Assembly: GCA_016125375.1 (NCBI GenBank)
Contig: WGLU01000001.1
Span: forward strand, 434,001 to 498,000
Direction of reading: 5' to 3'
From: Pseudomonadota bacterium
GTDB taxonomy: Bacteria > Pseudomonadota > Alphaproteobacteria > UBA1280 > RI-95
DNA length: 64,000 bases
The notes beneath the pieces are model-generated. The model was not told the DNA's origin and did no database searches. It worked only from the letters and a program-made list of their open reading frames with translations. Shown piece by piece: positions 1 to 64,000 of this stretch. The translations under genes and the position numbers were made by a program. Each line of letters opens with the position of its first letter. Positions within the stretch are counted from its first letter, which is position 1.

Positions 1-1
1 C

Positions 2-664
2 GACTGCACCCTGCAACGCCGCCACCAGAAGGTTGTGGAAGAAAGTCCTTCGCCGGTCCTCTCCCAGAACCAGCGCGAGAGCCTTGGTGAGCTCTCCGCA
101 GAAGCCTGCCGCAAAATGGGTTACGTTGGCGCCGGGACGATGGAGTTCCTGTACGAAGACGGCAAGTTCTACTTTATCGAGATGAATACCCGCTTGCAGG
201 TAGAGCACCCCGTAACCGAACTGGTTACAGGCCTTGATCTGGTGGAAGAACAGATTCGCGTCGCCGCTGGGGAAGAACTGCGCCTGAAGGGCAAAGTTGC
301 CCTGCGCGGCCATGCCATAGAATGTCGTATCAATGCCGAGTGCCCGGATACATTCCGTCCGTCACCCGGCAAGGTAGACGAATACTTTGCCCCCGGCGGC
401 CCCGGTGTACGCGTGGATGCCAGCCTGTACCCGGGCTGCACAGTCCCGCCGTATTACGACGCCATGGTGGGCAAACTCATTGTTCACGGCAATACCCGTG
501 ATCAGGCACTGGCGCGCATGCGCCGCGCGCTCGAAGAGTATGTGGTGGGTGGCATCAAGACCAATCTGCCGCTGCATCGGCGCATCATGAACAACGATTC
601 TTTTATCAACGGTCATTATAATGTACATTCGTTGGAAAGATTTATTCAAGGAGGCCTGTTTTAA
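2..664 (+). CDS. accC: Biotin carboxylase subunit of acetyl-CoA carboxylase (3' part)
   Basis: C-terminal 220 residues of the enzyme that carboxylates biotin on the carrier protein, the first committed step of fatty acid synthesis. The frame is open from base 2, so the 5' end lies outside the window. Visible are the stretch RRHQKVVEE, the catalytic loop EMNTRLQVEHPVTE with the metal-binding Glu and Asn, and the C-terminal domain starting GHAIECRINAE. The final stop TAA overlaps the ATG of the next gene (TAATG), so the two are probably translationally coupled. The accB gene expected upstream cannot be seen. Confidence 0.97.
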   Translation, partial: DCTLQRRHQKVVEESPSPVLSQNQRESLGELSAEACRKMGYVGAGTMEFLYEDGKFYFIEMNTRLQVEHPVTELVTGLDLVEEQIRVAAGEELRLKGKVALRGHAIECRINAECPDTFRPSPGKVDEYFAPGGPGVRVDASLYPGCTVPPYYDAMVGKLIVHGNTRDQALARMRRALEEYVVGGIKTNLPLHRRIMNNDSFINGHYNVHSLERFIQGGLF

Positions 665-1212
665 TGCTCTCTCCCGTGTACAACGAATCGGTTATTGCCG
701 AGCGCGTTAAGGAAATCGCATCCCGTATGAATGCCGATTTCGGCAACGAGAAAGACTACGTACACGTGATTGTGACGCTGAACGGCGCCTTCATGTTTGC
801 AGCGGACCTTATCCGCCAGTGTAAGTTCCCGATGATGGTCCACTTTGTGGGTGCCTCGTCCTACATGGGGACCGAGCAGCAGAAAGACCTGCGCATCAAT
901 GCAGACGCCCTGCCCCGCTCCTTCGGTAACAAGCCGGTCATCCTGATTGAGGACATTGTCGACTCCGGCCGCACCATCGGCAAACTGCGCCAGATGATGG
1001 TTGACCGCTTCGCAAGCTCCATTAAAGTTGCAGCCCTGCTGCGCCGTCAGGGTGGCGGCGGCAACGCTGACTATTACGGCTTTACTGTACCGCCCGGGCT
1101 GTTTGTTGTTGGTTACGGCCTGGACTTGGATGGCCGTTACCGCGAGTTGCGTGATATTCAGGCCCTGAACACTGCCACAATGGTGACCGGCGAAGGCAGC
1201 AAGCTCTGCTAA
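664..1212 (+). CDS. hpt: Hypoxanthine phosphoribosyltransferase
   Basis: 182 residues, usual length for the purine salvage enzyme that joins hypoxanthine (and often guanine) to PRPP. The PRPP-binding loop VILIEDIVDSGRT is intact, with the acidic pair followed by SGRT. Also present are the N-terminal VTLNGAFMFAADL and the C-terminal YGLDLDGRYRELRDI typical of Hpt. It overlaps the accC stop by one base and is followed by a strong terminator, so it ends the accC transcript. Assignment to hypoxanthine rather than xanthine or guanine is by family resemblance. Confidence 0.95.
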   Translation: MLSPVYNESVIAERVKEIASRMNADFGNEKDYVHVIVTLNGAFMFAADLIRQCKFPMMVHFVGASSYMGTEQQKDLRINADALPRSFGNKPVILIEDIVDSGRTIGKLRQMMVDRFASSIKVAALLRRQGGGGNADYYGFTVPPGLFVVGYGLDLDGRYRELRDIQALNTATMVTGEGSKLC

Positions 1213-1226
1213 AGCGCCAAAAACTT

Positions 1227-1255
1227 AAAAGCCCCCGCTTCAGGGGGCTTTTTTA
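1227..1255 (+). terminator. Rho-independent terminator after hpt
   Basis: A G/C hairpin (gcccccgct / agggggc) flanked by A-run and T-run sits 15 bases past the hpt stop. The reverse strand also has T-rich flanks, so it probably also stops the convergent 152-residue gene. Confidence 0.9.
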
Positions 1256-1272
1256 TTGGAGGTCTTTGTTTT

Positions 1273-1731
1273 TTAACCGTCGAACTTACAGCGCACCAGC
1301 AGTAAATCGTACCTGTTATCTTGCAGACTGGTCATACCAGGATAAGTGCTGAACAACCATCCGTTAAAAACTTCGCTCCCCATCGGGGTCTGAACGCTCA
1401 CGTAAGCGGCAAAGTTGCCATTCACACCACCGTGGTTAGGAATACAGGCGGATGTGGTAACCGTCAGCTTGCCGTCAATATCCAAGGTGCCGTCGCGGCT
1501 CAGTTGCACGTCTTCAACGCGGTTGAGGCGCTTACGGATAAGGCGCAGGGTTGCAGTATATGGTCCCAAATCTTCCACCTGCCGGGCCAAGGCCGGTTTA
1601 TAAGGCTCTTTGGTGGCAGAGGCATCGCTGCTTTCGCCGCTTTGGAAGGGTAACACATCAAAAAAACTCTGCCCAAAGGCAGGAACGGGAACCAACAGCA
1701 GGGAAATCAGCAGAATCTTATTCATCATCAC
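1273..1731 (-). CDS. Hypothetical secreted protein
   Basis: 152 residues beginning [22 protein letters not shown], a clear Sec signal peptide with likely cleavage after AFG. The mature part shows no family I recognise; it contains three Cys (in TTSACIP and LLVRCKF regions, the latter near the C-terminus), so a disulfide is possible. Its start overlaps the 3' end of the MerR-type regulator by 14 bases, so it is probably the last gene of the fabH-ihfA-merR transcript. The first of three consecutive ATG codons is used here; the true start may be any of them. Periplasmic location is inferred from the signal peptide. Confidence 0.75.
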
Positions 1732-2158
1732 TCAACAAGGCGCGGATGGCGCGCAACTCGGCAACAGCCTCGGTCATATCGGAGGCGACTTCCGGCACAA
1801 CATCGGCAATGCTGGCACCACCACGTTTAAAAAATGCCTGCACGCCTTTGATGGTATAGCCTTCATCGTAAAGCAAGTGGCGGATTTTGCGCAGCAACTC
1901 TACATCTTCCGGGCGGTAATAACGACGGCCACCGCCACGTTTGAGCGGCTTAATACCCGGGAACTTGGATTCCCAGAAACGCAGAACGTGGGTGGCAACA
2001 CCCAGTTCGTCTGCAACTTCGCTGATGGTACGGTAGGCGTGGGCGGATTTTTCGCCCCGTTCACGGCGCTGTTCGCGACGGGCTTCAACGCGGGCGGAGC
2101 GGGCTTTTTCGTCAGCCTCGCGCTTTTCTACCGGAAAGAGGTCCAGATTTTCGCCCAT
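1718..2158 (-). CDS. MerR-family transcriptional regulator
   Basis: 146 residues. A charged, probably disordered N-terminus of about 40 residues precedes a MerR helix-turn-helix: [22 protein letters not shown], then the wing with KRGGGRRYY and the typical [19 protein letters not shown]. No metal- or ligand-binding C-terminal domain of the classic MerR type is seen. A regulator of this kind directly downstream of ihfA is a common alphaproteobacterial arrangement; its targets are not known to me. It lies 23 bases after ihfA. Confidence 0.92.
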
Positions 2159-2181
2159 ATAAATATCTTTAATTCAACGCG

Positions 2182-2481
2182 TTAATCGTCACCGTTAATA
2201 CGGTCTTTCAGCACGTGGGACGCGCGGAAGACCAGCACCTTGCGCGGATCAATCGGCACCTCTTCCCCGGTTTTGGGGTTACGGCCCATGCGTTGTTTTT
2301 TGGAGCGTACGGCAAAGTTACCGAAAGAAGAAAGCTTAACGGTTTCGCCATTAATCAGGGCTTTGCAGACCTCTTCAAGCATTTGTTCAACCAGCTGAGA
2401 GGAACTCTTCCGCGACAGACCAACATCGTGGTACACGGCTTCTGCCAGATGAGCGCGGGTAAGCGTCGAACCTTTTGCCAT
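2182..2481 (-). CDS. ihfA: Integration host factor alpha subunit
   Basis: 99 residues, the usual length. IHF bends DNA as an alpha/beta heterodimer and helps recombination, replication and sigma-54 promoters. Typical sequence includes [19 protein letters not shown], the core [30 protein letters not shown], where [11 protein letters not shown] is the DNA-intercalating arm with its proline, and a C-terminus [10 protein letters not shown]. It sits between fabH and merR, as in many alphaproteobacteria. The beta subunit is not in this window. Confidence 0.97.
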
Positions 2482-2584
2482 TTTAGTAACTGCCTGATTT
2501 GGTTAAACTCCAACCATTAACGTAATAGATGGGGTGTGCATCGTCAAGCACTTGCGGTGCTTTTTACCACCGATTTGTGCGGAA

Positions 2585-3541
2585 TTACCACCGCACCAGC
2601 GCCCCACCCCATGTGAAGCCTGCACCAAAGGCCTCGAACAGGAGCAAATCACCTGCTTTAAAAGTCCCTTTTTCAGCCGCAAAGTTGAGCGCAAGGGGAA
2701 TGGAAGCCGCAGAAGTATTGGCATGTTCCTGCACGGTCAGGACCACCTTGTCGGCGGGCAACTCCAGCATTTTTGCGGTTGCATCGATAATACGTTTATT
2801 GGCCTGATGAGGCACCAGCCAAGTCACATCCGTGCGCGCCAGATTGTTACGGCTGAGCAGGTCATCCACAATTTGGGCCATTGCGCGCGTGGCGTGTTTA
2901 AAAACCTCACGCCCATGCATGACGACGGTACCGACGGTTTTGGTCGTTGCAATGCCGCCGGACGCATAAAGAAGGTCATTTTTACTGCCATCACTGTAGA
3001 TGGCTGTATCCAGAATGCCGCTGTCACCCTCGCTCGCTTGCAAGATAACGGCGCCAGCGCCATCGCCAAACAGGACGCATGTACTGCGGTCGGTCCAATC
3101 CACCATGTGGGTAAAGCGTTCGGCGCCAATCACAAGAATAGTTTTTTCGCTACCGGAACGAATCAGCGTATCTGCCAGTTTCAGCCCGTAAACAAACCCC
3201 GAGCAGGCGGCTTGCAGGTCAAAGCCGGCGCCCCGAGTCATCCCCAAAGCGCCCTGAACTTGGGTGGAAACCCCGGGGAAGGAACTATCCGGCGTGGCAG
3301 TGCCGACGATAATCAGGTCGATGTCATTCGGCGTCAGGCCTGCACGTTCAATGGCCTGTTTTGCGGCCTGCGTGGCCATGTAGCTGGTGGTTTCCTGCCC
3401 TTCGGCCATATGGCGGGCGCGGATACCGGTCCGTTCGTAAATCCACTCGTCAGACGTATCAACAATTTTGGAAAGGTCGTCGTTCGTGACCCGTTTGGCC
3501 GGCAGATAGCCGCCCGTAGAGATAATCTTAGCACGAACCAT
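2585..3541 (-). CDS. fabH: Beta-ketoacyl-ACP synthase III
   Basis: 318 residues. FabH condenses acetyl-CoA with malonyl-ACP to start fatty acid synthesis. The catalytic triad is visible: Cys in QAACSGFVYGL, His in VPHQANKRIID and Asn in QEHANTSAASIPLAL. The reading frame is open further upstream to a TTG, but the ATG at 3541 is chosen because AAGGTGA stands at the right distance before it. The expected upstream neighbour plsX is absent; rpmF is the next gene, 134 bases away. Confidence 0.97.
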   Translation of the reverse strand: MVRAKIISTGGYLPAKRVTNDDLSKIVDTSDEWIYERTGIRARHMAEGQETTSYMATQAAKQAIERAGLTPNDIDLIIVGTATPDSSFPGVSTQVQGALGMTRGAGFDLQAACSGFVYGLKLADTLIRSGSEKTILVIGAERFTHMVDWTDRSTCVLFGDGAGAVILQASEGDSGILDTAIYSDGSKNDLLYASGGIATTKTVGTVVMHGREVFKHATRAMAQIVDDLLSRNNLARTDVTWLVPHQANKRIIDATAKMLELPADKVVLTVQEHANTSAASIPLALNFAAEKGTFKAGDLLLFEAFGAGFTWGGALVRW

Positions 3542-3607
3542 AAAATCACCTTTTACCAATAGGTTATTATTCTTATTGCATGTAATACCTGCATTTTGAT
3601 AGCACAG

Positions 3608-3629
3608 AAAGGGGCGCTGCCGCCCCTTT
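3608..3629 (-). terminator. Hairpin between rpmF and fabH
   Basis: Perfect inverted repeat aaaggggcg ctgc cgccccttt. There is no strong T-run on the minus strand, so it may be a weak terminator, an attenuator or an mRNA processing or stability element. It occupies the place where plsX would be expected. Confidence 0.4.
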
Positions 3630-3675
3630 CAGGTATTACATCAGGAAGATTGCCAAACCTTCTGCTTAATAAGGC

Positions 3676-3873
3676 TTAGTTGGCAGCTTCTTCGCTCTTG
3701 GATTGGGCAACAACTTCACGGCCATCATAATAGCCGCAAGCACCACAAACATGGTGAGCTTGTTTCAGCTCGCCACAGTTGGAGCATTCGTTGTGAGCCA
3801 TCGCGCCAATGCTGTCATGCGCGCGGCGCATACCGCGGCGGGATGGGGTTGTTTTTCTCTTTGGTACAGCCAT
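3676..3873 (-). CDS. rpmF: Ribosomal protein L32
   Basis: 65 residues, usual size of the large-subunit protein bL32. It begins [20 protein letters not shown], as nearly all L32 do, and has a zinc-ribbon pattern [20 protein letters not shown] (two CxxC pairs), so this is the zinc-binding form. It lies downstream of the DUF177/YceD gene, the classical pairing seen across bacteria. Confidence 0.98.
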
Positions 3874-3935
3874 AACTTGCTACTCTAATTGGGTTGCGTT
3901 TTACACAAAGCAGACGTTCTTATAAGCGAAACGGC

Positions 3936-4475
3936 TTAGCTTTTCAACTGCTTCAATACAGAAAATGGATTTTTTTCTTCGCGGACCACTTCATCCAGCC
4001 CGTCGGACAGCAGAACCCCGCCCCTTTTTGCCCGTTCGGCAGGGTCTTTAATCGGGTACGGATCCAGATTCAGGACAACATGCTGCATCAGGAAGTCACC
4101 CACATCGAACTGGTCGCCCTCAATCATAAAGGCGTTATCGTCCTCTTCGGCCTTTTGCTGGCGTGTTGCACGGGTCAGCGTTTCCGACACTTTGAAACTT
4201 TGCTCGCTCATAAACGGTTCTAGCGTACGCACGCATATCTGCTCCAGCACAACGCGCAGATCCCCATTGATGCGCAGGACCGGTCCTGCAACTTCCAATG
4301 ACAGGGCGGCATGCCCCTCGCCTTTGTGGGGAACCTCCAGCGTATCGCAGACACGGGCCCAGCTGCCCGGCGTCGAAGTGCCTTCAATTTTGTAAACACC
4401 GTCTTTCAGGCCCGGGACATCCATAACCAAATCAAAAGGATCCTTGCCCAGAGTCACGCGCGGCTTTGCTGTCAT
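3936..4475 (-). CDS. YceD/DUF177-family protein
   Basis: 179 residues. The family is a conserved companion of rpmF; some members affect 23S rRNA accumulation, but the molecular function is not settled. The C-terminal signature DVGDFLMQHVVLNLDPYPIKD, followed by a short charged tail, is diagnostic. The acidic segment AEEDDNAFMIEGDQFD precedes it. It lies between the cytochrome bc1 chaperone gene (11 bases upstream) and rpmF (62 bases downstream), so the three are likely co-transcribed. Confidence 0.88.
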   Translation of the reverse strand: MTAKPRVTLGKDPFDLVMDVPGLKDGVYKIEGTSTPGSWARVCDTLEVPHKGEGHAALSLEVAGPVLRINGDLRVVLEQICVRTLEPFMSEQSFKVSETLTRATRQQKAEEDDNAFMIEGDQFDVGDFLMQHVVLNLDPYPIKDPAERAKRGGVLLSDGLDEVVREEKNPFSVLKQLKS

Positions 4476-4486
4476 CTCACCCCTCC

Positions 4487-4951
4487 TTACGCGGCTTTGG
4501 CAGTGCCGATGTCAGCCATAACGGCAGCAACAACCTGCGCCGTATCATCACTGGCTGTCAGAACATGATTACGGGTCATGGCGGCCTCCAGCATTGCGGG
4601 GCTTTGCGCTTCAAACGCTGGTGTGTAGGCGCTCATGCGTCCGTAGAAAGCACTGGCAAGTTTCTTAACTTCTTTGCCAACTTTAAGGTCGCTTACGCCC
4701 TTCTCCCGCATGGCAGCGTCAAAATCGGCGAACATATGTTGGAAAAACGCATCACGCGTCGCAATATCGCCTGCTTTTTCATAGCGCCAGGCAACCAATG
4801 CGCCGAAAAGGGCAATTGCCTCGAAGCGCAGGATGCGCTCGGCCACGGTGGTAGAAGGTTCGGCAAAACGGCTGGCAAAAACATCTGCCGCCCGCGTCAG
4901 GCACCAGGCATACTGCTGTGCTATCCCGGGCTGTTGTTTTTTCCCAAACAT
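4487..4951 (-). CDS. Ubiquinol-cytochrome c chaperone family protein
   Basis: 154 residues, related to mitochondrial Cbp3, which helps assemble the bc1 complex. Typical stretches are the central RFEAIALFGALVAWRYE and DAAMREKGVSDLKVGKEVKKLASAFYGRM. The frame opens earlier at 4978, but the ATG at 4951 has AAGGAG seven bases before it. The YceD gene follows 11 bases later, an arrangement common in alphaproteobacteria. It is divergent from bamE, separated by about 90 bases. Confidence 0.9.
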   Translation of the reverse strand: MFGKKQQPGIAQQYAWCLTRAADVFASRFAEPSTTVAERILRFEAIALFGALVAWRYEKAGDIATRDAFFQHMFADFDAAMREKGVSDLKVGKEVKKLASAFYGRMSAYTPAFEAQSPAMLEAAMTRNHVLTASDDTAQVVAAVMADIGTAKAA

Positions 4952-5042
4952 TCTCTCACTCCTTGGTTTGTCAGCCATATCGGTTTGTGTTTTACTACGC
5001 CATCACATAAAATAATAGGGATTTTTAGGGGATACCTGAGCG

Positions 5043-5471
5043 ATGCATAACGATAACAAAATGCTAATCGCGCTGGGCATGACATTGATGCTCTCCGCGT
5101 GCGCCGAAACACTGACCACTCACGGTCAGGTTATTCGCGAGTCCCAACTGCAGGAACTCAAAGTCGGGCAAACCACCCGCGAGGATGTGATGGTGAATCT
5201 GGGCAGCCCGTCCAGCAAGGCTGTTTTTGATGAGGATCGCTGGATATACATCACCTCGCTAACCAAGTCCGAACCCCTTAAGCCCAACCAACTGGAAGAG
5301 CGCACCGTTATTACCCTGACCTTTAATAAGGAGGGAGTCCTCCAGGGCATGGATGTGCGCAACAAAAACGACGGTAAACCCATCGTGCTCAACAACCGGG
5401 TAACACCTACTCAGGGACAATCTCTGGGTATTGTTGACCAATTGATGGAGAACCTCGGGAAAGGGTTTTAA
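5043..5471 (+). CDS. bamE: BamE/SmpA-OmlA family outer-membrane lipoprotein
   Basis: 142 residues with a lipoprotein signal ending LMLSAC (lipidated Cys about residue 20). The SmpA/OmlA fold is shown by LQELKVGQTTREDVMVNLGSPS followed by the tryptophan-containing DRWIYITSL strand. BamE helps the BAM complex insert outer-membrane beta-barrel proteins. It is divergent from the bc1 chaperone, a common alphaproteobacterial pairing. Two bases separate its stop from the next gene, a pseudopilin-like protein, so the three plus-strand genes here look like one transcript. Confidence 0.92.
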   Translation: MHNDNKMLIALGMTLMLSACAETLTTHGQVIRESQLQELKVGQTTREDVMVNLGSPSSKAVFDEDRWIYITSLTKSEPLKPNQLEERTVITLTFNKEGVLQGMDVRNKNDGKPIVLNNRVTPTQGQSLGIVDQLMENLGKGF

Positions 5472-5473
5472 CC

Positions 5474-6100
5474 ATGCGGACCACCCTTTGGTCAGTCAAC
5501 AAACAACGCGGTGCCCTCTTTGGCATTGATGCGCGTATCTCTATGGCCATTTTCGGAGCCCTGTCGATTGTGCTGGGGTATACGGCCTTCGGTAAAATCA
5601 CCTCCTCGCGGGAGGCTGCCCTGTACAAGGAATTACAGGAAATCGACTATGCCATCCGCCAATACCAGTCGGACATGGGCACGTTCCCCATGTTTACCAT
5701 CAACGGCGCGACCTTCTCGCCGGGTGTTGTCGTCAACGCCACGCGCTCCTATAACGCGCTTTGGTCAACCACGAACAACGTGGCAGCCGCTTTTATTCCT
5801 AAATGGAACGGCCCCTACCTGAACACCGATACGGACAACCACCCCATCTACGGCACATACTCCGTTATCTATGCAACAGGCACCCGTGGCATCTGCACCA
5901 GCACCAACACCTGCTATGCCTGGGTGAGCCTGACCAACGTGCCGGCGGAAGTATGGTCGGCCGTTAACCGCTATGTGGATGAGGACAACGGCGCCTCGCC
6001 AGAAGCAACACCCGTCACCACGGGCCGTGTACAGGCCGATGGTTTGACTGACCCCCGCATTTTGTACTACCGCAGTGTCGGGCGTTCGCCCGGCTACTAA
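5474..6100 (+). CDS. Pseudopilin-like membrane-anchored protein, copy 1
   Basis: 208 residues. A short positive N-terminus is followed by QRGALFGIDARISMAIFGAL and a hydrophobic helix (about residues 14-40), then an amphipathic helix EAALYKELQEIDYAIRQYQSDMG and TFP. The layout resembles type II secretion pseudopilins (GspG-like: N-terminal helix, then YxxDxGxxP and WxGPYL), and KWNGPYL is present. The classical prepilin peptidase site (G then FTLIE) is not; there is an Asp instead of the +5 Glu. The next gene is a clear paralogue. No secretion ATPase or prepilin peptidase lies nearby, so the role is unknown. Confidence 0.7.
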   Translation: MRTTLWSVNKQRGALFGIDARISMAIFGALSIVLGYTAFGKITSSREAALYKELQEIDYAIRQYQSDMGTFPMFTINGATFSPGVVVNATRSYNALWSTTNNVAAAFIPKWNGPYLNTDTDNHPIYGTYSVIYATGTRGICTSTNTCYAWVSLTNVPAEVWSAVNRYVDEDNGASPEATPVTTGRVQADGLTDPRILYYRSVGRSPGY

Positions 6101-6117
6101 AAACAAGGAGCTGACCC

Positions 6118-6699
6118 ATGATGTACCGTTTCATAACAAGCCAGCGTGGCGCAATGTTTGGGCTGGATGCCCGTGTGGCCATGGCTATTTTCGGGATTGC
6201 CTCTGTTCTGGTGGGCACGGCAGTGTTCGGCAGCATGCGCGAGTTTGAATACCGCGCCCTGTCGAAAGAGCTGAAGGAAATGCATGTAGCCATTGAAGGC
6301 CTGCATAACGACCTGCAGGCGAGTGTCCGCAGCCGCCTGACCACGCCCAGCGATGCCAACAGCTTTACTGCGCTCTATGACAGCAGCGTGCTGACAGCCG
6401 CAGGCCAGCAAAAATGGCTGGGGCCCTACATCAATCTGCGCTCCAATACCCACCCCAGCTATGGCACCATGTCGCTGACGCGCGCCGCCGTGAGCAACGC
6501 TCCCGGTACAGCATGTACGGCCACTGACGGTACCTGTTATCTGTACGTGGTTTACAGCGCCGTGCCGGACGGGATTATCGCTGACTTAGATGACGCGCTT
6601 GATAACGGCGATGGCGCAACAGCAGGCAAGGTCCAGTGGTCGGTTGTTGCAGGTCAGACCGACACGCTCTACTTCCGGACCATGAAGAACATCCGCTAG
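6118..6699 (+). CDS. Pseudopilin-like membrane-anchored protein, copy 2
   Basis: 193 residues, paralogue of the preceding gene. The N-terminal block QRGAMFGLDARVAMAIFG matches copy 1 closely. C-terminal blocks shared with copy 1 are KWxGPYxN, HPxYGTxS, TCYxxV, VP and the final D-x-LYFR. The middle part differs in length and sequence, which suggests an old duplication followed by divergence into two subunits. AAGGAG stands before the ATG and the gap to copy 1 is 17 bases. A terminator follows, ending the bamE transcript. Function is not known. Confidence 0.7.
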   Translation: MMYRFITSQRGAMFGLDARVAMAIFGIASVLVGTAVFGSMREFEYRALSKELKEMHVAIEGLHNDLQASVRSRLTTPSDANSFTALYDSSVLTAAGQQKWLGPYINLRSNTHPSYGTMSLTRAAVSNAPGTACTATDGTCYLYVVYSAVPDGIIADLDDALDNGDGATAGKVQWSVVAGQTDTLYFRTMKNIR

Positions 6700-6712
6700 T
6701 TATAACGACAGG

Positions 6713-6739
6713 AAAAAAGCCCGCTTGATGCGGGCTTTT
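6713..6739 (+). terminator. Bidirectional terminator between pseudopilin 2 and nusB
   Basis: Six-pair stem gcccgc ttgat gcgggc with an A-run before and TTTT after. It lies between convergent genes and should work on both strands. Confidence 0.88.
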
Positions 6740-6754
6740 CTTAATAAAGCAGAT

Positions 6755-7258
6755 TTAGACAGCCTGCGGTTTACGGGCAGCCCGTTCGGCCTGTGCCTTG
6801 GCGAAGTCCTCGGGGCGGACTTTGGCGGCAATATTATTCAGAATACCGTTGATAAAGCTCACTTCCGGTACATTCAGAAAAGCCTTTGCCACATCCAGAA
6901 ACTCGTTAATAACCACTTTAAACGGGGTCTTGGGGCAGGTTTCCAGCTCGGCAATGGCGACTACCAGCAGACTTTTTTCCACCAGACCCATACGGTCAAT
7001 TTCCCACTCGGGACCGATGTTGGCGGTAACCATTTGCAGGTAGCGGTCTTTATTCTCGATAGTTGCCTTCATCAGTTTACTGAAGAGCTTTTTATCTGCC
7101 GCCGTATTATCAAACCGGTGCAGCAGAAACTCTTCCATGATTTCTGTTTCCTGACGGGCGAGCAGAAAATGCTGGTACACCCCCTGCACCACCATCAGGC
7201 GGGCCTCGGTCAGGGGGCTGTCTGTAATCGTTTCGTCTTTGGGCGGGTAAAAACTCAT
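6755..7258 (-). CDS. nusB: Transcription antitermination factor NusB
   Basis: 167 residues. NusB binds boxA RNA with S10 and prevents premature termination in rRNA operons. Family features are the N-terminal EARLMVVQGVYQHFL and the C-terminal core TPFKVVINEFLDVAKAF followed by FINGILNNIA, the most conserved part of NusB. Its ATG lies four bases after the nrdR stop. In most alphaproteobacteria riboflavin genes separate nrdR and nusB; here nothing does. Confidence 0.93.
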   Translation of the reverse strand: MSFYPPKDETITDSPLTEARLMVVQGVYQHFLLARQETEIMEEFLLHRFDNTAADKKLFSKLMKATIENKDRYLQMVTANIGPEWEIDRMGLVEKSLLVVAIAELETCPKTPFKVVINEFLDVAKAFLNVPEVSFINGILNNIAAKVRPEDFAKAQAERAARKPQAV

Positions 7259-7262
7259 CGCG

Positions 7263-7709
7263 TCACTTCATTTTGCCAAGCAGTTGTTGGAAGTCCATCG
7301 GACTCGAAAACTCGTTATACACGGATGCATACCGCACGTAACCCACAAAATCCACGTCTTTCAGTTTTTCCAGCACCGCTGCGCCGATTTCGTTCGACGT
7401 AATCTCTGTACGGCCGGTTTCCGTCAGGGCTTGCTCCACATCCGCCACAACACGATTGATCACGTTCTGGTTCACAGGGCGCTTACGCATGGCCAGCATA
7501 ATGCTCTTCATGACCTTCTCGCGGTCAAAGAGCTCGCGGCTGCCGTCGCGCTTGAGCACAACGGTCTGCTGGACCTGGAAGCGCTCGAACGTCGTGAAGC
7601 GACGTCCGCACTCGGTACATTCGCGGCGTCGGCGGATAACACGCTTATCCTCCGACGGGCGGGAGTCTTTTACTTGAGTATCATCACTCCCACAAAACGG
7701 GCAACGCAT
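7263..7709 (-). CDS. nrdR: Transcriptional repressor NrdR
   Basis: 148 residues. NrdR represses ribonucleotide reductase genes according to the ATP/dATP balance. It starts MRCPFCGSDDTQVKDSR, with a zinc ribbon (CPFC and CTEC pairs) and an ATP-cone domain beginning VLKRDGSRELFDREKVMKSI. The open frame extends about 46 residues upstream into glyA, but the family always starts at MRCP and AGAGG stands before that ATG. It is downstream of glyA, as in many alphaproteobacteria. Confidence 0.97.
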   Translation of the reverse strand: MRCPFCGSDDTQVKDSRPSEDKRVIRRRRECTECGRRFTTFERFQVQQTVVLKRDGSRELFDREKVMKSIMLAMRKRPVNQNVINRVVADVEQALTETGRTEITSNEIGAAVLEKLKDVDFVGYVRYASVYNEFSSPMDFQQLLGKMK

Positions 7710-7723
7710 GGATTTTTTACCTC

Positions 7724-8998
7724 TTAAACATGCTGATAAATGGGGAACTTGGCGCACAGGTCTGCCACGTCCGCACGGACACGGCTTTCTACCTGGGCAT
7801 CGCCATCCGGGTTGTGGCTGAGAGCTTGCAGCACCTCGAAAATCCACTCGCCAACTTGTTTGAACTCGTCCTGTTTGAAGCCGCGGGTGGTCGCAGCGGG
7901 CGTGCCCAAACGGATGCCCGATGTAATCATGGGGCTTTCCGTATCAAACGGGACGGCGTTTTTGTTGCAGGTCAGGCCTGCACGTTCCAGCGCGTGTTCG
8001 GCGGCCTTTCCTGTGACTTTGAGGCTGCGCAGATCAACCAGCATCAGGTGGTTGTCTGTCCCGCCGCTGACCATACGCACACCGCGGCTGGAGAGCGTAT
8101 CCGCCAGCGCGTGGGCATTGAGGATAACCTGTTTGCAGTAATCTTTAAACTCAGGGCGCAGTGCCTCGCCAAACGAGACGGCTTTGGCGGCAATCACGTG
8201 CATGAGCGGACCGCCCTGCATACCCGGGAACACCGAGCTGTTGATCTTTTTGGCCAGTTCCTTGTCATTGGTCAAAATCATCCCGCCGCGGGGGCCGCGC
8301 AAGGTTTTGTGGGTCGTAGTGGTGACAAAATGGGCGTGCTCCATGGGGCTTGCGTGCAGGCCTGTTGCGACCAGACCGGCGATGTGCGCCATATCGACCA
8401 ACAAATAAGCGCCCACAGCGTCGGCAACTTTGCGGAACTTGACCCAGTCGATCACGCGCGGATAGGCACTGGCACCGGCGATGATGAGCTTGGGTTTGAC
8501 CTCTTTGGCGATGGTTTCCAACGCGTCGTAATCAATGGTTTCGGTATCCTGGCGCAGGCCGTAGAAGGCTGTTTTGAACCACTTGCCCGAAAAGTTGACC
8601 GGCGAGCCGTGGGTCAGGTGGCCGCCCTGGTCCAGCGACATGCCCAAAATGGTATCGCCCGGGGTGAGTACGCTGTTGAATACTTCCTGATTGGCCTGCG
8701 AGCCGGAGTGCGGCTGGACGTTGACGAACTCGGCCCCAAAGAGCTGCTTGGCGCGCTCGCGTGCCAGCACTTCCACCTCGTCCACAAACTCACACCCGCC
8801 GTAATAACGGCGACCGGGGTAGCCTTCGGCATATTTGTTGGTCATCAGGCAGCCCTGAGCCTCCAGTACCGCGCGGCTGACAATATTCTCCGAGGCAATC
8901 AGCTCAATCTGGTCACGTTGGCGGCTGAACTCACCCTGAATGGCCTTGAACACATCGGCATCCGTTTGCGCAAGGGCGTGGTCGAAAAAGCGGCTCAT
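7724..8998 (-). CDS. glyA: Serine hydroxymethyltransferase
   Basis: 424 residues. This PLP enzyme converts serine and tetrahydrofolate to glycine and methylene-THF, the main one-carbon source. The PLP lysine is in [17 protein letters not shown]. Other signatures are [29 protein letters not shown] and [12 protein letters not shown]. It sits between rpiB (6 bases) and nrdR (14 bases), forming an rpiB-glyA-nrdR-nusB operon. Confidence 0.98.
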
Positions 8999-9004
8999 GT
9001 TGGG

Positions 9005-9442
9005 TTACTCCGGTTTCTTATCCAGTTTTTCTACGCGGCGGGCATGGCGGCCGCCTTCAAAATCGGTTGTATAGAACGTCTCCAGACAGGCGATGGCGGT
9101 GGGGATATCCAGCACACGCCCGCCCATGCAGAGCACATTCGCGTTGTTGTGGGCGCGGGCCAGGTGGGCGGTATTGGTGTCGTGCACGAGTGCCGCACGG
9201 ATGCCCGGGTAACGGTTGGCGCGGATGGATACACCGATACCTGTGCCGCACAGCAGCACGCCAAAGTCGGCCTGATGGCTCAGAATAACAGCGGCCAGCT
9301 CATTGGCTTTGTCCGGATAGTCAACACTATCGGCCGTCTGTGGCCCGAGGTCGGTGACCACTGCGCCGTGGTCTTTCAGCCAAACAGCCAACGCCTGTCG
9401 CATATCGACAGCCGCATGGTCGCTTGCCAAAACCCAACGCAC
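9005..9442 (-). CDS. rpiB: Ribose-5-phosphate isomerase B
   Basis: 145 residues, RpiB/LacA fold. It interconverts ribose 5-phosphate and ribulose 5-phosphate. Signatures are ASDHAA near the N-terminus, DYPDKANELA, the active-site loop LLCGTGIGVSIRANRYPGIRAAL with Cys, and HNNANVLCMGGR. The start is GTG at 9442 with AGGGGG about ten bases before. That Shine-Dalgarno is complementary to an upstream CCCCCTGA stretch (separate entry). It is the first gene of the glyA operon. Confidence 0.95.
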   Translation of the reverse strand: MRWVLASDHAAVDMRQALAVWLKDHGAVVTDLGPQTADSVDYPDKANELAAVILSHQADFGVLLCGTGIGVSIRANRYPGIRAALVHDTNTAHLARAHNNANVLCMGGRVLDIPTAIACLETFYTTDFEGGRHARRVEKLDKKPE

Positions 9443-9450
9443 GTGGTGTT

Positions 9451-9530
9451 AACCCCCTGATAGACTTAGTGCCCTCATTTAACCACAACATGATGGGCTT
9501 TCCAACCCAATTGTAGGCGCTTCAGGGGGT
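9451..9530 (-). promoter_or_regulatory. Long-range stem that could hide the rpiB ribosome binding site
   Basis: Nine bases, ACCCCCTGA at the 5' side of the minus-strand leader, pair perfectly with TCAGGGGGT, which contains the rpiB Shine-Dalgarno. The loop is about 60 bases. The pairing is seen in the sequence; a regulatory role is inference. Confidence 0.35.
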
Positions 9531-9553
9531 GTTGGCGCTAGATGTTGTAGCCG

Positions 9554-10102
9554 TCAGACCGTCGTATCAACCGTCACTGGCGCGCCGCGCTGACCACAGC
9601 CGTCGGCACGTACAGGGAGTTGGATTGCCGGCGTCGGCGCATCCCCTGACTGAACTGCATCCCAAGCCTGTAGAGCGGCATCAATGCTCAGACCTGTGTA
9701 TTGCAGGCTGAACTGCTCCACTTCCACATGAACATTGATGCTGATGGCCGTGACGGTTTCCATGCCACCATCGGGGTCGAGCAGGCGCCGTTGCTGCTGG
9801 TAGTAGCCCAGCACCTCTTCTAGCGAATGTTTGGGCTGCGCCTCTCTCGCTCTGGCATTGAACTCCATCAGCCCTATAAGGGCGGCGATGGTTTTCATCA
9901 GCTTGTCGTGCGTGCGGCCCGTGGTGTGGGCGTCCGCCATTGCCAGCAGACGGATAACGGAGGCTTTCTCCTGCCCGGTCATCCTGTCGGAGTTGGCGAC
10001 ATAGCCCATGATGGTCAGCGCCTCATCACTGGGCTGGTACCATTTGGGTTGCTGTATCTGGATGTTGACGTTCAAGTCGAGCGTGGTGCGCTGGTACGAC
10101 AT
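9554..10102 (-). CDS. Hypothetical protein
   Basis: 182 residues from MSYQRTTLDL; an upstream in-frame ATG at 10156 would add 18 residues, and neither has a convincing Shine-Dalgarno. I do not recognise the family. The sequence is soluble-looking, with a helical middle (MTGQEKASVIRLLAMADAHT and KLMKTIAALIGLMEF) and no signal peptide or membrane helix. The C-terminal 30 residues look disordered. It lies alone between rpiB and a divergent unknown gene. Codon use resembles its neighbours. Confidence 0.6.
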   Translation of the reverse strand: MSYQRTTLDLNVNIQIQQPKWYQPSDEALTIMGYVANSDRMTGQEKASVIRLLAMADAHTTGRTHDKLMKTIAALIGLMEFNARAREAQPKHSLEEVLGYYQQQRRLLDPDGGMETVTAISINVHVEVEQFSLQYTGLSIDAALQAWDAVQSGDAPTPAIQLPVRADGCGQRGAPVTVDTTV

Positions 10103-10276
10103 CCGCAGCTCGCTTGCATTGAAGTGCGCCGCAACGGGCGCGCGTGGATCTATCATGGTGGTCTACCTAACCATTGTTTTCCCTAAATGCGGTTTTACGT
10201 AAACCGCAGGCGGGCGTCCCTTCCCGCTGCTATTTTATGTTTGCCCGCACAAGCACAGGCGCGTAGATATACTTAC

Positions 10277-10798
10277 ATGAGCATGCAGACACCCGCCTCG
10301 CGCCGTAATTTCTTTACCAAACTGATGACCAGTTGCGTCAGGTCGTTCGAGCATGGCCACGCCAGCGGCGTATTTGGCGAGCAAGGCTACGAGGTAACCC
10401 TGCCTGAAGGCGCTACCCACCTGCTGTGCACCACGGAGCGCATGCCGATTGCGGCAGGTGATGGACTGGCCGTTGCCGCCTTTAAACGCCTGCCCCGCAA
10501 CTGGCAGGGCTGCGCCGAACACTTTGACGGCAAGACCGTAACCGTACTGAGCGACAAACCTATCCGCCATGCCGACGGTCTTGACCGACTGGTCATTCTG
10601 AACCCGCCCGACGACTATATCGCCCCTTGCCCCGTGCTGCTGGTCTTTGATGCCCGCACCACCGACAGTGCCGCCATGAGCCTGATTCAGATTGCCCGCC
10701 AGCCGGCAAACAGCGACGTGTTTTTTGGCGATATGGAATGGTATCCGGACGCCCCGCTGGTTACCCGCATCCGCACCTTTGCCTGCCTTAAGGCATAA
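10277..10798 (+). CDS. Hypothetical protein
   Basis: 173 residues from MSMQTPASRRNFF; the frame opens at 10187 but the extra N-terminus looks non-coding. I do not recognise the family. It has several Cys residues, a mixed alpha/beta composition and a C-terminal MSLIQIARQPANSDVFFGDMEWYPDAP. There is no signal peptide or membrane span. A tetraloop hairpin terminator follows immediately. It is convergent with the small YdcH-like gene and divergent from the preceding unknown gene. Confidence 0.55.
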   Translation: MSMQTPASRRNFFTKLMTSCVRSFEHGHASGVFGEQGYEVTLPEGATHLLCTTERMPIAAGDGLAVAAFKRLPRNWQGCAEHFDGKTVTVLSDKPIRHADGLDRLVILNPPDDYIAPCPVLLVFDARTTDSAAMSLIQIARQPANSDVFFGDMEWYPDAPLVTRIRTFACLKA

Positions 10799-10800
10799 AA

Positions 10801-10825
10801 AAGCCCCGCCATTGCGGCGGGGCTT
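10801..10825 (-). terminator. Terminator between two convergent genes
   Basis: Stem aagccccgcc with cggcggggctt around a short loop. On the minus strand it is followed by TTTTTTA, so it best serves the YdcH-like gene. On the plus strand the T-run is weak. Confidence 0.8.
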
Positions 10826-10846
10826 GTGTGTTCATTTTTACAGCTA

Positions 10847-11053
10847 TCAATGTAGCTTCCGTCGTTCGATGGCGGCCATCTCGTCGCGCAACCTCAGTTT
10901 AATTCGCTTCAGCTGTGTCACGGTGGTCGGGTCAAGGGACGGCGAAGCACGCAGAGTTTCGAGTTTTTTCTCAATCACCTCATGCTCGGTCTGGAGCTTG
11001 CGGTAGGTGTAGTCATGATTGAGAAGTTCAGTCGAAATAGCGTGATTGCGCAT
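10847..11053 (-). CDS. YdcH/DUF465-family small protein
   Basis: 68 residues, mostly charged helix. The family pattern is clear: LLNHDYTYRKLQTEHEVIEKKL then LKRIKLRLRDEMAAIERR. Members form short coiled coils; their cellular role is unknown. It has its own transcript, with an AAGGAGG-like site upstream and a terminator downstream, and is divergent from glnA. Confidence 0.85.
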   Translation of the reverse strand: MRNHAISTELLNHDYTYRKLQTEHEVIEKKLETLRASPSLDPTTVTQLKRIKLRLRDEMAAIERRKLH

Positions 11054-11184
11054 TGTACTCGCCTCCTTGGTTATTGTTTAAGACCGAATCGGTCACCTGT
11101 TTAAGCTTGGCCCTCGCCAGCCGATTATGCAACCCGCTGCCCCCTAAATTTTGTCAAAAAATCTGGGCAAAAAATCCAGCAAGA

Positions 11185-11242
11185 TGGCACGATTTTTTCC
11201 TTTACAATGTTTCAGGCGTTTAGGTAGCATTTTGCATTGCAA
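11185..11242 (+). promoter_or_regulatory. Candidate glnA promoter region
   Basis: Two overlapping possibilities. TGGCAC at 11185 with TTTCC about eleven bases later resembles a sigma-54 promoter, but the -12 GC is imperfect. TTTACA at 11201 with TAGCAT at 11225 (18-base spacer) resembles a sigma-70 promoter. A perfect palindrome TTGCATTGCAA lies at 11232-11242. A start here is expected; which one is used cannot be told. Confidence 0.35.
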
Positions 11243-11268
11243 CACTAACCCCAATAGGGATTATTAAA

Positions 11269-12684
11269 ATGGACGCCATTAAAAACGTATTTAAACTGAT
11301 TGAAGAAAACGATATTGAGTTTGTGGATTTCCGCTTCTGTGATTTTAACGGGAAGTGGCGCCACATTACCTTCTCCGTAACCGAACTGGACGAGAAGGTG
11401 TTCCAGCAGGGCCTCAACTTTGACGGTTCTTCGATCGAGGGCTGGTGCCCGATCAACAAATCCGACATGTTCTACGTGCCGGACGCCACCAGCGCCTTCA
11501 TCGACCCCTTTATGTCGCACCCCACTGTGGTCCTGATTTGCGACATCGTCGATCCTACCAATGGTAAACCCTACAACCGCGACCCGCGTGGTGTTGCAAA
11601 GCGGGCTGAACAATTTGCCAAGCAGACTGGCGTCGCTGACCAGGCATTTTTCGGCCCCGAGCTCGAGTTTTTCCTGTTCGACGACGTAACCTATAGCGCG
11701 AAGCCTAACGAGTCGTTCCACAAGATCGACGCCTCCACAGGCGCATGGAACCGCGGTACCAAGCTGGAAGAAGGCAGCCACGGCCACATTGCCGGCATGA
11801 AAGGCAACTACTTCTCGCTGGCACCGGTTGACCGCAACCATGACATCCGTTCCGAAATGTGCAGCGTGCTGCGTAAAATCGGTATCGATATGCACCTGCA
11901 CCACGGCGAAGTTGCAACCGCCGGCCAAAGCGAGCTGGGCATGCGCTTTAACACCCTGACCCGCAAGGCCGACGAAGTGCTGATGTACAAGTACGTTGTG
12001 CACAACGTTGCTGACCTGTTCGGCAAAACCGCAACCTTTATGCCCAAGCCGCTGGCTGGCGACAACGGTAGCGGTATGCACGTTCACCAGTCCCTGTGGA
12101 AAGCTGGCAAAAACCTGTTTGCCGGTAACCAGTATGACGGCCTGAGCGACACCGCCCTGCACTACATCGGCGGTATCATCAAGCATGCCAAAGCCATCAA
12201 CGCATTCACCAACCCGACGACCAACAGCTACAAGCGTCTGATCCCGGGTTATGAGGCACCGGTTATCCTGACCTACGCCGCACGTAACCGTTCGGCTTCC
12301 ATCCGGATTCCGGCTTCCGGTACCTCGGCTGCCGCCAAGCGTATCGAAGTCCGCTTCCCCGACCCGACCGCCAACCCGTATCTGGGTATGGCCGCCATGC
12401 TGATGGCAGGTCTGGACGGCGTGAAGAACAAAATCGATCCGGGCAAAGCGCTGGAAGACAACCTCTACGCCCGCTCGGCCGATGATGTTGCCAAGCTGCC
12501 GCAGGTTTGCGGTTCGCTGGAAGAAGCGCTGCGCAACCTCGATGCAGACCGCGACTTCCTGAAAGAAGGCGGTGTGTTCGATGACGATATGATCGACGCC
12601 TACATCGAGCTCAAGTCCGAGGATGTTGTTCGCCTGAACCACACCCCGGCTCCGATTGAGTTCGAAATGTACTTCAGCGCCTAA
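11269..12684 (+). CDS. glnA: Glutamine synthetase, type I
   Basis: 471 residues, the normal length for GS-I, which makes glutamine from glutamate and ammonia. Visible are NFDGSSIEGW, the metal-binding FGPELEFFLF and GNGSGMHVHQSLW, the loop NPTTNSYKRLIPGYEAPV and the arginine-rich RNRSASIRIP. The tyrosine in DNLYARSADD fits the adenylylation site, so GlnE-type control is likely. No glnB lies next to it, although glnB-glnA is usual in alphaproteobacteria. It has its own leader and a terminator. Confidence 0.98.
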   Translation: MDAIKNVFKLIEENDIEFVDFRFCDFNGKWRHITFSVTELDEKVFQQGLNFDGSSIEGWCPINKSDMFYVPDATSAFIDPFMSHPTVVLICDIVDPTNGKPYNRDPRGVAKRAEQFAKQTGVADQAFFGPELEFFLFDDVTYSAKPNESFHKIDASTGAWNRGTKLEEGSHGHIAGMKGNYFSLAPVDRNHDIRSEMCSVLRKIGIDMHLHHGEVATAGQSELGMRFNTLTRKADEVLMYKYVVHNVADLFGKTATFMPKPLAGDNGSGMHVHQSLWKAGKNLFAGNQYDGLSDTALHYIGGIIKHAKAINAFTNPTTNSYKRLIPGYEAPVILTYAARNRSASIRIPASGTSAAAKRIEVRFPDPTANPYLGMAAMLMAGLDGVKNKIDPGKALEDNLYARSADDVAKLPQVCGSLEEALRNLDADRDFLKEGGVFDDDMIDAYIELKSEDVVRLNHTPAPIEFEMYFSA

Positions 12685-12705
12685 GCTGGCTTACAACTGA
12701 CGGAG

Positions 12706-12735
12706 AGAGGCTGCCACGGCAGCCTCTTTCTTTAT
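12706..12735 (+). terminator. Terminator after glnA
   Basis: Nearly perfect stem agaggctgc cacg gcagcctct followed by TTCTTTAT. Confidence 0.85.
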
Positions 12736-12736
12736 G

Positions 12737-12765
12737 TTGACAGCATCATGCAATACGTCTAAACA
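12737..12765 (+). promoter_or_regulatory. Sigma-70 type promoter for the NADAR gene
   Basis: TTGACA at 12737, 17-base spacer, TAAACA at 12760. The sequence after it, up to about 12810, closely resembles the leader of the small gene at 13504 (shared TTTCCCCCAA and GTGGC). Confidence 0.6.
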
Positions 12766-12864
12766 AGGTTCCTTCCCTTACACCTTAACGTTTCCCCCAA
12801 AATCAGTGGCCACCCTGTGCCGCGTCCTTTTTCTTCTTTCGTATTTCCAGCTGGAGCGTATTCC

Positions 12865-13392
12865 ATGCACAACACCATTAATCAGGGCAGTTATGCCCTT
12901 AAATCCCATCAGGATCCGCGCACTGTTATCCTCGCTTTCCGCGGAGACTACGCCTTCCTGAGCAACTTTGCGCCTTGCACGGTTATTTTGCCTGCCGAGG
13001 GCAACCTGCCGGCGATGATATTCAACTCCACCGAACAGGCGTACATGGCCTGGAAGACGCTGGACCTTGACGTGCGCAAGGCCATTCAGGCCGCAACGCC
13101 GGGTGAGGCCAAGCGCATGACCCATGAAGATGGGTTTCCCCTCCGCCCCGATTATTCGGACGCGGGGCGACTGGCCATCATGCTGGAACTCAACCGCCAG
13201 AAGTACAGCATTCGCAATCCCGAGCTGCGCAAACAACTGCTGGCAACGGGGCACGCCCTGCTCATCGAGGGCAACGACTGGGGCGACACGTTCTTCGGCT
13301 TCAGCTTCATCGACGGCTGGGGCCACAACCATCTCGGCCGCATCCTGATGCAGATCCGCGACGATATCCGGGCCTACATCCACAGCGCCTGA
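12865..13392 (+). CDS. NADAR-domain protein (YbiA/RibX-like)
   Basis: 175 residues from MHNTINQG; GGAG precedes this ATG, while the earlier in-frame start at 12817 lacks support. Family motifs are FRGDYAFLSNFAPC, the central FNSTEQAYMAWKT, the GEAKR loop, and the C-terminal NDWGDTFFGF followed by GHNHLGRILMQIR. NADAR proteins are N-glycosidases; described activities include hydrolysis of early riboflavin intermediates and removal of ADP-ribose from nucleobases. Which applies here is unknown. It is a single-domain form with its own promoter. Confidence 0.88.
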   Translation: MHNTINQGSYALKSHQDPRTVILAFRGDYAFLSNFAPCTVILPAEGNLPAMIFNSTEQAYMAWKTLDLDVRKAIQAATPGEAKRMTHEDGFPLRPDYSDAGRLAIMLELNRQKYSIRNPELRKQLLATGHALLIEGNDWGDTFFGFSFIDGWGHNHLGRILMQIRDDIRAYIHSA

Positions 13393-13418
13393 AAAACATG
13401 CAGCAATGCTGATGCCTC

Positions 13419-13448
13419 TTGACGGCAGGGCGGCAAACCCGCTAGAAA
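13419..13448 (+). promoter_or_regulatory. Candidate promoter for the first mini zinc-ribbon gene
   Basis: TTGACG at 13419, 18-base spacer, TAGAAA at 13443. The -10 is weak, but the downstream leader aligns with that of the NADAR gene, which supports it. Confidence 0.4.
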
Positions 13449-13503
13449 GAAGGCTCCAATCTCCCTTGCCCTTTACCCTTTCCCCCAATTGATCGGTGGC
13501 GCT

Positions 13504-13632
13504 ATGGCAACCCCATGGAAAGCCTTTTCTGGTAACGGCATTCCGCCGGACCAGCGCTGCACAACCTGCAACGGTTCCGGCAAACATGCCGGTATCAAAT
13601 GCTTCAAGTGTGGCGGGACAGGCCGTAAATAG
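13504..13632 (+). CDS. Tiny CxxCxGxG zinc-ribbon protein, copy 1
   Basis: 42 residues, MATPWKAFSGNGIPPDQR followed by two DnaJ-like motifs, CTTCNGSG and CFKCGGTG, and ending GRK. Four cysteines suit one zinc ion, like half of the DnaJ zinc domain. GGTGG lies four bases before the ATG, and a strong terminator follows 15 bases after the stop, so this is a complete small gene. A second related gene lies 172 bases downstream. Partner and function are unknown; binding to protein or RNA is a guess. Confidence 0.7.
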   Translation: MATPWKAFSGNGIPPDQRCTTCNGSGKHAGIKCFKCGGTGRK

Positions 13633-13647
13633 GCCGGAACAAACGAT

Positions 13648-13674
13648 GGGCAGCCGTAAGGCTGCCCTTTTTTA
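13648..13674 (+). terminator. Terminator after mini zinc-ribbon gene 1
   Basis: Stem gggcagcc gtaa ggctgccc followed by six T. Confidence 0.92.
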
Positions 13675-13702
13675 TTGCATTGCAGCAGCTGGCACATATA
13701 CA
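13675..13702 (+). promoter_or_regulatory. Candidate promoter for mini zinc-ribbon gene 2
   Basis: TTGCAT at 13675, 16-base spacer, TATACA at 13697, placed just after the previous terminator. The resulting leader of about 95 bases is rich in ACA/CAGCAA repeats (13751-13795). Confidence 0.35.
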
Positions 13703-13804
13703 ATGAAAAGTAACAGGTGGGGTTCACCCGCCAATTACATCCCAAAAACCATAACGCAACCCGCAACAGCAACCCAACAGCAGCAACAGCGAGCGTGTCA
13801 CATG

Positions 13805-13927
13805 ATGCCCTGCTTTCTACCGCTGCGTGGCCTGATTGTGTTTGCCGAGGCCTGCAAAGGCTGCGGCGGCACCGGCCGCAAGGCGGGCATGAAATGCTTC
13901 CGCTGCAAGGGTACGGGGCGTAAGTAG
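13805..13927 (+). CDS. Tiny CxxCxGxG zinc-ribbon protein, copy 2
   Basis: 40 residues. After a hydrophobic N-terminus MPCFLPLRGLIVFAEA come CKGCGGTG and CFRCKGTG, ending GRK. About 15 of the last 24 positions match copy 1. The start is uncertain: the frame stays open upstream as far as 13496, and no good Shine-Dalgarno precedes 13805, so the protein could be longer. The hydrophobic N-terminal stretch, absent from copy 1, may be a short anchor. A bidirectional terminator follows. Confidence 0.6.
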   Translation: MPCFLPLRGLIVFAEACKGCGGTGRKAGMKCFRCKGTGRK

Positions 13928-13991
13928 GCCCCTCTGCCCTTTCGGCAGGATGACGAGACGTGGAACCCCCACGGCAGGTATCTGCAAACAA

Positions 13992-14017
13992 AAAAGCCGC
14001 CCCGAAGGGCGGCTTTT
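13992..14017 (+). terminator. Bidirectional terminator
   Basis: Stem gccgccc / gggcggc with A-run on the left and TTTT on the right, between convergent genes. Confidence 0.85.
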
Positions 14018-14028
14018 GTTCGTTTGTC

Positions 14029-14289
14029 TCAGGCCTCGGCCATCAGCTTGCGGGCGTAGTAGAGGGTGGCGTCATCCGGCAACTGATTGGGTGCCAGACC
14101 CAGCTTCTGCTCCAGCATACGCAGTTCCTGCTGAGTGCGGCCGTGCGCGTCGATGAGAGTCTCCACATGCGGGTGGTAGCCCATGGTGTACGGGCGGTCC
14201 AGCCACAGGTAGTCCATCAGCTGGCCGATGATACGGTCCAGCCGGTCACGCAGGCGCAGCAGCTGCGCAACGAGATTTTTGAAATCCAT
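14029..14289 (-). CDS. Hypothetical small protein
   Basis: 86 residues, no family recognised. The N-terminal half MDFKNLVAQLLRLRDRLDRIIGQLMDYLW is amphipathic helix, and a second helix HGRTQQELRMLEQKLGL follows, so a helical hairpin or coiled coil is likely. No signal peptide or cysteine pattern. It starts 11 bases after the pgsA stop and so is probably co-transcribed with it. Any link to phospholipid synthesis is only suggested by this position. Confidence 0.65.
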   Translation of the reverse strand: MDFKNLVAQLLRLRDRLDRIIGQLMDYLWLDRPYTMGYHPHVETLIDAHGRTQQELRMLEQKLGLAPNQLPDDATLYYARKLMAEA

Positions 14290-14300
14290 TTATACCTCAA

Positions 14301-14870
14301 TCAGTCAGGGGTAGAAGACGACCAGCGCAGATGCGGCAAAGCCTTGCGGACATAGTCCACGCCGGTAAGGACGGTCAGGATGACCGCGACCCACATCAGA
14401 ACAACGCCAAGGGTGAGAAGACCGCCAGCCGTGGCGGCATCGGAAAACCCGCCCGAGAGAATCACGGCCGAGATGGCCGTCATCTGCACGGTGGTTTTCC
14501 ACTTGGCAAGACCTGTGACCTTGAGGTCGACACCAGCCTTGGCCAAGTACTCCCGCATGCCGGAAATCAGCACCTCGCGGAACGCGATGATAACTGCGGG
14601 AATCAACAGTTGCGGCTGCGACCCGACAAGCATGAACAGAGCCGCAAAGACGAGCAGCTTGTCAGCAATGGGGTCGAGGCACGCACCGAAAGGCGACGTC
14701 ACGCCGAGCTTACGCGCCAGCATGCCGTCAAAATAGTCGGTCACGGCAGCAGTCACGAACAGCCCGAAGGCCACCCACGCCGCCAGCGTACCGCCAAGAT
14801 AGAATGCCCCCACAAACAGCGGTATCACCGCTATCCTCAAGAGCGTCAGGATGTTGGGGAGGTTTTGCAT
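14301..14870 (-). CDS. pgsA: CDP-diacylglycerol-glycerol-3-phosphate 3-phosphatidyltransferase
   Basis: 189 residues, an inner-membrane enzyme making phosphatidylglycerophosphate. The CDP-alcohol phosphotransferase motif is complete: DYFDGMLARKLGVTSPFGACLDPIAD in residues of the second helix region, with all metal-binding Asp present. The start MQNLPNILTLLRI at 14870 matches the family and has AGGTGG before it; the frame opens earlier at 14933. The next enzyme of the pathway, PgpA, is encoded at 47.2 kb. Confidence 0.95.
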   Translation of the reverse strand: MQNLPNILTLLRIAVIPLFVGAFYLGGTLAAWVAFGLFVTAAVTDYFDGMLARKLGVTSPFGACLDPIADKLLVFAALFMLVGSQPQLLIPAVIIAFREVLISGMREYLAKAGVDLKVTGLAKWKTTVQMTAISAVILSGGFSDAATAGGLLTLGVVLMWVAVILTVLTGVDYVRKALPHLRWSSSTPD

Positions 14871-15077
14871 AACCCACCTGTAACAAGGGTTTGCGTAGAA
14901 AAGGCAAGAAAGGAAAGAAGAAAGCTTCAACATGCCTTATACTCCACTTAACGGTGTGTCCCAAGCCCTTTTTGTAGAGCTTTTTATTTGAGTGTGACAC
15001 AGGATGTATGCTTGAACAACCGCCGCTTTTATGCTTTTTTATTTACAAAAATCCCGCAAAACCTTAGGTTATACGCC

Positions 15078-15479
15078 ATGATAGATGTACAAAAACTGCC
15101 CAGTCAGTCCACACCCCGAGGCGAGGTCGCCCTGGAAGTGATGATTATGCCTAAAGACCTTAACCATCACCAGACAGCGTTTGGCGGTGCCATCCTGTCC
15201 TACATGGACCTCGCAGGGTCTGCCATTGCCATGAAGCGCTCCAAAAGCAAGGTGATGCTGAAGGCCTTTACCAGCGCCACATTCGACAAGCCGATTTTTG
15301 TGTCCGAACGGGCGGTTTTTTACGGCCACGTCACCCGTGTGGGTAAAACATCCATGACCGTGCAGATTGAAGTCTGGCGCGATAACATCCCCGAGGATAC
15401 ACAAGAGCTGGCCGGCACGGCCGAAATCATCTACGTGGCCGTGGGTAGCGACCTGCGCCCCCGCCCTGTTGACCGTTAA
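15078..15479 (+). CDS. Acyl-CoA thioesterase, YciA-like hotdog protein
   Basis: 133 residues from MIDVQKLPS; the frame is open from 14988 but the family starts near here. Hotdog-fold acyl-CoA hydrolase features are LEVMIMPKDLNHHQTAFGGAILSYMDLAGSAIA, with the Asn-His and Asp-containing active site, then FDKPIFVSERAVFYGHV. It cleaves acyl-CoA to free acid and CoA; substrate length cannot be read from sequence. It lies 21 bases before parE on the same strand. Confidence 0.88.
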   Translation: MIDVQKLPSQSTPRGEVALEVMIMPKDLNHHQTAFGGAILSYMDLAGSAIAMKRSKSKVMLKAFTSATFDKPIFVSERAVFYGHVTRVGKTSMTVQIEVWRDNIPEDTQELAGTAEIIYVAVGSDLRPRPVDR

Positions 15480-15500
15480 GATTTTTTAAGGCAGACCCAC

Positions 15501-17450
15501 ATGACCCAGCAGCCGCAGAACGTGCAGTATACAGCTTCCGACATTGAAGTGTTGGAGGGGCTGGAGCCTGTCCGCAAGCGCCCGGGCATGTACATCGGCG
15601 GGACGGACAGTAGCGCCCTGCACCACATGGTGGCCGAAATCCTGGATAACTCCATGGACGAAGCGGTGGCCGGTCACGCCGATAAAATCTGGTTCACCCG
15701 CCATACCGACGGCAGTATTTCCATCCGTGACAACGGCCGCGGCATCCCGGTGGATGCTCACCCGAAGTTCAAGGATAAATCCGCTCTGGAAGTCATCCTG
15801 ACCACGTTGCACTCCGGCGGTAAGTTCAGCAACAAGGCATACAACACCTCCGGCGGTCTGCACGGCGTTGGTCTTTCGGTCGTCAACGCGCTGAGCAAGC
15901 TGCTGATTGTGGAAATCTGCCGCGACGGTCAGCAATACCGCCAGACATACGCCTTCGGCACGCCGCAAGGCCCGCTGGAGCACGTGGGACCCATGAGCAA
16001 CCGCCGCGGCACAACCGTGCGCTTTACGCCTGATGATACGATTTTTGAGACAATCATCTTCTCCAGCGCGCGCCTGCTGAAGCTCGTGCGCTCCAAAGCC
16101 TTCCTGTTTCAGGGCGTGACGATTCACTGGAAGGACGAGACCTTCTCGGACGAGCGCGAAGTCAACGACGCCCCTGCCGAAGCAAGCTTCCACTACCCCA
16201 ACGGTCTGGCCGACTATCTGGCTGACGAGTTGGGCGAAAACCTGTGCTACACCGACGTCCCTTTTGCAGGTAACGAACCCTTTGCCGGTGGCGAGCAAGG
16301 CCGCGTGGAATGGGCGATTGCCTGGCCGATGAACGAGAGCGGCAGCATGGCCTCCTACTGTAACACGGTGCCAACCCCGCAAGGCGGTACGCACGAGGCC
16401 GGTTACCGCGCAGCACTTACCAAGTCGCTGCGCCAGTATGGCGAGATGCGCGGCAATAAAAAGGCCGACAAAATCACGGCGGATGACGTACTGGGCGGCG
16501 CCAAAGCGCTCATCAGCGTGTTTATCCCCAATCCGCAGTTTCAGGGGCAGACGAAAGACAAGCTGTCCACCACCACGGCGCAGCGTCAGGTGGAGAACAC
16601 CATCAAAGACCACTTTGACCACTGGCTGGTGGCCCACGCTGACAGCGCCGACGCTCTGTTGGCCAATATTATTGAACGCACCGAAGAGCGCCTGAGCCGT
16701 AAAAAGGAACAGGAAGTCAAACGCAAGACCGCCACCACGCGCCGCCTGCGCCTGCCCGGCAAACTGGCCGACTGTACCGCCGCCGACCGCGAGGATACGG
16801 AACTTTTCATCGTCGAGGGTGACTCGGCGGGCGGGTCCGCCAAGCAGGCACGCGACCGCCGCACACAGGCCATTTTGCCCCTGCGCGGTAAAATCCTGAA
16901 CGTGGTCAGCGCCACGCGCGACAAGTTCAAGCAAAACCAGGAGCTTAAAGACCTGCTGATGGCGCTGGGCTGTGAAACGGGCAAGGATTTCAGACTCGAA
17001 GACCTGCGCTACGAACGCGTCATCATCATGACCGATGCGGACGTGGACGGTGCCCACATTGCCACCCTGCTGATGACCTTCTTTTATCAGGAAATGCCTG
17101 CGCTGGTGAAAAGCGGCCGGGTGTATTTGGCGCTGCCGCCGCTGTATAAGCTCACCCACGGGGATAAATCCGCCTACGCCCACGACGATGAAGAAAAGGA
17201 TCGTCTGCTCAAGACCACCTTCAGCGGCAAAAAGGTTGAAATCTCGCGCTTTAAAGGTCTGGGTGAAATGCCTGCGGTGCAGCTTAAATCCACCACCATG
17301 GACCCTGCCAAACGCAAGCTGATGCAGATCAAGATCGACAGCATTGCCGAGGCCGAAAATATTGTGCGCCGCCTGATGGGTAAAAACCCCGAGGAGCGTC
17401 TGCTTTTTATCCGCGAGAATGCGGCGACCAATGTGGAATTGGACATCTGA
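15501..17450 (+). CDS. parE: DNA topoisomerase IV subunit B
   Basis: 649 residues, ATPase subunit that with ParC decatenates chromosomes. GHKL ATP-binding motifs are EILDNSMDEAVAG, RDNGRGIPVD and GGLHGVGLSVVNAL. The TOPRIM part shows LFIVEGDSAGGSAKQ, PLRGKILNV and MTDADVDGAHIATLL. Length near 650 and lack of the GyrB-specific insert favour ParE over GyrB, and the sequence around KVEISRFKGLGEM fits both. parC is not in this window. Confidence 0.94.
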   Translation: MTQQPQNVQYTASDIEVLEGLEPVRKRPGMYIGGTDSSALHHMVAEILDNSMDEAVAGHADKIWFTRHTDGSISIRDNGRGIPVDAHPKFKDKSALEVILTTLHSGGKFSNKAYNTSGGLHGVGLSVVNALSKLLIVEICRDGQQYRQTYAFGTPQGPLEHVGPMSNRRGTTVRFTPDDTIFETIIFSSARLLKLVRSKAFLFQGVTIHWKDETFSDEREVNDAPAEASFHYPNGLADYLADELGENLCYTDVPFAGNEPFAGGEQGRVEWAIAWPMNESGSMASYCNTVPTPQGGTHEAGYRAALTKSLRQYGEMRGNKKADKITADDVLGGAKALISVFIPNPQFQGQTKDKLSTTTAQRQVENTIKDHFDHWLVAHADSADALLANIIERTEERLSRKKEQEVKRKTATTRRLRLPGKLADCTAADREDTELFIVEGDSAGGSAKQARDRRTQAILPLRGKILNVVSATRDKFKQNQELKDLLMALGCETGKDFRLEDLRYERVIIMTDADVDGAHIATLLMTFFYQEMPALVKSGRVYLALPPLYKLTHGDKSAYAHDDEEKDRLLKTTFSGKKVEISRFKGLGEMPAVQLKSTTMDPAKRKLMQIKIDSIAEAENIVRRLMGKNPEERLLFIRENAATNVELDI

Positions 17451-17479
17451 CCCCTATCGGCTACACTGTTAAATAAAAA

Positions 17480-18460
17480 ATGGTGTTGCCGATGCGCCCT
17501 CAACTCTTTGCCTCCATCCTGCTTCTCATGCCTGCGGCTGCCGCACTGGCCCAACAAGATCCGCAGCAAGAGCGTGCGGCGCAGGACCTTGCCTTGTCCA
17601 GTTACATCACGGCAACAGAAACTCTCAGCTTCCTGCAACAGCAGCAGCCATTGGCCCAGGGTGTGAGTCCGGCCTGCCAGCAAGGTGTGAACAGCCTGCT
17701 AGCTCGTATGGGTTTTGAAGGCGGTGTGAGCGTCAAGTATCTGTCCGAGCGCCCACTGAACCCTGCCAATAAACTGTCCGATACAGATGCGCCCCGCATC
17801 AGGGAGATTGCCAGCCGCAGCTCGGGCGACATTGGTGCCGGTGACTGGAAAGTGGATGGCGACCCAGCCAGCGGTTATGCCCACGTGCTCCCTTTACGTA
17901 TGACGCAGACCTGCGTCCAGTGTCACGGTATGGCCGAGCATATTAAAAATAACGTCCGGTTGCTCACGTCCATACTGCGTCAACCGCCGCAGGCACCCAA
18001 TTTTATGCCCGGGGATACAGCAGGTTACCTTGTTATTGATATTCCGCAGCAAGCGGTTTCCCGCCATGCCGTTGTCGACAATACGCTTGTGCTGCCCGTC
18101 CCTTCCAAGGACTACAACATCTACCTGAGTGCCACTCAAGAGGCGATGGTTGCACCGCCCGCCAAAACAGCCGACGCATGGCAGAACGTGTATAAAAAGT
18201 TGCCAACAGCCAGCCAGCCTTTCAAGGAAACCCTTTTCATCCGTCAGGCACTGGCTCTGGCCCTTGAGGGTTATGACAGGGACGCAGCAGATGCAATGAC
18301 CAAGGCGAAGCGCATCGGCACCCAGCCCGGCCACTGGTACACCATGCCCCGCCTGCAACACGCCCAGCCGGTTCTGCCAATTAACAGTTGCAAAAAGTGC
18401 CACGACGCCGGTGACCTGAAGAACATGGTCCCCGTCAAACTGATTGCACAGGGTAGGTAG
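17480..18460 (+). CDS. Secreted DUF3365-like protein with two CxxCH heme motifs
   Basis: 326 residues with a signal peptide (LFASILLLMPAAAALAQQ). It has two c-type heme attachment sites, CVQCH at about residue 153 and CKKCH at about 309. The layout around the first motif (DWKVDGDPASGYAHVLPLRMTQTCVQCHG) resembles the Tll0287-like/DUF3365 sensor fold. It should be periplasmic and needs cytochrome c assembly; a System II pair (resB, ccsA) is in the same window. The start may instead be the ATG at 17492. Role unknown; redox sensing or electron transfer is possible. Confidence 0.75.
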   Translation: MVLPMRPQLFASILLLMPAAAALAQQDPQQERAAQDLALSSYITATETLSFLQQQQPLAQGVSPACQQGVNSLLARMGFEGGVSVKYLSERPLNPANKLSDTDAPRIREIASRSSGDIGAGDWKVDGDPASGYAHVLPLRMTQTCVQCHGMAEHIKNNVRLLTSILRQPPQAPNFMPGDTAGYLVIDIPQQAVSRHAVVDNTLVLPVPSKDYNIYLSATQEAMVAPPAKTADAWQNVYKKLPTASQPFKETLFIRQALALALEGYDRDAADAMTKAKRIGTQPGHWYTMPRLQHAQPVLPINSCKKCHDAGDLKNMVPVKLIAQGR

Positions 18461-18588
18461 GATAAAGTGTGGCCTTTTGGCCACCCCTGCCCGGCGCTGA
18501 TTTCCGCCTTTTCCTTTTGAGCAGTTGCGTTCGGGCAACAATTGCAGCATAGTCATTACACGTTGCACGTGAAGATAGAGGGGACAGC

Positions 18589-19632
18589 ATGCAAACCGTT
18601 CAAAAAACTCTTCTTTTTACATCCGCCTTGCTGCTGGCGCACAGCGCCGCTGCCTTTGCAGCCGATGCACCGGCTGCCACTAACGGCGATGATGTAGATA
18701 TGATTTACAGCTACGAAGATGCGCTGGACAGCCAGCCCGAAGCCGTAGCCAATTCCGCGCCTGCTTTCGAGTCTGCGCCTTACATCACACCTGCCCAGGC
18801 TGGCTTTGAGCAAGCTGCCATCCAGACCGGTGTTGGCGGTCCTGTGGAGCAGTCGCCGGATGCAGATGTGGCCGCTCTGGATGAAGGTGATCCCACGTAC
18901 CGCATGCACGCCACCAACATGGCAGCAGGTGCGAGCCCGTGGGATGTATCGCTGGGTCTGGCGCTTGCCAGCATCCCCGAGTACATGGGCGCCAAAGACA
19001 ACGATTTTTATGTTTTCCCGTTCATACGCGCCCAATACAGCTTTGACGCGAAGAATAAAGCCTTTTTCAGCCCTTACGAGGGTCTGGGCTTTAAACATCT
19101 GCTGAATGACAGCTGGCAGGTTGGTGTACGTGGCCAACTGCGCAAGAACCGTGACAGCAGTGACGACGCATCCCTGAACGGCCTGCCCGATATTGACGTG
19201 GCTGTAGAAGCCGGTCCGTTTGTCCGTTACACCTACGAGCGTCTGACCCTTGGTCTGGATGTACTGGCAGATGTGAGTGGCGAGTATGACGGTTATGTTG
19301 TTCAAGGTTCCGCCAAAGTGGACGTGCCCCTGCCCGTTAGCAGCCTGCGCGCCAACTTCGGTATCGAGACCCTTTACGGCAACGATGACTTTATGGACCA
19401 TTACTTCCGCGTTCTGACAACACAGGCAACGGCAACGCGCCCTGCCTTCAATCCGGGTTCCGGCTTTGCAAGCGTTGGTGCCAATGCCATGCTGACTTAC
19501 CTGATCGACGAGAAATGGTTCCTGACCGGTAACCTGTCCGCTACCAAGCTGACTGGCGATGCCGCAGACAGCCCGCTGAGCCGCGATGACACCAACCTGG
19601 GTGGCTTCGTTGCCGTGGGTTATCATTTCTAG
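18589..19632 (+). CDS. MipA/OmpV-family outer-membrane protein
   Basis: 347 residues. A signal peptide (LLFTSALLLAHSAAAFAAD) is followed by about 95 residues of acidic, probably disordered sequence, then a beta-barrel typical of MipA/OmpV: WDVSLGLALASIPEYMGAKDNDFYVFPFIRAQY at its start and a C-terminal GGFVAVGYHF ending in Phe, the BAM recognition residue. Some relatives scaffold murein enzymes, but most are uncharacterised. The long N-terminal extension before the barrel is unusual. A terminator follows. Confidence 0.87.
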   Translation: MQTVQKTLLFTSALLLAHSAAAFAADAPAATNGDDVDMIYSYEDALDSQPEAVANSAPAFESAPYITPAQAGFEQAAIQTGVGGPVEQSPDADVAALDEGDPTYRMHATNMAAGASPWDVSLGLALASIPEYMGAKDNDFYVFPFIRAQYSFDAKNKAFFSPYEGLGFKHLLNDSWQVGVRGQLRKNRDSSDDASLNGLPDIDVAVEAGPFVRYTYERLTLGLDVLADVSGEYDGYVVQGSAKVDVPLPVSSLRANFGIETLYGNDDFMDHYFRVLTTQATATRPAFNPGSGFASVGANAMLTYLIDEKWFLTGNLSATKLTGDAADSPLSRDDTNLGGFVAVGYHF

Positions 19633-19648
19633 GTCATCCCAAGATGTT

Positions 19649-19677
19649 AAAAAGCCCGCCAATCGGCGGGCTTTTTA
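19649..19677 (+). terminator. Bidirectional terminator
   Basis: Stem aaaagcccgcc aatc ggcgggctttt with T-run, between convergent genes. Confidence 0.9.
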
Positions 19678-19679
19678 TT

Positions 19680-21209
19680 TTACAGAAGCGGACCCCGCAA
19701 ATGAACGGCCTGTTGACCTGCCCGTGCCAGAACCTGTTCAATCACCTCAGCTTCGGCAGTCCCATCAAAGCGTCGGAACTTGAACGGGCTCGGCATATGG
19801 GTGAATGTGCCCATCGGCACAAAGTGCATGCTGGGCGGGAATGTACGGTTATTGCGGAACGCCGCCAGATAGGCAGGCAGTTCGTTGCCAATCTCGCGGT
19901 GCAGACGGTTAACAACACTTTGCAGCACCTTTTCGGGCACATCTTTAGGTGGCCGGCTAATCTCTATCACCCAGTGGGGGCAACGGTCGCCCGCACGGTC
20001 CCCAACCATATAGTCCCGGATGAAAAAGCCGTAGGGCTGTAAGGCATCATTAAAAGCTTCAATCAGGCGGTTGACGGTATCTTCCACCAGATACTCGCTA
20101 AACCCGTTCAATGCTTCCAGACGGCGACGCCAGAGAAAAGTCATTGGTTCCCGGTCATGCATCCGCACAATATCGCCCGTCTGATAGGCCAGCAGCCCCT
20201 GGGCAGTTGTCACCACCAGCAGGTAGTCTTTGCCCGGAGTGGTCTGCGCAGCGTGCAGGCGTTGAAATTCTTTCTTCAGTCGCCCCTGCGCATCCACATC
20301 CGTTACCGGAATAAACTCGTAGAAAATACCGTCCTGCGTCGGCAGGGCCATGACGCCCCGAGCATCCAGGTCCTGCTGCCATGCTTGTAACCCATAGGGG
20401 CGTGCCATCCACGTGAGAATGCCCATTTCCAGACCTGCGAAAAAGTACTGCAATTCGCGGTCATGCACGGCCAGATCATCTGTGCACAGGTAGAGCTTAA
20501 GATTGGGGCACAGCGCTTTGAGCGGGATAAACTTGCCTTCCCGCTGCGCGAGGAGGAAGCACATGTCCGTCAGTGTCTTGGCTGACGCAACAAGTGTATG
20601 GATGGACTTACCGCACTTTTGCAGCTCATCTGCATAAACCAGCAAAGCCTGGGCGCGGCTGCGGCCGACGCTCTGAATATCTGTCAGGTCTGGAGCAATG
20701 GCACGCTGGGCGAGCAGCATGCCCTTGTGCTCCATCTGGAGGGCTAATAAATCGCCGGCGGGCAGTTTGTCATGATACTCGATAATGGCATCGTCGCAGA
20801 TGTAGAACCAGGTGCCTTTTCCCAGCTCCGGCCATTGTTTTCGGATGTGCGCGGGCAGCTCTTTCTCTACCGTCTGGAAGGACTTCAGAATACTCTGGCT
20901 AACGGGCATAAAGCCACCATTGTCCTCTTCAACAAAAGCAACGGGCATTTCCAGAAGGCAGCCATTTTCCCGAAAAGGCTCTATAGGGTTCTGTGCATTT
21001 GATTGCGGGTAAAGCCCCAGCAACGCTTTACGCCACATGGCTGTATTGACCACCGGTACACGCTCAGCAAACGCGGAATGAAGGGCATCCAGCTCACCGG
21101 CTTTTGGTAAGTCCGACAGGTTGAAATGACGGCCATAAGGCGTTTCCGCGAGCTTTTTAATCAACCCCAGAAGGAGTGTTTTCTGATGTTCTGCCGCCTG
21201 TATGGCCAT
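19680..21209 (-). CDS. GH3-family protein with altered ATP-binding motif
   Basis: 509 residues from MAIQAAEHQK (ATG 14 bases after the ferredoxin stop). Fold-level GH3 features include GTWFYICDDAI, the block GIFYEFIPVTD, and DYLLVVTTAQGLLAYQTGDIVRM. GH3 enzymes adenylate acyl acids and join them to amino acids. The usual motif I (SSGT-type loop) is replaced by FVEEDNGGFMPVS at about residues 92-104, and the YRYR of the later motif by LAYQ. Activity is therefore doubtful or shifted. It ends a three-gene operon with a ferredoxin and an OmpA-like protein. Confidence 0.78.
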   Translation of the reverse strand: MAIQAAEHQKTLLLGLIKKLAETPYGRHFNLSDLPKAGELDALHSAFAERVPVVNTAMWRKALLGLYPQSNAQNPIEPFRENGCLLEMPVAFVEEDNGGFMPVSQSILKSFQTVEKELPAHIRKQWPELGKGTWFYICDDAIIEYHDKLPAGDLLALQMEHKGMLLAQRAIAPDLTDIQSVGRSRAQALLVYADELQKCGKSIHTLVASAKTLTDMCFLLAQREGKFIPLKALCPNLKLYLCTDDLAVHDRELQYFFAGLEMGILTWMARPYGLQAWQQDLDARGVMALPTQDGIFYEFIPVTDVDAQGRLKKEFQRLHAAQTTPGKDYLLVVTTAQGLLAYQTGDIVRMHDREPMTFLWRRRLEALNGFSEYLVEDTVNRLIEAFNDALQPYGFFIRDYMVGDRAGDRCPHWVIEISRPPKDVPEKVLQSVVNRLHREIGNELPAYLAAFRNNRTFPPSMHFVPMGTFTHMPSPFKFRRFDGTAEAEVIEQVLARAGQQAVHLRGPLL

Positions 21210-21223
21210 GCTTGTGCTCTGGC

Positions 21224-21529
21224 CTATTCCGGCACCTGAACGGTGACGGCCTCCTGATCGGGCTGCACAACAAGCTGGCATGCCAGACGGGAGTTAGCTT
21301 GCAGGTTAAAGGCTGTATCAAGCATCGTCTCTTCTTCTTCGGACGCGGGAGGGAACTTGTCTGCCCCTTCGACAACATACACGTGGCAGGTGCAGCACAC
21401 ACAGTTGCCGCCGCATTCGCCCATACCCAGCTCGTCCAGACCGAGTTTATATATCCCCTTGAGCAGGCGCTCTCCAGGATTTAGCTCCACCGACTTCTCC
21501 GTACCCTGGATTTTGAAGGTGACTTTCAT
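21224..21529 (-). CDS. Adrenodoxin-type [2Fe-2S] ferredoxin
   Basis: 101 residues. The cluster cysteines are in GECGGNCVCCTCHVYV and the distal LACQL, matching the plant/adrenodoxin class found in Fe-S assembly or P450 electron transfer. There is no isc gene nearby, so the partner is unknown. It lies 7 bases after the OmpA-like gene and 14 bases before the GH3 gene on the same strand, so the three are translated together. Confidence 0.92.
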   Translation of the reverse strand: MKVTFKIQGTEKSVELNPGERLLKGIYKLGLDELGMGECGGNCVCCTCHVYVVEGADKFPPASEEEETMLDTAFNLQANSRLACQLVVQPDQEAVTVQVPE

Positions 21530-21536
21530 CTCGTAA

Positions 21537-22598
21537 CTATCCTCGAATCTGTTCTATCTCAATAAACTGTTCACCCTGTGTGGTGACATGAATTTCGTTC
21601 AAACGACCCTGATAAACATCCAGCCCCAGCTGGCGCATAAGCCCGCCTAACATGCGCACGCGCTCATCTCCGAGCCAGTCCAGATCGCCAAAGGGCCCCG
21701 CGTTTGTGCGTGCAACGATGTTGTAGCCGATGATGCCCCCAGCTGCACGTGATTTTTTAACAAAATCAATCAGCTTCTTACGCTCACCGTCATCCAGTTC
21801 CAGCGCGTCGGCCTTAAATACCAGTCGGACTTCGTTCTCACTTGGCGGCTCTGCTTCGGTCGTTTTTACCGGCACTACAGGGACCGCTTTATCCGTCGGC
21901 ACCGGTGCTGCCAACTTGGGCTGCTTTTTAGCCTCGTTCGCAGCTTTTGAGCGTGCGCGCTCCTCAGCCGCTGCGGCTTCCTGCTCCTCTTTTTCCTTAT
22001 CGCGCTCCAGTTTGCCGGCACCGACAATAATCATGTCCGACTGTGTCAGCACAGGTTGCGGGGCCTCTACAGGTTGAGGAACATCCTCTTTCGGCGGTTG
22101 CAGCACACTGGCAACGCCCAGTCCGTCATCGCTGATGGTTTGAGACACCATGGGGGTTGCAGTTGCAACGAACGCAGGTTTATCGTCCATGATGGTCGCC
22201 ACGGGGACATTGTTCTGGCCGTCAAAATTGAAGCGGACTTTAAAATACTGAATCCGCTTATCCAGCCCCGTACTATGCGGGTCATCGGCCAGACTCGGCA
22301 GGTAAGTGACCACATTAAGGTGGTCGGACACCCCTTCGCCGGCAACTGGCGGTGGCGGAGCAGCCATCTCCCGCGGGAGCTTGGCAATCAGCTCCTCCGC
22401 CAGCTTGGCATAGTAGGCTGTCTGCTGGTCATCCATTGCGCTGTTCAGCGTCACGTTCACCGTCAAATTTGGGGCTGGCGGTGGGGGTGCCCCCTCGCTC
22501 ACTGGGGCAGGATCCTGAGCCCATGCCGCGCACACGTTCAGGAGGCATGTAACAGCCATGCCTGCCAGAAAAATCCGAACGCGCTGGTAAGGGCTCAT
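21537..22598 (-). CDS. Exported protein with OmpA-like C-terminal domain
   Basis: 353 residues with a signal peptide (FLAGMAVTCLLNVCAAWAQ). A proline-rich linker follows, then an uncharacterised region of about 120 residues and a charged KEKEEQEAAAAEERARSKAANEA coiled-coil segment. The final 95 residues (VRLVFKADALELDDGERKKL, then WLGDERVRMLGGLMRQLGL) resemble the OmpA/MotB peptidoglycan-binding fold, though key Asp/Arg positions are only partly conserved. It leads the ferredoxin-GH3 operon. Function unknown; a cell-wall-linked role is inferred. Confidence 0.65.
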   Translation of the reverse strand: MSPYQRVRIFLAGMAVTCLLNVCAAWAQDPAPVSEGAPPPPAPNLTVNVTLNSAMDDQQTAYYAKLAEELIAKLPREMAAPPPPVAGEGVSDHLNVVTYLPSLADDPHSTGLDKRIQYFKVRFNFDGQNNVPVATIMDDKPAFVATATPMVSQTISDDGLGVASVLQPPKEDVPQPVEAPQPVLTQSDMIIVGAGKLERDKEKEEQEAAAAEERARSKAANEAKKQPKLAAPVPTDKAVPVVPVKTTEAEPPSENEVRLVFKADALELDDGERKKLIDFVKKSRAAGGIIGYNIVARTNAGPFGDLDWLGDERVRMLGGLMRQLGLDVYQGRLNEIHVTTQGEQFIEIEQIRG

Positions 22599-22667
22599 TT
22601 TTTATCTTATTCTGCGCATAATTAAGATATTGCTTAGGTATTACTTTAACAGAAGACTGTCAAAAAG

Positions 22668-22859
22668 ATGCATCCTTTTGTCTATCTTATGATTGCTACT
22701 TTCATTGCCGCCGTGGCTGTATTGCTCGTTGGCGTCACCGGCATGGGCCAAACAAGCACGGAAGGTCGCAAGCGCTCAACAAAGCTCATGGCGCTGCGCG
22801 TTGCGCTATGCTTTACCCTGCTCTGTGAAATGCTGTTTTACGCCAACTTTATACGCTGA
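22668..22859 (+). CDS. Small twin-transmembrane protein, HIG1-like
   Basis: 63 residues with two hydrophobic helices (about residues 6-25 and 42-60) joined by GQTSTEGRKRSTKLMALR. The loop with S-x-K-x-M-x-x-R-V resembles HIG1-domain and alphaproteobacterial twin-TM proteins, some of which associate with respiratory complexes. Its last 11 bases overlap the 3' end of the convergent GGDEF-EAL gene. Family assignment is by pattern only. Confidence 0.65.
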   Translation: MHPFVYLMIATFIAAVAVLLVGVTGMGQTSTEGRKRSTKLMALRVALCFTLLCEMLFYANFIR

Positions 22860-25800
22860 AATCGTGGGCGGTCTTACCATGAAACTTGGTAAAGAGCCCT
22901 TCCAGATCGTGTTGCGGACGGGACATGTGGTAACCCTGCACGTAATTCACGCCCAGGTCGCGCAGGACATGCAGCACTTCCTTTGATTCCACAAACTCTG
23001 CCACCGTCTGTATTTTTAGGCCTTTTGCCAGATCCACCAGAGCTTTGACAAACAACTGGTCCTCGGGCGACGTATCCAGATTCTGGATATACGACCCGTC
23101 AATCTTGATGAAATCCACATCCAGATTCTTGATGTAGGCAAAGGACGAGAAACCCGCACCAAAGTCATCCAGCGCGAACTGACAACCCAGCGCTTTCAGC
23201 TCACCCACAAACTTTTTGGCATCGCCAAGGTCACGCATGGCCGCAGTTTCCGTTACCTCGAAAATCAGGTTATGCGGGTCGGCATCATTTTCCTTGAGCT
23301 GCTTCTTGAGGGCTTTCATCATCTCTGCATCGCCGAAGGAAATACCGGAGAGGTTGATGGAGAACAGCGCATCAATGCCACGGGACTTAAGGTCAGCCTG
23401 CATTTTGATACAGCGGGTCATAACGGCTTTATCGAGCTTTTGAATCAAGCCAAAGTGCTCAGCCGCATCAATAAACGACCCGGGCAGACCGAGGGTGCCC
23501 TCCTCATCCCGCAGGCGGATAAGTGCCTCGTAAATGGGTTTGACATTCTTGCCTTTGGCACAGGGGACCATCGGCTGGAAGTGGACCTCAAAACCGTCAT
23601 GGTCCAACGCCACACGCAGGCGGTCTACCCACTCCAACTGGCTGCGGACGGATGAACTTGCCACGTCGCTTTCACCACCCGACTCGTCCACGAACAGACG
23701 GTTGCGGCCCATTTCTTTCGCCTGATACATGGCAAGGTCGGCACCTGTAACAAGGTGGGCAATATCTTTACCTGCCTGCGGATACGGCACCATACCCAGA
23801 CTCATGGTAATGCGAAGTTTCGCGCCGTTATGGTCAACGCGCACCTTGTTGATGCGCTCAACCAGCTTGTCTACCTTCTGCTTGGCGTCACGCGTGGCAA
23901 TGTTGTGCATGATGATGGCAAACTCGTCACCGCCAAGGCGGGCGATAATATCGGTCGACCGCATGGTTTTGCGGAAGATATCCGCACAGGTTTTCAGGAT
24001 TGCATCACCTGCATCGTGGCCGTGCGTATCATTAATGGCTTTAAAGCGGTCAAGGTCGATGTACAGAATCACACCCTGCGTGTTATGGCGCTTGGCCATG
24101 GCAACCGTACGCTCCAGCTCTTGCATGAACTGGTTGCGGTTATACAGGCCGGTCAAATGGTCTGTTGTGGCAAGGCGGAGCATATTCTCCTGGTCAAGCT
24201 TGCTGCCCGTGACGTTGGTGGCGGCACCACGGTAGCCCTGGAAGACACCATCCTTGGTCACAGGCACGCCACTGATACGCAGGCAGACGCGCTCTCCCAT
24301 TTTGGAGCGGGTCCAGAATTCCAGATCGCGGTAAGGCTGATGGCGGTTACACCGGCTTTCAATCAGCTCGCGCACGCTGTCGCTATCGCGACCGAAAAGG
24401 GCTTCGAACTTGGTCCGGCCGATCATCTCCTCGGCGCTAAAACCCAGCGTGCCCTTAACGCCCGGGGATACGTAAGCAAAGCGGAACTGGTCATCAACTT
24501 CCCACAACCAGTCGGCAGAAGAGTCGGCAAAATCACGGAAGCGCTGTTCGGAACGGGCGAGGTCTTCCTCAAACTTCTTGCGGGATGTAATATCCCGGCT
24601 ATGGATGACGAGGCTGCTCAGGCTCCAGTCGGCGTTATACAGACCTTTGGCAACGGCTTCGAGATATACCCAGCCCCCTTCACGCGTCGGCATGCGGAAG
24701 CTGAACTCGGCCACCGGTTTACCGTCCATCACCTGCTTGATGCCGCGCTTTAAGGCGTCTAAATCATCCGGATGCACATAGGCGGCAATATCCTCGCCGC
24801 GCAGTTCGTCACGGGTGTAGCCAAGCACACGGTTGAAAGCACTGTTGACGTATTCAAAATGGCCATCCGGCGCGATGATGGAAATCAGGTCGTAGGCATT
24901 ATCCGTAATCAGACGGAAGCGGCGGCTTGCCTGTTCGAGTTCGTTGGTGCGCTCAATCACTTCCCGGCGAATGCGGCCAGCCATGTTCTGCTGCGCCATA
25001 AACACCCATGCCAGTGCGAGGGTTACAAGCACACCGACACCGATAAACAGATTGCCTGCCCATGTATAGGGGCGGAAATACGACCGATCGTAGTGCCAGA
25101 CAAAATCCCAAACGCCGCCAGCGAGTTGGAACTGCTGCCGGAATACGTATTCATTATCCTTGTGCACATAGCCCCGGCCAGCCAGCGACAGGGAACCGAG
25201 TTTATCGCCCCCTTCGCGCAACATCACGTCTACACCCACACCTTCCGGCAGTTGGCGGGTAATCACTTCCAGAATCTTCTGCGCATCAATCCCTACCAAC
25301 AATGCGCCGTCGCGGGCATGCTGCGGCACAATCAGCGCCACCAGCGGGTTGTTACCAACCAGCCAGTCGCCCGCAGTCTCCGGTTTATTCTCCGGCATAA
25401 CGAAGCCAAGCTTGTTCAGGTCCTTGATACTTTCCAGCGGATAGAGCGCATCGATGGATACGCCCTCACGATAACGCAGCAGGCCGGCAAACTGAACCGA
25501 GGGATAACGCCCCATCAGGCCTGTCACTGCGCCAGCAAAACCATCTGTTGTATCCGCTGCTTCGCCAAATAGCGACAGCGATTCAATACGACCAATAAGA
25601 CCGGACCAATGTGCCCGAAAGGCTGCGAGCTGTTGTTCGCTCTGCAGGTCCATCCGGCTTTCCCAGTTGGCGCGCACACGGTCGTTCATGGTCAGACCGC
25701 CCCAGATGGAGATGCTCAGACCGACAACCACAACAATAGGCAGCATAAGACGCCAGGGCGTATTGCCTGCCGACTGCAGCTTGATATTTTGCTGACGGAT

Positions 25801-25902
25801 GTTCAAAAGACCGTTTCCACCCTCGGTACGTGTTCTGGGCGTGTGCCACCACGAATTATTTATATTGTGTATCAGTTTAGCCAGCGCAATGGGTGAACTC
25901 AA
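22849..25902 (-). CDS. Membrane-bound PAS-PAS-GGDEF-EAL cyclic-di-GMP protein
   Basis: About 1017 residues. A CHASE-like extracellular region lies between two membrane helices (about 53-75 and 280-300), then two PAS domains, GGDEF (RLGGDEFAII at about 654) and EAL (about 790). RSTD five residues before GGDEF is the inhibitory I-site. EAL catalytic motifs ALDDFGAGFS, VDFIKIDG, the Glu of AEFVE and YVQGYHMSRP are kept. Both synthesis and breakdown of c-di-GMP are therefore possible. The first residues before the first helix are uncertain. Confidence 0.92.
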   Translation of the reverse strand: MSSPIALAKLIHNINNSWWHTPRTRTEGGNGLLNIRQQNIKLQSAGNTPWRLMLPIVVVVGLSISIWGGLTMNDRVRANWESRMDLQSEQQLAAFRAHWSGLIGRIESLSLFGEAADTTDGFAGAVTGLMGRYPSVQFAGLLRYREGVSIDALYPLESIKDLNKLGFVMPENKPETAGDWLVGNNPLVALIVPQHARDGALLVGIDAQKILEVITRQLPEGVGVDVMLREGGDKLGSLSLAGRGYVHKDNEYVFRQQFQLAGGVWDFVWHYDRSYFRPYTWAGNLFIGVGVLVTLALAWVFMAQQNMAGRIRREVIERTNELEQASRRFRLITDNAYDLISIIAPDGHFEYVNSAFNRVLGYTRDELRGEDIAAYVHPDDLDALKRGIKQVMDGKPVAEFSFRMPTREGGWVYLEAVAKGLYNADWSLSSLVIHSRDITSRKKFEEDLARSEQRFRDFADSSADWLWEVDDQFRFAYVSPGVKGTLGFSAEEMIGRTKFEALFGRDSDSVRELIESRCNRHQPYRDLEFWTRSKMGERVCLRISGVPVTKDGVFQGYRGAATNVTGSKLDQENMLRLATTDHLTGLYNRNQFMQELERTVAMAKRHNTQGVILYIDLDRFKAINDTHGHDAGDAILKTCADIFRKTMRSTDIIARLGGDEFAIIMHNIATRDAKQKVDKLVERINKVRVDHNGAKLRITMSLGMVPYPQAGKDIAHLVTGADLAMYQAKEMGRNRLFVDESGGESDVASSSVRSQLEWVDRLRVALDHDGFEVHFQPMVPCAKGKNVKPIYEALIRLRDEEGTLGLPGSFIDAAEHFGLIQKLDKAVMTRCIKMQADLKSRGIDALFSINLSGISFGDAEMMKALKKQLKENDADPHNLIFEVTETAAMRDLGDAKKFVGELKALGCQFALDDFGAGFSSFAYIKNLDVDFIKIDGSYIQNLDTSPEDQLFVKALVDLAKGLKIQTVAEFVESKEVLHVLRDLGVNYVQGYHMSRPQHDLEGLFTKFHGKTAHDFSV

Positions 25903-26009
25903 ACGTAAAGTCTGTTATTTCACTTGAAAAAAGACACTAAAATGACCACCTTGACTTGAATCGGCGACATAACATCGCCAAATAGTGATATATAGGGGGA
26001 ACGATAGGT

Positions 26010-26255
26010 ATGCGTTTATTCCGTAGCTCAGTCCTCGCAAGTATGGCGAGTGCATTCAGCGGAACACGGCAGTCACAGTCTGTCCGTGATGTTTCCAATG
26101 GCGCTGATGCAGGCAACGTGACGTATGGTGAAGGAACAAAGGATGCCGGTCTCACCCGCGAGCGGTTTAATGTCAAGGGCGACAGCAACACACCCAAAAA
26201 ATCCGACGACAAACCAACCCTTCCGCGCAAGGGCGGTATTGATATTATCGTCTAG
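26010..26255 (+). CDS. Hypothetical small hydrophilic protein
   Basis: 81 residues, MRLFRSSVLASMASAFSG then a low-complexity Gly/Asp/Lys-rich tail. No family recognised; it looks disordered, with no clear signal peptide. GGGGGAACGATAGGT stands before the ATG, and a T-rich hairpin follows 30 bases after the stop, inside the end of the convergent HAD gene. These make expression plausible, but the ORF could still be spurious. Confidence 0.5.
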   Translation: MRLFRSSVLASMASAFSGTRQSQSVRDVSNGADAGNVTYGEGTKDAGLTRERFNVKGDSNTPKKSDDKPTLPRKGGIDIIV

Positions 26256-26262
26256 AGACTAC

Positions 26263-27234
26263 CTAAATTGTTGGTGACACAAAGTCCGGCACGATGCCGG
26301 TTTTTTGTATCCATGCTGCTGTATCCTGACCGGTGAAGATGCCACTTTCTACCAGCAGCGTTTTAAAGCCCATAGCATTACCGCCAAGAATATCCGTATG
26401 CAGGGTATCGCCCACCATCAGAATACGGGCAGGGTCGATGCCTTCATAGCCTTTCAGGGCTTCCGCGAACACAGCATTACCGGGCTTGCCCAAAACGATG
26501 GGGGCGGCCGACTGCCCTGTTGTACGCATAAACCGCTCGGCATAATAACCAGGTGTCGCCATGAGGCGGTCATGCACAGGTGCTGCAATATCCGGGTTAC
26601 CCATCGCCACACCAAACTGGCGGCCCTGGGCGGATGCTTCCAGCTTTTTCTGCAGGCTGATGTGCCATTCCATCCCAATCAGGAACAGGATGTTTTTAAC
26701 GCGTGCGGATACTTCACCATCTGTCGCGACTAAATCTTCCATGGCACTGGTCACTTCTGGCAGGGGGGAGTTGACGGCACCCAACATGGCCCAGCTATCC
26801 AAGTCGTCCCGGCCACTAAAGAATGTGTGTACCGCATCCAAGCTGGTGACAACCTCACCCTGCTTAAAGTTGAAGCCGCGGCTGACGTACTTTGGCAGGA
26901 TGCGGCTGCCCAGTGCTGTCGTGTCGTTACTGACGATGCGGAAAGGTTTACCAATCGCACGCAAATGGTCCATTGCTCCATGAGCCTGCGGAATAGGACC
27001 ATCCCCGCGGGAAAGAACGCCATAGGAATCCAGTAGAATCAGGTCAAAGCCGGCGGCAACATCCGCAAGGCTGGCAACCCACTGTCCCTGCCCCTGCCCT
27101 GTTTTCTGCGGGTACCACGGGCTGCTGCGGTGATAGGTATCCATCACTTCTGCGAGTTGCAGAACCGGTCGGTCAGGTGCATTTTCTACTGGGAATGCGG
27201 TTACGGATTGTCCACCATGCAGCACGGATTTCAT
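26263..27234 (-). CDS. HAD-superfamily class IIA hydrolase
   Basis: 323 residues. Motif I is LLDSYGVLSRG, motif II IVSNDTTAL, the lysine motif LGKPGNAVF, and motif IV MVGDTLHTDILGG. This is the NagD-like IIA layout with a cap between motifs II and III. The second Asp of motif I, normally the acid/base, is Tyr; the alphaproteobacterial TIGR01459 subgroup has Trp there, so this looks like that subgroup. Substrate unknown. It follows the SrkA-like kinase by 23 bases. Confidence 0.85.
   Translation of the reverse strand: MKSVLHGGQSVTAFPVENAPDRPVLQLAEVMDTYHRSSPWYPQKTGQGQGQWVASLADVAAGFDLILLDSYGVLSRGDGPIPQAHGAMDHLRAIGKPFRIVSNDTTALGSRILPKYVSRGFNFKQGEVVTSLDAVHTFFSGRDDLDSWAMLGAVNSPLPEVTSAMEDLVATDGEVSARVKNILFLIGMEWHISLQKKLEASAQGRQFGVAMGNPDIAAPVHDRLMATPGYYAERFMRTTGQSAAPIVLGKPGNAVFAEALKGYEGIDPARILMVGDTLHTDILGGNAMGFKTLLVESGIFTGQDTAAWIQKTGIVPDFVSPTI
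26286..26306 (+). terminator. Terminator inside the 3' end of the convergent HAD gene
   Basis: Stem ccggc acgat gccgg followed by six T on the plus strand, 30 bases after the small gene's stop. Confidence 0.6.
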
Positions 27235-27257
27235 CGGTCAGACTTTCTTGTTCTTGT

Positions 27258-28253
27258 TTAAACCTGAACCAGCAGCGGCTCATCAATAGCCGACAGCTGT
27301 TCCTTCAGGGCGTTAATATGGCTCTCCCAGTAGGCATTACCTGCAAAGAACGGGAAGTTCTTCGGGAAGGTCGGGTCGTGCCAACGACGTGCCAGCCAGG
27401 CCGTATAATGAATCATACGCAGCGCACGCAGCGCTTCGACCAGCTGAAGCTCGCTGTAATCGAAATCGCGGAAATGGGTATACCCTTCCAGCATCCAGCC
27501 GAACTGGCGCGACATATCTTGCCTGTCACCACTCACCATCATCCACATATCCTGAACGGCCGGCCCGCTCATGCAGTCGTCGAGGTCGACCATAAACATA
27601 TCGCCGCTGTTGACCAGAATATTGCCCAGATGGCAATCGCCGTGGATGCGTAGCACGCTTTTACGTGCGCCCCACACATCGTCAAGGCGCTTGAGCAGAT
27701 GGGTGACAGTTGCATCGTAGGCCGTCATCAAATCGCGTGGAATCATCCCCGACCCGCGCAGATAAACCAGATTGTCCCAACCAAAGGTTTTTACGTTCAA
27801 TGTGCCCCGGTGCTGGAACGTACTGCGGCTGCCCACGTTGTGGATGCGTGCCGCCAGGCGCCCAATCATCCGGAAATCCTCGTCCGTGCGCATTTCAACA
27901 GCGCGGCCCCCACGCTTGGGGTAAATGGCGTACAGATAACCTGCATGGCTGTGGAGTGTTTTCCCGTCAAAGCGCTGCGGCGGTACAACAGGCACATCTT
28001 CTGCCTGCAATTCGGCAGCAAAGGCATGTTCTTCAAGAATCTGGTCTTTGCTCCAGCGGTGCGGGCGGTAGACCTTGATAATAACGTTGTCCGTATCTTC
28101 CAGCGCCACGTCGTAGACACGGTTCTCGTAGGAGTTAAGGGCGAAAAGACCGCCAGTACACCGTAGACCCAGACGCTCCACAAGCGTCATCACCAACTCT
28201 GGCGAGAGGTTCTCGTAGGGCGTTTCTGTTGATAGTTCCGGTTTCATACTCAT
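27258..28253 (-). CDS. srkA: SrkA/RdoA-like stress-response Ser/Thr kinase
   Basis: 331 residues from MSMKPELSTE; the frame extends upstream to 28466 but that part is unlike the family. It has the aminoglycoside-phosphotransferase-like fold of E. coli SrkA (YihE), which counters stress-induced death pathways. Catalytic motifs are HGDCHLGNIL and VDLDDCMSGP. The N-terminal YENLSPELVMTLVERLGL and SYENRVYDVAL are typical. It is followed closely by the HAD gene. Confidence 0.88.
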   Translation of the reverse strand: MSMKPELSTETPYENLSPELVMTLVERLGLRCTGGLFALNSYENRVYDVALEDTDNVIIKVYRPHRWSKDQILEEHAFAAELQAEDVPVVPPQRFDGKTLHSHAGYLYAIYPKRGGRAVEMRTDEDFRMIGRLAARIHNVGSRSTFQHRGTLNVKTFGWDNLVYLRGSGMIPRDLMTAYDATVTHLLKRLDDVWGARKSVLRIHGDCHLGNILVNSGDMFMVDLDDCMSGPAVQDMWMMVSGDRQDMSRQFGWMLEGYTHFRDFDYSELQLVEALRALRMIHYTAWLARRWHDPTFPKNFPFFAGNAYWESHINALKEQLSAIDEPLLVQV

Positions 28254-28317
28254 GAGCGCACTATAAAACGTAGGCGCTAACCTGAGCAACCGCAATACGC
28301 ACCGCAACACAAATAAA

Positions 28318-28341
28318 GCCCCCATCCGTGCGGATGGGGGC
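28318..28341 (-). terminator. Terminator after the 168-residue unknown gene
   Basis: Perfect 11-pair stem gcccccatccg / cggatgggggc; on the minus strand it continues into TTTATTTG. Confidence 0.85.
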
Positions 28342-28351
28342 AATCGCTTGT

Positions 28352-28858
28352 TTATTTCTTGCCGGCGGGGTCTTTGGCGTTTGCAATCTCTGCAATGCGC
28401 CACAGCAGACGGCCGAACTGGCGGATACGCACCTTGACGCGGTACAGCCACGGCAGATTCTCCCACAGCAGCACCTGTTCGGGCACGCCCTGCGTGGTGG
28501 CAAGGCGGTGCATGGCAACCGCCACATGGGGCAGGACGCGATTACGTATCGACCGCATGATGTTGCCGTCCGTGTTTCTGACGAAGCGGTATTTGACAAA
28601 ATACTTGCCCGCCAGATGGTAGGTTTCATCCCAGTTGCTGCTGGTGCGGATGCGCAGGAAGAGCTGCCACAGCACCAGATAGGTGCCGTAGTCGCGCCGG
28701 CGCAGTTCGGCAATGGCCTCCAGCGCGCGCTGCACCTGAGTTTCGTCATCGCCGTTATAGTCCACCGTCATGCCTGCAGGCACAACGACGACACGGGTCG
28801 GGATGAGGGCATTCAGGTCAATGCCGGGAACAGTCTTCATTTCCGATTTCTCGCTCAT
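28352..28858 (-). CDS. Hypothetical protein
   Basis: 168 residues from MSEKSEMKTVPG; AGGAAGAA precedes this ATG, and the frame opens a further 15 residues upstream. I do not recognise the family. The body is helical and basic, with several Trp and Arg clusters (LWENLPWLYRVKVRIRQFGRLLW), and no signal peptide. It has its own terminator on the 3' side and lies downstream of the hmgA terminator, so it is probably a single-gene unit. Confidence 0.6.
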   Translation of the reverse strand: MSEKSEMKTVPGIDLNALIPTRVVVVPAGMTVDYNGDDETQVQRALEAIAELRRRDYGTYLVLWQLFLRIRTSSNWDETYHLAGKYFVKYRFVRNTDGNIMRSIRNRVLPHVAVAMHRLATTQGVPEQVLLWENLPWLYRVKVRIRQFGRLLWRIAEIANAKDPAGKK

Positions 28859-28911
28859 GGGATTCTTCCTGAGAGAGGAAGACGAAAAGAGTAACGAGAG
28901 CATATAAATAG

Positions 28912-28940
28912 AAAACGGGCAGGTAAGGTCTGCCCGTTTT
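28912..28940 (-). terminator. Terminator after hmgA
   Basis: Eleven-pair stem aaaacgggcag / ctgcccgtttt with a seven-base loop, 30 bases past the hmgA stop on the minus strand. Confidence 0.85.
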
Positions 28941-28971
28941 ATACAACCATTTGCCGATCGGGTAAAGGCTG

Positions 28972-30258
28972 CTAGCCCTTAAAGTGCTTCTTCAGCCCCT
29001 GCCAGCAGGTGTGATAGTCCCCTTGCAGGCCAACCAGCGCCAACGCCTGTGCCGTGGGTTTGAAGATGTACTTGCTCTCGAACATAAAGGCCAGCGTGCC
29101 CTCAATCTTATGGGGTTTGAGGTCGGCGGCGGAGGCCTTCTCGAACACAGCCGCATCAGGGCCGTGGGCAGACATGCAGTTGTGGATGCTAAAGCCCCCC
29201 GGTTCAAAACCGCCCCCTTCTTTACCGTCATAAATGCCGTAAATCAGGCCCATGAACTCGCTCATCAGGTTACGGTGGAAGTACGGCGGGCGGAAGGTGT
29301 CCTCCGCCACCATCCAGCGCGGCGGGAAAATGACAAAATCCAGATTGGCCGTGCCATGGGTATCTGCCTGAGAGGTGAGCACTGTAAAAATGCTTGGATC
29401 CGGATGGTCAAAGCTGACAGTGTTCATGGTGTTGAACAGGGTCAGGTCGTATTTATACGGTGCGTAGTTGCCATGCCATGCCACCACATCCAGCGGGCTG
29501 TGGTTAAGAGGGGTTGTCCATACATTACCGCCAAACTTGGCAACCAGCTCGAAAGTGCCGTCTTTATCTTCATAGGCTGCGACAGGCGTGAGAAAATCGC
29601 GCGGATTGGCCAACCCGTTCGCGCCAATGGGGCCCAAGTCGGGCAGCGTCAGTGGGCTGCCATAGTTTTCGGCCACGTAGCCGCGGGCCTTGCCATCCGG
29701 TAGGTCTACGGCAAACTTGATGCCACGGGGGATGACCGCAATCTCGGTCGGTTTAATGTCCAGCACGCCCAGCTCGGTCCGCAGAGTCAGACCACCGTGT
29801 TGCGGCACAATCAGCAACTCGCCATCGGCATTGTAAAAATAGCGGTCTTTCATGCCAACGCTGGCGTTGTACATGTGGACGGCCAGGCCGCTCCATCCAT
29901 AGACATCTCCATTACCGGCCACCGTGAACAGACTGTCAACCCAGTCCACCTGCCCTGTTGCAAGCGGTGCAGGCGACCAGCGGAGTTGATTGGGGCTCAC
30001 CGCATCATCCGTAAACGGTGGCGACTGGAGTGTGCCGTGGGCATAGGGAGCGAAAGGTTTATGCACAACGGACGGGCGGATACGGTACAACCAGCTGCGC
30101 AGGTTACGCGCACGAGGAGCCGTGAACGGGCTACCGGTCAACTGCTCGGCATACAAGCCGTGGGGGACACGTTGAGGGCTGTTCTGACCGTGCGGCAGTG
30201 TACCCGCCTTTGCCTCGGTTGCATGTTCGTTCCCAAACCCGGACAGGTATTTAGCCAT
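28972..30258 (-). CDS. hmgA: Homogentisate 1,2-dioxygenase
   Basis: 428 residues from [16 protein letters not shown], a start supported by GGAGG. HmgA opens the ring of homogentisate in tyrosine and phenylalanine breakdown, using Fe(II). Iron ligands are visible as [10 protein letters not shown] (His and Glu six apart) and SAHGPD (His). Other family blocks are [14 protein letters not shown] and IPRGIKFAV. The partner genes for maleylacetoacetate and fumarylacetoacetate are not adjacent, so the pathway must be completed elsewhere. Confidence 0.96.
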
Positions 30259-30338
30259 CGCGCCCTCCGTATAAAAGCTGTTGCCCAAAAAAGTTAAACC
30301 ATCCGGCCTGTTAAATCCATCCCCAATACCACATAAGC

Positions 30339-30368
30339 AAAAACCCCCGCTTCGCAGCGGGGGTTTTT
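30339..30368 (-). terminator. Terminator after groEL
   Basis: Perfect 13-pair stem aaaaacccccgct tcgc agcgggggttttt, with T-run on the minus strand; it lies 55 bases past the groEL stop. Confidence 0.9.
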
Positions 30369-30422
30369 ATAATGGCCTGTAGCAAACGGGATGAACCAAT
30401 TTGCTGGCTTGGGTAAAGGCTC

Positions 30423-32096
<1,674 letters not shown>

Positions 32097-32399
32097 TTAG
32101 GCGTTTACAACGGCGATGATGTCTTCTTCTTTCATCACCAGATATTCTTGCCCGTCGATTTTTACTTCGGTGGCGCCCCATTTGCCGAACAGGATGCGGT
32201 CACCCACTTTTACTTCCAGAGGTACAACGGTACCGTCTTTTGCGATGGTGCCTTTACCGACAGCCACGATTTCGCCTTCAGTCGGCTTTTCCTTGGCTGT
32301 ATCGGGGATGATGATGCCACCGGCGGTTTTTTCTTCAGCCGCCAAACGCTTGACGATGACACGGTCATACAGCGGACGCATTTTCAGCTCTTTAGCCAT
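32097..32399 (-). CDS. groES: Co-chaperonin GroES (10 kDa)
   Basis: 100 residues. It begins with [13 protein letters not shown] after a short MAKELK extension, has the mobile loop [18 protein letters not shown] and the dome strand [14 protein letters not shown], and ends EEDIIAVV. It caps the GroEL ring. It is the first gene of the groESL operon, with a CIRCE operator and sigma-70 type promoter directly upstream. Confidence 0.99.
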
Positions 32400-32451
32400 G
32401 GTTTTCCTCTTTCATTCAAGGTTGTTGCTTATCCTAAGCTGGGGAGCACTT

Positions 32452-32478
32452 TTAGCACTCCACAATTTCGAGTGCTAA
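32452..32478 (-). promoter_or_regulatory. CIRCE operator (HrcA binding site)
   Basis: Perfect TTAGCACTC-N9-GAGTGCTAA. It directly abuts the -10 element of the groES promoter, so HrcA binding should block transcription at normal temperature. hrcA itself is not in this window. Confidence 0.95.
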
Positions 32479-32505
32479 TATAGGACGGTCAAAAAAAACC
32501 TGCAA
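32477..32505 (-). promoter_or_regulatory. groESL sigma-70 type promoter
   Basis: On the minus strand TTGCAG, 17-base spacer with a T-run, TATATT at 32482-32477. The start site would fall in the CIRCE element. Confidence 0.7.
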
Positions 32506-32640
32506 GCGTTTTTTGGCTGGAAAAGCTACGGAAATACCTTGCCGGCCAGCTTGTAGCGTTTATTTGGCATCGCCATATATTATCCATCGTTTTTCATCAC
32601 GTTTCCCTTCTCAACCTTCTTCGCCCTTCGGAGAAAATCC

Positions 32641-33291
32641 ATGCGAATCCTGCTGAAGGCAGCCGTTGCGGCTGTCCTTTCCTTTATGACGATTGCCCAT
32701 GCAATGGCCGAGGATGCTCCTCTCGCCCGTGTTGGCAGCTCCTTCACCTTCGGTGTTACCGCTGACAGCGGTAATGGCGAAGAGGTGTGGACACGCCTGC
32801 CGGACAAGGAGTTCCGTGGCCAGCGTGCCGTGCAGATCCAATCCATCCGTACCAACACCGACGGAGAAACCCTGCGACTGACGCTGTTCCACGACCCGGC
32901 AACGGGGAGCTGGATGGCGGCGACCTACGGTGACCTTGTGGTCGACGAAGCGTTCCCCCACAACGGCCAGTTCAAAGTGCCGCTGGAAGTGGGCGCCACG
33001 TGGACCCAGAGCCATCGCCGTGAACAGGGCCCCTTCTTCGCCGACAAGTACAACGTCACCGGCACCTGGGCGGTGGAAGCACTCGAGGATGTGGCCACAC
33101 CGGCCGGCACCTTCAGCGCCTTCCGCGTTCACGGTGTCATGAAGTTGCCCGACGGTCGGGTTCTGGAGGAAAACACCCTCTGGATATCCACCACTCTGGG
33201 TATGATGGTCAAGTCGGAGATTGACCGCAAAATCCACTTCAAAGTCCCCGGTCGGACGGCTTACCTGCTCAAGTCCTACCAGTTACAGTAA
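32641..33291 (+). CDS. Hypothetical secreted protein
   Basis: 216 residues with a signal peptide (LLKAAVAAVLSFMTIAHAMAE). The mature part is rich in beta-strand pattern and Thr. Segments such as VEALEDVATPAGTFSAFRV, with G and P before an extended strand, then LPDGRVLEENTLWIS and GMMVKSE, vaguely resemble DUF3108/TapB-type proteins, but I would not assign it. It is divergent from groESL and ends at a terminator shared with hflX. Periplasmic location is inferred. Confidence 0.7.
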   Translation: MRILLKAAVAAVLSFMTIAHAMAEDAPLARVGSSFTFGVTADSGNGEEVWTRLPDKEFRGQRAVQIQSIRTNTDGETLRLTLFHDPATGSWMAATYGDLVVDEAFPHNGQFKVPLEVGATWTQSHRREQGPFFADKYNVTGTWAVEALEDVATPAGTFSAFRVHGVMKLPDGRVLEENTLWISTTLGMMVKSEIDRKIHFKVPGRTAYLLKSYQLQ

Positions 33292-33304
33292 CCCCTCAAG
33301 CGTG

Positions 33305-33335
33305 AACCCCCGCCGATGGCGGGGGTTCTTTTTTT
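33305..33335 (+). terminator. Terminator between the secreted protein and hflX
   Basis: Ten-pair stem aacccccgcc gat ggcgggggtt followed by CTTTTTTT on the plus strand. It belongs to a recurring terminator type in this window. Confidence 0.9.
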
Positions 33336-34617
33336 AGCGGGCCATCAGTTGGCGGAAGATGTTGGCATCTTCCTCGCTTAATCTTACCTTGACGATGTAG
33401 TTCGTTTCTTCCAACTGCATGTCTGTTACATCGCCATGGGCATGCAGCCATGCAATGCGCTTTCCGTCCGCAGCGGGGATAGTAAAAATATATTCGGCCT
33501 CACCGGCAGCAAAATGCTCTTCTATAGCGGCCAGAACTTCGGGCACACCCTTCCCTGTCAGCGCAGAGCACTCCAGGCCCTGTACCAGCGAGAGGTTGTT
33601 CTCCATCAGGTCCATTTTGTTACAGACATCTATCACCGGGATTTTGTCTGCGCCGAGGGACTTAAGAACACCTTTAACGTCCCTGTCCTGTTCGGGTGCA
33701 TCATCGCTGGAGCCGTCATGCACATGGATCAGCAGGTCGGCAAGACTGACCTCTTCCAGCGTCGCGTGGAACGCTTCGACCAGTTCGTGCGGCAGGTCGG
33801 AAATAAAACCCACCGTATCCGACAGGATAATCTCCCGCCCGTTCGGCAGCGTCATTTTACGCATCAGCGGGTCAAGTGTCGCAAACAGCATATCCTGCGC
33901 AATGGAGGCATCACCCACCAGCGCATTGAACATGGTCGATTTACCGGCGTTGGTATAACCCACCAGAGCAACCGAAGGCAGGCCTGCCTTGGTCCGCGCC
34001 TTACGGTGCAGCGCGCGGGTCTTCTCGACTTCAGCCAGTTCGTCCTTAATAGCTTTGATGCGCGTCCGGATCATGCGGCGGTCAAGCTCGATCTGCCGCT
34101 CACCCGGGCCGCCGGTTTTTCCCAGGCCGCCGCGCTGGCGCTCCAGGTGGGTCCATGTACGGACAAGGCGGCTCTGCTGGTAGGTCAGCGCAGCAAGCTC
34201 AACCTGCAAACGACCGGCGTGCGTGCGGGCACGGTCGCCAAATATCTCCAGAATCAGGCCGGTACGGTCAATAACCTTGGTCTTGAGGTCAAGCTCGAGG
34301 TTACGCTGCTGGGTTGGTGTCAGGCGTGTGTTAACAATCACCACATCGACCTGTAAATCAGCGATGGTGGCGGCTAGCATTTCCACCCTGCCGGAGCCAA
34401 TCAATGTGCGTGGGTTGACGCGGCTGAGGGTGATGCCTTCGGAATGGAGAACTTCCAGCGCCAGCGCATCGGCAAGGTTGACGGCTTCTTCGAGCTGAAG
34501 TTCGGTTGTGCGGCGGTTGACAACGCCATGACTCTGCGGCTTGAGCGCAGATGGCAGCTCAACGTGCACCACACAGGCACGCTGCGGCGCGCGCTGTCTG
34601 TTAACGGGGGTGTTCAT
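33334..34617 (-). CDS. hflX: Ribosome-associated GTPase HflX
   Basis: 427 residues. HflX splits stalled ribosomes under stress. The N-terminal domain contains GSGRVEMLAATI and ERQRGGLGKTGGPGERQIELDRR, which are HflX signatures. GTPase motifs are GYTNAGKST (G1), SDTVGFISDLP (G3) and CNKMDL (G4). It follows hfq by 15 bases; hfq-hflX is a classic conserved pair. It ends the long trk/ntr block on the minus strand. Confidence 0.97.
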   Translation of the reverse strand: MNTPVNRQRAPQRACVVHVELPSALKPQSHGVVNRRTTELQLEEAVNLADALALEVLHSEGITLSRVNPRTLIGSGRVEMLAATIADLQVDVVIVNTRLTPTQQRNLELDLKTKVIDRTGLILEIFGDRARTHAGRLQVELAALTYQQSRLVRTWTHLERQRGGLGKTGGPGERQIELDRRMIRTRIKAIKDELAEVEKTRALHRKARTKAGLPSVALVGYTNAGKSTMFNALVGDASIAQDMLFATLDPLMRKMTLPNGREIILSDTVGFISDLPHELVEAFHATLEEVSLADLLIHVHDGSSDDAPEQDRDVKGVLKSLGADKIPVIDVCNKMDLMENNLSLVQGLECSALTGKGVPEVLAAIEEHFAAGEAEYIFTIPAADGKRIAWLHAHGDVTDMQLEETNYIVKVRLSEEDANIFRQLMAR

Positions 34618-34632
34618 GCGACTGGAAAGACG

Positions 34633-34893
34633 TTACTCGGCATTACCGAAGTTATCGTCGCCGATCAACTCGTGCAGATTGACGCCGTCTACAGGCATAA
34701 CCGTAGAAATGGCGTGCTTGTACACCATTTGGGTAATGCCGTCGCGTGTCAGCAGCAGGCTGAAGTTGTCGAACCACGTAATCACGCCTTGCAGCTTGAC
34801 GCCGTTGACCAGAAACACCGTGGTTTGAACACGCTGCTTACGCAAATGATTCAGAAAAAGATCCTGCACGTTTTGTCGCTCTTTGCTGGACAT
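34633..34893 (-). CDS. hfq: RNA chaperone Hfq
   Basis: 86 residues, normal alphaproteobacterial length. Hfq hexamers pair small RNAs with mRNAs. The Sm1 motif [23 protein letters not shown] and the Sm2 motif [13 protein letters not shown] are both intact, the latter carrying the YKHA needed for U-rich RNA binding. It lies between a HAD gene and hflX, consistent with the conserved trkA-hfq-hflX order. Confidence 0.99.
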
Positions 34894-34959
34894 TTATTAT
34901 TTTTTCCTTAAAAAGACGTCTTTTTGTTTCTCTTTTATAACACAAGAGGATAGGGAAAA

Positions 34960-35616
34960 TCACGCTTTTCCAATTAACAAATGGGGCAACTCCCGAAAGT
35001 TTACAACCCTTACCCCTTCCCCAGCAAGCGAAAGTGCCTCGCGGCTGTGCGTTTCTCCCGCAAGCAGGACGGCACTCAACCCTGCAATTTTTGCTGCTTC
35101 GGCATCAATCGGGGCATCCCCTATGTAAGGAATATCTGCCGTCAGCCGCACACCCGCATTACTGGCAGCCAGCTGCATGGGTGCAAGGCTCGGTTTATCG
35201 GTTGCGGCATCACCGCTGCCAACGAGTGCAACAAAATACCCCTCCCAGCCGAGCGCTTTGACTTCGGCACGCAGAATGTCGCCCCGTTTGTTACTGACGA
35301 CAGCCATCATCATACCCGCGTCAATCAAATCGCGTAGCAGCTGCGCTCTGCCCGGTTTGGCTTTAACAAGTTCGGGAGCCAACCGGTTGTAGGTACTGTA
35401 AAAAATATCGCTGGCAGCCGCAGCATTTTCGCCGAACATAGCAGGAAATGTGTCGCGCCCGGATTTGGCCACATTGGCATGTGCTTCCTCAAGCGACCAG
35501 CTGCTTAAACCAAACGCGCTACGGGCAGCGTTATAAGCCTGCCGGATGGTTTCGAAGCTGTCTACCAGCGTGCCGTCCCAGTCCCAGAAAATAGTGCGTG
35601 GCTTGAGTGGCTGCAT
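34960..35616 (-). CDS. HAD-superfamily phosphatase, phosphoglycolate phosphatase-like
   Basis: 218 residues from MQPLKPRT (ATG two bases after the trkH stop). HAD motifs: IFWDWDGTLVDS (I), AVVSNK (II), DKPS lysine (III) and PYIGDAPIDAEAAKIAG (IV). The small alpha-helical cap between motifs I and II places it in class IA, like Gph. Substrate cannot be told; phosphoglycolate or another small phosphate ester is likely. It is inserted between trkH and hfq. Confidence 0.87.
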   Translation of the reverse strand: MQPLKPRTIFWDWDGTLVDSFETIRQAYNAARSAFGLSSWSLEEAHANVAKSGRDTFPAMFGENAAAASDIFYSTYNRLAPELVKAKPGRAQLLRDLIDAGMMMAVVSNKRGDILRAEVKALGWEGYFVALVGSGDAATDKPSLAPMQLAASNAGVRLTADIPYIGDAPIDAEAAKIAGLSAVLLAGETHSREALSLAGEGVRVVNFRELPHLLIGKA

Positions 35617-35618
35617 GG

Positions 35619-37067
35619 CTATTTCTTCCAGAACATCGGCGTGAAAATGACCAGAATCGTAAACAGCTCCAGACGGCCCAGCAACATGGAGGCGCAAAGG
35701 ATAAGTTTTGCACCGTCCGGCATACCGGCAAAGTTACCTGCAGGGCCGACCTCGCCCAGACCGGGGCCCGCACTGGTAATAGTTGCAGCCACGGCAGAGA
35801 ATGCCGTTACCAGATCAATGTTATACATGGTCAGCAGCACGGCCATGATATTAAAGGCGATCACGTAAACCCCGCAGAAGCTCCATACGGCCTGCACAAT
35901 ATGCTCCGGGACGCGCTGGCGGCCGATTTTGACGTAGGCAACCGCATGGGGATGAACGAGTTTGTAAATCTCCCGCGCGCCCTGACGGACAATCATCATC
36001 ACCCGCATGACCTTCAAACCGCCGGAAGTAGAACCTGCCATACCGCCGACAAACATAATCATCAGAATCAGCATCGGCGCCAGTGTGTGCCACAGACTGT
36101 AGTCTGTGGTCGCAAAACCGGTTGTGGTGGCGATGGAAATGGTGTGGAAGAAGGCCATCCGCATGGACTGCAAGAACGGCAGATCGTGGGCGAAAAAGAC
36201 TGTCAGACCGACAATAAAGCTAATCGTGAACAGCAGGGCGATGTAAAAGCGGAACTCCTCATCGTCCTTATATACCTTCAGGCTGCCACGGTGGACAGCA
36301 AAGAAGTGCAGGTTAAAGTTGATGGAGCCGATGAGCATGAAGACCATGCAAATACTCTCGAGCAGCGGCGAGTCGAAATAGCCGAACGAGGCATCGTGGG
36401 TAGAAAAACCGCCCGTGGCAATGGTCGTCAAGGCGTGGCATATGGCGTCAAACAGCGTCATGCCGCCAAAGTAATAGCAAAGGATGCAGCTGAAGGTGAT
36501 GCCAAAATAAACGCCCCACAGGCTGCGCGCTGTCTGGCGCAGGCGCGGTTGGAGCTTATCCTTTACAACCCCGGGCATTTCGCTCCGGTACAGCTGCAAA
36601 CCACCTACCCCGAGGAACGGCAATACGGCAACCGCAAGAACGATGATACCCATACCGCCCAGCCACTGGATCATGGACCGCCATAGCAGAATGCCGTGGC
36701 CCATGTTATCCAATCCGACAAACACGGTTGCACCTGTTGTCGTCAGACCTGAAACGGTTTCAAAAAAGGCGTCAATCCACGTCGCGGCGACGCCGTTAAG
36801 GTAAAATGGAACGGCGCCGATAGCTGACAGGACAAGCCAGGCCAGCAGCGTGAGCAGAAAACCGTCACGGTGCGTAAGGATGAGTTCCTTTTTCCGGTTC
36901 ATCAGCACCAGATTCACACCCAGAAAAACCGACGCCCCGCCCGTACCGAGAAAATCCATCCAGTCGCCGTCGTTAAAAAACAGCGCCGTAAACATAGGGA
37001 AGAGCATGGATGACCCGAAAGCGGTGGCAAGCCAGCCCAGAATGTACAGGATGGAAGGGAAGTTCAT
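35619..37067 (-). CDS. trkH: Potassium uptake channel subunit TrkH
   Basis: 482 residues, about eight membrane helices plus four pore loops. Selectivity-filter glycines occur in TTTGATV, IATGGFS, ATTTGFATT and SAGPGLGEV. It imports K+ with TrkA bound on the cytoplasmic side. It starts 11 bases after trkA and continues two bases before the HAD gene, so all are one transcript. trkH next to trkA at the ntr locus is seen in several alphaproteobacteria. Confidence 0.95.
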   Translation of the reverse strand: MNFPSILYILGWLATAFGSSMLFPMFTALFFNDGDWMDFLGTGGASVFLGVNLVLMNRKKELILTHRDGFLLTLLAWLVLSAIGAVPFYLNGVAATWIDAFFETVSGLTTTGATVFVGLDNMGHGILLWRSMIQWLGGMGIIVLAVAVLPFLGVGGLQLYRSEMPGVVKDKLQPRLRQTARSLWGVYFGITFSCILCYYFGGMTLFDAICHALTTIATGGFSTHDASFGYFDSPLLESICMVFMLIGSINFNLHFFAVHRGSLKVYKDDEEFRFYIALLFTISFIVGLTVFFAHDLPFLQSMRMAFFHTISIATTTGFATTDYSLWHTLAPMLILMIMFVGGMAGSTSGGLKVMRVMMIVRQGAREIYKLVHPHAVAYVKIGRQRVPEHIVQAVWSFCGVYVIAFNIMAVLLTMYNIDLVTAFSAVAATITSAGPGLGEVGPAGNFAGMPDGAKLILCASMLLGRLELFTILVIFTPMFWKK

Positions 37068-37078
37068 CTACCTACCCC

Positions 37079-38422
37079 CTAGAACAGCGATTCGACAGTG
37101 TGAATGTGCGTATTGGCACAGAACAGCACCACACGGTCACCGGCGTGGATAATGTCGCCGTCACGCGGGATAGTCACCTGCGAGCCGCTGATCACAGCAC
37201 CAAGAATGATGCCCGCGGGCAGGCTGAGTTCACGTATCGGCACACCCACAATCGGCGATGCGGGCGTAGCTTCCGCCTCAATCACCTCGGCTTTACCATC
37301 TTTAATGCTGTGCAGAGACAGAATATGCCCGCGGCGGATGTATTGCAGAATACGCGAGGCCGTAATCTCCCGCGGGGAGATGACCGTCTCCACCCCAAGG
37401 CTTTCAACCATGCTGATAAAGTTGGACTGGTTGACGAGGGTAATGACGTTGTTCACGCCCATTTCGCTCACCAGTTTGGACGACAGGATGTTGGTCGCAT
37501 CATCGGATGTGACGGCAACGACGGCGTCCATATCCTGAATATTTTCTTCCATCAGCAGCTTACGGTCCAGCGCGTCACCGTGCAGAACTGTTGTTCTGTG
37601 CAGGGTATCCGCCAAGAAGGCTGCGCGCTCGCTATCGCGCTCCAGCACACGGGCAGTAATGCCCATCTTTTCCATTTTCTGGAGGATATGGTGGCCGATA
37701 CCACCCCCGCCGATGATGAACACATCTTTGGGCGTACCTTCCATGTGGCCGAGCATCTGCATAGCCTCTTCCGTATCCTCGCGGCGGCAGATGATGAAGA
37801 CTTCGTCATCCAGCTCAAGATGATCCTGTCCGTCCGGCACAATCAGGCGCTCGCCACGGAAGATACCTGCCACGGTAAAGGGCAGCTTCTCCTCGTGCAT
37901 TCTGAACAGTGGCTTGCCAATCAGGCTGGCTTCTGCCGTGACCCATGTACCGATAACGGCAACACGGCCGTTACCAAAAAACTCGGCATCAAATGCACCG
38001 GGCACCGTCATGGTACGGATGATGGCGTTGGCCACCTCCACCTCGGGGCTGATGATAACGTCCACGGGCATGTGGTCGCGGGTGTACAAACGGTGTTTGG
38101 TGACTTCCAGGTAGGCGGGCTGGCGCACACGGGCAATCTTGAGCGGCACGTTGAACAGGGAGTATGCCATCTGGCAGGCAACCATGTTCACCTCGTCCGA
38201 GTGGGTAACGGCAATCAGCATGGCCGCGTTCTCGCATCCGGCAGCCTCGAGCACGTCCGGGTGCGAGCCAAACCCCTCAATCGTCTGTACGTCCAGCACT
38301 TCGCCGACGGCGGCCAGCTTTGCAGGGTCATTGTCGACCAGCACCACGTCCTGATTTTCCATCACCAGGTGACGGGCGATATTCAGCCCCACCTCTCCGG
38401 CGCCAATAACAACTGCTTTCAT
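37079..38422 (-). CDS. trkA: Trk potassium system regulator TrkA
   Basis: 447 residues with two RCK-type NAD-binding halves: KAVVIGAGEVGLNIARHL with VDND at the start, and DVFIIGGGGIGHHILQKM with LERD in the middle, each followed by a TrkA-C domain (AVISGSQVTIPRDGDIIHAGD at the end). It gates TrkH in response to nucleotides. It lies 43 bases after ntrX, as in the conserved ntrX-trkA order. Confidence 0.96.
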   Translation of the reverse strand: MKAVVIGAGEVGLNIARHLVMENQDVVLVDNDPAKLAAVGEVLDVQTIEGFGSHPDVLEAAGCENAAMLIAVTHSDEVNMVACQMAYSLFNVPLKIARVRQPAYLEVTKHRLYTRDHMPVDVIISPEVEVANAIIRTMTVPGAFDAEFFGNGRVAVIGTWVTAEASLIGKPLFRMHEEKLPFTVAGIFRGERLIVPDGQDHLELDDEVFIICRREDTEEAMQMLGHMEGTPKDVFIIGGGGIGHHILQKMEKMGITARVLERDSERAAFLADTLHRTTVLHGDALDRKLLMEENIQDMDAVVAVTSDDATNILSSKLVSEMGVNNVITLVNQSNFISMVESLGVETVISPREITASRILQYIRRGHILSLHSIKDGKAEVIEAEATPASPIVGVPIRELSLPAGIILGAVISGSQVTIPRDGDIIHAGDRVVLFCANTHIHTVESLF

Positions 38423-38465
38423 GGTATGGCCTTATTGTTGTGTTTATTTGCCTTAAAGGGACTGC

Positions 38466-39788
38466 TCAGGCCTCGCGGGACTCAACACCCAGTGTTTTCA
38501 GCTTACGGTGAAGCGCCGAGCGCTCCATCCCCACAAAGTCCGCCGTACGGGAGATGTTCCCGCTGAATCGGCGCAACTGGGCGCAGAGGTAGCTCTTCTC
38601 GAACATTTCGCGGGCTTCACGCAGCGGCAGGGTTACAATCTGACTCAGCAGACCATCGTCCACAGGCAGCTCCCCGCGGGTCAGTTCGGTAGGCAGCATA
38701 TCGGGCTCAATCGCCTTGCCCGGGTGCATGATAATCAGCCACTCGACCAGATTGCGCAACTGGCGCACGTTGCCCGGCCAGGGATAGCTGGTCAGTACCG
38801 CCATGGTTGCTGGCGACATTTTGGGCTGGCTGCTGGCATCCGGCGACAAGATTTTCACAAAATGCTGAACAAGCGGCGGAATATCCACCGAACGGGTGCG
38901 CAAAGCAGGCACATGCACAGGCACAACGTTCAGACGGTAGTACAGGTCGGCGCGGAACTCCCCACCCTCAACCAGCGCGGCAATATCCCGCGTGGTGGAG
39001 GAAATGATGCGCACATCGGCCTCTTTCCGCTGCCCGGTTTTGGGATCTTCCACCCCGCCTTGCTGCAGGAACCGCAGCAGTTTTGCCTGCATAACGGCGG
39101 TCAGGTCGGCCACTTCGTCCAGAAAAAGCGTACCGCCCTTGATCTGATCCAGAATACCCGAGAGCACCACATCAACCGTCGCGTCGGAAATCGCCGCAGG
39201 GCTGAGGCTTGCAAAGGGTTTGTCCTTGCGCATGGAGGTTTGATGGATGAGGCGGGCCACAATTTCTTTACCCGCACCGCTCTCACCGGTCAGCATGACG
39301 CGGCTGTCGCCACCGGCAACCTGACGGATGGTATGACGGACGGCGGCAATTTCGGACGAGCCGCCCAGCAGTTCATGCACCTCGCCGCTGCGCGAGCGCA
39401 GGAGTACATTTTCACGACGGAGCTGGAACTCGCGGATAGCGCGGTCGATGGTCAGAAGCAGCCGCTCGACTGATGGCGGTTTCTCGATAAAGTCATAGGC
39501 GCCTTTCAGGGTCGCCTGCACGGCCGTCTCAATCGTGCCGTGACCGGAAATCATCACAACCGGCAAATCGGGTGCGCGGCGTTTGAGGCGCGAGAGGCAT
39601 TCCAGCCCGTCCATACCTTCCATCCAGATGTCCAACAGCACCAGATCGGGCTGTTTTTCGCCCACCATATCCAGCGCTTCCTGTCCACTGGCGGCCTGGC
39701 GGGTGGTATACCCTTCGTCTTCCAGCAAACCGGACAACGAAGTGCGAATATCAGTTTCGTCGTCCACAATCAGGATTTCATGCGCCAC
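38466..39788 (-). CDS. ntrX: NtrX response regulator
   Basis: 440 residues: receiver with phospho-Asp about residue 53 (VLLDIWMEGMDG), AAA+ domain with Walker A GESGAGKE (168-175) and Walker B LFLDE (221-225), arginine fingers in FRADLYYRLN, and a Fis-type helix-turn-helix at the C-terminus. The GAFTGA loop that contacts sigma-54 is missing: a short SGILDQIKGG takes its place. This is known for alphaproteobacterial NtrX, so it need not act with sigma-54. Partner of NtrY next to it. Confidence 0.94.
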   Translation of the reverse strand: MAHEILIVDDETDIRTSLSGLLEDEGYTTRQAASGQEALDMVGEKQPDLVLLDIWMEGMDGLECLSRLKRRAPDLPVVMISGHGTIETAVQATLKGAYDFIEKPPSVERLLLTIDRAIREFQLRRENVLLRSRSGEVHELLGGSSEIAAVRHTIRQVAGGDSRVMLTGESGAGKEIVARLIHQTSMRKDKPFASLSPAAISDATVDVVLSGILDQIKGGTLFLDEVADLTAVMQAKLLRFLQQGGVEDPKTGQRKEADVRIISSTTRDIAALVEGGEFRADLYYRLNVVPVHVPALRTRSVDIPPLVQHFVKILSPDASSQPKMSPATMAVLTSYPWPGNVRQLRNLVEWLIIMHPGKAIEPDMLPTELTRGELPVDDGLLSQIVTLPLREAREMFEKSYLCAQLRRFSGNISRTADFVGMERSALHRKLKTLGVESREA

Positions 39789-42003
39789 GGGCGTCTGTCT
39801 CCGGTTTATTAAGTTCTTCTGTTCGCGCCGGGTCCTTGGGCGGCAGTGTCATTGTGACTTCTGCCCCGCCTTCCGCACGACGGCCCAGCTCTACGCTACC
39901 ACCGTGCTCGGCAATGACCTTATGCACAATCGCCAAGCCCAATCCGGTCCCCTTTTTACGTGTTGTCACGTAGGGATCGAACAGGCGGGCGGTATCCATA
40001 TCGGGGAAGCCCTTACCATTATCGCGAACAACGATGATTATTTTACCATCCTGTGACTTTTCTACAACAATTTTTACATTACCCCTTGTTTTTGAGGCAT
40101 TTTCGTCACGCTCGTGGATGGCATTAACGGCGTTTTCCACAATATTCGTCAGGGCACGACGCATGTGGCCACGGTCGCAGGTAAGGGTAAAATCCTCGCC
40201 TTTGGCCAGTTCCAGCTCAAAGGTAATGTCGGGTCTGGCCACGCGCTGGAGTACCAGCACCTCCTCGACAATCGTGGCAATATCTGTCTGCCCGAACACA
40301 GGCGTCGGCATACGTGCAAAGTCGGAGAACTCATTCACCATCATTCGCAGTTCCTCAACGTTACGGACAATCGTATCGTTCAGGCTCAGGAATAGATCCT
40401 GCCCCTCGGTAATTTGTGTGCTGTATTTGCGTTTGATGCGCTCGGCCGACAGCTGAATAGGCGTAAGCGGATTCTTAATTTCGTGCGCCAGACGTCGGGC
40501 CACGTCGGCCCATGCGGCAACCCGCTGGGCAGACAGCAGCGCTGTTACTTCGTCGAACGTCACAACAGTGCTTAGCACCTTACCGCCGGCACCTTTTTCC
40601 TGCGGCACCATACGGGCCATGAACATCCGCTCGCGGTTACCGTCTTTAATGCGCAGCTGACGTTGCAGCACATTGACTTTACTATCCCGCAGGTCGGCAA
40701 AATCAGCGAACATGTTTTCCAGTTCTTCACCCAGTCGGCCAATGGCCATGCCCGTGCGTGCGCCCAGCGCTTTACGGGCGGTACGGTTGGCCAGAATGAT
40801 TGTGCCCTTGTCGTCCAGACTGAGCACACCCGCGGAAACCCCGCGCAGTACAGCCTCAATCGTGCGGCGGCGGTCATCCAGCTCGCGGTTTTGCTCTTCC
40901 ATCAGGGTCTGGTTGGCCTGCATCTGTTCGGTCATCAGGTTAAAGGCCACACTGAGCACGCCCACTTCGTCATCGTCGATAGGTTCGACGCGCACGTTCA
41001 GGTCCCCTTCCCGTACCCGATTGGCTGCGCGTACAAGGTCGGTAATCGGACGGATAATCCTGCTGGCCAGGCTCAAGCCGGCCCAGATGGCACCCGAGAG
41101 TACGATGGTGGTAATGAGCAGGAAGAAAAGGCTGAATACCAGACGCACCGACCCCTGCTCGCTGCGGAGTTTGTAGTACTCCTGATAGGCGTCCCGCGTC
41201 TGGTCGAGGTGGTTGAGTACAGCAGGTGCAATCCAACGGGTCAGGACAAGGTACGTACTGTCGTTGATGGGCGTAATGGCAGCGATGCGTCCAGCCTCAT
41301 AGTCTGTCACAAGCCTGCCGCCGCCCATAAGCGTTGTGCTTGTCTGCAACAGCGTTTCCGATGGTGCTGAGGGTGCCAGGTCCCCTGCATGGGCGATAAC
41401 TGTACCGTCCTTACTGTAAATCGTGACTTCGGCCAGATTCCGCTCCCGACGCTCACGGGCAAGGACTTCACTTACCGTTTCGGGGTCAATCAGGAAGGTG
41501 GGGTCTTTGACACTGGGATCACGAGCCAGTGCCTGCGCTTCAGCCAGCAGACGGTTACCATGTTCGGTAAAGTAGGCTTTTGCCACCTCCACCGAGCCTT
41601 CCAGTGCCGAGGTCACTCGTTTGGAGAACCACGCCTCCACCCCCAGATTCAGGAATACGACCGAGAATACGGCCACCACCACCGCCGGCATAATGGCCAG
41701 AAAACTGAAAATACCCAGTAGACGCACATGCAACCGTGCACCAACCAGCCCTTGCTTGCGCTCCAAAAACAGCAGCAAGAACCGCCGCCCGATGAAAATA
41801 ATAAAGATGGCAGCCGCAATAAGGTTGAAGTTAATCAGCGCCAGATAAATCGGCCCGGAAGAAGATGGACCACTTGCCATGACCGAAATGCTGATGGAAA
41901 TGCCCACCACCGTCATAAAGGCGATAAAGGCCAGAATAAACTGACCGAAATCCGGTGATTTTTTGCGGGTTTCCTTAACGAGCGATGTAATAGAAGGCTT
42001 CAT
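39778..42003 (-). CDS. ntrY: NtrY sensor histidine kinase
   Basis: 741 residues from MKPSITSLV. Several N-terminal membrane helices, an external segment, HAMP (RIIRPITDLVRAANRVREGDLNV), a PAS domain, the H-box RRLAHEIKNPLTPIQLSAERIKRKY, and an ATPase domain with DNGKGFPDMDTARLFDPY and GTGLGLAIV. It senses nitrogen or redox/envelope state depending on species. It overlaps ntrX by 11 bases and the upstream DUF4390 gene by 29, so the genes are coupled. Confidence 0.95.
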   Translation of the reverse strand: MKPSITSLVKETRKKSPDFGQFILAFIAFMTVVGISISISVMASGPSSSGPIYLALINFNLIAAAIFIIFIGRRFLLLFLERKQGLVGARLHVRLLGIFSFLAIMPAVVVAVFSVVFLNLGVEAWFSKRVTSALEGSVEVAKAYFTEHGNRLLAEAQALARDPSVKDPTFLIDPETVSEVLARERRERNLAEVTIYSKDGTVIAHAGDLAPSAPSETLLQTSTTLMGGGRLVTDYEAGRIAAITPINDSTYLVLTRWIAPAVLNHLDQTRDAYQEYYKLRSEQGSVRLVFSLFFLLITTIVLSGAIWAGLSLASRIIRPITDLVRAANRVREGDLNVRVEPIDDDEVGVLSVAFNLMTEQMQANQTLMEEQNRELDDRRRTIEAVLRGVSAGVLSLDDKGTIILANRTARKALGARTGMAIGRLGEELENMFADFADLRDSKVNVLQRQLRIKDGNRERMFMARMVPQEKGAGGKVLSTVVTFDEVTALLSAQRVAAWADVARRLAHEIKNPLTPIQLSAERIKRKYSTQITEGQDLFLSLNDTIVRNVEELRMMVNEFSDFARMPTPVFGQTDIATIVEEVLVLQRVARPDITFELELAKGEDFTLTCDRGHMRRALTNIVENAVNAIHERDENASKTRGNVKIVVEKSQDGKIIIVVRDNGKGFPDMDTARLFDPYVTTRKKGTGLGLAIVHKVIAEHGGSVELGRRAEGGAEVTMTLPPKDPARTEELNKPETDARGA

Positions 42004-42517
42004 GGAGTTCTTTCCGGAAGATGTGTTTGAGCGGCAGGTACGACGTCCATCCGCCCTTATCGTCATTCGCCTCGATCGTTGCCGTAACAGAAACTGTATA
42101 TTCGTCCCCGGTACGGAGTTTGTCCGCAGCAACCAGCGGTACATCCTCCACGCTCAGCACGTATGACTTCACATCTTCGACACTGCTTACGGTATGGAGG
42201 GAGTCCGGCGCTGCACCAACAGAGAAACGGTCATCAAACAGGCTATAGCTGACATAGGCACCGACTTCAGCCGTGGCCATATCGCCCCAGCCCCAGCCCT
42301 TGACGGAATTAAAGACAATGTTATGCCGTATCCGCACCACCTGCCCTGCACGGGCATGGTCGAGCAGCGCATTGATGAATGCATCACCATCATCTGCCAG
42401 TTTGTAGCTGATATGAACCTGATTTGCTGACGTCACCATGGTATGTACCGACGATTCCGCCAGCGCCGCCACGGGGGCGAGCCCTATCAGGAACGTGAAT
42501 ACAAGGTTACGCAGCAT
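41975..42517 (-). CDS. DUF4390-like secreted protein
   Basis: 180 residues from MLRNLVFTFLIG, with a signal peptide (FLIGLAPVAALAES) and GGAG before the ATG. The layout VHISYKLADDGDAFINALLDHARAGQVVRIRHNI and a later FRKELHEAFYY resembles DUF4390, a family known next to NtrY-like kinases in other proteobacteria. Being exported and overlapping ntrY by 29 bases, it may supply a periplasmic input to the sensor; this is inference. It also overlaps the resB 3' end by 11 bases. Confidence 0.72.
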   Translation of the reverse strand: MLRNLVFTFLIGLAPVAALAESSVHTMVTSANQVHISYKLADDGDAFINALLDHARAGQVVRIRHNIVFNSVKGWGWGDMATAEVGAYVSYSLFDDRFSVGAAPDSLHTVSSVEDVKSYVLSVEDVPLVAADKLRTGDEYTVSVTATIEANDDKGGWTSYLPLKHIFRKELHEAFYYIAR

Positions 42518-44105
42518 CGGTTTTCTCCGTTTGCGGCAAAGCTGCCTCGAGGGCCGCAACCACCACAGCGCGGGATGAATGTCCCGCTACGACGAGCCGA
42601 CCGCCCTGCTGACCAACCCACACACGGCCAAAGCCGCACAGGGTCATCAACGTGGCGCCCAGCACCAGTAACACACCGCCGATCCAGAAGACATCAGCCC
42701 CCGGATCGTAAGCAATCTGCAATCCTGTGTACAGGCGCTGGTCATAGCTGTCCAGTACCAAGGCGGCGGGCAGCTCCGTTTGTTCGAGCACCTGTGCCGT
42801 CTGGAGCACACGTGCCGCGAGTGCAAAGCGCTCGCCCTCGGTTTTGCTGCTCAAATGCTGTTCTGCGACACCTTTGAGCAGGGTCAGCACATCGGCAGGT
42901 TTGCCGTCCTTCGTCTGTTCAGCATACATCTGACGTAAGTCGGCCAACATGGTCCAGCCGTCATCTGCCGACGGGTCGAGCCCTAAGAGTGCGGGCGTGT
43001 AACGCCCCTCACCGTCGCCCAAGCCAACCATGTTCGGGTAATTTGCATAAGCACGCAACTGCATGGGCGCACGGTCCGGCACGCGCAGGATGTAATCGAC
43101 AGAGGGGCCAACATCCATAAAGGTCGGGGTTCTCTGGTCCGGATTCTCAACGACCGACTCCACCGTGTTGGCGCGGAAATCAACCAGCTCTATCTGGGTG
43201 CCTGTAGCGTCGTTTTTGATACTCTCCCGCACCCGGGCACTCAGTGGTTCTGTAATACCGCCGCTGCCGCGCAGGGTGCGCACGCGGAAAAACAACTCGC
43301 TGCCACCATCCCCGAACGAGGCCTGATAGACAGCGTATCCCTTGTAAAAAAGCGGCGCATTGACGGCGACACGCGCCTGTTTGACGGCCCTGCCCTGCTC
43401 CAGCAGTGTCAGGTCCGTATAGAAGGCACTGGGCATGCCCGTATTGTAAAAGTCCATACCAAAACCGTCATTGCGCAAAGCAAAAGGCAGTTTGTGATTC
43501 ACCATCTGCCCGTTTTGCCGCAGCCATGTGGCGTCGTAGGCTTCGCCCTCGGCCAGATTGGTCGTACCACGCCAGCCACCCAGACCGCTGATAAGGCCTG
43601 CCGCGCACAGCACCAGCACACCCACGTGGGTAAAAAAGTAGCCCCAACGGTTGACTGCACCTTTACGATAAAGCTGCCAGCCTCCGGTCACATGGGATTT
43701 GCGATAACCTGCGCCTTGCAAGGCGGCTACTATGTCAGCCTCCGCGCCTTGTGGACAGGTACGGTAAACCGGCCAGCTTTTAAGCACACCGGCAAGCGGG
43801 GCCGACGCCGGTTTGTGGAGCATCCGCCACACAGTAGGCCCGTTCTGGAACAGGCAGCAGGCGACCGAAATGGCCATGACCGCACCGACACCTAGGAACC
43901 ATGGCTCGGCATAGACATTGAACAACCCCGGCAGGTCAAAAACCGCTACCCAGAAATCGCCATAGCGGTTGACGTACTCCGCATGAGGCAGACCCTGCTC
44001 CAGAAAAGTCCCCGCCAGAGAAGCTACTGCCAGCATGGCCAGAAGAATCACAGCCGTACTCATACGGCTGGCGACCCACAGCAGGCGGTTTACAAATACA
44101 GGCAT
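42507..44105 (-). CDS. resB: ResB-family cytochrome c biogenesis protein (System II)
   Basis: 532 residues with four membrane helices (about 12-32, 65-85, 160-180 and near 465-490) and a large periplasmic region, the Ccs1/ResB layout. Typical are ASLAGTFLEQG, NVYAEPWFLGVGAVMAISVACCLFQ and GYFFTHVGVLVLCAAGLI. ResB with CcsA carries heme out and attaches it to apocytochromes. Its ATG overlaps the stop of the NtrC-like gene (TAATG). The CcsA-type partner lies about 2.2 kb away beyond dusB. Confidence 0.9.
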   Translation of the reverse strand: MPVFVNRLLWVASRMSTAVILLAMLAVASLAGTFLEQGLPHAEYVNRYGDFWVAVFDLPGLFNVYAEPWFLGVGAVMAISVACCLFQNGPTVWRMLHKPASAPLAGVLKSWPVYRTCPQGAEADIVAALQGAGYRKSHVTGGWQLYRKGAVNRWGYFFTHVGVLVLCAAGLISGLGGWRGTTNLAEGEAYDATWLRQNGQMVNHKLPFALRNDGFGMDFYNTGMPSAFYTDLTLLEQGRAVKQARVAVNAPLFYKGYAVYQASFGDGGSELFFRVRTLRGSGGITEPLSARVRESIKNDATGTQIELVDFRANTVESVVENPDQRTPTFMDVGPSVDYILRVPDRAPMQLRAYANYPNMVGLGDGEGRYTPALLGLDPSADDGWTMLADLRQMYAEQTKDGKPADVLTLLKGVAEQHLSSKTEGERFALAARVLQTAQVLEQTELPAALVLDSYDQRLYTGLQIAYDPGADVFWIGGVLLVLGATLMTLCGFGRVWVGQQGGRLVVAGHSSRAVVVAALEAALPQTEKTDAA

Positions 44106-45178
44106 TACTTGAGGGGTGTTTTCTTGATGCCGATACTCAGCTGTTTGATTTTTTTACGCAGTGTATTGCGGTTCAGCCCCAGAATATCGGCAGCGCGCAA
44201 CTGGTTGCCGCGGGCAAAGGCCAGCACATGCTCGATGAGGGGTTTTTCGACCTCGGCCACAACCTTCTCGTACAGGTTGGGCGCAGGTGCCATACCGCGC
44301 AATGAGCTGAAATAGTGGTCCAGACAGGCGTGGGCGGCTTCCGGCAGTGAAAAGTGGCCAATCGCATCTGCGTTGCGGGGCATGTGTTTGCGCAGGCCGT
44401 CCGCATTGATGGTGGCACTTTCGGCGGCGCGGGCAGCACGTTGCACCACGGAGGATAGCTCGCTGATGTTACCGGGCCAGTTATAGGACTGCATCAGTTT
44501 GACCGCATCTTTTGTAAAACGCAGGCGTTTGCGGCTGGCATACAGGTTGGCAAAATAGTCCGCCAGCATGGGGATATCCTCCTGCCGTTCGCGCAGGGCC
44601 GGAATATAAAGCGGGATTGCGTTCAGCAGATCATACAACTCGGTCAGGAACACACCTTCCTTGACTAGCTCATCCAGCTTGCGGCGGCTGGAGCAGATGA
44701 GGCGCGGAATATCTTTGCGAACGCCACCGCCGCCGTTCATCCGGCGCAGCACGTCCAGCAGGCGGGTTTGGACTTTGAGGCTGATGTTCTCCACCCCTTC
44801 GATGTAGAGCGTACCGCCCTGACACATCTCAATAGCGCCCTTGTGGTCCTCGGTATAGCCGAAGAGCTCCAACTCGACCATGTTGCCCGGCAGTGAGCCC
44901 ACGTTAAATGGCAGGAAACCACCTTTGCGGCCACTGGACATATGAACGGCGCGGGCCATCAGCTCTTTGCCGGTACCGGACTCGCCATACAGAATAACCG
45001 GGGCACGGCTCTTGCCCAATTGGCGGACCGAGTCGAACAGGTTACGCATCAGGGGCGACGCGCCAAAGTAGGTGTGCAGCGCCTCCAGATAATCATCTGC
45101 CACCACGTCACCCACGTGCTGAATACCCAGCACGAGCGGCTTTTTAAGGGGCTGCGGAGTTGGTACCTGTTGTTCCAT
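44105..45178 (-). CDS. Degenerate NtrC-like AAA+/Fis regulator lacking a receiver
   Basis: 357 residues in the place of ntrC. No receiver domain. The AAA+ core keeps Walker A (GESGTGKE, 65-72). It lacks the GAFTGA loop (about 12 residues missing after ELFGYTE), has TLYIEG instead of TLFLDE at Walker B (123-128), and Leu at both arginine-finger positions (178 and 184). The Fis helix-turn-helix RGNQLRAADILGLNRNTLRKKIKQL is almost exactly that of NtrC. It likely binds DNA without remodelling sigma-54. No ntrB is adjacent. Confidence 0.88.
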   Translation of the reverse strand: MEQQVPTPQPLKKPLVLGIQHVGDVVADDYLEALHTYFGASPLMRNLFDSVRQLGKSRAPVILYGESGTGKELMARAVHMSSGRKGGFLPFNVGSLPGNMVELELFGYTEDHKGAIEMCQGGTLYIEGVENISLKVQTRLLDVLRRMNGGGGVRKDIPRLICSSRRKLDELVKEGVFLTELYDLLNAIPLYIPALRERQEDIPMLADYFANLYASRKRLRFTKDAVKLMQSYNWPGNISELSSVVQRAARAAESATINADGLRKHMPRNADAIGHFSLPEAAHACLDHYFSSLRGMAPAPNLYEKVVAEVEKPLIEHVLAFARGNQLRAADILGLNRNTLRKKIKQLSIGIKKTPLK

Positions 45179-45190
45179 TATCTTTGTCCC

Positions 45191-46258
45191 TTAAGCTGCG
45201 TACGCATCTTCATCCACCACACGGGCGGAGGCATTTTTTACATCTTCAATCAGGTGCGGGTTGGCAGGTACAACACCTTCGGCCATCCATTGGGTGTAGA
45301 CTTTATCGGTCAGGGTGCGTACGGTATCCGCATCGGTCAGGCTGTTGACCTGCTGGCGGTAGTCGTTCCCGCTCGGGAAGCCTTTTGTGTACCACGCAAG
45401 GTGCTTGCGCATCAGGCGGACGCCGCGGTCGGTGCCGTACATCTCCATCGCCAGATCAAAGTGTTCCTGCACAATATTGTACTGCTCTTCGACCGACGGA
45501 TCCGGCAGAATCTCGCCAGTCGCCAGATAATGTGCCACCTGCCCCAAAAACCACGGGCGGCCCTGACAGGCACGGCCAACCATCACACCGTCGCAGCCGG
45601 ACAGCTCAAGGGCCCGGACGGCGTCACCCAGCGTAATAATATCGCCATTGGCGATGACGGGGATACCGACCTCGTCCTTAATACGGCGGATGGCGCGCCA
45701 GTCGGCATTACCTTTATACATCTGCGCGCGGGTACGGCCATGAATGGAGAGCATTTTAATGCCGCAGTCCTCGGCAATACGGGCAACCTGCCAGCCGTTT
45801 TTATTCTCGTCCGACCAGCCGAGGCGGGTTTTAAGGGTCACAGGCTTGTCGGTTGCGCCAACGACAGCCTGCAGAATATCTTTTACCAGTCCGAGGTCTT
45901 TCAGCAGGGCAGAACCAGCCATGCAGTTGACCACTTTTTTAACCGGGCAGCCCATGTTGATATCGATGATGTCCGCACCGGCGGCCACGTTCACACGGGC
46001 GGCCGTCGCCATATTCTCGGGGATTGTGCCGACAATCTGCACCGACACCAAACCCTGACGCGGGTCAAAGGTTGTCTTTTGGCGGGCAATGTCGCAGTCA
46101 CGCACAATGGCCTCGCAAGCCACCATCTCCGACACCACAAGGCCAGCGCCGTAGCGGCGGGCCATCAGGCGGAACGGCATATCCGTAATACCGGACATGG
46201 GTGCCAGAATCACCGGATTTTCAAGGGTGATGGAACCGATGGAAATAGACATGGACAT
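45191..46258 (-). CDS. dusB: tRNA-dihydrouridine synthase (DusB/NifR3)
   Basis: 355 residues, flavoprotein that reduces uridines in tRNA. Family blocks are [25 protein letters not shown] (catalytic Cys), [19 protein letters not shown] and ANGDI. The ATG at 46258 has AGGAGG three bases before it; the one at 46252 has better spacing, so the start is one of the two. In alphaproteobacteria dusB is followed by ntrB and ntrC; here only the ntrC-like gene follows, 12 bases away. Confidence 0.95.
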
Positions 46259-46337
46259 GAGCCTCCTCAAACTGTGAGGGGCATATTAGACCTGCAGGCG
46301 CGCCCACGCAAGGATGAACTGCACAAAAAATAGGCAA

Positions 46338-47123
46338 TTATTGCGGCAACAGAAGAGCCAGCTTGCCCCCCAGAAAAGCCACCACCAGCAACACGTAGGT
46401 CAACATAATAAGTCTGGCCGCTCGGGCACCTCGTGTGCCCCACAGGCGGCGGGCCGCCAGTAGCGACAGGATGGCCGCAAACGTGGCGTAGGTAAATACG
46501 GTTTTAACGGTGGGCACAAACCACACACCTGTTTGCTCGTGCTGGAACATGGCGCCCGCAATCAGGGCGCCAGCCATGACGACGGCCCCCATCAGCAGCG
46601 CGACAAACTGGCCGCGGTCCGCAGCATCTAGGAATGGCAGGCGGGTCGAAAAACCGGAAGCGCTGTGCGCCTTGAGGTACGCCTCCCGCGTGTACACAGC
46701 GAAGGCGGCAAAGGCGGCCATGGTCAAAAGGCCATATCCCAATAAGGCCAGCGCAATATGGGTGGCAAGCAGCGGCGTCAGGGCCAGCACGGCCTCAGGC
46801 CGGACGGGTGAAAGCAAGGCCAACGCATAGACAATGCCCAGCACAGGCTGAACCAGCATGGACAGACGCCACATGCTGCGTGCTGTCAGACTGGTCAACA
46901 GGTAGCAGAACTCCGCCAGAGCAAGGGATGCGAGCAGACTCTGATGCAGTGACACTTGCCAGCCCGAATGACCCACAATACCGCCTTGCAAAGCCAGGCA
47001 CGCGACAATCCCGATGCTGAGCAAGACTGCAATCAGGCCCTTCTGCCCACGGTACCCGTAGGCGGACGCCGCAGCGAACAACGCCACGGTCAACGGGGGC
47101 AACAGCCAATTTGCACTGTTCAT
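46338..47123 (-). CDS. ccsA: CcsA/YpjD-type heme-handling membrane protein
   Basis: 261 residues with about eight hydrophobic helices. The central HIALALLGYGLLTMAAFAAFAVYTREAYLK and later GALIAGAMF resemble CcsA/CcmC/YpjD-family proteins that handle heme. The hallmark WWD motif of CcsA is not evident here, so this may be the YpjD/HemX branch. It may partner ResB at 42.5 kb, with dusB and the ntrC-like gene between them. The start MNSANWLL is preceded by AAGGAAAG. Confidence 0.72.
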   Translation of the reverse strand: MNSANWLLPPLTVALFAAASAYGYRGQKGLIAVLLSIGIVACLALQGGIVGHSGWQVSLHQSLLASLALAEFCYLLTSLTARSMWRLSMLVQPVLGIVYALALLSPVRPEAVLALTPLLATHIALALLGYGLLTMAAFAAFAVYTREAYLKAHSASGFSTRLPFLDAADRGQFVALLMGAVVMAGALIAGAMFQHEQTGVWFVPTVKTVFTYATFAAILSLLAARRLWGTRGARAARLIMLTYVLLVVAFLGGKLALLLPQ

Positions 47124-47186
47124 GGGATTCGTACTTTCCTTTTGTGCCCTGCTCTCTATAATACGGCCACAGGAGGATATCCTAAC

Positions 47187-47663
47187 ATGACGCATCTGAA
47201 CAGGTTTCATCCCCTCTATATTCTGGCCACCTTCTTCTGGAGTGGCTGCCTTCCCAAAGCACCGGGCACCTGGGGCACGCTTGCCGCCTTGCCTGCTGCT
47301 TACGGGATTCTGCTCCTTGGCGGGCCAATCGCCCTTGCCATCAGCGCCGCTGCGCTGTTTCTTGCGGGGATTCCGGCCGCAAACTGGCTGGGCACGCAGC
47401 TTGGCAAGCCCGACGCGGGTATGATCGTGGTGGACGAAGTTGCCGCCATGTGGCTGGTGCTGCTGGTGGTGCCGCTCTCGCCTTTGTGGTGGGCGCTCGC
47501 ATTTGCGGCTTTCCGCCTGTTCGACATCACCAAGCCCGCCCCCATCGGCTGGCTGGACAAAACCGTCAAAGGCGGTTTTGGCGTGATGCTGGACGATATG
47601 GTTGCCGCGCTGTACGCGGTAGCCCTTCTATACGTGGTGCAGGCGTTCATCGCCGCACTTTGA
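47187..47663 (+). CDS. pgpA: Phosphatidylglycerophosphatase A
   Basis: 158 residues, inner-membrane phosphatase making phosphatidylglycerol from the product of PgsA (14.3 kb). The signatures LPKAPGTWGTLAALP and LFDITKPAPIGWLDKTVKGGFGVMLDDMVAAL are clear. The ATG at 47187 has AGGAGG ten bases before; the frame opens much further upstream. pncC follows 26 bases later, a pairing common in alphaproteobacteria. Confidence 0.95.
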   Translation: MTHLNRFHPLYILATFFWSGCLPKAPGTWGTLAALPAAYGILLLGGPIALAISAAALFLAGIPAANWLGTQLGKPDAGMIVVDEVAAMWLVLLVVPLSPLWWALAFAAFRLFDITKPAPIGWLDKTVKGGFGVMLDDMVAALYAVALLYVVQAFIAAL

Positions 47664-47689
47664 CAAGCGAAACACGAAAGGACGCAACC

Positions 47690-48181
47690 ATGTTCCCCTC
47701 GCACCTCATCGACCTTGCAACCGACGTGCTGACCAAGGCGAAAGCCAAAAGTTGGACACTTGCAACGGCTGAGTCGTGCACAGGGGGACTGGTTGCGGCC
47801 ATCCTCACCGAAATCCCCGGATCTTCTGCCGCTGTTGAACGCGGCTTTGTGACCTATGCCAATCAGGCGAAAACCGACATGCTGGGCGTAAGCCCCGCTA
47901 CGCTTGCTGAACACGGCGCCGTAAGCGAACAGACGGCCGCAGAAATGGCAGCAGGCATTCTGGCCCATAGTCCGGTGCATCTTGGCGTCAGCATTACCGG
48001 TATTGCCGGTCCCGGTGGCGGCAGTGCGGATAAACCCGTTGGCACCGTCTGCTTTGGCCTCGCCGTGCGCGGCGGCCCCACAGCCACCGTGCGCCACCTG
48101 TTTGACGGCGACCGTGCCGTCATCCGCTTGCAGGCGGCAGAGGTTGCTCTGGCCCTTCTTCTTTCCTCTCTCGACGCTTGA
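47690..48181 (+). CDS. pncC: Nicotinamide-nucleotide amidohydrolase (CinA C-terminal type)
   Basis: 163 residues, stand-alone CinA-C domain that deamidates NMN. Motifs: LATAESCTGGLVAAIL, FVTYANQAKTDMLGV, HGAVSEQTAAEMA and GITGIAGPGGGSADKPVGTV. AAAGGACG precedes the ATG. It overlaps or abuts the next gene: TTG at 48178 shares bases with its TGA. Confidence 0.95.
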   Translation: MFPSHLIDLATDVLTKAKAKSWTLATAESCTGGLVAAILTEIPGSSAAVERGFVTYANQAKTDMLGVSPATLAEHGAVSEQTAAEMAAGILAHSPVHLGVSITGIAGPGGGSADKPVGTVCFGLAVRGGPTATVRHLFDGDRAVIRLQAAEVALALLLSSLDA

Positions 48182-48207
48182 CCGTGCCTGCGATTCCGGC
48201 CATCGTA

Positions 48208-49377
48208 ATGCCCATGATACACACGCTTGTTTTTACAGGGGTTCTTTTACTGTCCGGTTTGCCGTCCGCCCGGGCAGATGAGGCGTTTTTTGCCACCTAT
48301 ATGGACGAACGCGGTGCCTTTCAGGCAGCAGTCGACAGCTGCGACCTTATCAACGCCCGCGATGTGTTGAGTCTGTCCACCCAGCCTCTGCTCGAGCTTG
48401 AAGGCGACCTGCCTCACATCCGCCACCTGTTTGATGTGACCGATAGTGCGCGCCGCAGTTGCTATACAGCAGCCCGCAAATCGCTGGATAATCTGCTGGA
48501 AAAGGGCAGTGTTTATTTGACCACGCACGAGGATGAAACCCTTTTTGCCCGCCAGTTGGAACTGGACACAGCCCTGCGCGAGGCTTTGGGGCTGCGCATC
48601 AAGATCTCCCACCAGTTATTGCGCTCTACCCTGAACGATATTGAAACTGCCATCAGCACCTACATCAGCAGCGGCGCAAAAAAGAAGAAGAAAGAAGTCT
48701 TTTATGATGAGAGCCCCCTCACCCGCGGCCTCATCAAACAGGACATGGACATGATTCTGGAAATCGAGCGCCGCCAGCTCAACCTTGACGAGGTACGTCT
48801 GGTCAGCGGCACACCTGATGTAACCAAACTTGCGCAGGTCAAATTATCCAAGGCACACCACTACATGTCACGCGCGCTTATGGCGTTCGAGGATATGCAC
48901 CTGCAACCGCGCATGTACCCTCTCGCCCGCCTCAATACCGAGTTTGCCTACGCCAACAACCAGTTTGCCGAGTTGTTTGCCTTTTCGCCCAAGCTGGACG
49001 GCCTTGACCGCGCCCTTGCCCGCGAAATTGCCCGCACGGCCGACAAGGCGACCGTCATGGCGCTGGATGTGGATGGCGCCCTGCGTGACATGCGCACAGG
49101 CCTTTTTAAAGAGAATTACGACAACTGGCTGTCCGAGCTTTATCAGGACATGAGCACCCTGACGCTGGACCTGCAAACTGCCCGCGCTAAGCTTAATCCA
49201 CATGTTCTGCCGCCGGATACCGGCCCGAGCCTGACGGAACTGGAAGCGGCTTTTGACGACGTCAAAGCAAAATCAACTGCCCCAGATGCCATTAACCCGG
49301 ATGAAATGCCAGCTCGTATGATTGACGGTAAAGCCCGTCTTAAACGCCTGATGACTGCCAAGAAGGAAGGAAAATAA
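48208..49377 (+). CDS. Hypothetical exported protein
   Basis: 389 residues from MPMIHTLVFTGVLLLSGLPSARADE, a signal peptide; in-frame TTG (48178) and GTG (48184) starts are also possible. I do not recognise the family. The body is helical, with two Cys (SCDLI, SCYTA), a lysine cluster (AKKKKKEV) near residue 160 and long amphipathic helices. One base separates its stop from the ATG of the Sel1-repeat gene, so the two likely work together, probably in the periplasm. Confidence 0.65.
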   Translation: MPMIHTLVFTGVLLLSGLPSARADEAFFATYMDERGAFQAAVDSCDLINARDVLSLSTQPLLELEGDLPHIRHLFDVTDSARRSCYTAARKSLDNLLEKGSVYLTTHEDETLFARQLELDTALREALGLRIKISHQLLRSTLNDIETAISTYISSGAKKKKKEVFYDESPLTRGLIKQDMDMILEIERRQLNLDEVRLVSGTPDVTKLAQVKLSKAHHYMSRALMAFEDMHLQPRMYPLARLNTEFAYANNQFAELFAFSPKLDGLDRALAREIARTADKATVMALDVDGALRDMRTGLFKENYDNWLSELYQDMSTLTLDLQTARAKLNPHVLPPDTGPSLTELEAAFDDVKAKSTAPDAINPDEMPARMIDGKARLKRLMTAKKEGK

Positions 49378-49378
49378 C

Positions 49379-50302
49379 ATGTTGCCCCTGATCCTCGCTG
49401 CCGCTGCCATGACCCTGCCGAATGTTGAAGGACGTGTAGATAACCAGCCCGATAGCCCGCCCAAGATAGAAACGCCGGAAGAGCAGTTTAAAGCCGCTCA
49501 GCAGAAGGCGTTACTTGGCGATGTAGAGGCGCAAAGCAAGCTCAGCAGCATGTACCAGCAGGGATTTGGTACCCGCCAGAATATGGAAGAAGCCTGCAAG
49601 TGGGCTAAACAGGCTGCTCAGGCAGAAGTACCGGAGGCCTTATTCAACGCCGCAGGCTGCCTGCTCCGTGATGCCAAGGAAACCTCCCCAAACAAGGCGC
49701 TTGAGCTGCTGAACAAGGCTGCCGACAAAGGCCATATTGGTGCCATGCGCCGCCTTGGACGTCTGTACCGCTCCGGCGACAAAGGAACTCCTAAGGATAT
49801 GGGCCGTGCAGCGGATTATCTGACCCGTGCCGCCGATATGGATGATGCCGATGCAACCGCCGAACTGGCATCGCTGTATCTGGATAAATCCAGCCCCCTG
49901 TACGACGTGCATAAGGGCGCCGAGTTGATGGAAAAATCAGCCGGCATGGGCTCGATTTTCGGTTCTGCCATGCTGGGTAAAATGTACTGGCTGGGCACGG
50001 GGGTAGAGAAAGACCCCGACCTTGCCCAGACATGGTTGAAGGCAGCGGCCGATAGCGGCTATGCAGGTGCTATGGAGGATCTGGGTGTGATTGGCCTCAA
50101 ACTTTCCATTACAGACACGCAAATGGACCTCGCCAGAGCCGCTGAGGCGTATCAGTGGATGCTGCGTGCTCAGAAGGCCGGACATACCTTTAGCACAATC
50201 GGCAAAAAATCCTTCGAGGTACTGGAAAAACTCCTGCCCGAAGACGAACGCACACGTGTTAAACACGAGCTGGACGCAAAACCGCAATTCCACCGCTTGT
50301 AA
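49379..50302 (+). CDS. Sel1-repeat protein
   Basis: 307 residues. The N-terminus MLPLILAAAAMTLPNVEG is hydrophobic and may be a short signal. At least five Sel1-like repeats of about 36 residues follow, with units such as AQSKLSSMYQQGFGTRQNMEEACKW, AMRRLGRLYRSGDKGTPKDMGRAADY and FGSAMLGKMYWLGTGVEKDPDLAQTW. Such solenoids bind proteins or peptides. It follows the unknown exported gene by one base, which suggests a complex. Confidence 0.85.
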   Translation: MLPLILAAAAMTLPNVEGRVDNQPDSPPKIETPEEQFKAAQQKALLGDVEAQSKLSSMYQQGFGTRQNMEEACKWAKQAAQAEVPEALFNAAGCLLRDAKETSPNKALELLNKAADKGHIGAMRRLGRLYRSGDKGTPKDMGRAADYLTRAADMDDADATAELASLYLDKSSPLYDVHKGAELMEKSAGMGSIFGSAMLGKMYWLGTGVEKDPDLAQTWLKAAADSGYAGAMEDLGVIGLKLSITDTQMDLARAAEAYQWMLRAQKAGHTFSTIGKKSFEVLEKLLPEDERTRVKHELDAKPQFHRL

Positions 50303-50353
50303 TGAGCTACAGGATAGACAATCTGATTCCTATGCAATAATTGAGGGTAGCCT

Positions 50354-50809
50354 ATGCCTGTACGCGTCCTCCCGCCCCGTGGTGATAAAAACGCCATGTT
50401 CGAGTTTGTTGGCCGCAGCAAGCTGGAAGTCATGGCTTACAACAGTGCCATACAGACCGTGATGGCGGACTACAATGACGAGCGTCGCCAGGCTGGCAAA
50501 ACCAAACATACGGTTTTTCATCAGGTCGGCGTGACCCATGAGGGAGATAAACAGCCCGGCTACCATGCGTGGGAAATCTGGGGCGGCGATGTCGCCAAAA
50601 TGGAGAGCCAGATCCCTGCCATCGAAGCGCAAGTGCGCGAGGAACGTGAGACCGCCCGCCAATTCTACAGCAGCGATAAGGAATACTGGGCCGACATGAC
50701 AGCAGAGCCCAAACTCCACCCTATAGAAGACCGCCTCTATACGGAGATAGAGCAGGACTGCCAACGCCTGTGCGCCGCGCCTACCCCCGAGCAATCACCT
50801 GAACGTTAA
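50354..50809 (+). CDS. Hypothetical protein
   Basis: 151 residues, MPVRVLPPRGDKNAMFEF at the start. No family recognised. It is charged and soluble, with a helix ESQIPAIEAQVREERETARQFY and a stretch HQVGVTHEGDKQPGYHAWEIWGG. GAGGGTAG stands before the ATG. It lies 51 bases after the Sel1 gene and is closed by a terminator, so it may be the last gene of the pgpA-pncC transcript. Confidence 0.6.
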   Translation: MPVRVLPPRGDKNAMFEFVGRSKLEVMAYNSAIQTVMADYNDERRQAGKTKHTVFHQVGVTHEGDKQPGYHAWEIWGGDVAKMESQIPAIEAQVREERETARQFYSSDKEYWADMTAEPKLHPIEDRLYTEIEQDCQRLCAAPTPEQSPER

Positions 50810-50812
50810 ACG

Positions 50813-50841
50813 AAAAACCCCCGCCGAAGCGGGGGTTCTTT
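50813..50841 (+). terminator. Terminator between two convergent genes
   Basis: Stem aacccccgc cgaa gcgggggtt followed by CTTTC, with A-run on the left. Same terminator type as at 30.3, 33.3 and 55.6 kb. Confidence 0.85.
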
Positions 50842-50851
50842 CGATGGCGAA

Positions 50852-51418
50852 TCAGGCCAGCTTGCTGAAGATTTTCATATCCATCAGTTTGCCATCCGGT
50901 CCGCGGTAGCTCTGGCGCAGGATGCCTTCCTGCCGGAAGCCCAGTTTGCGGGCGATACGGGCAGAGCTCTTGTTGAGCTTATTGCAGCGTATCTGCACCC
51001 GTGGCGTGTTCAGGTCTTCCAGTGCATGGCGGACCAGTTCACGGGCGGCTTCGGTGGCAATGCCACGGCCCTGCGCACTGGTACGTATCCAGTAGCCGAG
51101 CTCGACAGTCGGTACCCACACATCCGTAACCGACAGGCTGATGACACCAAGAAAGGTGTCGTCCGTTGCGTCGTGGATGAAATACGTGAACCGTGTCGGC
51201 GTGGTGACAGTCAGCATGTGGCTTTGCGCCCAGACGGCCGCCATTCCCTCTACATCTGTGAAGGTCCCGGCAAGGGTTGGCGTCTGCGCCCAGCTGAAGT
51301 GCGTAGCCAGATCGGCCTTGCTCTCCACCACGGCGTCGAACAGATTATGCGCGTAAGCGCTTTGCGCAGCGCGCAGAACAAAACGCTCCGTCTGGAGCAT
51401 CTTTGCGGGAAATCGCAT
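50852..51418 (-). CDS. GNAT acetyltransferase, RimJ/RimL-like
   Basis: 188 residues. The motif A acetyl-CoA loop is in LGYWIRTSAQGRGIATEAARELVRHAL (Q/R-G-x-G/A pattern), and VQIRCNKLNKSSARIARKLGFRQEGILRQ is the typical RimJ/RimL motif B. This group acetylates N-termini of ribosomal proteins or other amines; the substrate is unknown. It lies downstream of lipA, where alphaproteobacteria often have a coq10/RatA-like gene instead. Confidence 0.9.
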   Translation of the reverse strand: MRFPAKMLQTERFVLRAAQSAYAHNLFDAVVESKADLATHFSWAQTPTLAGTFTDVEGMAAVWAQSHMLTVTTPTRFTYFIHDATDDTFLGVISLSVTDVWVPTVELGYWIRTSAQGRGIATEAARELVRHALEDLNTPRVQIRCNKLNKSSARIARKLGFRQEGILRQSYRGPDGKLMDMKIFSKLA

Positions 51419-51523
51419 GAAACAAACCTCATACGGACAAAAGGGAGAAAGATATGTGAACTCAGGCTATTTAAATGCATATGCGGCGCGAATCAAGCCC
51501 GCGCCGCAAAATATCTTCAGAGG

Positions 51524-52528
51524 TTAGACTTCGCCGCGGGCGCGCTTTGCCACCAGTTCGGCAAAATACTGGTCAGCGTGGTAGGAAGAACGGGTAAGCG
51601 GCGTTGAGGAAACCATCAGGAATCCTTTGATTTTCGCCATACGTTCATACTCTTCAAAACGCTCGGGACGTACCCATTCCTTGATCGGGTAGTGCTTTTC
51701 AGACGGGCGAAGATACTGGCCGATGGTGATAAAGTCCACACCGGCGGCACGCATGTCGTCCATGACCTGAAAAACTTCTTCCTTCGTCTCACCCAAGCCA
51801 ACCATGATGCCGGACTTGGTGAAAATGTGGCTGTGACGCTCTTTAACACGCTGGAGCAGACGCAGGCTGCCAAAGTAACGGGCGCTGGGACGGATGGCGC
51901 GGTACAACCTTGGCACCGTTTCCAGGTTGTGGTTGAAGACGTCGGGCAGCGCGTCGGCAACGCGGTCGATGTTGTCTTCCGTCCGGCGGAAGTCCGGCGT
52001 CAAAATCTCAATCGTCGTCGTGGGCGACGCCTCGCGCACGGCGCTAATGCAGTCCACCCAGTGCTGGGCGCCGCCATCGGGCAGGTCGTCGCGGTCGACC
52101 GAGGTCATGACCATGTGTTTGAGCTTAAGGCCACGCACCATATCGGCCAGGTGGCCCGGCTCGCTGGCATCCACCTTGCCCGGCTTACCGGTTTTAATGT
52201 TACAGAACGCGCAGGTACGGGTGCAGACGTCACCCAGAATCATCACGGTCAGGTGACCACTGGCCCAGCAGTCGCCAATGTTGGGGCACGCAGCCTCTTC
52301 ACAGACGGTGTGGAGCTTTTTATCTTTGACCAGACTCTTGAGGTCACGATACTCCTGCGACATGGGTGCGCGCACGCGCAGCCAGTCAGGCTTGGGGTCG
52401 CGCAGGCCGATCTCGCCCATCGGGGCACCCGGAACAACCGGAACCTCACCAAACGTGACATATTCACCACCGCTGCCACAGGCAGCCGGTTCGTCCATGA
52501 CAATCTCGATTTTAGGGGTCGTGCTCAT
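51524..52528 (-). CDS. lipA: Lipoyl synthase
   Basis: 334 residues. It inserts two sulfurs into octanoyl chains on lipoyl domains, here needed by PdhC. Both iron-sulfur clusters are recognisable: [13 protein letters not shown] (auxiliary cluster) and [10 protein letters not shown] (radical SAM CxxxCxxC). The start [10 protein letters not shown] at 52528 is chosen; the frame opens 12 residues earlier. The order lpdA then lipA follows the alphaproteobacterial pdh block, though six unrelated genes intervene. Confidence 0.97.
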
Positions 52529-52644
52529 GCTGGGCAGCATGCGCCAAAGGCAGCTGAACGTCAAGCGTTCCGTGCATAATCGCTGATTATGTCCGGTGCT
52601 TTTTTAGGGCTTCCCGCTGATGTTGTCCTCGTCCATACTGGAGC

Positions 52645-53271
52645 ATGCTTTTTTTGCTGCTCAAAACCATCCTCATCGGCTTTGCCGTGGCCGCCCCTGT
52701 CGGCCCTATCAGCGTTCTGGCCATTCGCCGGGCATTGACCGTTTCGCTGCGCGCCGGACTTCTGACCGGCTTCGGCTGCGCCGCCGCCGATGCGTGTCTG
52801 GCCGCCATTCCTGCCTTTGGTCTCACACTCGTTGCTGACTGGCTCAATACCCACCGCGTACTGCTGGCCGGGTTGTGCGGTATCCTGCTGCTCTTTATCG
52901 GTGCCGTGATGTGGCGGCATAGAACACCTGCCCGCACCACACAGGAGCCCATCGTCTGCAAACCCGCCCATGCCTTTGCCAGCGGTTTTGCCCTGACCAT
53001 CATCAACCCTGCCAACATGTTTGCTTTTGCTGCGGCTTTTGCAGGTATTGGGATGATGGACGGTGGTTTTGGCGGTCACCATGCCGCCCTTGCCACATTG
53101 GGATGTTTGATCGGCGCACTTGGCGCATGGACTATCGCCGTTTGCGTGCCCTATTTCTGGCTCGGCACATCACTGGAGCGCCATATCCAGACCCTTACAT
53201 CCGTATGCGCGGCGCTGTTGATGGCAGGTGGCGTACTGCTGATAACCCGTTCTTTTCTGCCCCTTTTCTAA
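52645..53271 (+). CDS. LysE-family exporter, copy 1
   Basis: 208 residues, about six membrane helices, the layout of LysE/RhtB amino-acid exporters. Family signatures are VAAPVGPISVLAIRRAL and ALTIINPANMFAFAAAFAG. Substrate unknown. A second LysE protein is encoded at 54.97 kb with similar IRR and AIPAFGL/AIVPAFGL blocks; two related envelope proteins lie between them. Confidence 0.9.
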   Translation: MLFLLLKTILIGFAVAAPVGPISVLAIRRALTVSLRAGLLTGFGCAAADACLAAIPAFGLTLVADWLNTHRVLLAGLCGILLLFIGAVMWRHRTPARTTQEPIVCKPAHAFASGFALTIINPANMFAFAAAFAGIGMMDGGFGGHHAALATLGCLIGALGAWTIAVCVPYFWLGTSLERHIQTLTSVCAALLMAGGVLLITRSFLPLF

Positions 53272-53383
53272 CCTGTCAGGAAAACACCCAGTAAAAAATT
53301 ACTGCCCAGCCCCAAGAAAAAAGCAGGGACGAAATAATAATTAATAAAAACAATACCAAGAATCACTTAGGGGCCTGACATCC

Positions 53384-54184
53384 ATGAACATGAAATCTAT
53401 TTTTACCGCCTGTGCCTTGCTGCTGAGCACTGCCGCCGCCGCACAGGCCCAAACCCTGCCATTCGATAACGTGTATTATTCACCTTACGCAGATGGCGCA
53501 CCGTATGTTGCCTATTATGATCAGGAGGACACCTCCCCCAGCTATTACCAGAACAATGGCTGGCGCGGCGATTACGGTAACTATGCCTACAGCGGTTACA
53601 ATTATCCGTACAGCTACGGTTACAATGGCTACAACCGTCCTTTCTACGGTTATTACAATGCCAACTACCGCAATGACGGCAACTATTACACCTATGGTCC
53701 GTATACCGGCTGGCCGACCTATTCCCGCTATCGTGTGACCGAGCCGCAGCTGTTCGCGTACCGCACATGGGATGGCGTGCCGATTTACTACAGCGATACG
53801 TACGAAACCGGCGTGCCCAGCGCACAGCCCATCAGCTATCAGGCTGCCTACCAGCCCTACCCGCTGCCGACAGTGTACAACTACCGCTACATCGACAACC
53901 CGACCCCGGTAGCCTACAACATGGGCACTGTTCCGCAGCGTGAACGCTGGTGGCTGAACCGCGTGATTGAAGAAACCACTACGGGTGACCGCATCAGCTG
54001 GAATATTGACAACTTCCAGTACCAGTTCCGTGCAGATGACGGCATCTACCGCGATCACAATACCTGGCGTGCTTGCCGCAAAGGCACCCTGATGCGCCGC
54101 GCATCGCAGATGGATCAATGGTCCATGCGTGCAGGTGACTTCTGCCGCACCCAATACGGTGACTGGGAATACGTGGGCAAATAA
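53384..54184 (+). CDS. Exported tyrosine-rich protein with RERWW domain
   Basis: 266 residues with a signal peptide (ALLLSTAAAAQAQ). Residues about 28-115 are extremely rich in Tyr, Asn and Gly (GDYGNYAYSGYNYPYSYGYN). The last 83 residues, from PQRERWWLNR, form a domain with two Cys, shared with the next gene at about 48 of 83 positions. The pattern G-x-x-x-W ... CR ... FCR ... GxWEY recalls 17-kDa surface-antigen C-terminal domains. Function unknown; surface or matrix location is inferred. Confidence 0.72.
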   Translation: MNMKSIFTACALLLSTAAAAQAQTLPFDNVYYSPYADGAPYVAYYDQEDTSPSYYQNNGWRGDYGNYAYSGYNYPYSYGYNGYNRPFYGYYNANYRNDGNYYTYGPYTGWPTYSRYRVTEPQLFAYRTWDGVPIYYSDTYETGVPSAQPISYQAAYQPYPLPTVYNYRYIDNPTPVAYNMGTVPQRERWWLNRVIEETTTGDRISWNIDNFQYQFRADDGIYRDHNTWRACRKGTLMRRASQMDQWSMRAGDFCRTQYGDWEYVGK

Positions 54185-54205
54185 GAACCTGCTCCGGTTA
54201 CCTTG

Positions 54206-54236
54206 ACGGCGCACCCCGGTGCGCCGTTATTTTTTG
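54206..54236 (+). terminator. Terminator after the tyrosine-rich protein gene
   Basis: Stem acggcgcac cccg gtgcgccgt followed by TATTTTTTG. Confidence 0.88.
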
Positions 54237-54302
54237 CCAATGCCCCAAGACTGTGGAATAATTGGTGAAAAGAACATGATTCCGCCAAGGGACAAAGAGC
54301 CG

Positions 54303-54842
54303 ATGAAGCTGAACCCCATTTATGCCCTATGCGTTGCCGCCATGAGCACCCTGAGTGCCTGCAGTGGTGCTGGCCCGTTCGTAACCGAGCGCAGCTACCC
54401 GCACCTGAGCTCCTATCTGGACTATGACACCCCGTTTGAGGAGTGGCATGCCCAACGGTATATTTCCTCGCCCTATAAAAAGCCGACACAAGCGTATATG
54501 GCCCCTGCCGCGGCTCCGGTGCAACAGCAAGCCATGCCTCTGCGTCCGGAAGCTCCTACGTTTGTGAACTATAATAATCAGGGTGTGCACCCCGAACGCG
54601 AGCGCTGGTGGCTGAACCGCGCCGTGCAGGAAACCGCCTCCGGTGACCGTGCCAGCTGGCGGATTGACCAGTATGAATACCAGTTCCGCGCTGACAGCGA
54701 TATTTTCCGCCATGGTGCCACATGGCGGGATTGTCGCCGCGGCGCCCTGCTGCGCCGTTCCTCCCAGTTTGAAGACTGGAATCGTCAGGACGGCACATTC
54801 TGCCGGACCCGCGAAGGCAATTGGGAATACGCTGGCTACTGA
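54303..54842 (+). CDS. Lipoprotein with RERWW domain
   Basis: 179 residues from MKLNPIYAL; the lipobox STLSACSG gives an acylated Cys about residue 20. A proline- and glutamine-rich linker leads to the same 83-residue domain as the previous gene (PERERWWLNRAVQETASGD to GNWEYAGY). It lacks the Tyr-rich part. The frame extends upstream to 54219, but the signal-peptide start is preferred. Probably an outer-membrane partner or relative of the tyrosine-rich protein. Confidence 0.72.
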   Translation: MKLNPIYALCVAAMSTLSACSGAGPFVTERSYPHLSSYLDYDTPFEEWHAQRYISSPYKKPTQAYMAPAAAPVQQQAMPLRPEAPTFVNYNNQGVHPERERWWLNRAVQETASGDRASWRIDQYEYQFRADSDIFRHGATWRDCRRGALLRRSSQFEDWNRQDGTFCRTREGNWEYAGY

Positions 54843-54965
54843 TACGCCAAAAAACTGTTCTTCTGACGCAAAAACCATTAGAGTGACGGCAAGCTAGATA
54901 TCTAGTTTGCCGTTTTCCTTTGTTTTCTTCACCTTTTGTGGCACCCCCTCGAAAGGGTTCCCTCT

Positions 54966-55601
54966 ATGCTTACGAACACCCTACTGGCTTTCGCCATCGG
55001 GTTCTCGGTGTCGTTCTTCACGCTCGGCCCGACAACCATCATGGCCATCCGCCGCATGTTCACACACGGCTTTATGGCAGCTCTGCTGCTCGGCCTCGGC
55101 AGTGCCGTTGCCGACGGCATGTATGCCATTGTACCCGCCTTCGGTTTGCGCGGCATTGCCGAGCAGCTGGAAGCCTATCATCAGTTCATCGAGCTGGGCG
55201 GTGCGATCATCATGATCGTTTTCGGCCTGTTCTTTGTGCTGTGGCGCAAGCCTGTCGAAAGCCATACCGCTTCCGGCAAGGACAAGCTGGGGGCTTTCGG
55301 AACCGGCTGGCTGCTCAACGCCATCAACCCGGGCAACGCCCTGGCTTTTGCCTTCGGGCTGACGTTCTTCGGCCTGCTGACGCCGGCCATGACCTTTGGC
55401 ACCTCGGCCGCCTACACGGGCGCCATTCTCATCGGTTCGATGGTGGCATGGGTCCTCAAGGTCATTCTCGTCTACATGGTGGGTAAGGAGCGCCTCAACG
55501 AGCGCAACCTGAATACCGTCACCTACTGGATGGGCTGGTTGTCCGTGATTTTGGGTGCGGGACTCATCCTGTATTCCATCTTCTTCGGCAGCCTGACATG
55601 A
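54966..55601 (+). CDS. LysE-family exporter, copy 2
   Basis: 211 residues from MLTNTLLAF, about six membrane helices. Blocks FFTLGPTTIMAIRRMF and LLNAINPGNALAFAFGLTFF are LysE/RhtB signatures. It resembles copy 1 at 52.6 kb, for example IRR and VPAFGL. Substrate unknown. It closes the LysE, RERWW, RERWW, LysE arrangement and is followed by a terminator. Confidence 0.88.
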   Translation: MLTNTLLAFAIGFSVSFFTLGPTTIMAIRRMFTHGFMAALLLGLGSAVADGMYAIVPAFGLRGIAEQLEAYHQFIELGGAIIMIVFGLFFVLWRKPVESHTASGKDKLGAFGTGWLLNAINPGNALAFAFGLTFFGLLTPAMTFGTSAAYTGAILIGSMVAWVLKVILVYMVGKERLNERNLNTVTYWMGWLSVILGAGLILYSIFFGSLT

Positions 55602-55610
55602 ACAAACGAT

Positions 55611-55636
55611 AACCCCCGCCGCTGGCGGGGGTTTTT
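55611..55636 (+). terminator. Terminator between LysE copy 2 and the EamA gene
   Basis: Ten-pair stem aacccccgcc gct ggcgggggtt then TTT. Confidence 0.9.
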
Positions 55637-55639
55637 GTT

Positions 55640-56164
55640 TTATGGCGCTGCAACTTTTGGTATTGGGGCGCCCTCCGCCTCATCTGGCACAATTGTCATT
55701 TCAAGAGGCGACGGCATGCTGCGGCTCCCAACAAAGACACAAACAATGCCGGAGAATATCAAAAACGCGCCTGCCGCCACGGTCCAGTTAAACTGCACCT
55801 GACGGAACAAAAGCCATACAAAAAACGCCGTGAACAGCGGGTATGATATCTCGATAAGGCTTGCGAGCGTCGCGTTCTTGGCACCAATACTGTAGAAAAT
55901 CATAAAATTGGCGCTCACGTTCAGCACAGCCACAAACATCAGCCACCAGATAGCATGTGGATGGGTTTGGAAAACTTTAAATGTGCCCCAGCCGTTTTGC
56001 ACCCACATGACCGTACCGTACATCATGATGGCAAGCATACCGTTAAAGACCAACAGTCCCGCGGGAGAAAATCCCAACCGCAGCACCTTTTCCGAAACAG
56101 CATAGGAGGCACCCCAGAGCATGGCAGCGCCCAGAGCAGCTACAAACCAACCATACTGAGACAT
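55640..56164 (-). CDS. EamA-domain (DMT superfamily) transporter, half-size
   Basis: 174 residues with about five membrane helices: N-terminal ALGAAMLWGASYAVSEKVL, a central SANFMIFYSIGAKNATLASLIEISYPLFTAFFVWLL, and VAAGAFLIFSGIVCVFVG. That is one EamA unit; full-length DMT proteins have two, so it probably works as a dimer. A short hydrophilic tail follows. It is directly downstream of lpdA on the same strand. Substrate unknown. Confidence 0.85.
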   Translation of the reverse strand: MSQYGWFVAALGAAMLWGASYAVSEKVLRLGFSPAGLLVFNGMLAIMMYGTVMWVQNGWGTFKVFQTHPHAIWWLMFVAVLNVSANFMIFYSIGAKNATLASLIEISYPLFTAFFVWLLFRQVQFNWTVAAGAFLIFSGIVCVFVGSRSMPSPLEMTIVPDEAEGAPIPKVAAP

Positions 56165-56175
56165 GTTAGGAACCC

Positions 56176-57579
56176 TTACGCGTTAAGCGCCCGTTTGTCG
56201 CTATCGAGCACGCTCTCGTGCATCATTTCGCTCAACGTCGGGTGCGGGAAGCACGCCTCGGCCAGCGATTCTTCCGTCGCTTCAAGATGACGGGCAACAA
56301 GGAAGGTGCTGATCATCTCGGTCGCTTCTGCGCCAATAATATGCGCGCCCAGCAGCTCGCCGGTTTTGGCATCAAATACGGTTTTCACCATGCCGTCGGG
56401 CTCGCCAATCGCCAGCGCCTTGCCGTTGGCCTGATAGTCATACCGGCCCACTTTTACTGTGTGGCCTTTTTCAATGGCTGCCTTCTCGGTCAGGCCCACG
56501 CTTGCAACCTGCGGCATGCAATAGGTACAGCCGGGCACGTTGCCGTAATCCATTGCATGGGGGTTCTTACCGGCAATCGCCTCGGCGCAGATAACGCCCT
56601 CGTGGGAGGCCACGTGCGCCAGCCACGGTGCGCCCACAACGTCGCCAATTGCCCAGATGCCCGGTACGCCCGTCCGATACAGGCCGTCCACCTTGATGGC
56701 GCCGCGTTCAACCGCCACGCCAATAGACTCCAGCCCCAGATTTTCCACGTTGCCTGTAACGCCAATGGCCAGCAGTACGCGCTCTACCGTCTGTTCGACT
56801 TGCTTGCCATCAACTTCCAGCGTGACGGTCACATCGTTCTTGCCATGTTTGAGGCCAAGAACTTTGGCTTGGGTTTTAATGTCCAGCCCGCGCTTGGCGA
56901 GTGTTTTTTCCAAACGTTTGGAGATTTCCTCATCTTCCACAGGCAGGATGCGGTTCTGTGCTTCGACCACCGTTACTTTGGTGCCGAACTCTGCATAGAA
57001 GGTGGCGAACTCGATACCAATCGCGCCTGCACCGATCACCAGCATGGACTTGGGGAAAGTTTTAGGCGTCATGGCCTCTCTATACGTCCAGACCAGCTTG
57101 CCGTCAGCCTCCAGCACGCCGGGGATCTCACGCGCGCGGGCACCGGTGGCCACCACAAAGTTCTTGGCGCTTACGGTCGCCACATCCTTACCGTCTTTGG
57201 TTACTTTAATGCTGTCGCGGCCGGTAAAGGTGGCGTGCCCTTCAATCACCTCAATCTTGTTCTTTTTCATCAAAAAGCCCACGCCTTTGGAGAGCTTGCC
57301 GGCAACGTCACGGGAGCGGCCGATAATTTTTTCCGGGTCTACACTCACCTTTTCGGCCTTCAGGCCAAAAGCCTCGGCGCCACCGGTCATGGCGTGGTGC
57401 AGCTCGCTTGCTTTCAGCAGTGCTTTGGTCGGGATACAACCCCAGTTGAGGCAAATGCCGCCCAGATGCTCGCGCTCGACCACAGCAACCTTTTGCCCCA
57501 ATTGAGCCGCACGGATGGCGCATACATAACCGCCGGGACCGCCGCCAATCACAACAACATCAAAGGATTTATCTGCCAT
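56176..57579 (-). CDS. lpdA: Dihydrolipoyl dehydrogenase (E3)
   Basis: 467 residues from MADKSFDVVVIGGGPGGYVCAIRA, FAD-binding; the frame opens earlier at 57690. The redox disulfide is in GGICLNWGCIPTKALLK, the NAD site in MLVIGAGAIGIEFATFYAEFG, and the active His-Glu in CFPHPTLSEMMHE at the C-terminus. It reoxidises lipoyl groups of the pyruvate and related dehydrogenase complexes. It is apart from the pdhABC genes by three small genes. Confidence 0.97.
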   Translation of the reverse strand: MADKSFDVVVIGGGPGGYVCAIRAAQLGQKVAVVEREHLGGICLNWGCIPTKALLKASELHHAMTGGAEAFGLKAEKVSVDPEKIIGRSRDVAGKLSKGVGFLMKKNKIEVIEGHATFTGRDSIKVTKDGKDVATVSAKNFVVATGARAREIPGVLEADGKLVWTYREAMTPKTFPKSMLVIGAGAIGIEFATFYAEFGTKVTVVEAQNRILPVEDEEISKRLEKTLAKRGLDIKTQAKVLGLKHGKNDVTVTLEVDGKQVEQTVERVLLAIGVTGNVENLGLESIGVAVERGAIKVDGLYRTGVPGIWAIGDVVGAPWLAHVASHEGVICAEAIAGKNPHAMDYGNVPGCTYCMPQVASVGLTEKAAIEKGHTVKVGRYDYQANGKALAIGEPDGMVKTVFDAKTGELLGAHIIGAEATEMISTFLVARHLEATEESLAEACFPHPTLSEMMHESVLDSDKRALNA

Positions 57580-57748
57580 GGTCTGCACCTTTCTTTGGGA
57601 TTGAGCTATTAAATGCGCCAGCAGTATAGCAGCAAAACGCAAAAAGCAGGAGGCGCAAAAGCTTGACGAATTCATAAAACAGGCATACACAAGCTCTGCT
57701 TTGTTATCTCTTAGCTTTTTTTCTCATTCTGGAGTTGGAGTACCGCCT

Positions 57749-58108
57749 ATGCGAACGTTTGCAGGCGTTTTCTGGGTGCTGGTGATGGCTGGCGCCCCCT
57801 ACGGACTTTCCCTTTACGACCCCGAGCTTAAAGGCTTGGCCGCCGTTCTGGCCTGGTGGCTGAGCTGCGGTGTGGGCCAGATGGCCGCCTACCGCATCGC
57901 CACTCTGATGGGGCGCACCTCGCCCGATAACATGCAGATGGCGGGCCTTACCGGCGTGCTGGTCGGCATGGTGGTTTTCCCGGCGGCGATTTACTACCCG
58001 CTGGTGCTGATGATCACCATCCCCCTCACCCTGCTGGCGCTGAGCATGAGCGCAAGCCTGAAATTTGCACCGGGCGTGATGCGGACCTGGTCGCGCGACA
58101 AGCGCTGA
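57749..58108 (+). CDS. Hypothetical integral membrane protein
   Basis: 119 residues from MRTFAGVFW (GGAG nine bases before). Three or four hydrophobic helices: FAGVFWVLVMAGAPYGLSL, LAAVLAWWLSCGVGQMAA, MAGLTGVLVGMVVFPAAIY and LVLMITIPLTLLALSM, with a basic C-terminus TWSRDKR. No family recognised. It is divergent from lpdA and ends at a clear terminator. Confidence 0.7.
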   Translation: MRTFAGVFWVLVMAGAPYGLSLYDPELKGLAAVLAWWLSCGVGQMAAYRIATLMGRTSPDNMQMAGLTGVLVGMVVFPAAIYYPLVLMITIPLTLLALSMSASLKFAPGVMRTWSRDKR

Positions 58109-58116
58109 TACAAGCG

Positions 58117-58147
58117 AAAAAGCCGAAGGATTCCCTTCGGCTTTTTT
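58117..58147 (+). terminator. Bidirectional terminator
   Basis: Stem agccgaagg attc ccttcggct with A-run and T-run, between convergent genes. Confidence 0.9.
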
Positions 58148-58163
58148 ATTTATTCACAACATA

Positions 58164-58718
58164 TTATGCGGCTTTTTTAATACCCTGCATGAGGTCAAGA
58201 ACGTCCTTAACCGTCTGCGCAATAATCAGGTGGTCACGCACGGCATTCTCGCCTGCCAGTTCGTGTGCCATTACTGTGTCCATAAAGCCGAGTAGCTGGT
58301 CGTAATAACCATTCACGTTCAACAGACCGATAGGCTTTACATTCAGACCCAGCGAACGCCATGTCCATACTTCAAACAGTTCGTCCATCGTGCCCAGACC
58401 ACCGGGAATTGTCAGGAAGCCATCACTGTAATCGTTCATCATTTCCTTACGGATAGCCAGACTGTCGACGATATGCTGTTCGGTCAGGTCCTTGCGGTTA
58501 CCTTCCTTACCCATCAGAAACTCTGGGATAATCCCGACCACTTCACCGCCAGCTGCCAGTGCGGCATCAGCCACCGTGCCCATCAGGCCCCAGTTGCCGC
58601 CACCATAAACCAGACCGATGTTACGAGCGGCCAGTTCCCGGCCAAGTTCTTTGGCCAGTTCTACAAACTCGGGGCGATTGGACGTACGGGCCCCGCAAAA
58701 AACACATATACGCTTCAT
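58164..58718 (-). CDS. LOG-family protein (nucleotide 5'-monophosphate nucleosidase-like)
   Basis: 184 residues, Rossmann fold. The signature PGGLGTMDELFEVWTW is present, with VYGGGNWGLMGTVADAAL upstream. Family members release the base from cytokinin- or purine-type nucleotides. Substrate here is unknown. Stand-alone gene, convergent with the small membrane gene. Confidence 0.93.
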   Translation of the reverse strand: MKRICVFCGARTSNRPEFVELAKELGRELAARNIGLVYGGGNWGLMGTVADAALAAGGEVVGIIPEFLMGKEGNRKDLTEQHIVDSLAIRKEMMNDYSDGFLTIPGGLGTMDELFEVWTWRSLGLNVKPIGLLNVNGYYDQLLGFMDTVMAHELAGENAVRDHLIIAQTVKDVLDLMQGIKKAA

Positions 58719-58775
58719 GTGTTATCCTTTCTCTATTTTGGTCAGCCAAGATACGCCGTGACGCGCAAAACCACC

Positions 58776-58810
58776 ACAAAAAAAACGAGTCCCCACTCAC
58801 GTGGGGACTC
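58776..58810 (-). terminator. Terminator after the 68-residue basic gene
   Basis: Ten-pair stem gagtccccac tcac gtggggactc followed on the minus strand by a run of eight T. Confidence 0.88.
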
Positions 58811-58816
58811 TTACGC

Positions 58817-59023
58817 TTACTTGCGGCGGGCCTTGCTGTTGCGGTCGCCGTCGTACCACTTGTAATCGTGGATGTTCCAGCTGCAGTAGGTCTTGCGGTA
58901 GCTCATGCCATCTGCGAGCTCGTCGCTCTTGCGGACCTTCTTGTTGGCTTGGCGCTTCCAGTACTTGGCGGCGCGGGGGCCGTTGTTGTCGGTCCAGAAC
59001 GGTGCACGGGTGGAACGGGCCAT
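58817..59023 (-). CDS. Hypothetical small basic protein
   Basis: 68 residues, very rich in Lys, Arg, Trp and Tyr (MARSTRAPFWTDNNGPRAAK, then GMSYRKTYCSWNIHDYKWY). One Cys only. No family recognised with confidence; small basic proteins with VR ... YRK ... W-x-I-x-DY patterns occur scattered in proteobacteria. Nucleic acid or ribosome binding is a guess from charge. It has its own terminator. Confidence 0.65.
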   Translation of the reverse strand: MARSTRAPFWTDNNGPRAAKYWKRQANKKVRKSDELADGMSYRKTYCSWNIHDYKWYDGDRNSKARRK

Positions 59024-59189
59024 GGGGGTTTCTCCGTCTTGTGCGGAGAGAGCGTGGGCTCTCCCTAACTACAAGAACGGCAGGCGAACGGTGTATGCCA
59101 CCATATCGGCTCCTTGAGAGATGCTCGGTGAAACGGGAAAAAGAAAGGTTATACCAGCAAACTAACGCGCTCATACGGCGCGGTCAACG

Positions 59190-59564
59190 CTATTTCTTGT
59201 CTGCGGTATTGGTTTTGAGGCCGTAGCACACGTAGGCGGTCGGCTTAAAGCCCTCGGTGTAGAGGTCCACGCAGCGGTAGAGGTTATCCCCACGCTGGAC
59301 GAATACAAACAAGGCAGGCTGGCCGGCAATAAACAAGGCACTGGTACCCACAACCACGCCACCGTCTTTCAGATAGCTGCCGATGGTGCCCTTCAGATCG
59401 GGTGCCCACTGGCCCACATCATCGCCGGGCATCGGCTCTGCGGGCTCTTCCTCTTCTTCCTGCATCTGGGCGGTCAGGCTTTTGGCCTTCATACCGTTAA
59501 TGGTCAGTGCGTGCGCATCTGCAACGCCCCAAAAGCCCAACAGTCCGGTCAACAGCAGCGACAT
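59190..59564 (-). CDS. Hypothetical exported protein at the end of the pdh operon
   Basis: 124 residues with a signal peptide (LLLTGLLGFWGVADAHA). The mature N-terminus is acidic (MQEEEEEPAEPMPGDD), followed by a beta-rich core GSYLKDGGVVVGTSALFIAGQPALFVFVQRGDNLYRCVDL with two Cys near the end (YRCVDL and YVCYGL). It starts four bases after the pdhC stop, so it is co-transcribed with pyruvate dehydrogenase, an unexpected place for a periplasmic protein. Function unknown. Confidence 0.65.
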   Translation of the reverse strand: MSLLLTGLLGFWGVADAHALTINGMKAKSLTAQMQEEEEEPAEPMPGDDVGQWAPDLKGTIGSYLKDGGVVVGTSALFIAGQPALFVFVQRGDNLYRCVDLYTEGFKPTAYVCYGLKTNTADKK

Positions 59565-59568
59565 GGCG

Positions 59569-60885
59569 TTAAACCATCATGGTAATCGGTTGTTCAAGGT
59601 AGCCTTTGATGGCTGTCAGCACATCGGCACCCAGAGCACCGTCAATCACACGGTGATCGACAGACAGGGTCAGACTCATCACGGTTGCGCTAGCAAGCGC
59701 ACCGCCTTTGACAACGGCACGCTCTTCTGCTGCACCGCAGGCCAGAATGGCCGACTGCGGCGGATTGATAATCGCGTCGAAATGCTTGATGCCGTACATG
59801 CCCAGGTTGGACACGCTAAAGGTGCCGCCCTGATACTGCTCCGGCTGCAATTTGCCAGCGCGGGCGAGTTTGGCCAATTCCTTCATCTCGTTCGACAGGA
59901 CAGGCAGCGGCTTTTGGTCGGCAGCTTTAAGGATGGGAGTAATCAGGCCGCCGTCAATAGCAACAGCCACGGCAATGTCCACCGAGCCGTACATGTACAT
60001 GGCGTCGTCATACCAGCTTGCATTCGCATCCGGGAACTTGGCCAGTGCCATGGCCGATGCTTTAACAATAAAGTCGTTCACGGTCAGCTTGTAGGCGGGT
60101 GTGCCGTCGGCAGCTTTGGGTGCCATATCGTTCAACTGGGCGCGTGCCTGCATCAAAGCGTCCATCTGCACATCCACCGTCAGGTAGAAGTGCGGCACAG
60201 TCTGCTTGGACTCCTGCAAGCGGCGGGCAATGGCCTTACGCATGGGGGTGTGGGTCACGGTGCTGTCCGAGCGGGAGGCTTTGGCTGGCAGGCCAAAACC
60301 GCCACCGGCGCCACCGCCGGTGCCGTAGCGTTTGGCGTGTTCCACATCTTCCTTCACAATACGGCCGTTCGGGCCACTGCCACGAATGGCGGACAGGGCA
60401 ATCCCCGCTTCTTCCGCCATACGGCGGGCAAGCGGGCTGGCTTTGACTGAGCCGTCATTACTGCTGGGCAGTGTTACGCTTGCAGTAGGCGCAGCTTTAG
60501 GAGCCGGCGCAGGCGCAGCTTTAACAGCTGGCGCGGGTGCTGCGGCAGCAGGCGCAGCAGACGGTGCGGCGGATGCGGGCTTGGCTTCTTCCGTCACCGG
60601 AGCAGCTGCCTTGCTGGTAGGCTTGTAATCGGCAGGGAGTTTTTCATCCTCAACGGTAATCACGGCAATGGGCGTACCGACGGGAATATCAGAACCGGGT
60701 TTGACAAAGAACTTGGCGAGCGTACCGTCTTCGATGGCTTCAACTTCCATCGTGGCTTTATCGGTTTCCACTTCGGCGATAATGTCGCCGGTGTTGACCT
60801 TGTCACCCTCTTTCTTCAGCCAGTTGGACAGGCGCCCTTCCGTCATGGTGGGCGAGAGTTGCGGCATCAACACATCAACGGGCAT
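59569..60885 (-). CDS. pdhC: Pyruvate dehydrogenase E2, dihydrolipoyl acetyltransferase
   Basis: 438 residues: one lipoyl domain (VETDKATMEV carries the lipoyl Lys), an Ala/Pro-rich linker (about 85-140), a peripheral-subunit-binding domain (ASPLARRMAEEAGIALSAIRGSG) and the catalytic domain ending with DHRVIDGALGADVL (HxxxDG). Forms the E2 core of the complex with PdhA/PdhB and Lpd. Lipoyl groups come from LipA at 51.5 kb. Confidence 0.97.
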   Translation of the reverse strand: MPVDVLMPQLSPTMTEGRLSNWLKKEGDKVNTGDIIAEVETDKATMEVEAIEDGTLAKFFVKPGSDIPVGTPIAVITVEDEKLPADYKPTSKAAAPVTEEAKPASAAPSAAPAAAAPAPAVKAAPAPAPKAAPTASVTLPSSNDGSVKASPLARRMAEEAGIALSAIRGSGPNGRIVKEDVEHAKRYGTGGGAGGGFGLPAKASRSDSTVTHTPMRKAIARRLQESKQTVPHFYLTVDVQMDALMQARAQLNDMAPKAADGTPAYKLTVNDFIVKASAMALAKFPDANASWYDDAMYMYGSVDIAVAVAIDGGLITPILKAADQKPLPVLSNEMKELAKLARAGKLQPEQYQGGTFSVSNLGMYGIKHFDAIINPPQSAILACGAAEERAVVKGGALASATVMSLTLSVDHRVIDGALGADVLTAIKGYLEQPITMMV

Positions 60886-60912
60886 TTTTCCATCCTTCTT
60901 TACATCAAAAGG

Positions 60913-61332
60913 TTATTTAACTTCTGTCAGGTCTTTACCAAACTTTGCGCTTTTGTGGTAGGCCCATACAAAGGCCAAGCCCAGAGCGCTGATAAGGCCA
61001 AACATGGCCCCGAAAACATACACCATAGGCGCATATCCATTGGCTTGCAGATCCGGATCAATGTGCATCAGGCTAAAGCCGATATTGAACAGTACAAAGG
61101 CAAAAACAAATGCCAATCCCCAATGCCAGCGGTATTGCCAGAACAGAGTCAGGATCAACAGAATCATTGCTGGTACAGTCAGGATTTTGAGGTACACGAC
61201 AGCAGGCACGCCAGCTTGCAGAAAAACAACCATCGCGGCCAGCGCGGGCAACAGCAGCGTCACGTAACCGCAGATGGCGGCGTTACGCAGCAGACGTGCA
61301 GGTGGCAGGTCGAACATGCGGCGCATGGACAT
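60913..61332 (-). CDS. Hypothetical membrane protein inside the pdh operon
   Basis: 139 residues with four hydrophobic helices: ICGYVTLLLPALAAMVVFL, LKILTVPAMILLILTLFW, WGLAFVFAFVLFNIGFSL and PMVYVFGAMFGLISALGLAFVW. No family recognised. Its ATG overlaps the pdhB stop (TAATG) and pdhC begins 27 bases after it, so it is firmly part of the operon. A membrane protein between the E1 beta and E2 genes is unusual; its link to the soluble complex is unknown. Internal ATGs could also be used. Confidence 0.7.
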   Translation of the reverse strand: MSMRRMFDLPPARLLRNAAICGYVTLLLPALAAMVVFLQAGVPAVVYLKILTVPAMILLILTLFWQYRWHWGLAFVFAFVLFNIGFSLMHIDPDLQANGYAPMVYVFGAMFGLISALGLAFVWAYHKSAKFGKDLTEVK

Positions 61333-62315
61333 TATCCCTTGTAACAGACCTGACGGGCAGCAGCGGCAATCTTATCAGCCTGCGGCAGGCATTTTGCTTC
61401 CAGATTCGCAGCGTAAGGCAGCGGCACATCCAGTGCAGAAACGCGGGCAATCGGCGCGTCCAGATCGTCAAAGGCTTCTTCCAGAATCGTCGCGGCAATC
61501 TCAGCTGCCACACCGTACTGCGGCCATGTTTCGGCAGCAACAACCACGCGGTTGGTTTTGCGCACGCTGGCGAGCACTGTCTCTTTATCCCACGGGCGCA
61601 GGGTCCGCAGGTCGATGACCTCGGCGCTGATGCCTTCGGCCTTTAGGATATCCTCTGCCGCGCGCAGGGCTTTCTGGGCGGTAATGCTGTAGCTGATGAT
61701 GGTCACGTCGTCACCCGGACGCAGAATGGCAGCCTTGCCAATCGGCACCACGTGGTCACCTTCCGGCACTTCACCGCTCACGCCGTAAAGAATCTCGTTC
61801 TCCAGCACCACAACGGGGCCGTTATCGCGGATGGCAGCCTTGATGAGGCCCTTTGCATCTGCCGGTGTGGACGGTGCCACAACCTTAAGGCCCGGGATGT
61901 GGGCATACCAGCTCGAGTAGTCCTGACTATGCTGGGCGGCCACACGTGCGGCAGCACCATTGGGACCACGGAAAACAATGGGACAGGTCACCACACCGCC
62001 GGACATGTAAGAGGTCTTGGCCGCCGAGTTGATGATGTGGTCACAGGCCTGCATGGCAAAGTTCCAGGTCATAAACTCTACAATCGGACGTAGCCCCGTC
62101 ATGGCCGCACCGGTGGCGATACCGGCAAAACCCATTTCGGAAATGGGTGTGTCAATCACACGCTTGGCGCCAAACTCGTCGAGCATACCTTGGGAGCATT
62201 TGTACGCGCCTTGATATTCAGCTACTTCCTCGCCCATCAGGAACACGTTTTTATCGCGGCGCATTTCTTCGGACATGCCGTCGCGCAGGGCTTCGCGGTA
62301 GGTTTGCATTACCAT
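61332..62315 (-). CDS. pdhB: Pyruvate dehydrogenase E1 component, beta subunit
   Basis: 327 residues. Transketolase-like pyrimidine domain and C-terminal domain: [37 protein letters not shown], and later [12 protein letters not shown]. No N-terminal lipoyl domain, whereas many alphaproteobacterial PdhB proteins (about 450 residues) have one. It follows pdhA by 12 bases. Confidence 0.97.
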
Positions 62316-62327
62316 GTGTGTCGCTCC

Positions 62328-63344
62328 TTATTCGGGCATAATATCGGTGTAGAGTTCAGCATCGCCGGGCTGGGGTGAGGCCTCGGCAAACGACGCAGCG
62401 TCGCCGACGACTTTTTTCACCTTACGGTCAATTTCTTTAAAAGCATCCTCGCCCACGCCGTACATGCTGTCCAGGTACGAGGCCATGCGGGTAATGGGAT
62501 CGCGAGTTTCACGCATATTCTCCACCTCTTCCTTGCTGCGGTATTTTGCAGGGTCGGACATGGAGTGGCCACGGTAGCGGTAGGTTTCCATTTCCAGCAG
62601 CATGGGGCCTTTACCCATGCGGGCATAATCTGCAGCATCGGCAATAGCGTCACGCACGGCCATGTAGTCCATCCCGTCGATCAGCTTGCCCGGGATGCCA
62701 AAGCTCTCGCCACGTTTCCACAGCTCGGCGTTACCCGATGCACGCTGCACCGATGTACCCATGCCGTACTTGTTATTTTCTACGATGTAGATAATCGGCA
62801 AGTTCCAGAGTCGGGCCATGTTAAACGACTCGTACACCTGCCCCTGGTTCATGGCACCGTCGCCGATATAGGTCATACAAACCTTGCCGTCGCCGCGGTA
62901 TTTACTGGCAAAGGCCAAGCCCGTACCCAGCGATACCTGCGCGCCCACAATCCCGTGGCCGCCAAAGAACGCGGCTTCGGGGTCGAACATGTGCATGGAG
63001 CCGCCTTTGCCCTTGGAGATACCACCTTCACGGCCGGTCAGCTCGGCCATGACGGCCTTGGGTTCGATGCCGCAGGCAATCGCGTGGGCGTGGCAGCGGT
63101 AGCTGGTGATGGTGTAGTCGTCAGGATTGGTGGCAGCGCGCGCACCCGTGACCACAGCCTCCTGCCCGATGTACAGGTGGCAGAAGCCGCCGATAAGGCC
63201 CAGACCATACATTTGCGCGGCTTTTTCTTCAAAGCGGCGCAGCAGGAGCATCTGCTCGTAATCCTTCAGGAGCTGCTCTTTTTCGGACGGGTCGTTGGTT
63301 TTAACGACGTTGAGCTTGGTTTTTGAGGTGGATTTGGCGGCCAC
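62328..63344 (-). CDS. pdhA: Pyruvate dehydrogenase E1 component, alpha subunit
   Basis: 338 residues. The thiamine diphosphate motif is GDGAMNQGQVYESFNMARLWNLPIIYIVENN (GDG to NN). Other blocks are RRFEEKAAQMYGLGLIGGFCHLYIGQEA and the phospho-loop-like YRYRGHSMSDPAKYRSKEE. First gene of the pdhA-pdhB-orf-pdhC-orf operon. Upstream lies about 190 bases with no gene, where the promoter must be, and then the divergent upp. Confidence 0.98.
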   Translation of the reverse strand: MAAKSTSKTKLNVVKTNDPSEKEQLLKDYEQMLLLRRFEEKAAQMYGLGLIGGFCHLYIGQEAVVTGARAATNPDDYTITSYRCHAHAIACGIEPKAVMAELTGREGGISKGKGGSMHMFDPEAAFFGGHGIVGAQVSLGTGLAFASKYRGDGKVCMTYIGDGAMNQGQVYESFNMARLWNLPIIYIVENNKYGMGTSVQRASGNAELWKRGESFGIPGKLIDGMDYMAVRDAIADAADYARMGKGPMLLEMETYRYRGHSMSDPAKYRSKEEVENMRETRDPITRMASYLDSMYGVGEDAFKEIDRKVKKVVGDAASFAEASPQPGDAELYTDIMPE

Positions 63345-63537
63345 GGCTGCATCCCTTACGTTGAAAGTCTGCGTTGTCTAAAAAGCGCCTTTATTAACCG
63401 CAAAACCCCAGAGAAAAGCAAGAAAATATGTTTTCGCAACGCAACAAAAAGAGGCGCCGAACAACCGCACTTGCACCGCGGATGCGAACACCGTATCCTT
63501 TCGGGGCGACTGCTAATATGTAAAAGAAAGATACTTA

Positions 63538-64000
63538 ATGACATCCGCTGCCGCACAAAACCTGCAAAAACAGTTCAAAAACCTGCATGTGCTGGACCAT
63601 CCGCTCATCACGCACAAACTGTCGCTGATGCGGATGACGGAGACGTCGTCCCTCTCCTTCCGCGGCCTGCTGAAAGAAATCGCCCTATTGATGGGCTACG
63701 AAATTACCCGCGACCTGCCGCTGGCCCACAAACGCATCACCACCCCTGTTACCGCCACCGACGCCCTGTTCCTTAAGGGTGACTCCCCGGTTATTGTGCC
63801 GATTCTGCGTGCTGGCTTGGGTATGTCCGAAGGATTGGCCGAGCTGCTGCCGGACGCAGGCATGGGGCACATTGGCGTTTACCGCGACCACGAAACCCAC
63901 ATGCCGGTGGAATATCTGGTCAAACTGCCGGAAACATCGGGCAATCGCCGCTTTATTGTGGTGGACCCAATGCTGGCGACAGGCCACTCCGCCGTGCACG
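63538..64000 (+). CDS. upp: Uracil phosphoribosyltransferase (5' part)
   Basis: The first 154 codons; the gene runs past the end of the window. It begins [28 protein letters not shown]. Upp makes UMP from uracil and PRPP. Visible are the early [20 protein letters not shown], the block [15 protein letters not shown] and the PRPP loop [15 protein letters not shown], where the usual second Gly is His. Divergent from pdhA. Confidence 0.93.

Follow-up and report, generated by a model that had tools for sequence, protein, structure and literature searches.

Paralogous bamE-linked proteins of an alphaproteobacterium are probable members of the type IV pilin superfamily and carry a putative variant class III signal

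What are two proteins with a pilin-like start doing behind bamE, in a stretch of DNA that holds no assembly machinery? The question comes from the window analyzed here, the whole 64,000-nucleotide stretch G000:C9:434001-498000 of a genome of 1.98 Mb in 9 contigs. An original prediction likened the two proteins, P1 and P2, to GspG pseudopilins and suggested that they could be subunits of an undescribed envelope filament or secretion device linked to outer-membrane biogenesis. The features that bear on it, in positions of the window, are as follows.

5043-5471, + strand: bamE, first gene of the presumed transcript (PF04355, E 4.2e-14, 52.5 bits against a cut-off of 23.2)
5474-6100, + strand: P1, pilin-like protein of 208 aa (sequence, homology and predicted fold)
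5474-5515, + strand: proposed leader peptide of P1, 14 residues ending in RGA, with a putative cut after A14, from the register of GspG and mature pilins
5516-5677, + strand: proposed mature N-terminal segment and long helix of P1 (L1 F2 G3 I4 D5 A6 R7 and onward; helix 20-68 in the model)
5801-5818, + strand: KWNGPY motif of P1, seen in the sequence and common to GspG (WNGPY or WSGPY in GspG of other genomes)
6118-6699, + strand: P2, pilin-like protein of 193 aa (sequence and homology)
6118-6153, + strand: proposed leader peptide of P2, 12 residues ending in RGA, with a putative cut after A12, in the same register as P1
6412-6429, + strand: KWLGPY motif of P2, seen in the sequence
about 6710-6743, + strand: predicted intrinsic terminator 3' of P2, ahead of the convergent nusB (hairpin and U tract, -17.7 kcal/mol, z -3.7)

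The bamE assignment is sound, and because only 2 nt separate bamE from P1 and 17 nt separate P1 from P2, with a hairpin and U tract behind P2, all three genes are likely to lie on one transcript, as had been proposed. In the related genome G002, a 663-aa membrane protein (L057:5568-7559; acyltransferase-like by eye) separates nusB from the bamE-linked pilins.

P1 and P2 are true paralogues. BLASTP aligns them at E 9e-31 with 34% identity across 202 columns, and their Smith-Waterman score of 250 compares with a maximum of 75 among 1000 shuffles. Because the parts behind the helix, taken without the first 43-45 residues, still score 149 when shuffles reach at most 58 (n=1000), the likeness is not confined to the hydrophobic helix. 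The count of 18 identical among 32 positions from QRGA onward was reproduced exactly, and the predicted common motifs are present as KW[NL]GPY[LI]N, HP[IS]YGT[YM]S and a C-terminal LY[YF]R. Domain models were of little use for P1 and P2 alone: P1 scores 12.8 bits against Pfam T2SSG (PF08334; cut-off 21, best E 0.12), P2 has no T2SSG match in the Pfam search, and the NCBIfam rows for both look like chance matches. At E up to 1, T2SSG matches 6 of the 21 members of our family profile A3 (best 0.00066), and the cut-off is exceeded by a J-like protein of the genome G005 that has the start block of the family (22.6 vs 21).

Structure prediction against pilins, which the original prediction had suggested as a check, gave type IV pilins or pseudopilins as the leading matches, well above unrelated chains. 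The AlphaFold2 model of P1 has modest confidence (pLDDT 65, pTM 0.58). In VIA-align its first 13 rows are all type IV pilins, led by PilA1 (Z 8.7, 2.9 A over 115), TcpA (7.7), PilS (7.0) and CofA (6.8), and unrelated kinases begin at Z 3.9. A paralogue linked to assembly machinery in UBA6503 gave a more confident model (pLDDT 76), which matched PilA1 (Z 11.4, 2.5 A over 116), CofA (9.2), PulG (7.9) and EpsG (7.5); Foldseek found PilA1 for it at 9e-4 and returned nothing at E below 0.001 for P1. The rows for the paralogue include GspG chains and those for P1 do not, an absence that proves nothing. A profile search of the PDB was weak, with Cry6Aa helices in the top two rows (0.011 and 0.5) and a pilin third at 0.51, and served as a register hint only. 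The models thus show the long N-terminal helix and pilin-type beta sheet of the type IV pilin superfamily, and together with the profile register and the WxGPY motif the predicted folds place both proteins in the type IV pilin/GspG superfamily, as the predicted kinship with GspG-like pseudopilins required.

The same register bears on the cleavage site. When profile A3 was searched against 385 genomes of the class, it found full-length relatives and, in 9 other genomes, a partial stretch that begins at V8 of GspG-type proteins. The canonical G[FY]TLxEL lies directly ahead of the match in 6 of 10 such loci; in the other 4 the displayed frame stops short of the signal. Transferred to the P1/P2 family, this register gives Ala before the cut, followed by [ML]1 F2 G3 [LI]4 D5 A6 R7. 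Mature pilins agree: the first mature residue of CofA aligns with L15 of P1, that of TcpA with A14, and both with M22 of the UBA6503 paralogue. Glu is usual at +5 of type IV pilins. The strict class III signal, a charged leader ending in Gly with a hydrophobic +1 and Glu at +5, is replaced here by Ala at -1 and Asp at +5. The claim that a classical cleavage site is missing therefore stands insofar as FTLIE is absent, but the alignments point to an altered site, not to a missing one: a class III signal in the variant form RGA/[LM]FG[IL]D. Because this is a variant of the same signal layout, what we claim is kinship with the superfamily and not a standard prepilin.

A pilin needs a machine, and the original prediction had noted none nearby. 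This is correct for the window but not for the genome, where the proposed search for a prepilin peptidase and an ATPase found both in one operon on contig C1, led by a third paralogue and conserved in relatives.

L006:7423-16050 (contig C1), - strand: machine operon with ATPase, platform, K-like and J-like pseudopilins and A24 peptidase
L006:15433-16050, - strand: third paralogue, first gene of the operon, 205 aa, start block QRGAMFGLDAR
Within the L006 operon, - strand: ATPase (T2SSE 8.5e-67; MshEN 25.6 bits vs cut-off 23.1)
Within the L006 operon, - strand: platform protein (T2SSF 2.7e-14)
Within the L006 operon, - strand: 382-aa protein without a Pfam family, putative PilM/N-GspL counterpart by order and layout
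Within the L006 operon, - strand: 171-aa protein without a Pfam family, putative PilO/GspM counterpart by order and layout
Within the L006 operon, - strand: PilP/GspC-like protein (T2SSB 0.0014, under cut-off)
Within the L006 operon, - strand: K-like protein, start QRGNFSPFMIG, no acid at the fifth place
Within the L006 operon, - strand: J-like protein, 379 aa, start QHGAMFSMDAR, without a Pfam match in the own-genome copy
Within the L006 operon, - strand: A24 peptidase (A24 1.2e-9), without the methylase domain
L022:7414-9207, about 16 kb from the C1 operon: secretin with a lipobox (Secretin 4.4e-20; best NCBIfam model MshL 5e-34)

The genome thus holds a PilB/GspE-type ATPase, a PilC/GspF-type platform, a prepilin peptidase and a secretin, the set that makes up a machine of this superfamily. 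All 9 A24 proteins that were aligned keep both catalytic-type Asp residues. A C1-type machine was found in 10 genomes as far as their contigs reach (one contig scan): UBA6503, MED694, UBA2136, ANT-120, OFTM141, BWSM_27, SB9153_S2_bin_2, UBA12223, KhW_metabat.34 and MarineProteo1_Bin2. A family pilin stands directly before the ATPase at 7 of the 10 loci, the exceptions being BWSM_27, SB9153_S2_bin_2 and UBA12223, and the lipobox secretin forms a pair with its upstream partner gene in 6 of 6 order genomes examined.

The C1 operon is not the only locus of its kind in the genome, and two others have to be weighed.

L020:5559-16852 (G000:C9:391559-402852), about 31-42 kb before the window: canonical type II secretion system (T2SS) with GspD, E, F, G and downstream genes
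L021:3676-8625 (G000:C8), with a counterpart at L121 (G003:C39): second pilus-like (type IVb-like) locus with a lipoprotein secretin, a 765-aa ATPase and a 198-aa pilin (GYTIDQTILIVAVIAIL)

Since this T2SS and a second A24 peptidase coexist with the C1 operon, we chose between the machines and between the peptidases by the third paralogue and by conservation. Service of P1 and P2 as additional pseudopilins of the T2SS, whose GspG starts GFTLMELL, has in its favor that the genome encodes that system, but we regard it as highly improbable. Of 6 order genomes, only G000 and G002 have a large GspD (frame over 1000 aa), whereas bamE-linked pilins and a C1-type machine are present also without it, as in the 99% complete G003. 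Moreover, a search of the genome with P1 found P2 (1.4e-24) and the C1-linked third paralogue (1.4e-14, 31% identity), and the GspG of the T2SS is not among its matches. Profile A3 does match the G003 pilin of the second pilus-like locus, at 3.6e-7. No PilT-like retraction ATPase was found among the T2SSE matches of the genome; the two further matches, the ATPases on contigs C3 and C4, had been considered as possible PilT but are VirB11-like. The second A24 peptidase is kept in several order genomes (L198, L199, L193, L023), so these genomes may retain two prepilin peptidases; it adjoins a CCA-adding-like gene (by eye) in G000 and G004.

The linkage to bamE is itself conserved. Among 13 genomes examined, bamE is followed by two or three family pilins in 10 of the 10 in which the next genes are visible (G000, G002-G005, MED694, UBA2136, BWSM_27, G211 and G380). 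The remaining three are ANT-120 and SB9153_S2_bin_2, where the contig ends at bamE, and UBA12223 (G001), where bamE gave no match at E 0.01; G097 and UBA2136 were counted as one genome. The search for homologous pairs beside bamE in other genomes, also proposed at the outset, hence bore out the predicted link. A single-sequence search of relatives, 60 genomes in all, had turned up the family in 6, each from the order of the own genome and the own genome among them, but a restriction to the order was dropped because the profile search over the class found full-length matches outside it (G097, G211, G380 and G303). A linkage so constant would suit membrane-anchored envelope proteins that aid BAM or the outer membrane without ever assembling into fibers, and polymerization is here a prediction; we nevertheless give that reading only a slim chance, given that the GA[ML]FG[IL]DAR block is kept beyond the needs of hydrophobicity and is common to machine-linked subunits, that the fold is of the pilin type and that homologues head a pilus-type operon. 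In a tree of 67 pilins, machine-linked, P1-type and P2-type proteins form separate groups across genomes, with many weak inner branches (16 of 64 starred); the tree holds 18 sampled copies each from G001 and G004, and bam1_G003 and bam3_G004 are absent from it, the selection motif having excluded FGV.

G001 and G004 are two small genomes in which the family is greatly expanded. A 27-nt pattern for GA[ML]F[GS][ILM]D[AT]R occurs 4 times in the own genome, 3-7 times in eight relatives, but 64 times in UBA12223 (1.3 Mb) and 69 times in MarineProteo1_Bin2 (G004; 1.0 Mb), both of them fragmented MAGs, which qualifies copy counts and synteny; the reversed pattern has 0 matches in every genome. G004 and MarineProteo1_Bin2 are equated on the grounds that the pattern matches agree in position and number. 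The motif [WY]xGPY is carried by 60 of the 64 and 67 of the 69 genes, one of the 69 being a 13-aa frame. For 23 and 18 genes, respectively, identity within the first 34 residues is 91 and 93% and within the heads 29 and 28%, and the codon differs at 48 and 46% of identical residues, where drawing codons independently from genome codon use would give 54 and 49%. Because the synonymous differences approach this expectation, codon usage indicates that selection on the protein, not recent copying, maintains the assembly segment. The nearest paralogous head has a median identity of 37 and 36% and a maximum of 50 and 52% (60 of 64 and 63 of 69 heads, after leaving out those shorter than 150 or longer than 260 aa, open-ended or containing X). 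Between the two genomes only 24 reciprocal best head pairs were found, with a median identity of 45% and 5 above 60%, whereas 21 non-pilin pairs reach a median of 72% and the motor ATPase reaches 91%. In the tree, the copies of both genomes intermix in a single star-like radiation, and the machine-linked pilin of MarineProteo1_Bin2 falls within it.

The UBA12223 copies show a further peculiarity. In 18 of its 64 pilin genes, an in-frame repeat of about 110 bp sits at one identical site inside the presumed leader, between KGAMFGL-E and a second GAMFGLDAR (e.g. L065:3581-4333, L071:3838-4569 and L187); the same test found it in 0 of 69 genes of MarineProteo1_Bin2. A genome search with one repeat copy gave 22 matches in UBA12223, most at pilin leaders, and 1 each in G004 and G005, and the repeat also stands at the start of the K-like gene in the UBA12223 machine operon (L080:13465-14166). 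It looks like a leader-targeted repeat element.

What, then, does the C1 machine build? We consider it likely that P1 and P2, with their variant class III signal, are subunits of the type IV pilin superfamily that this machine polymerizes into a type IV pilus-like surface filament. A periplasm-spanning, T2SS-like pseudopilus that secretes proteins, with P1 and P2 as its pseudopilins rather than surface subunits, is possible but on balance unlikely. It would account for the GspG-like WxGPY motif and register, the match of a J-like protein to T2SSG and the lack of a PilT-type ATPase; the K-like protein, too, has no acid at the fifth place, where GspK is not known to carry one. However, the best structural matches are surface pilins, the subunits are pilin-sized and most have a Cys pair, the diversification of heads in two relatives fits surface exposure better, and the genome has a separate canonical T2SS. 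Because of the structural matches and the head diversification, a surface filament appears the most likely product and is favored over the pseudopilus.

For this surface filament, a chain of events can be proposed. An A24 peptidase, the best candidate being that of the C1 operon, would cut the leader after GA; Asp5 would take the place of Glu5 in subunit docking; the C1 ATPase and platform would polymerize the subunits on a start made by the K-like and J-like proteins; and the fiber would leave through the lipoprotein secretin. P1 and P2 are probably co-assembled and perhaps minor subunits. The link to bamE is robust; that co-transcription ties their supply to outer-membrane assembly is a guess. 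A wider idea, which we hold tentatively and regard as possible rather than probable, is that the lineage assembles its surface filament from modules under a distinct Asp5 signal: a single invariant assembly segment would carry many different heads, of which the bamE operon has a fixed two or three and genomes of about 1 Mb in the MarineProteo1 family maintain more than 60 each, and combinations of heads would serve attachment or the evasion of phages and grazers. The two reduced genomes represent a natural experiment in this respect, with a constant assembly segment, diverging heads and few recognizable counterparts between sister genomes.

Glu5 is regarded as central to pilin docking. Asp5 appears tolerable in a pilin because, in the available part of the report on TcpB, the E5D change only slightly reduces function (PMC5207764), and the P1/P2 family, as a natural Asp5 pilin family, is useful for the docking question. 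The suggestion of an undescribed device survives in part: no equivalog cut-off in NCBIfam is passed by the C1-type machine, and our search of the open literature by topic found no paper on it or its pilins, but the system belongs to the known type IV pilus/type II secretion superfamily.

Comparison with characterized systems delimits its place there. With GspG, PulG and EpsG (PF08334) the family shares the long N-terminal helix, an in-register alignment, W-x-G-P-Y and the pilin-type sheet; it differs in Asp for Glu at +5, Ala before the cut, the Cys pair, HPxYG where GspG has DPW[GS], and a score under the Pfam cut-off. The MSHA-type pilus is approached by the C1 secretin, through its best NCBIfam model, and by the MshEN match of the ATPase; however, the MshL equivalog score of 117.6 bits is far under the cut-off of 250.2, so that the secretin falls outside MSHA, and it is encoded outside the operon. 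The DUF1559 (PF07596) proteins of planctomycetes have a prepilin-like start and likewise form a large paralogous set within one genome. As far as the available part of the source goes, Rhodopirellula baltica has 74 such genes, called solute-binding (PMC2754498). They belong to an unrelated lineage and domain, whereas here 64-69 copies are packed into 1.0-1.3 Mb. The closest structural counterparts are TcpA, CofA, PilS and C. difficile PilA1 (PilA1 ahead of or tied with TcpA and CofA), with which the family shares a subunit size near 190-200 aa and probably a mature chain that begins with Met or Leu; in contrast, sequence identity to them is only 9-19%, the signal consensus differs, and the models used did not find the gene set of their pili. 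Within a known superfamily, the P1/P2 system forms a divergent branch, set apart by a variant signal, a fixed linkage to bamE and an unusual expansion in one family.
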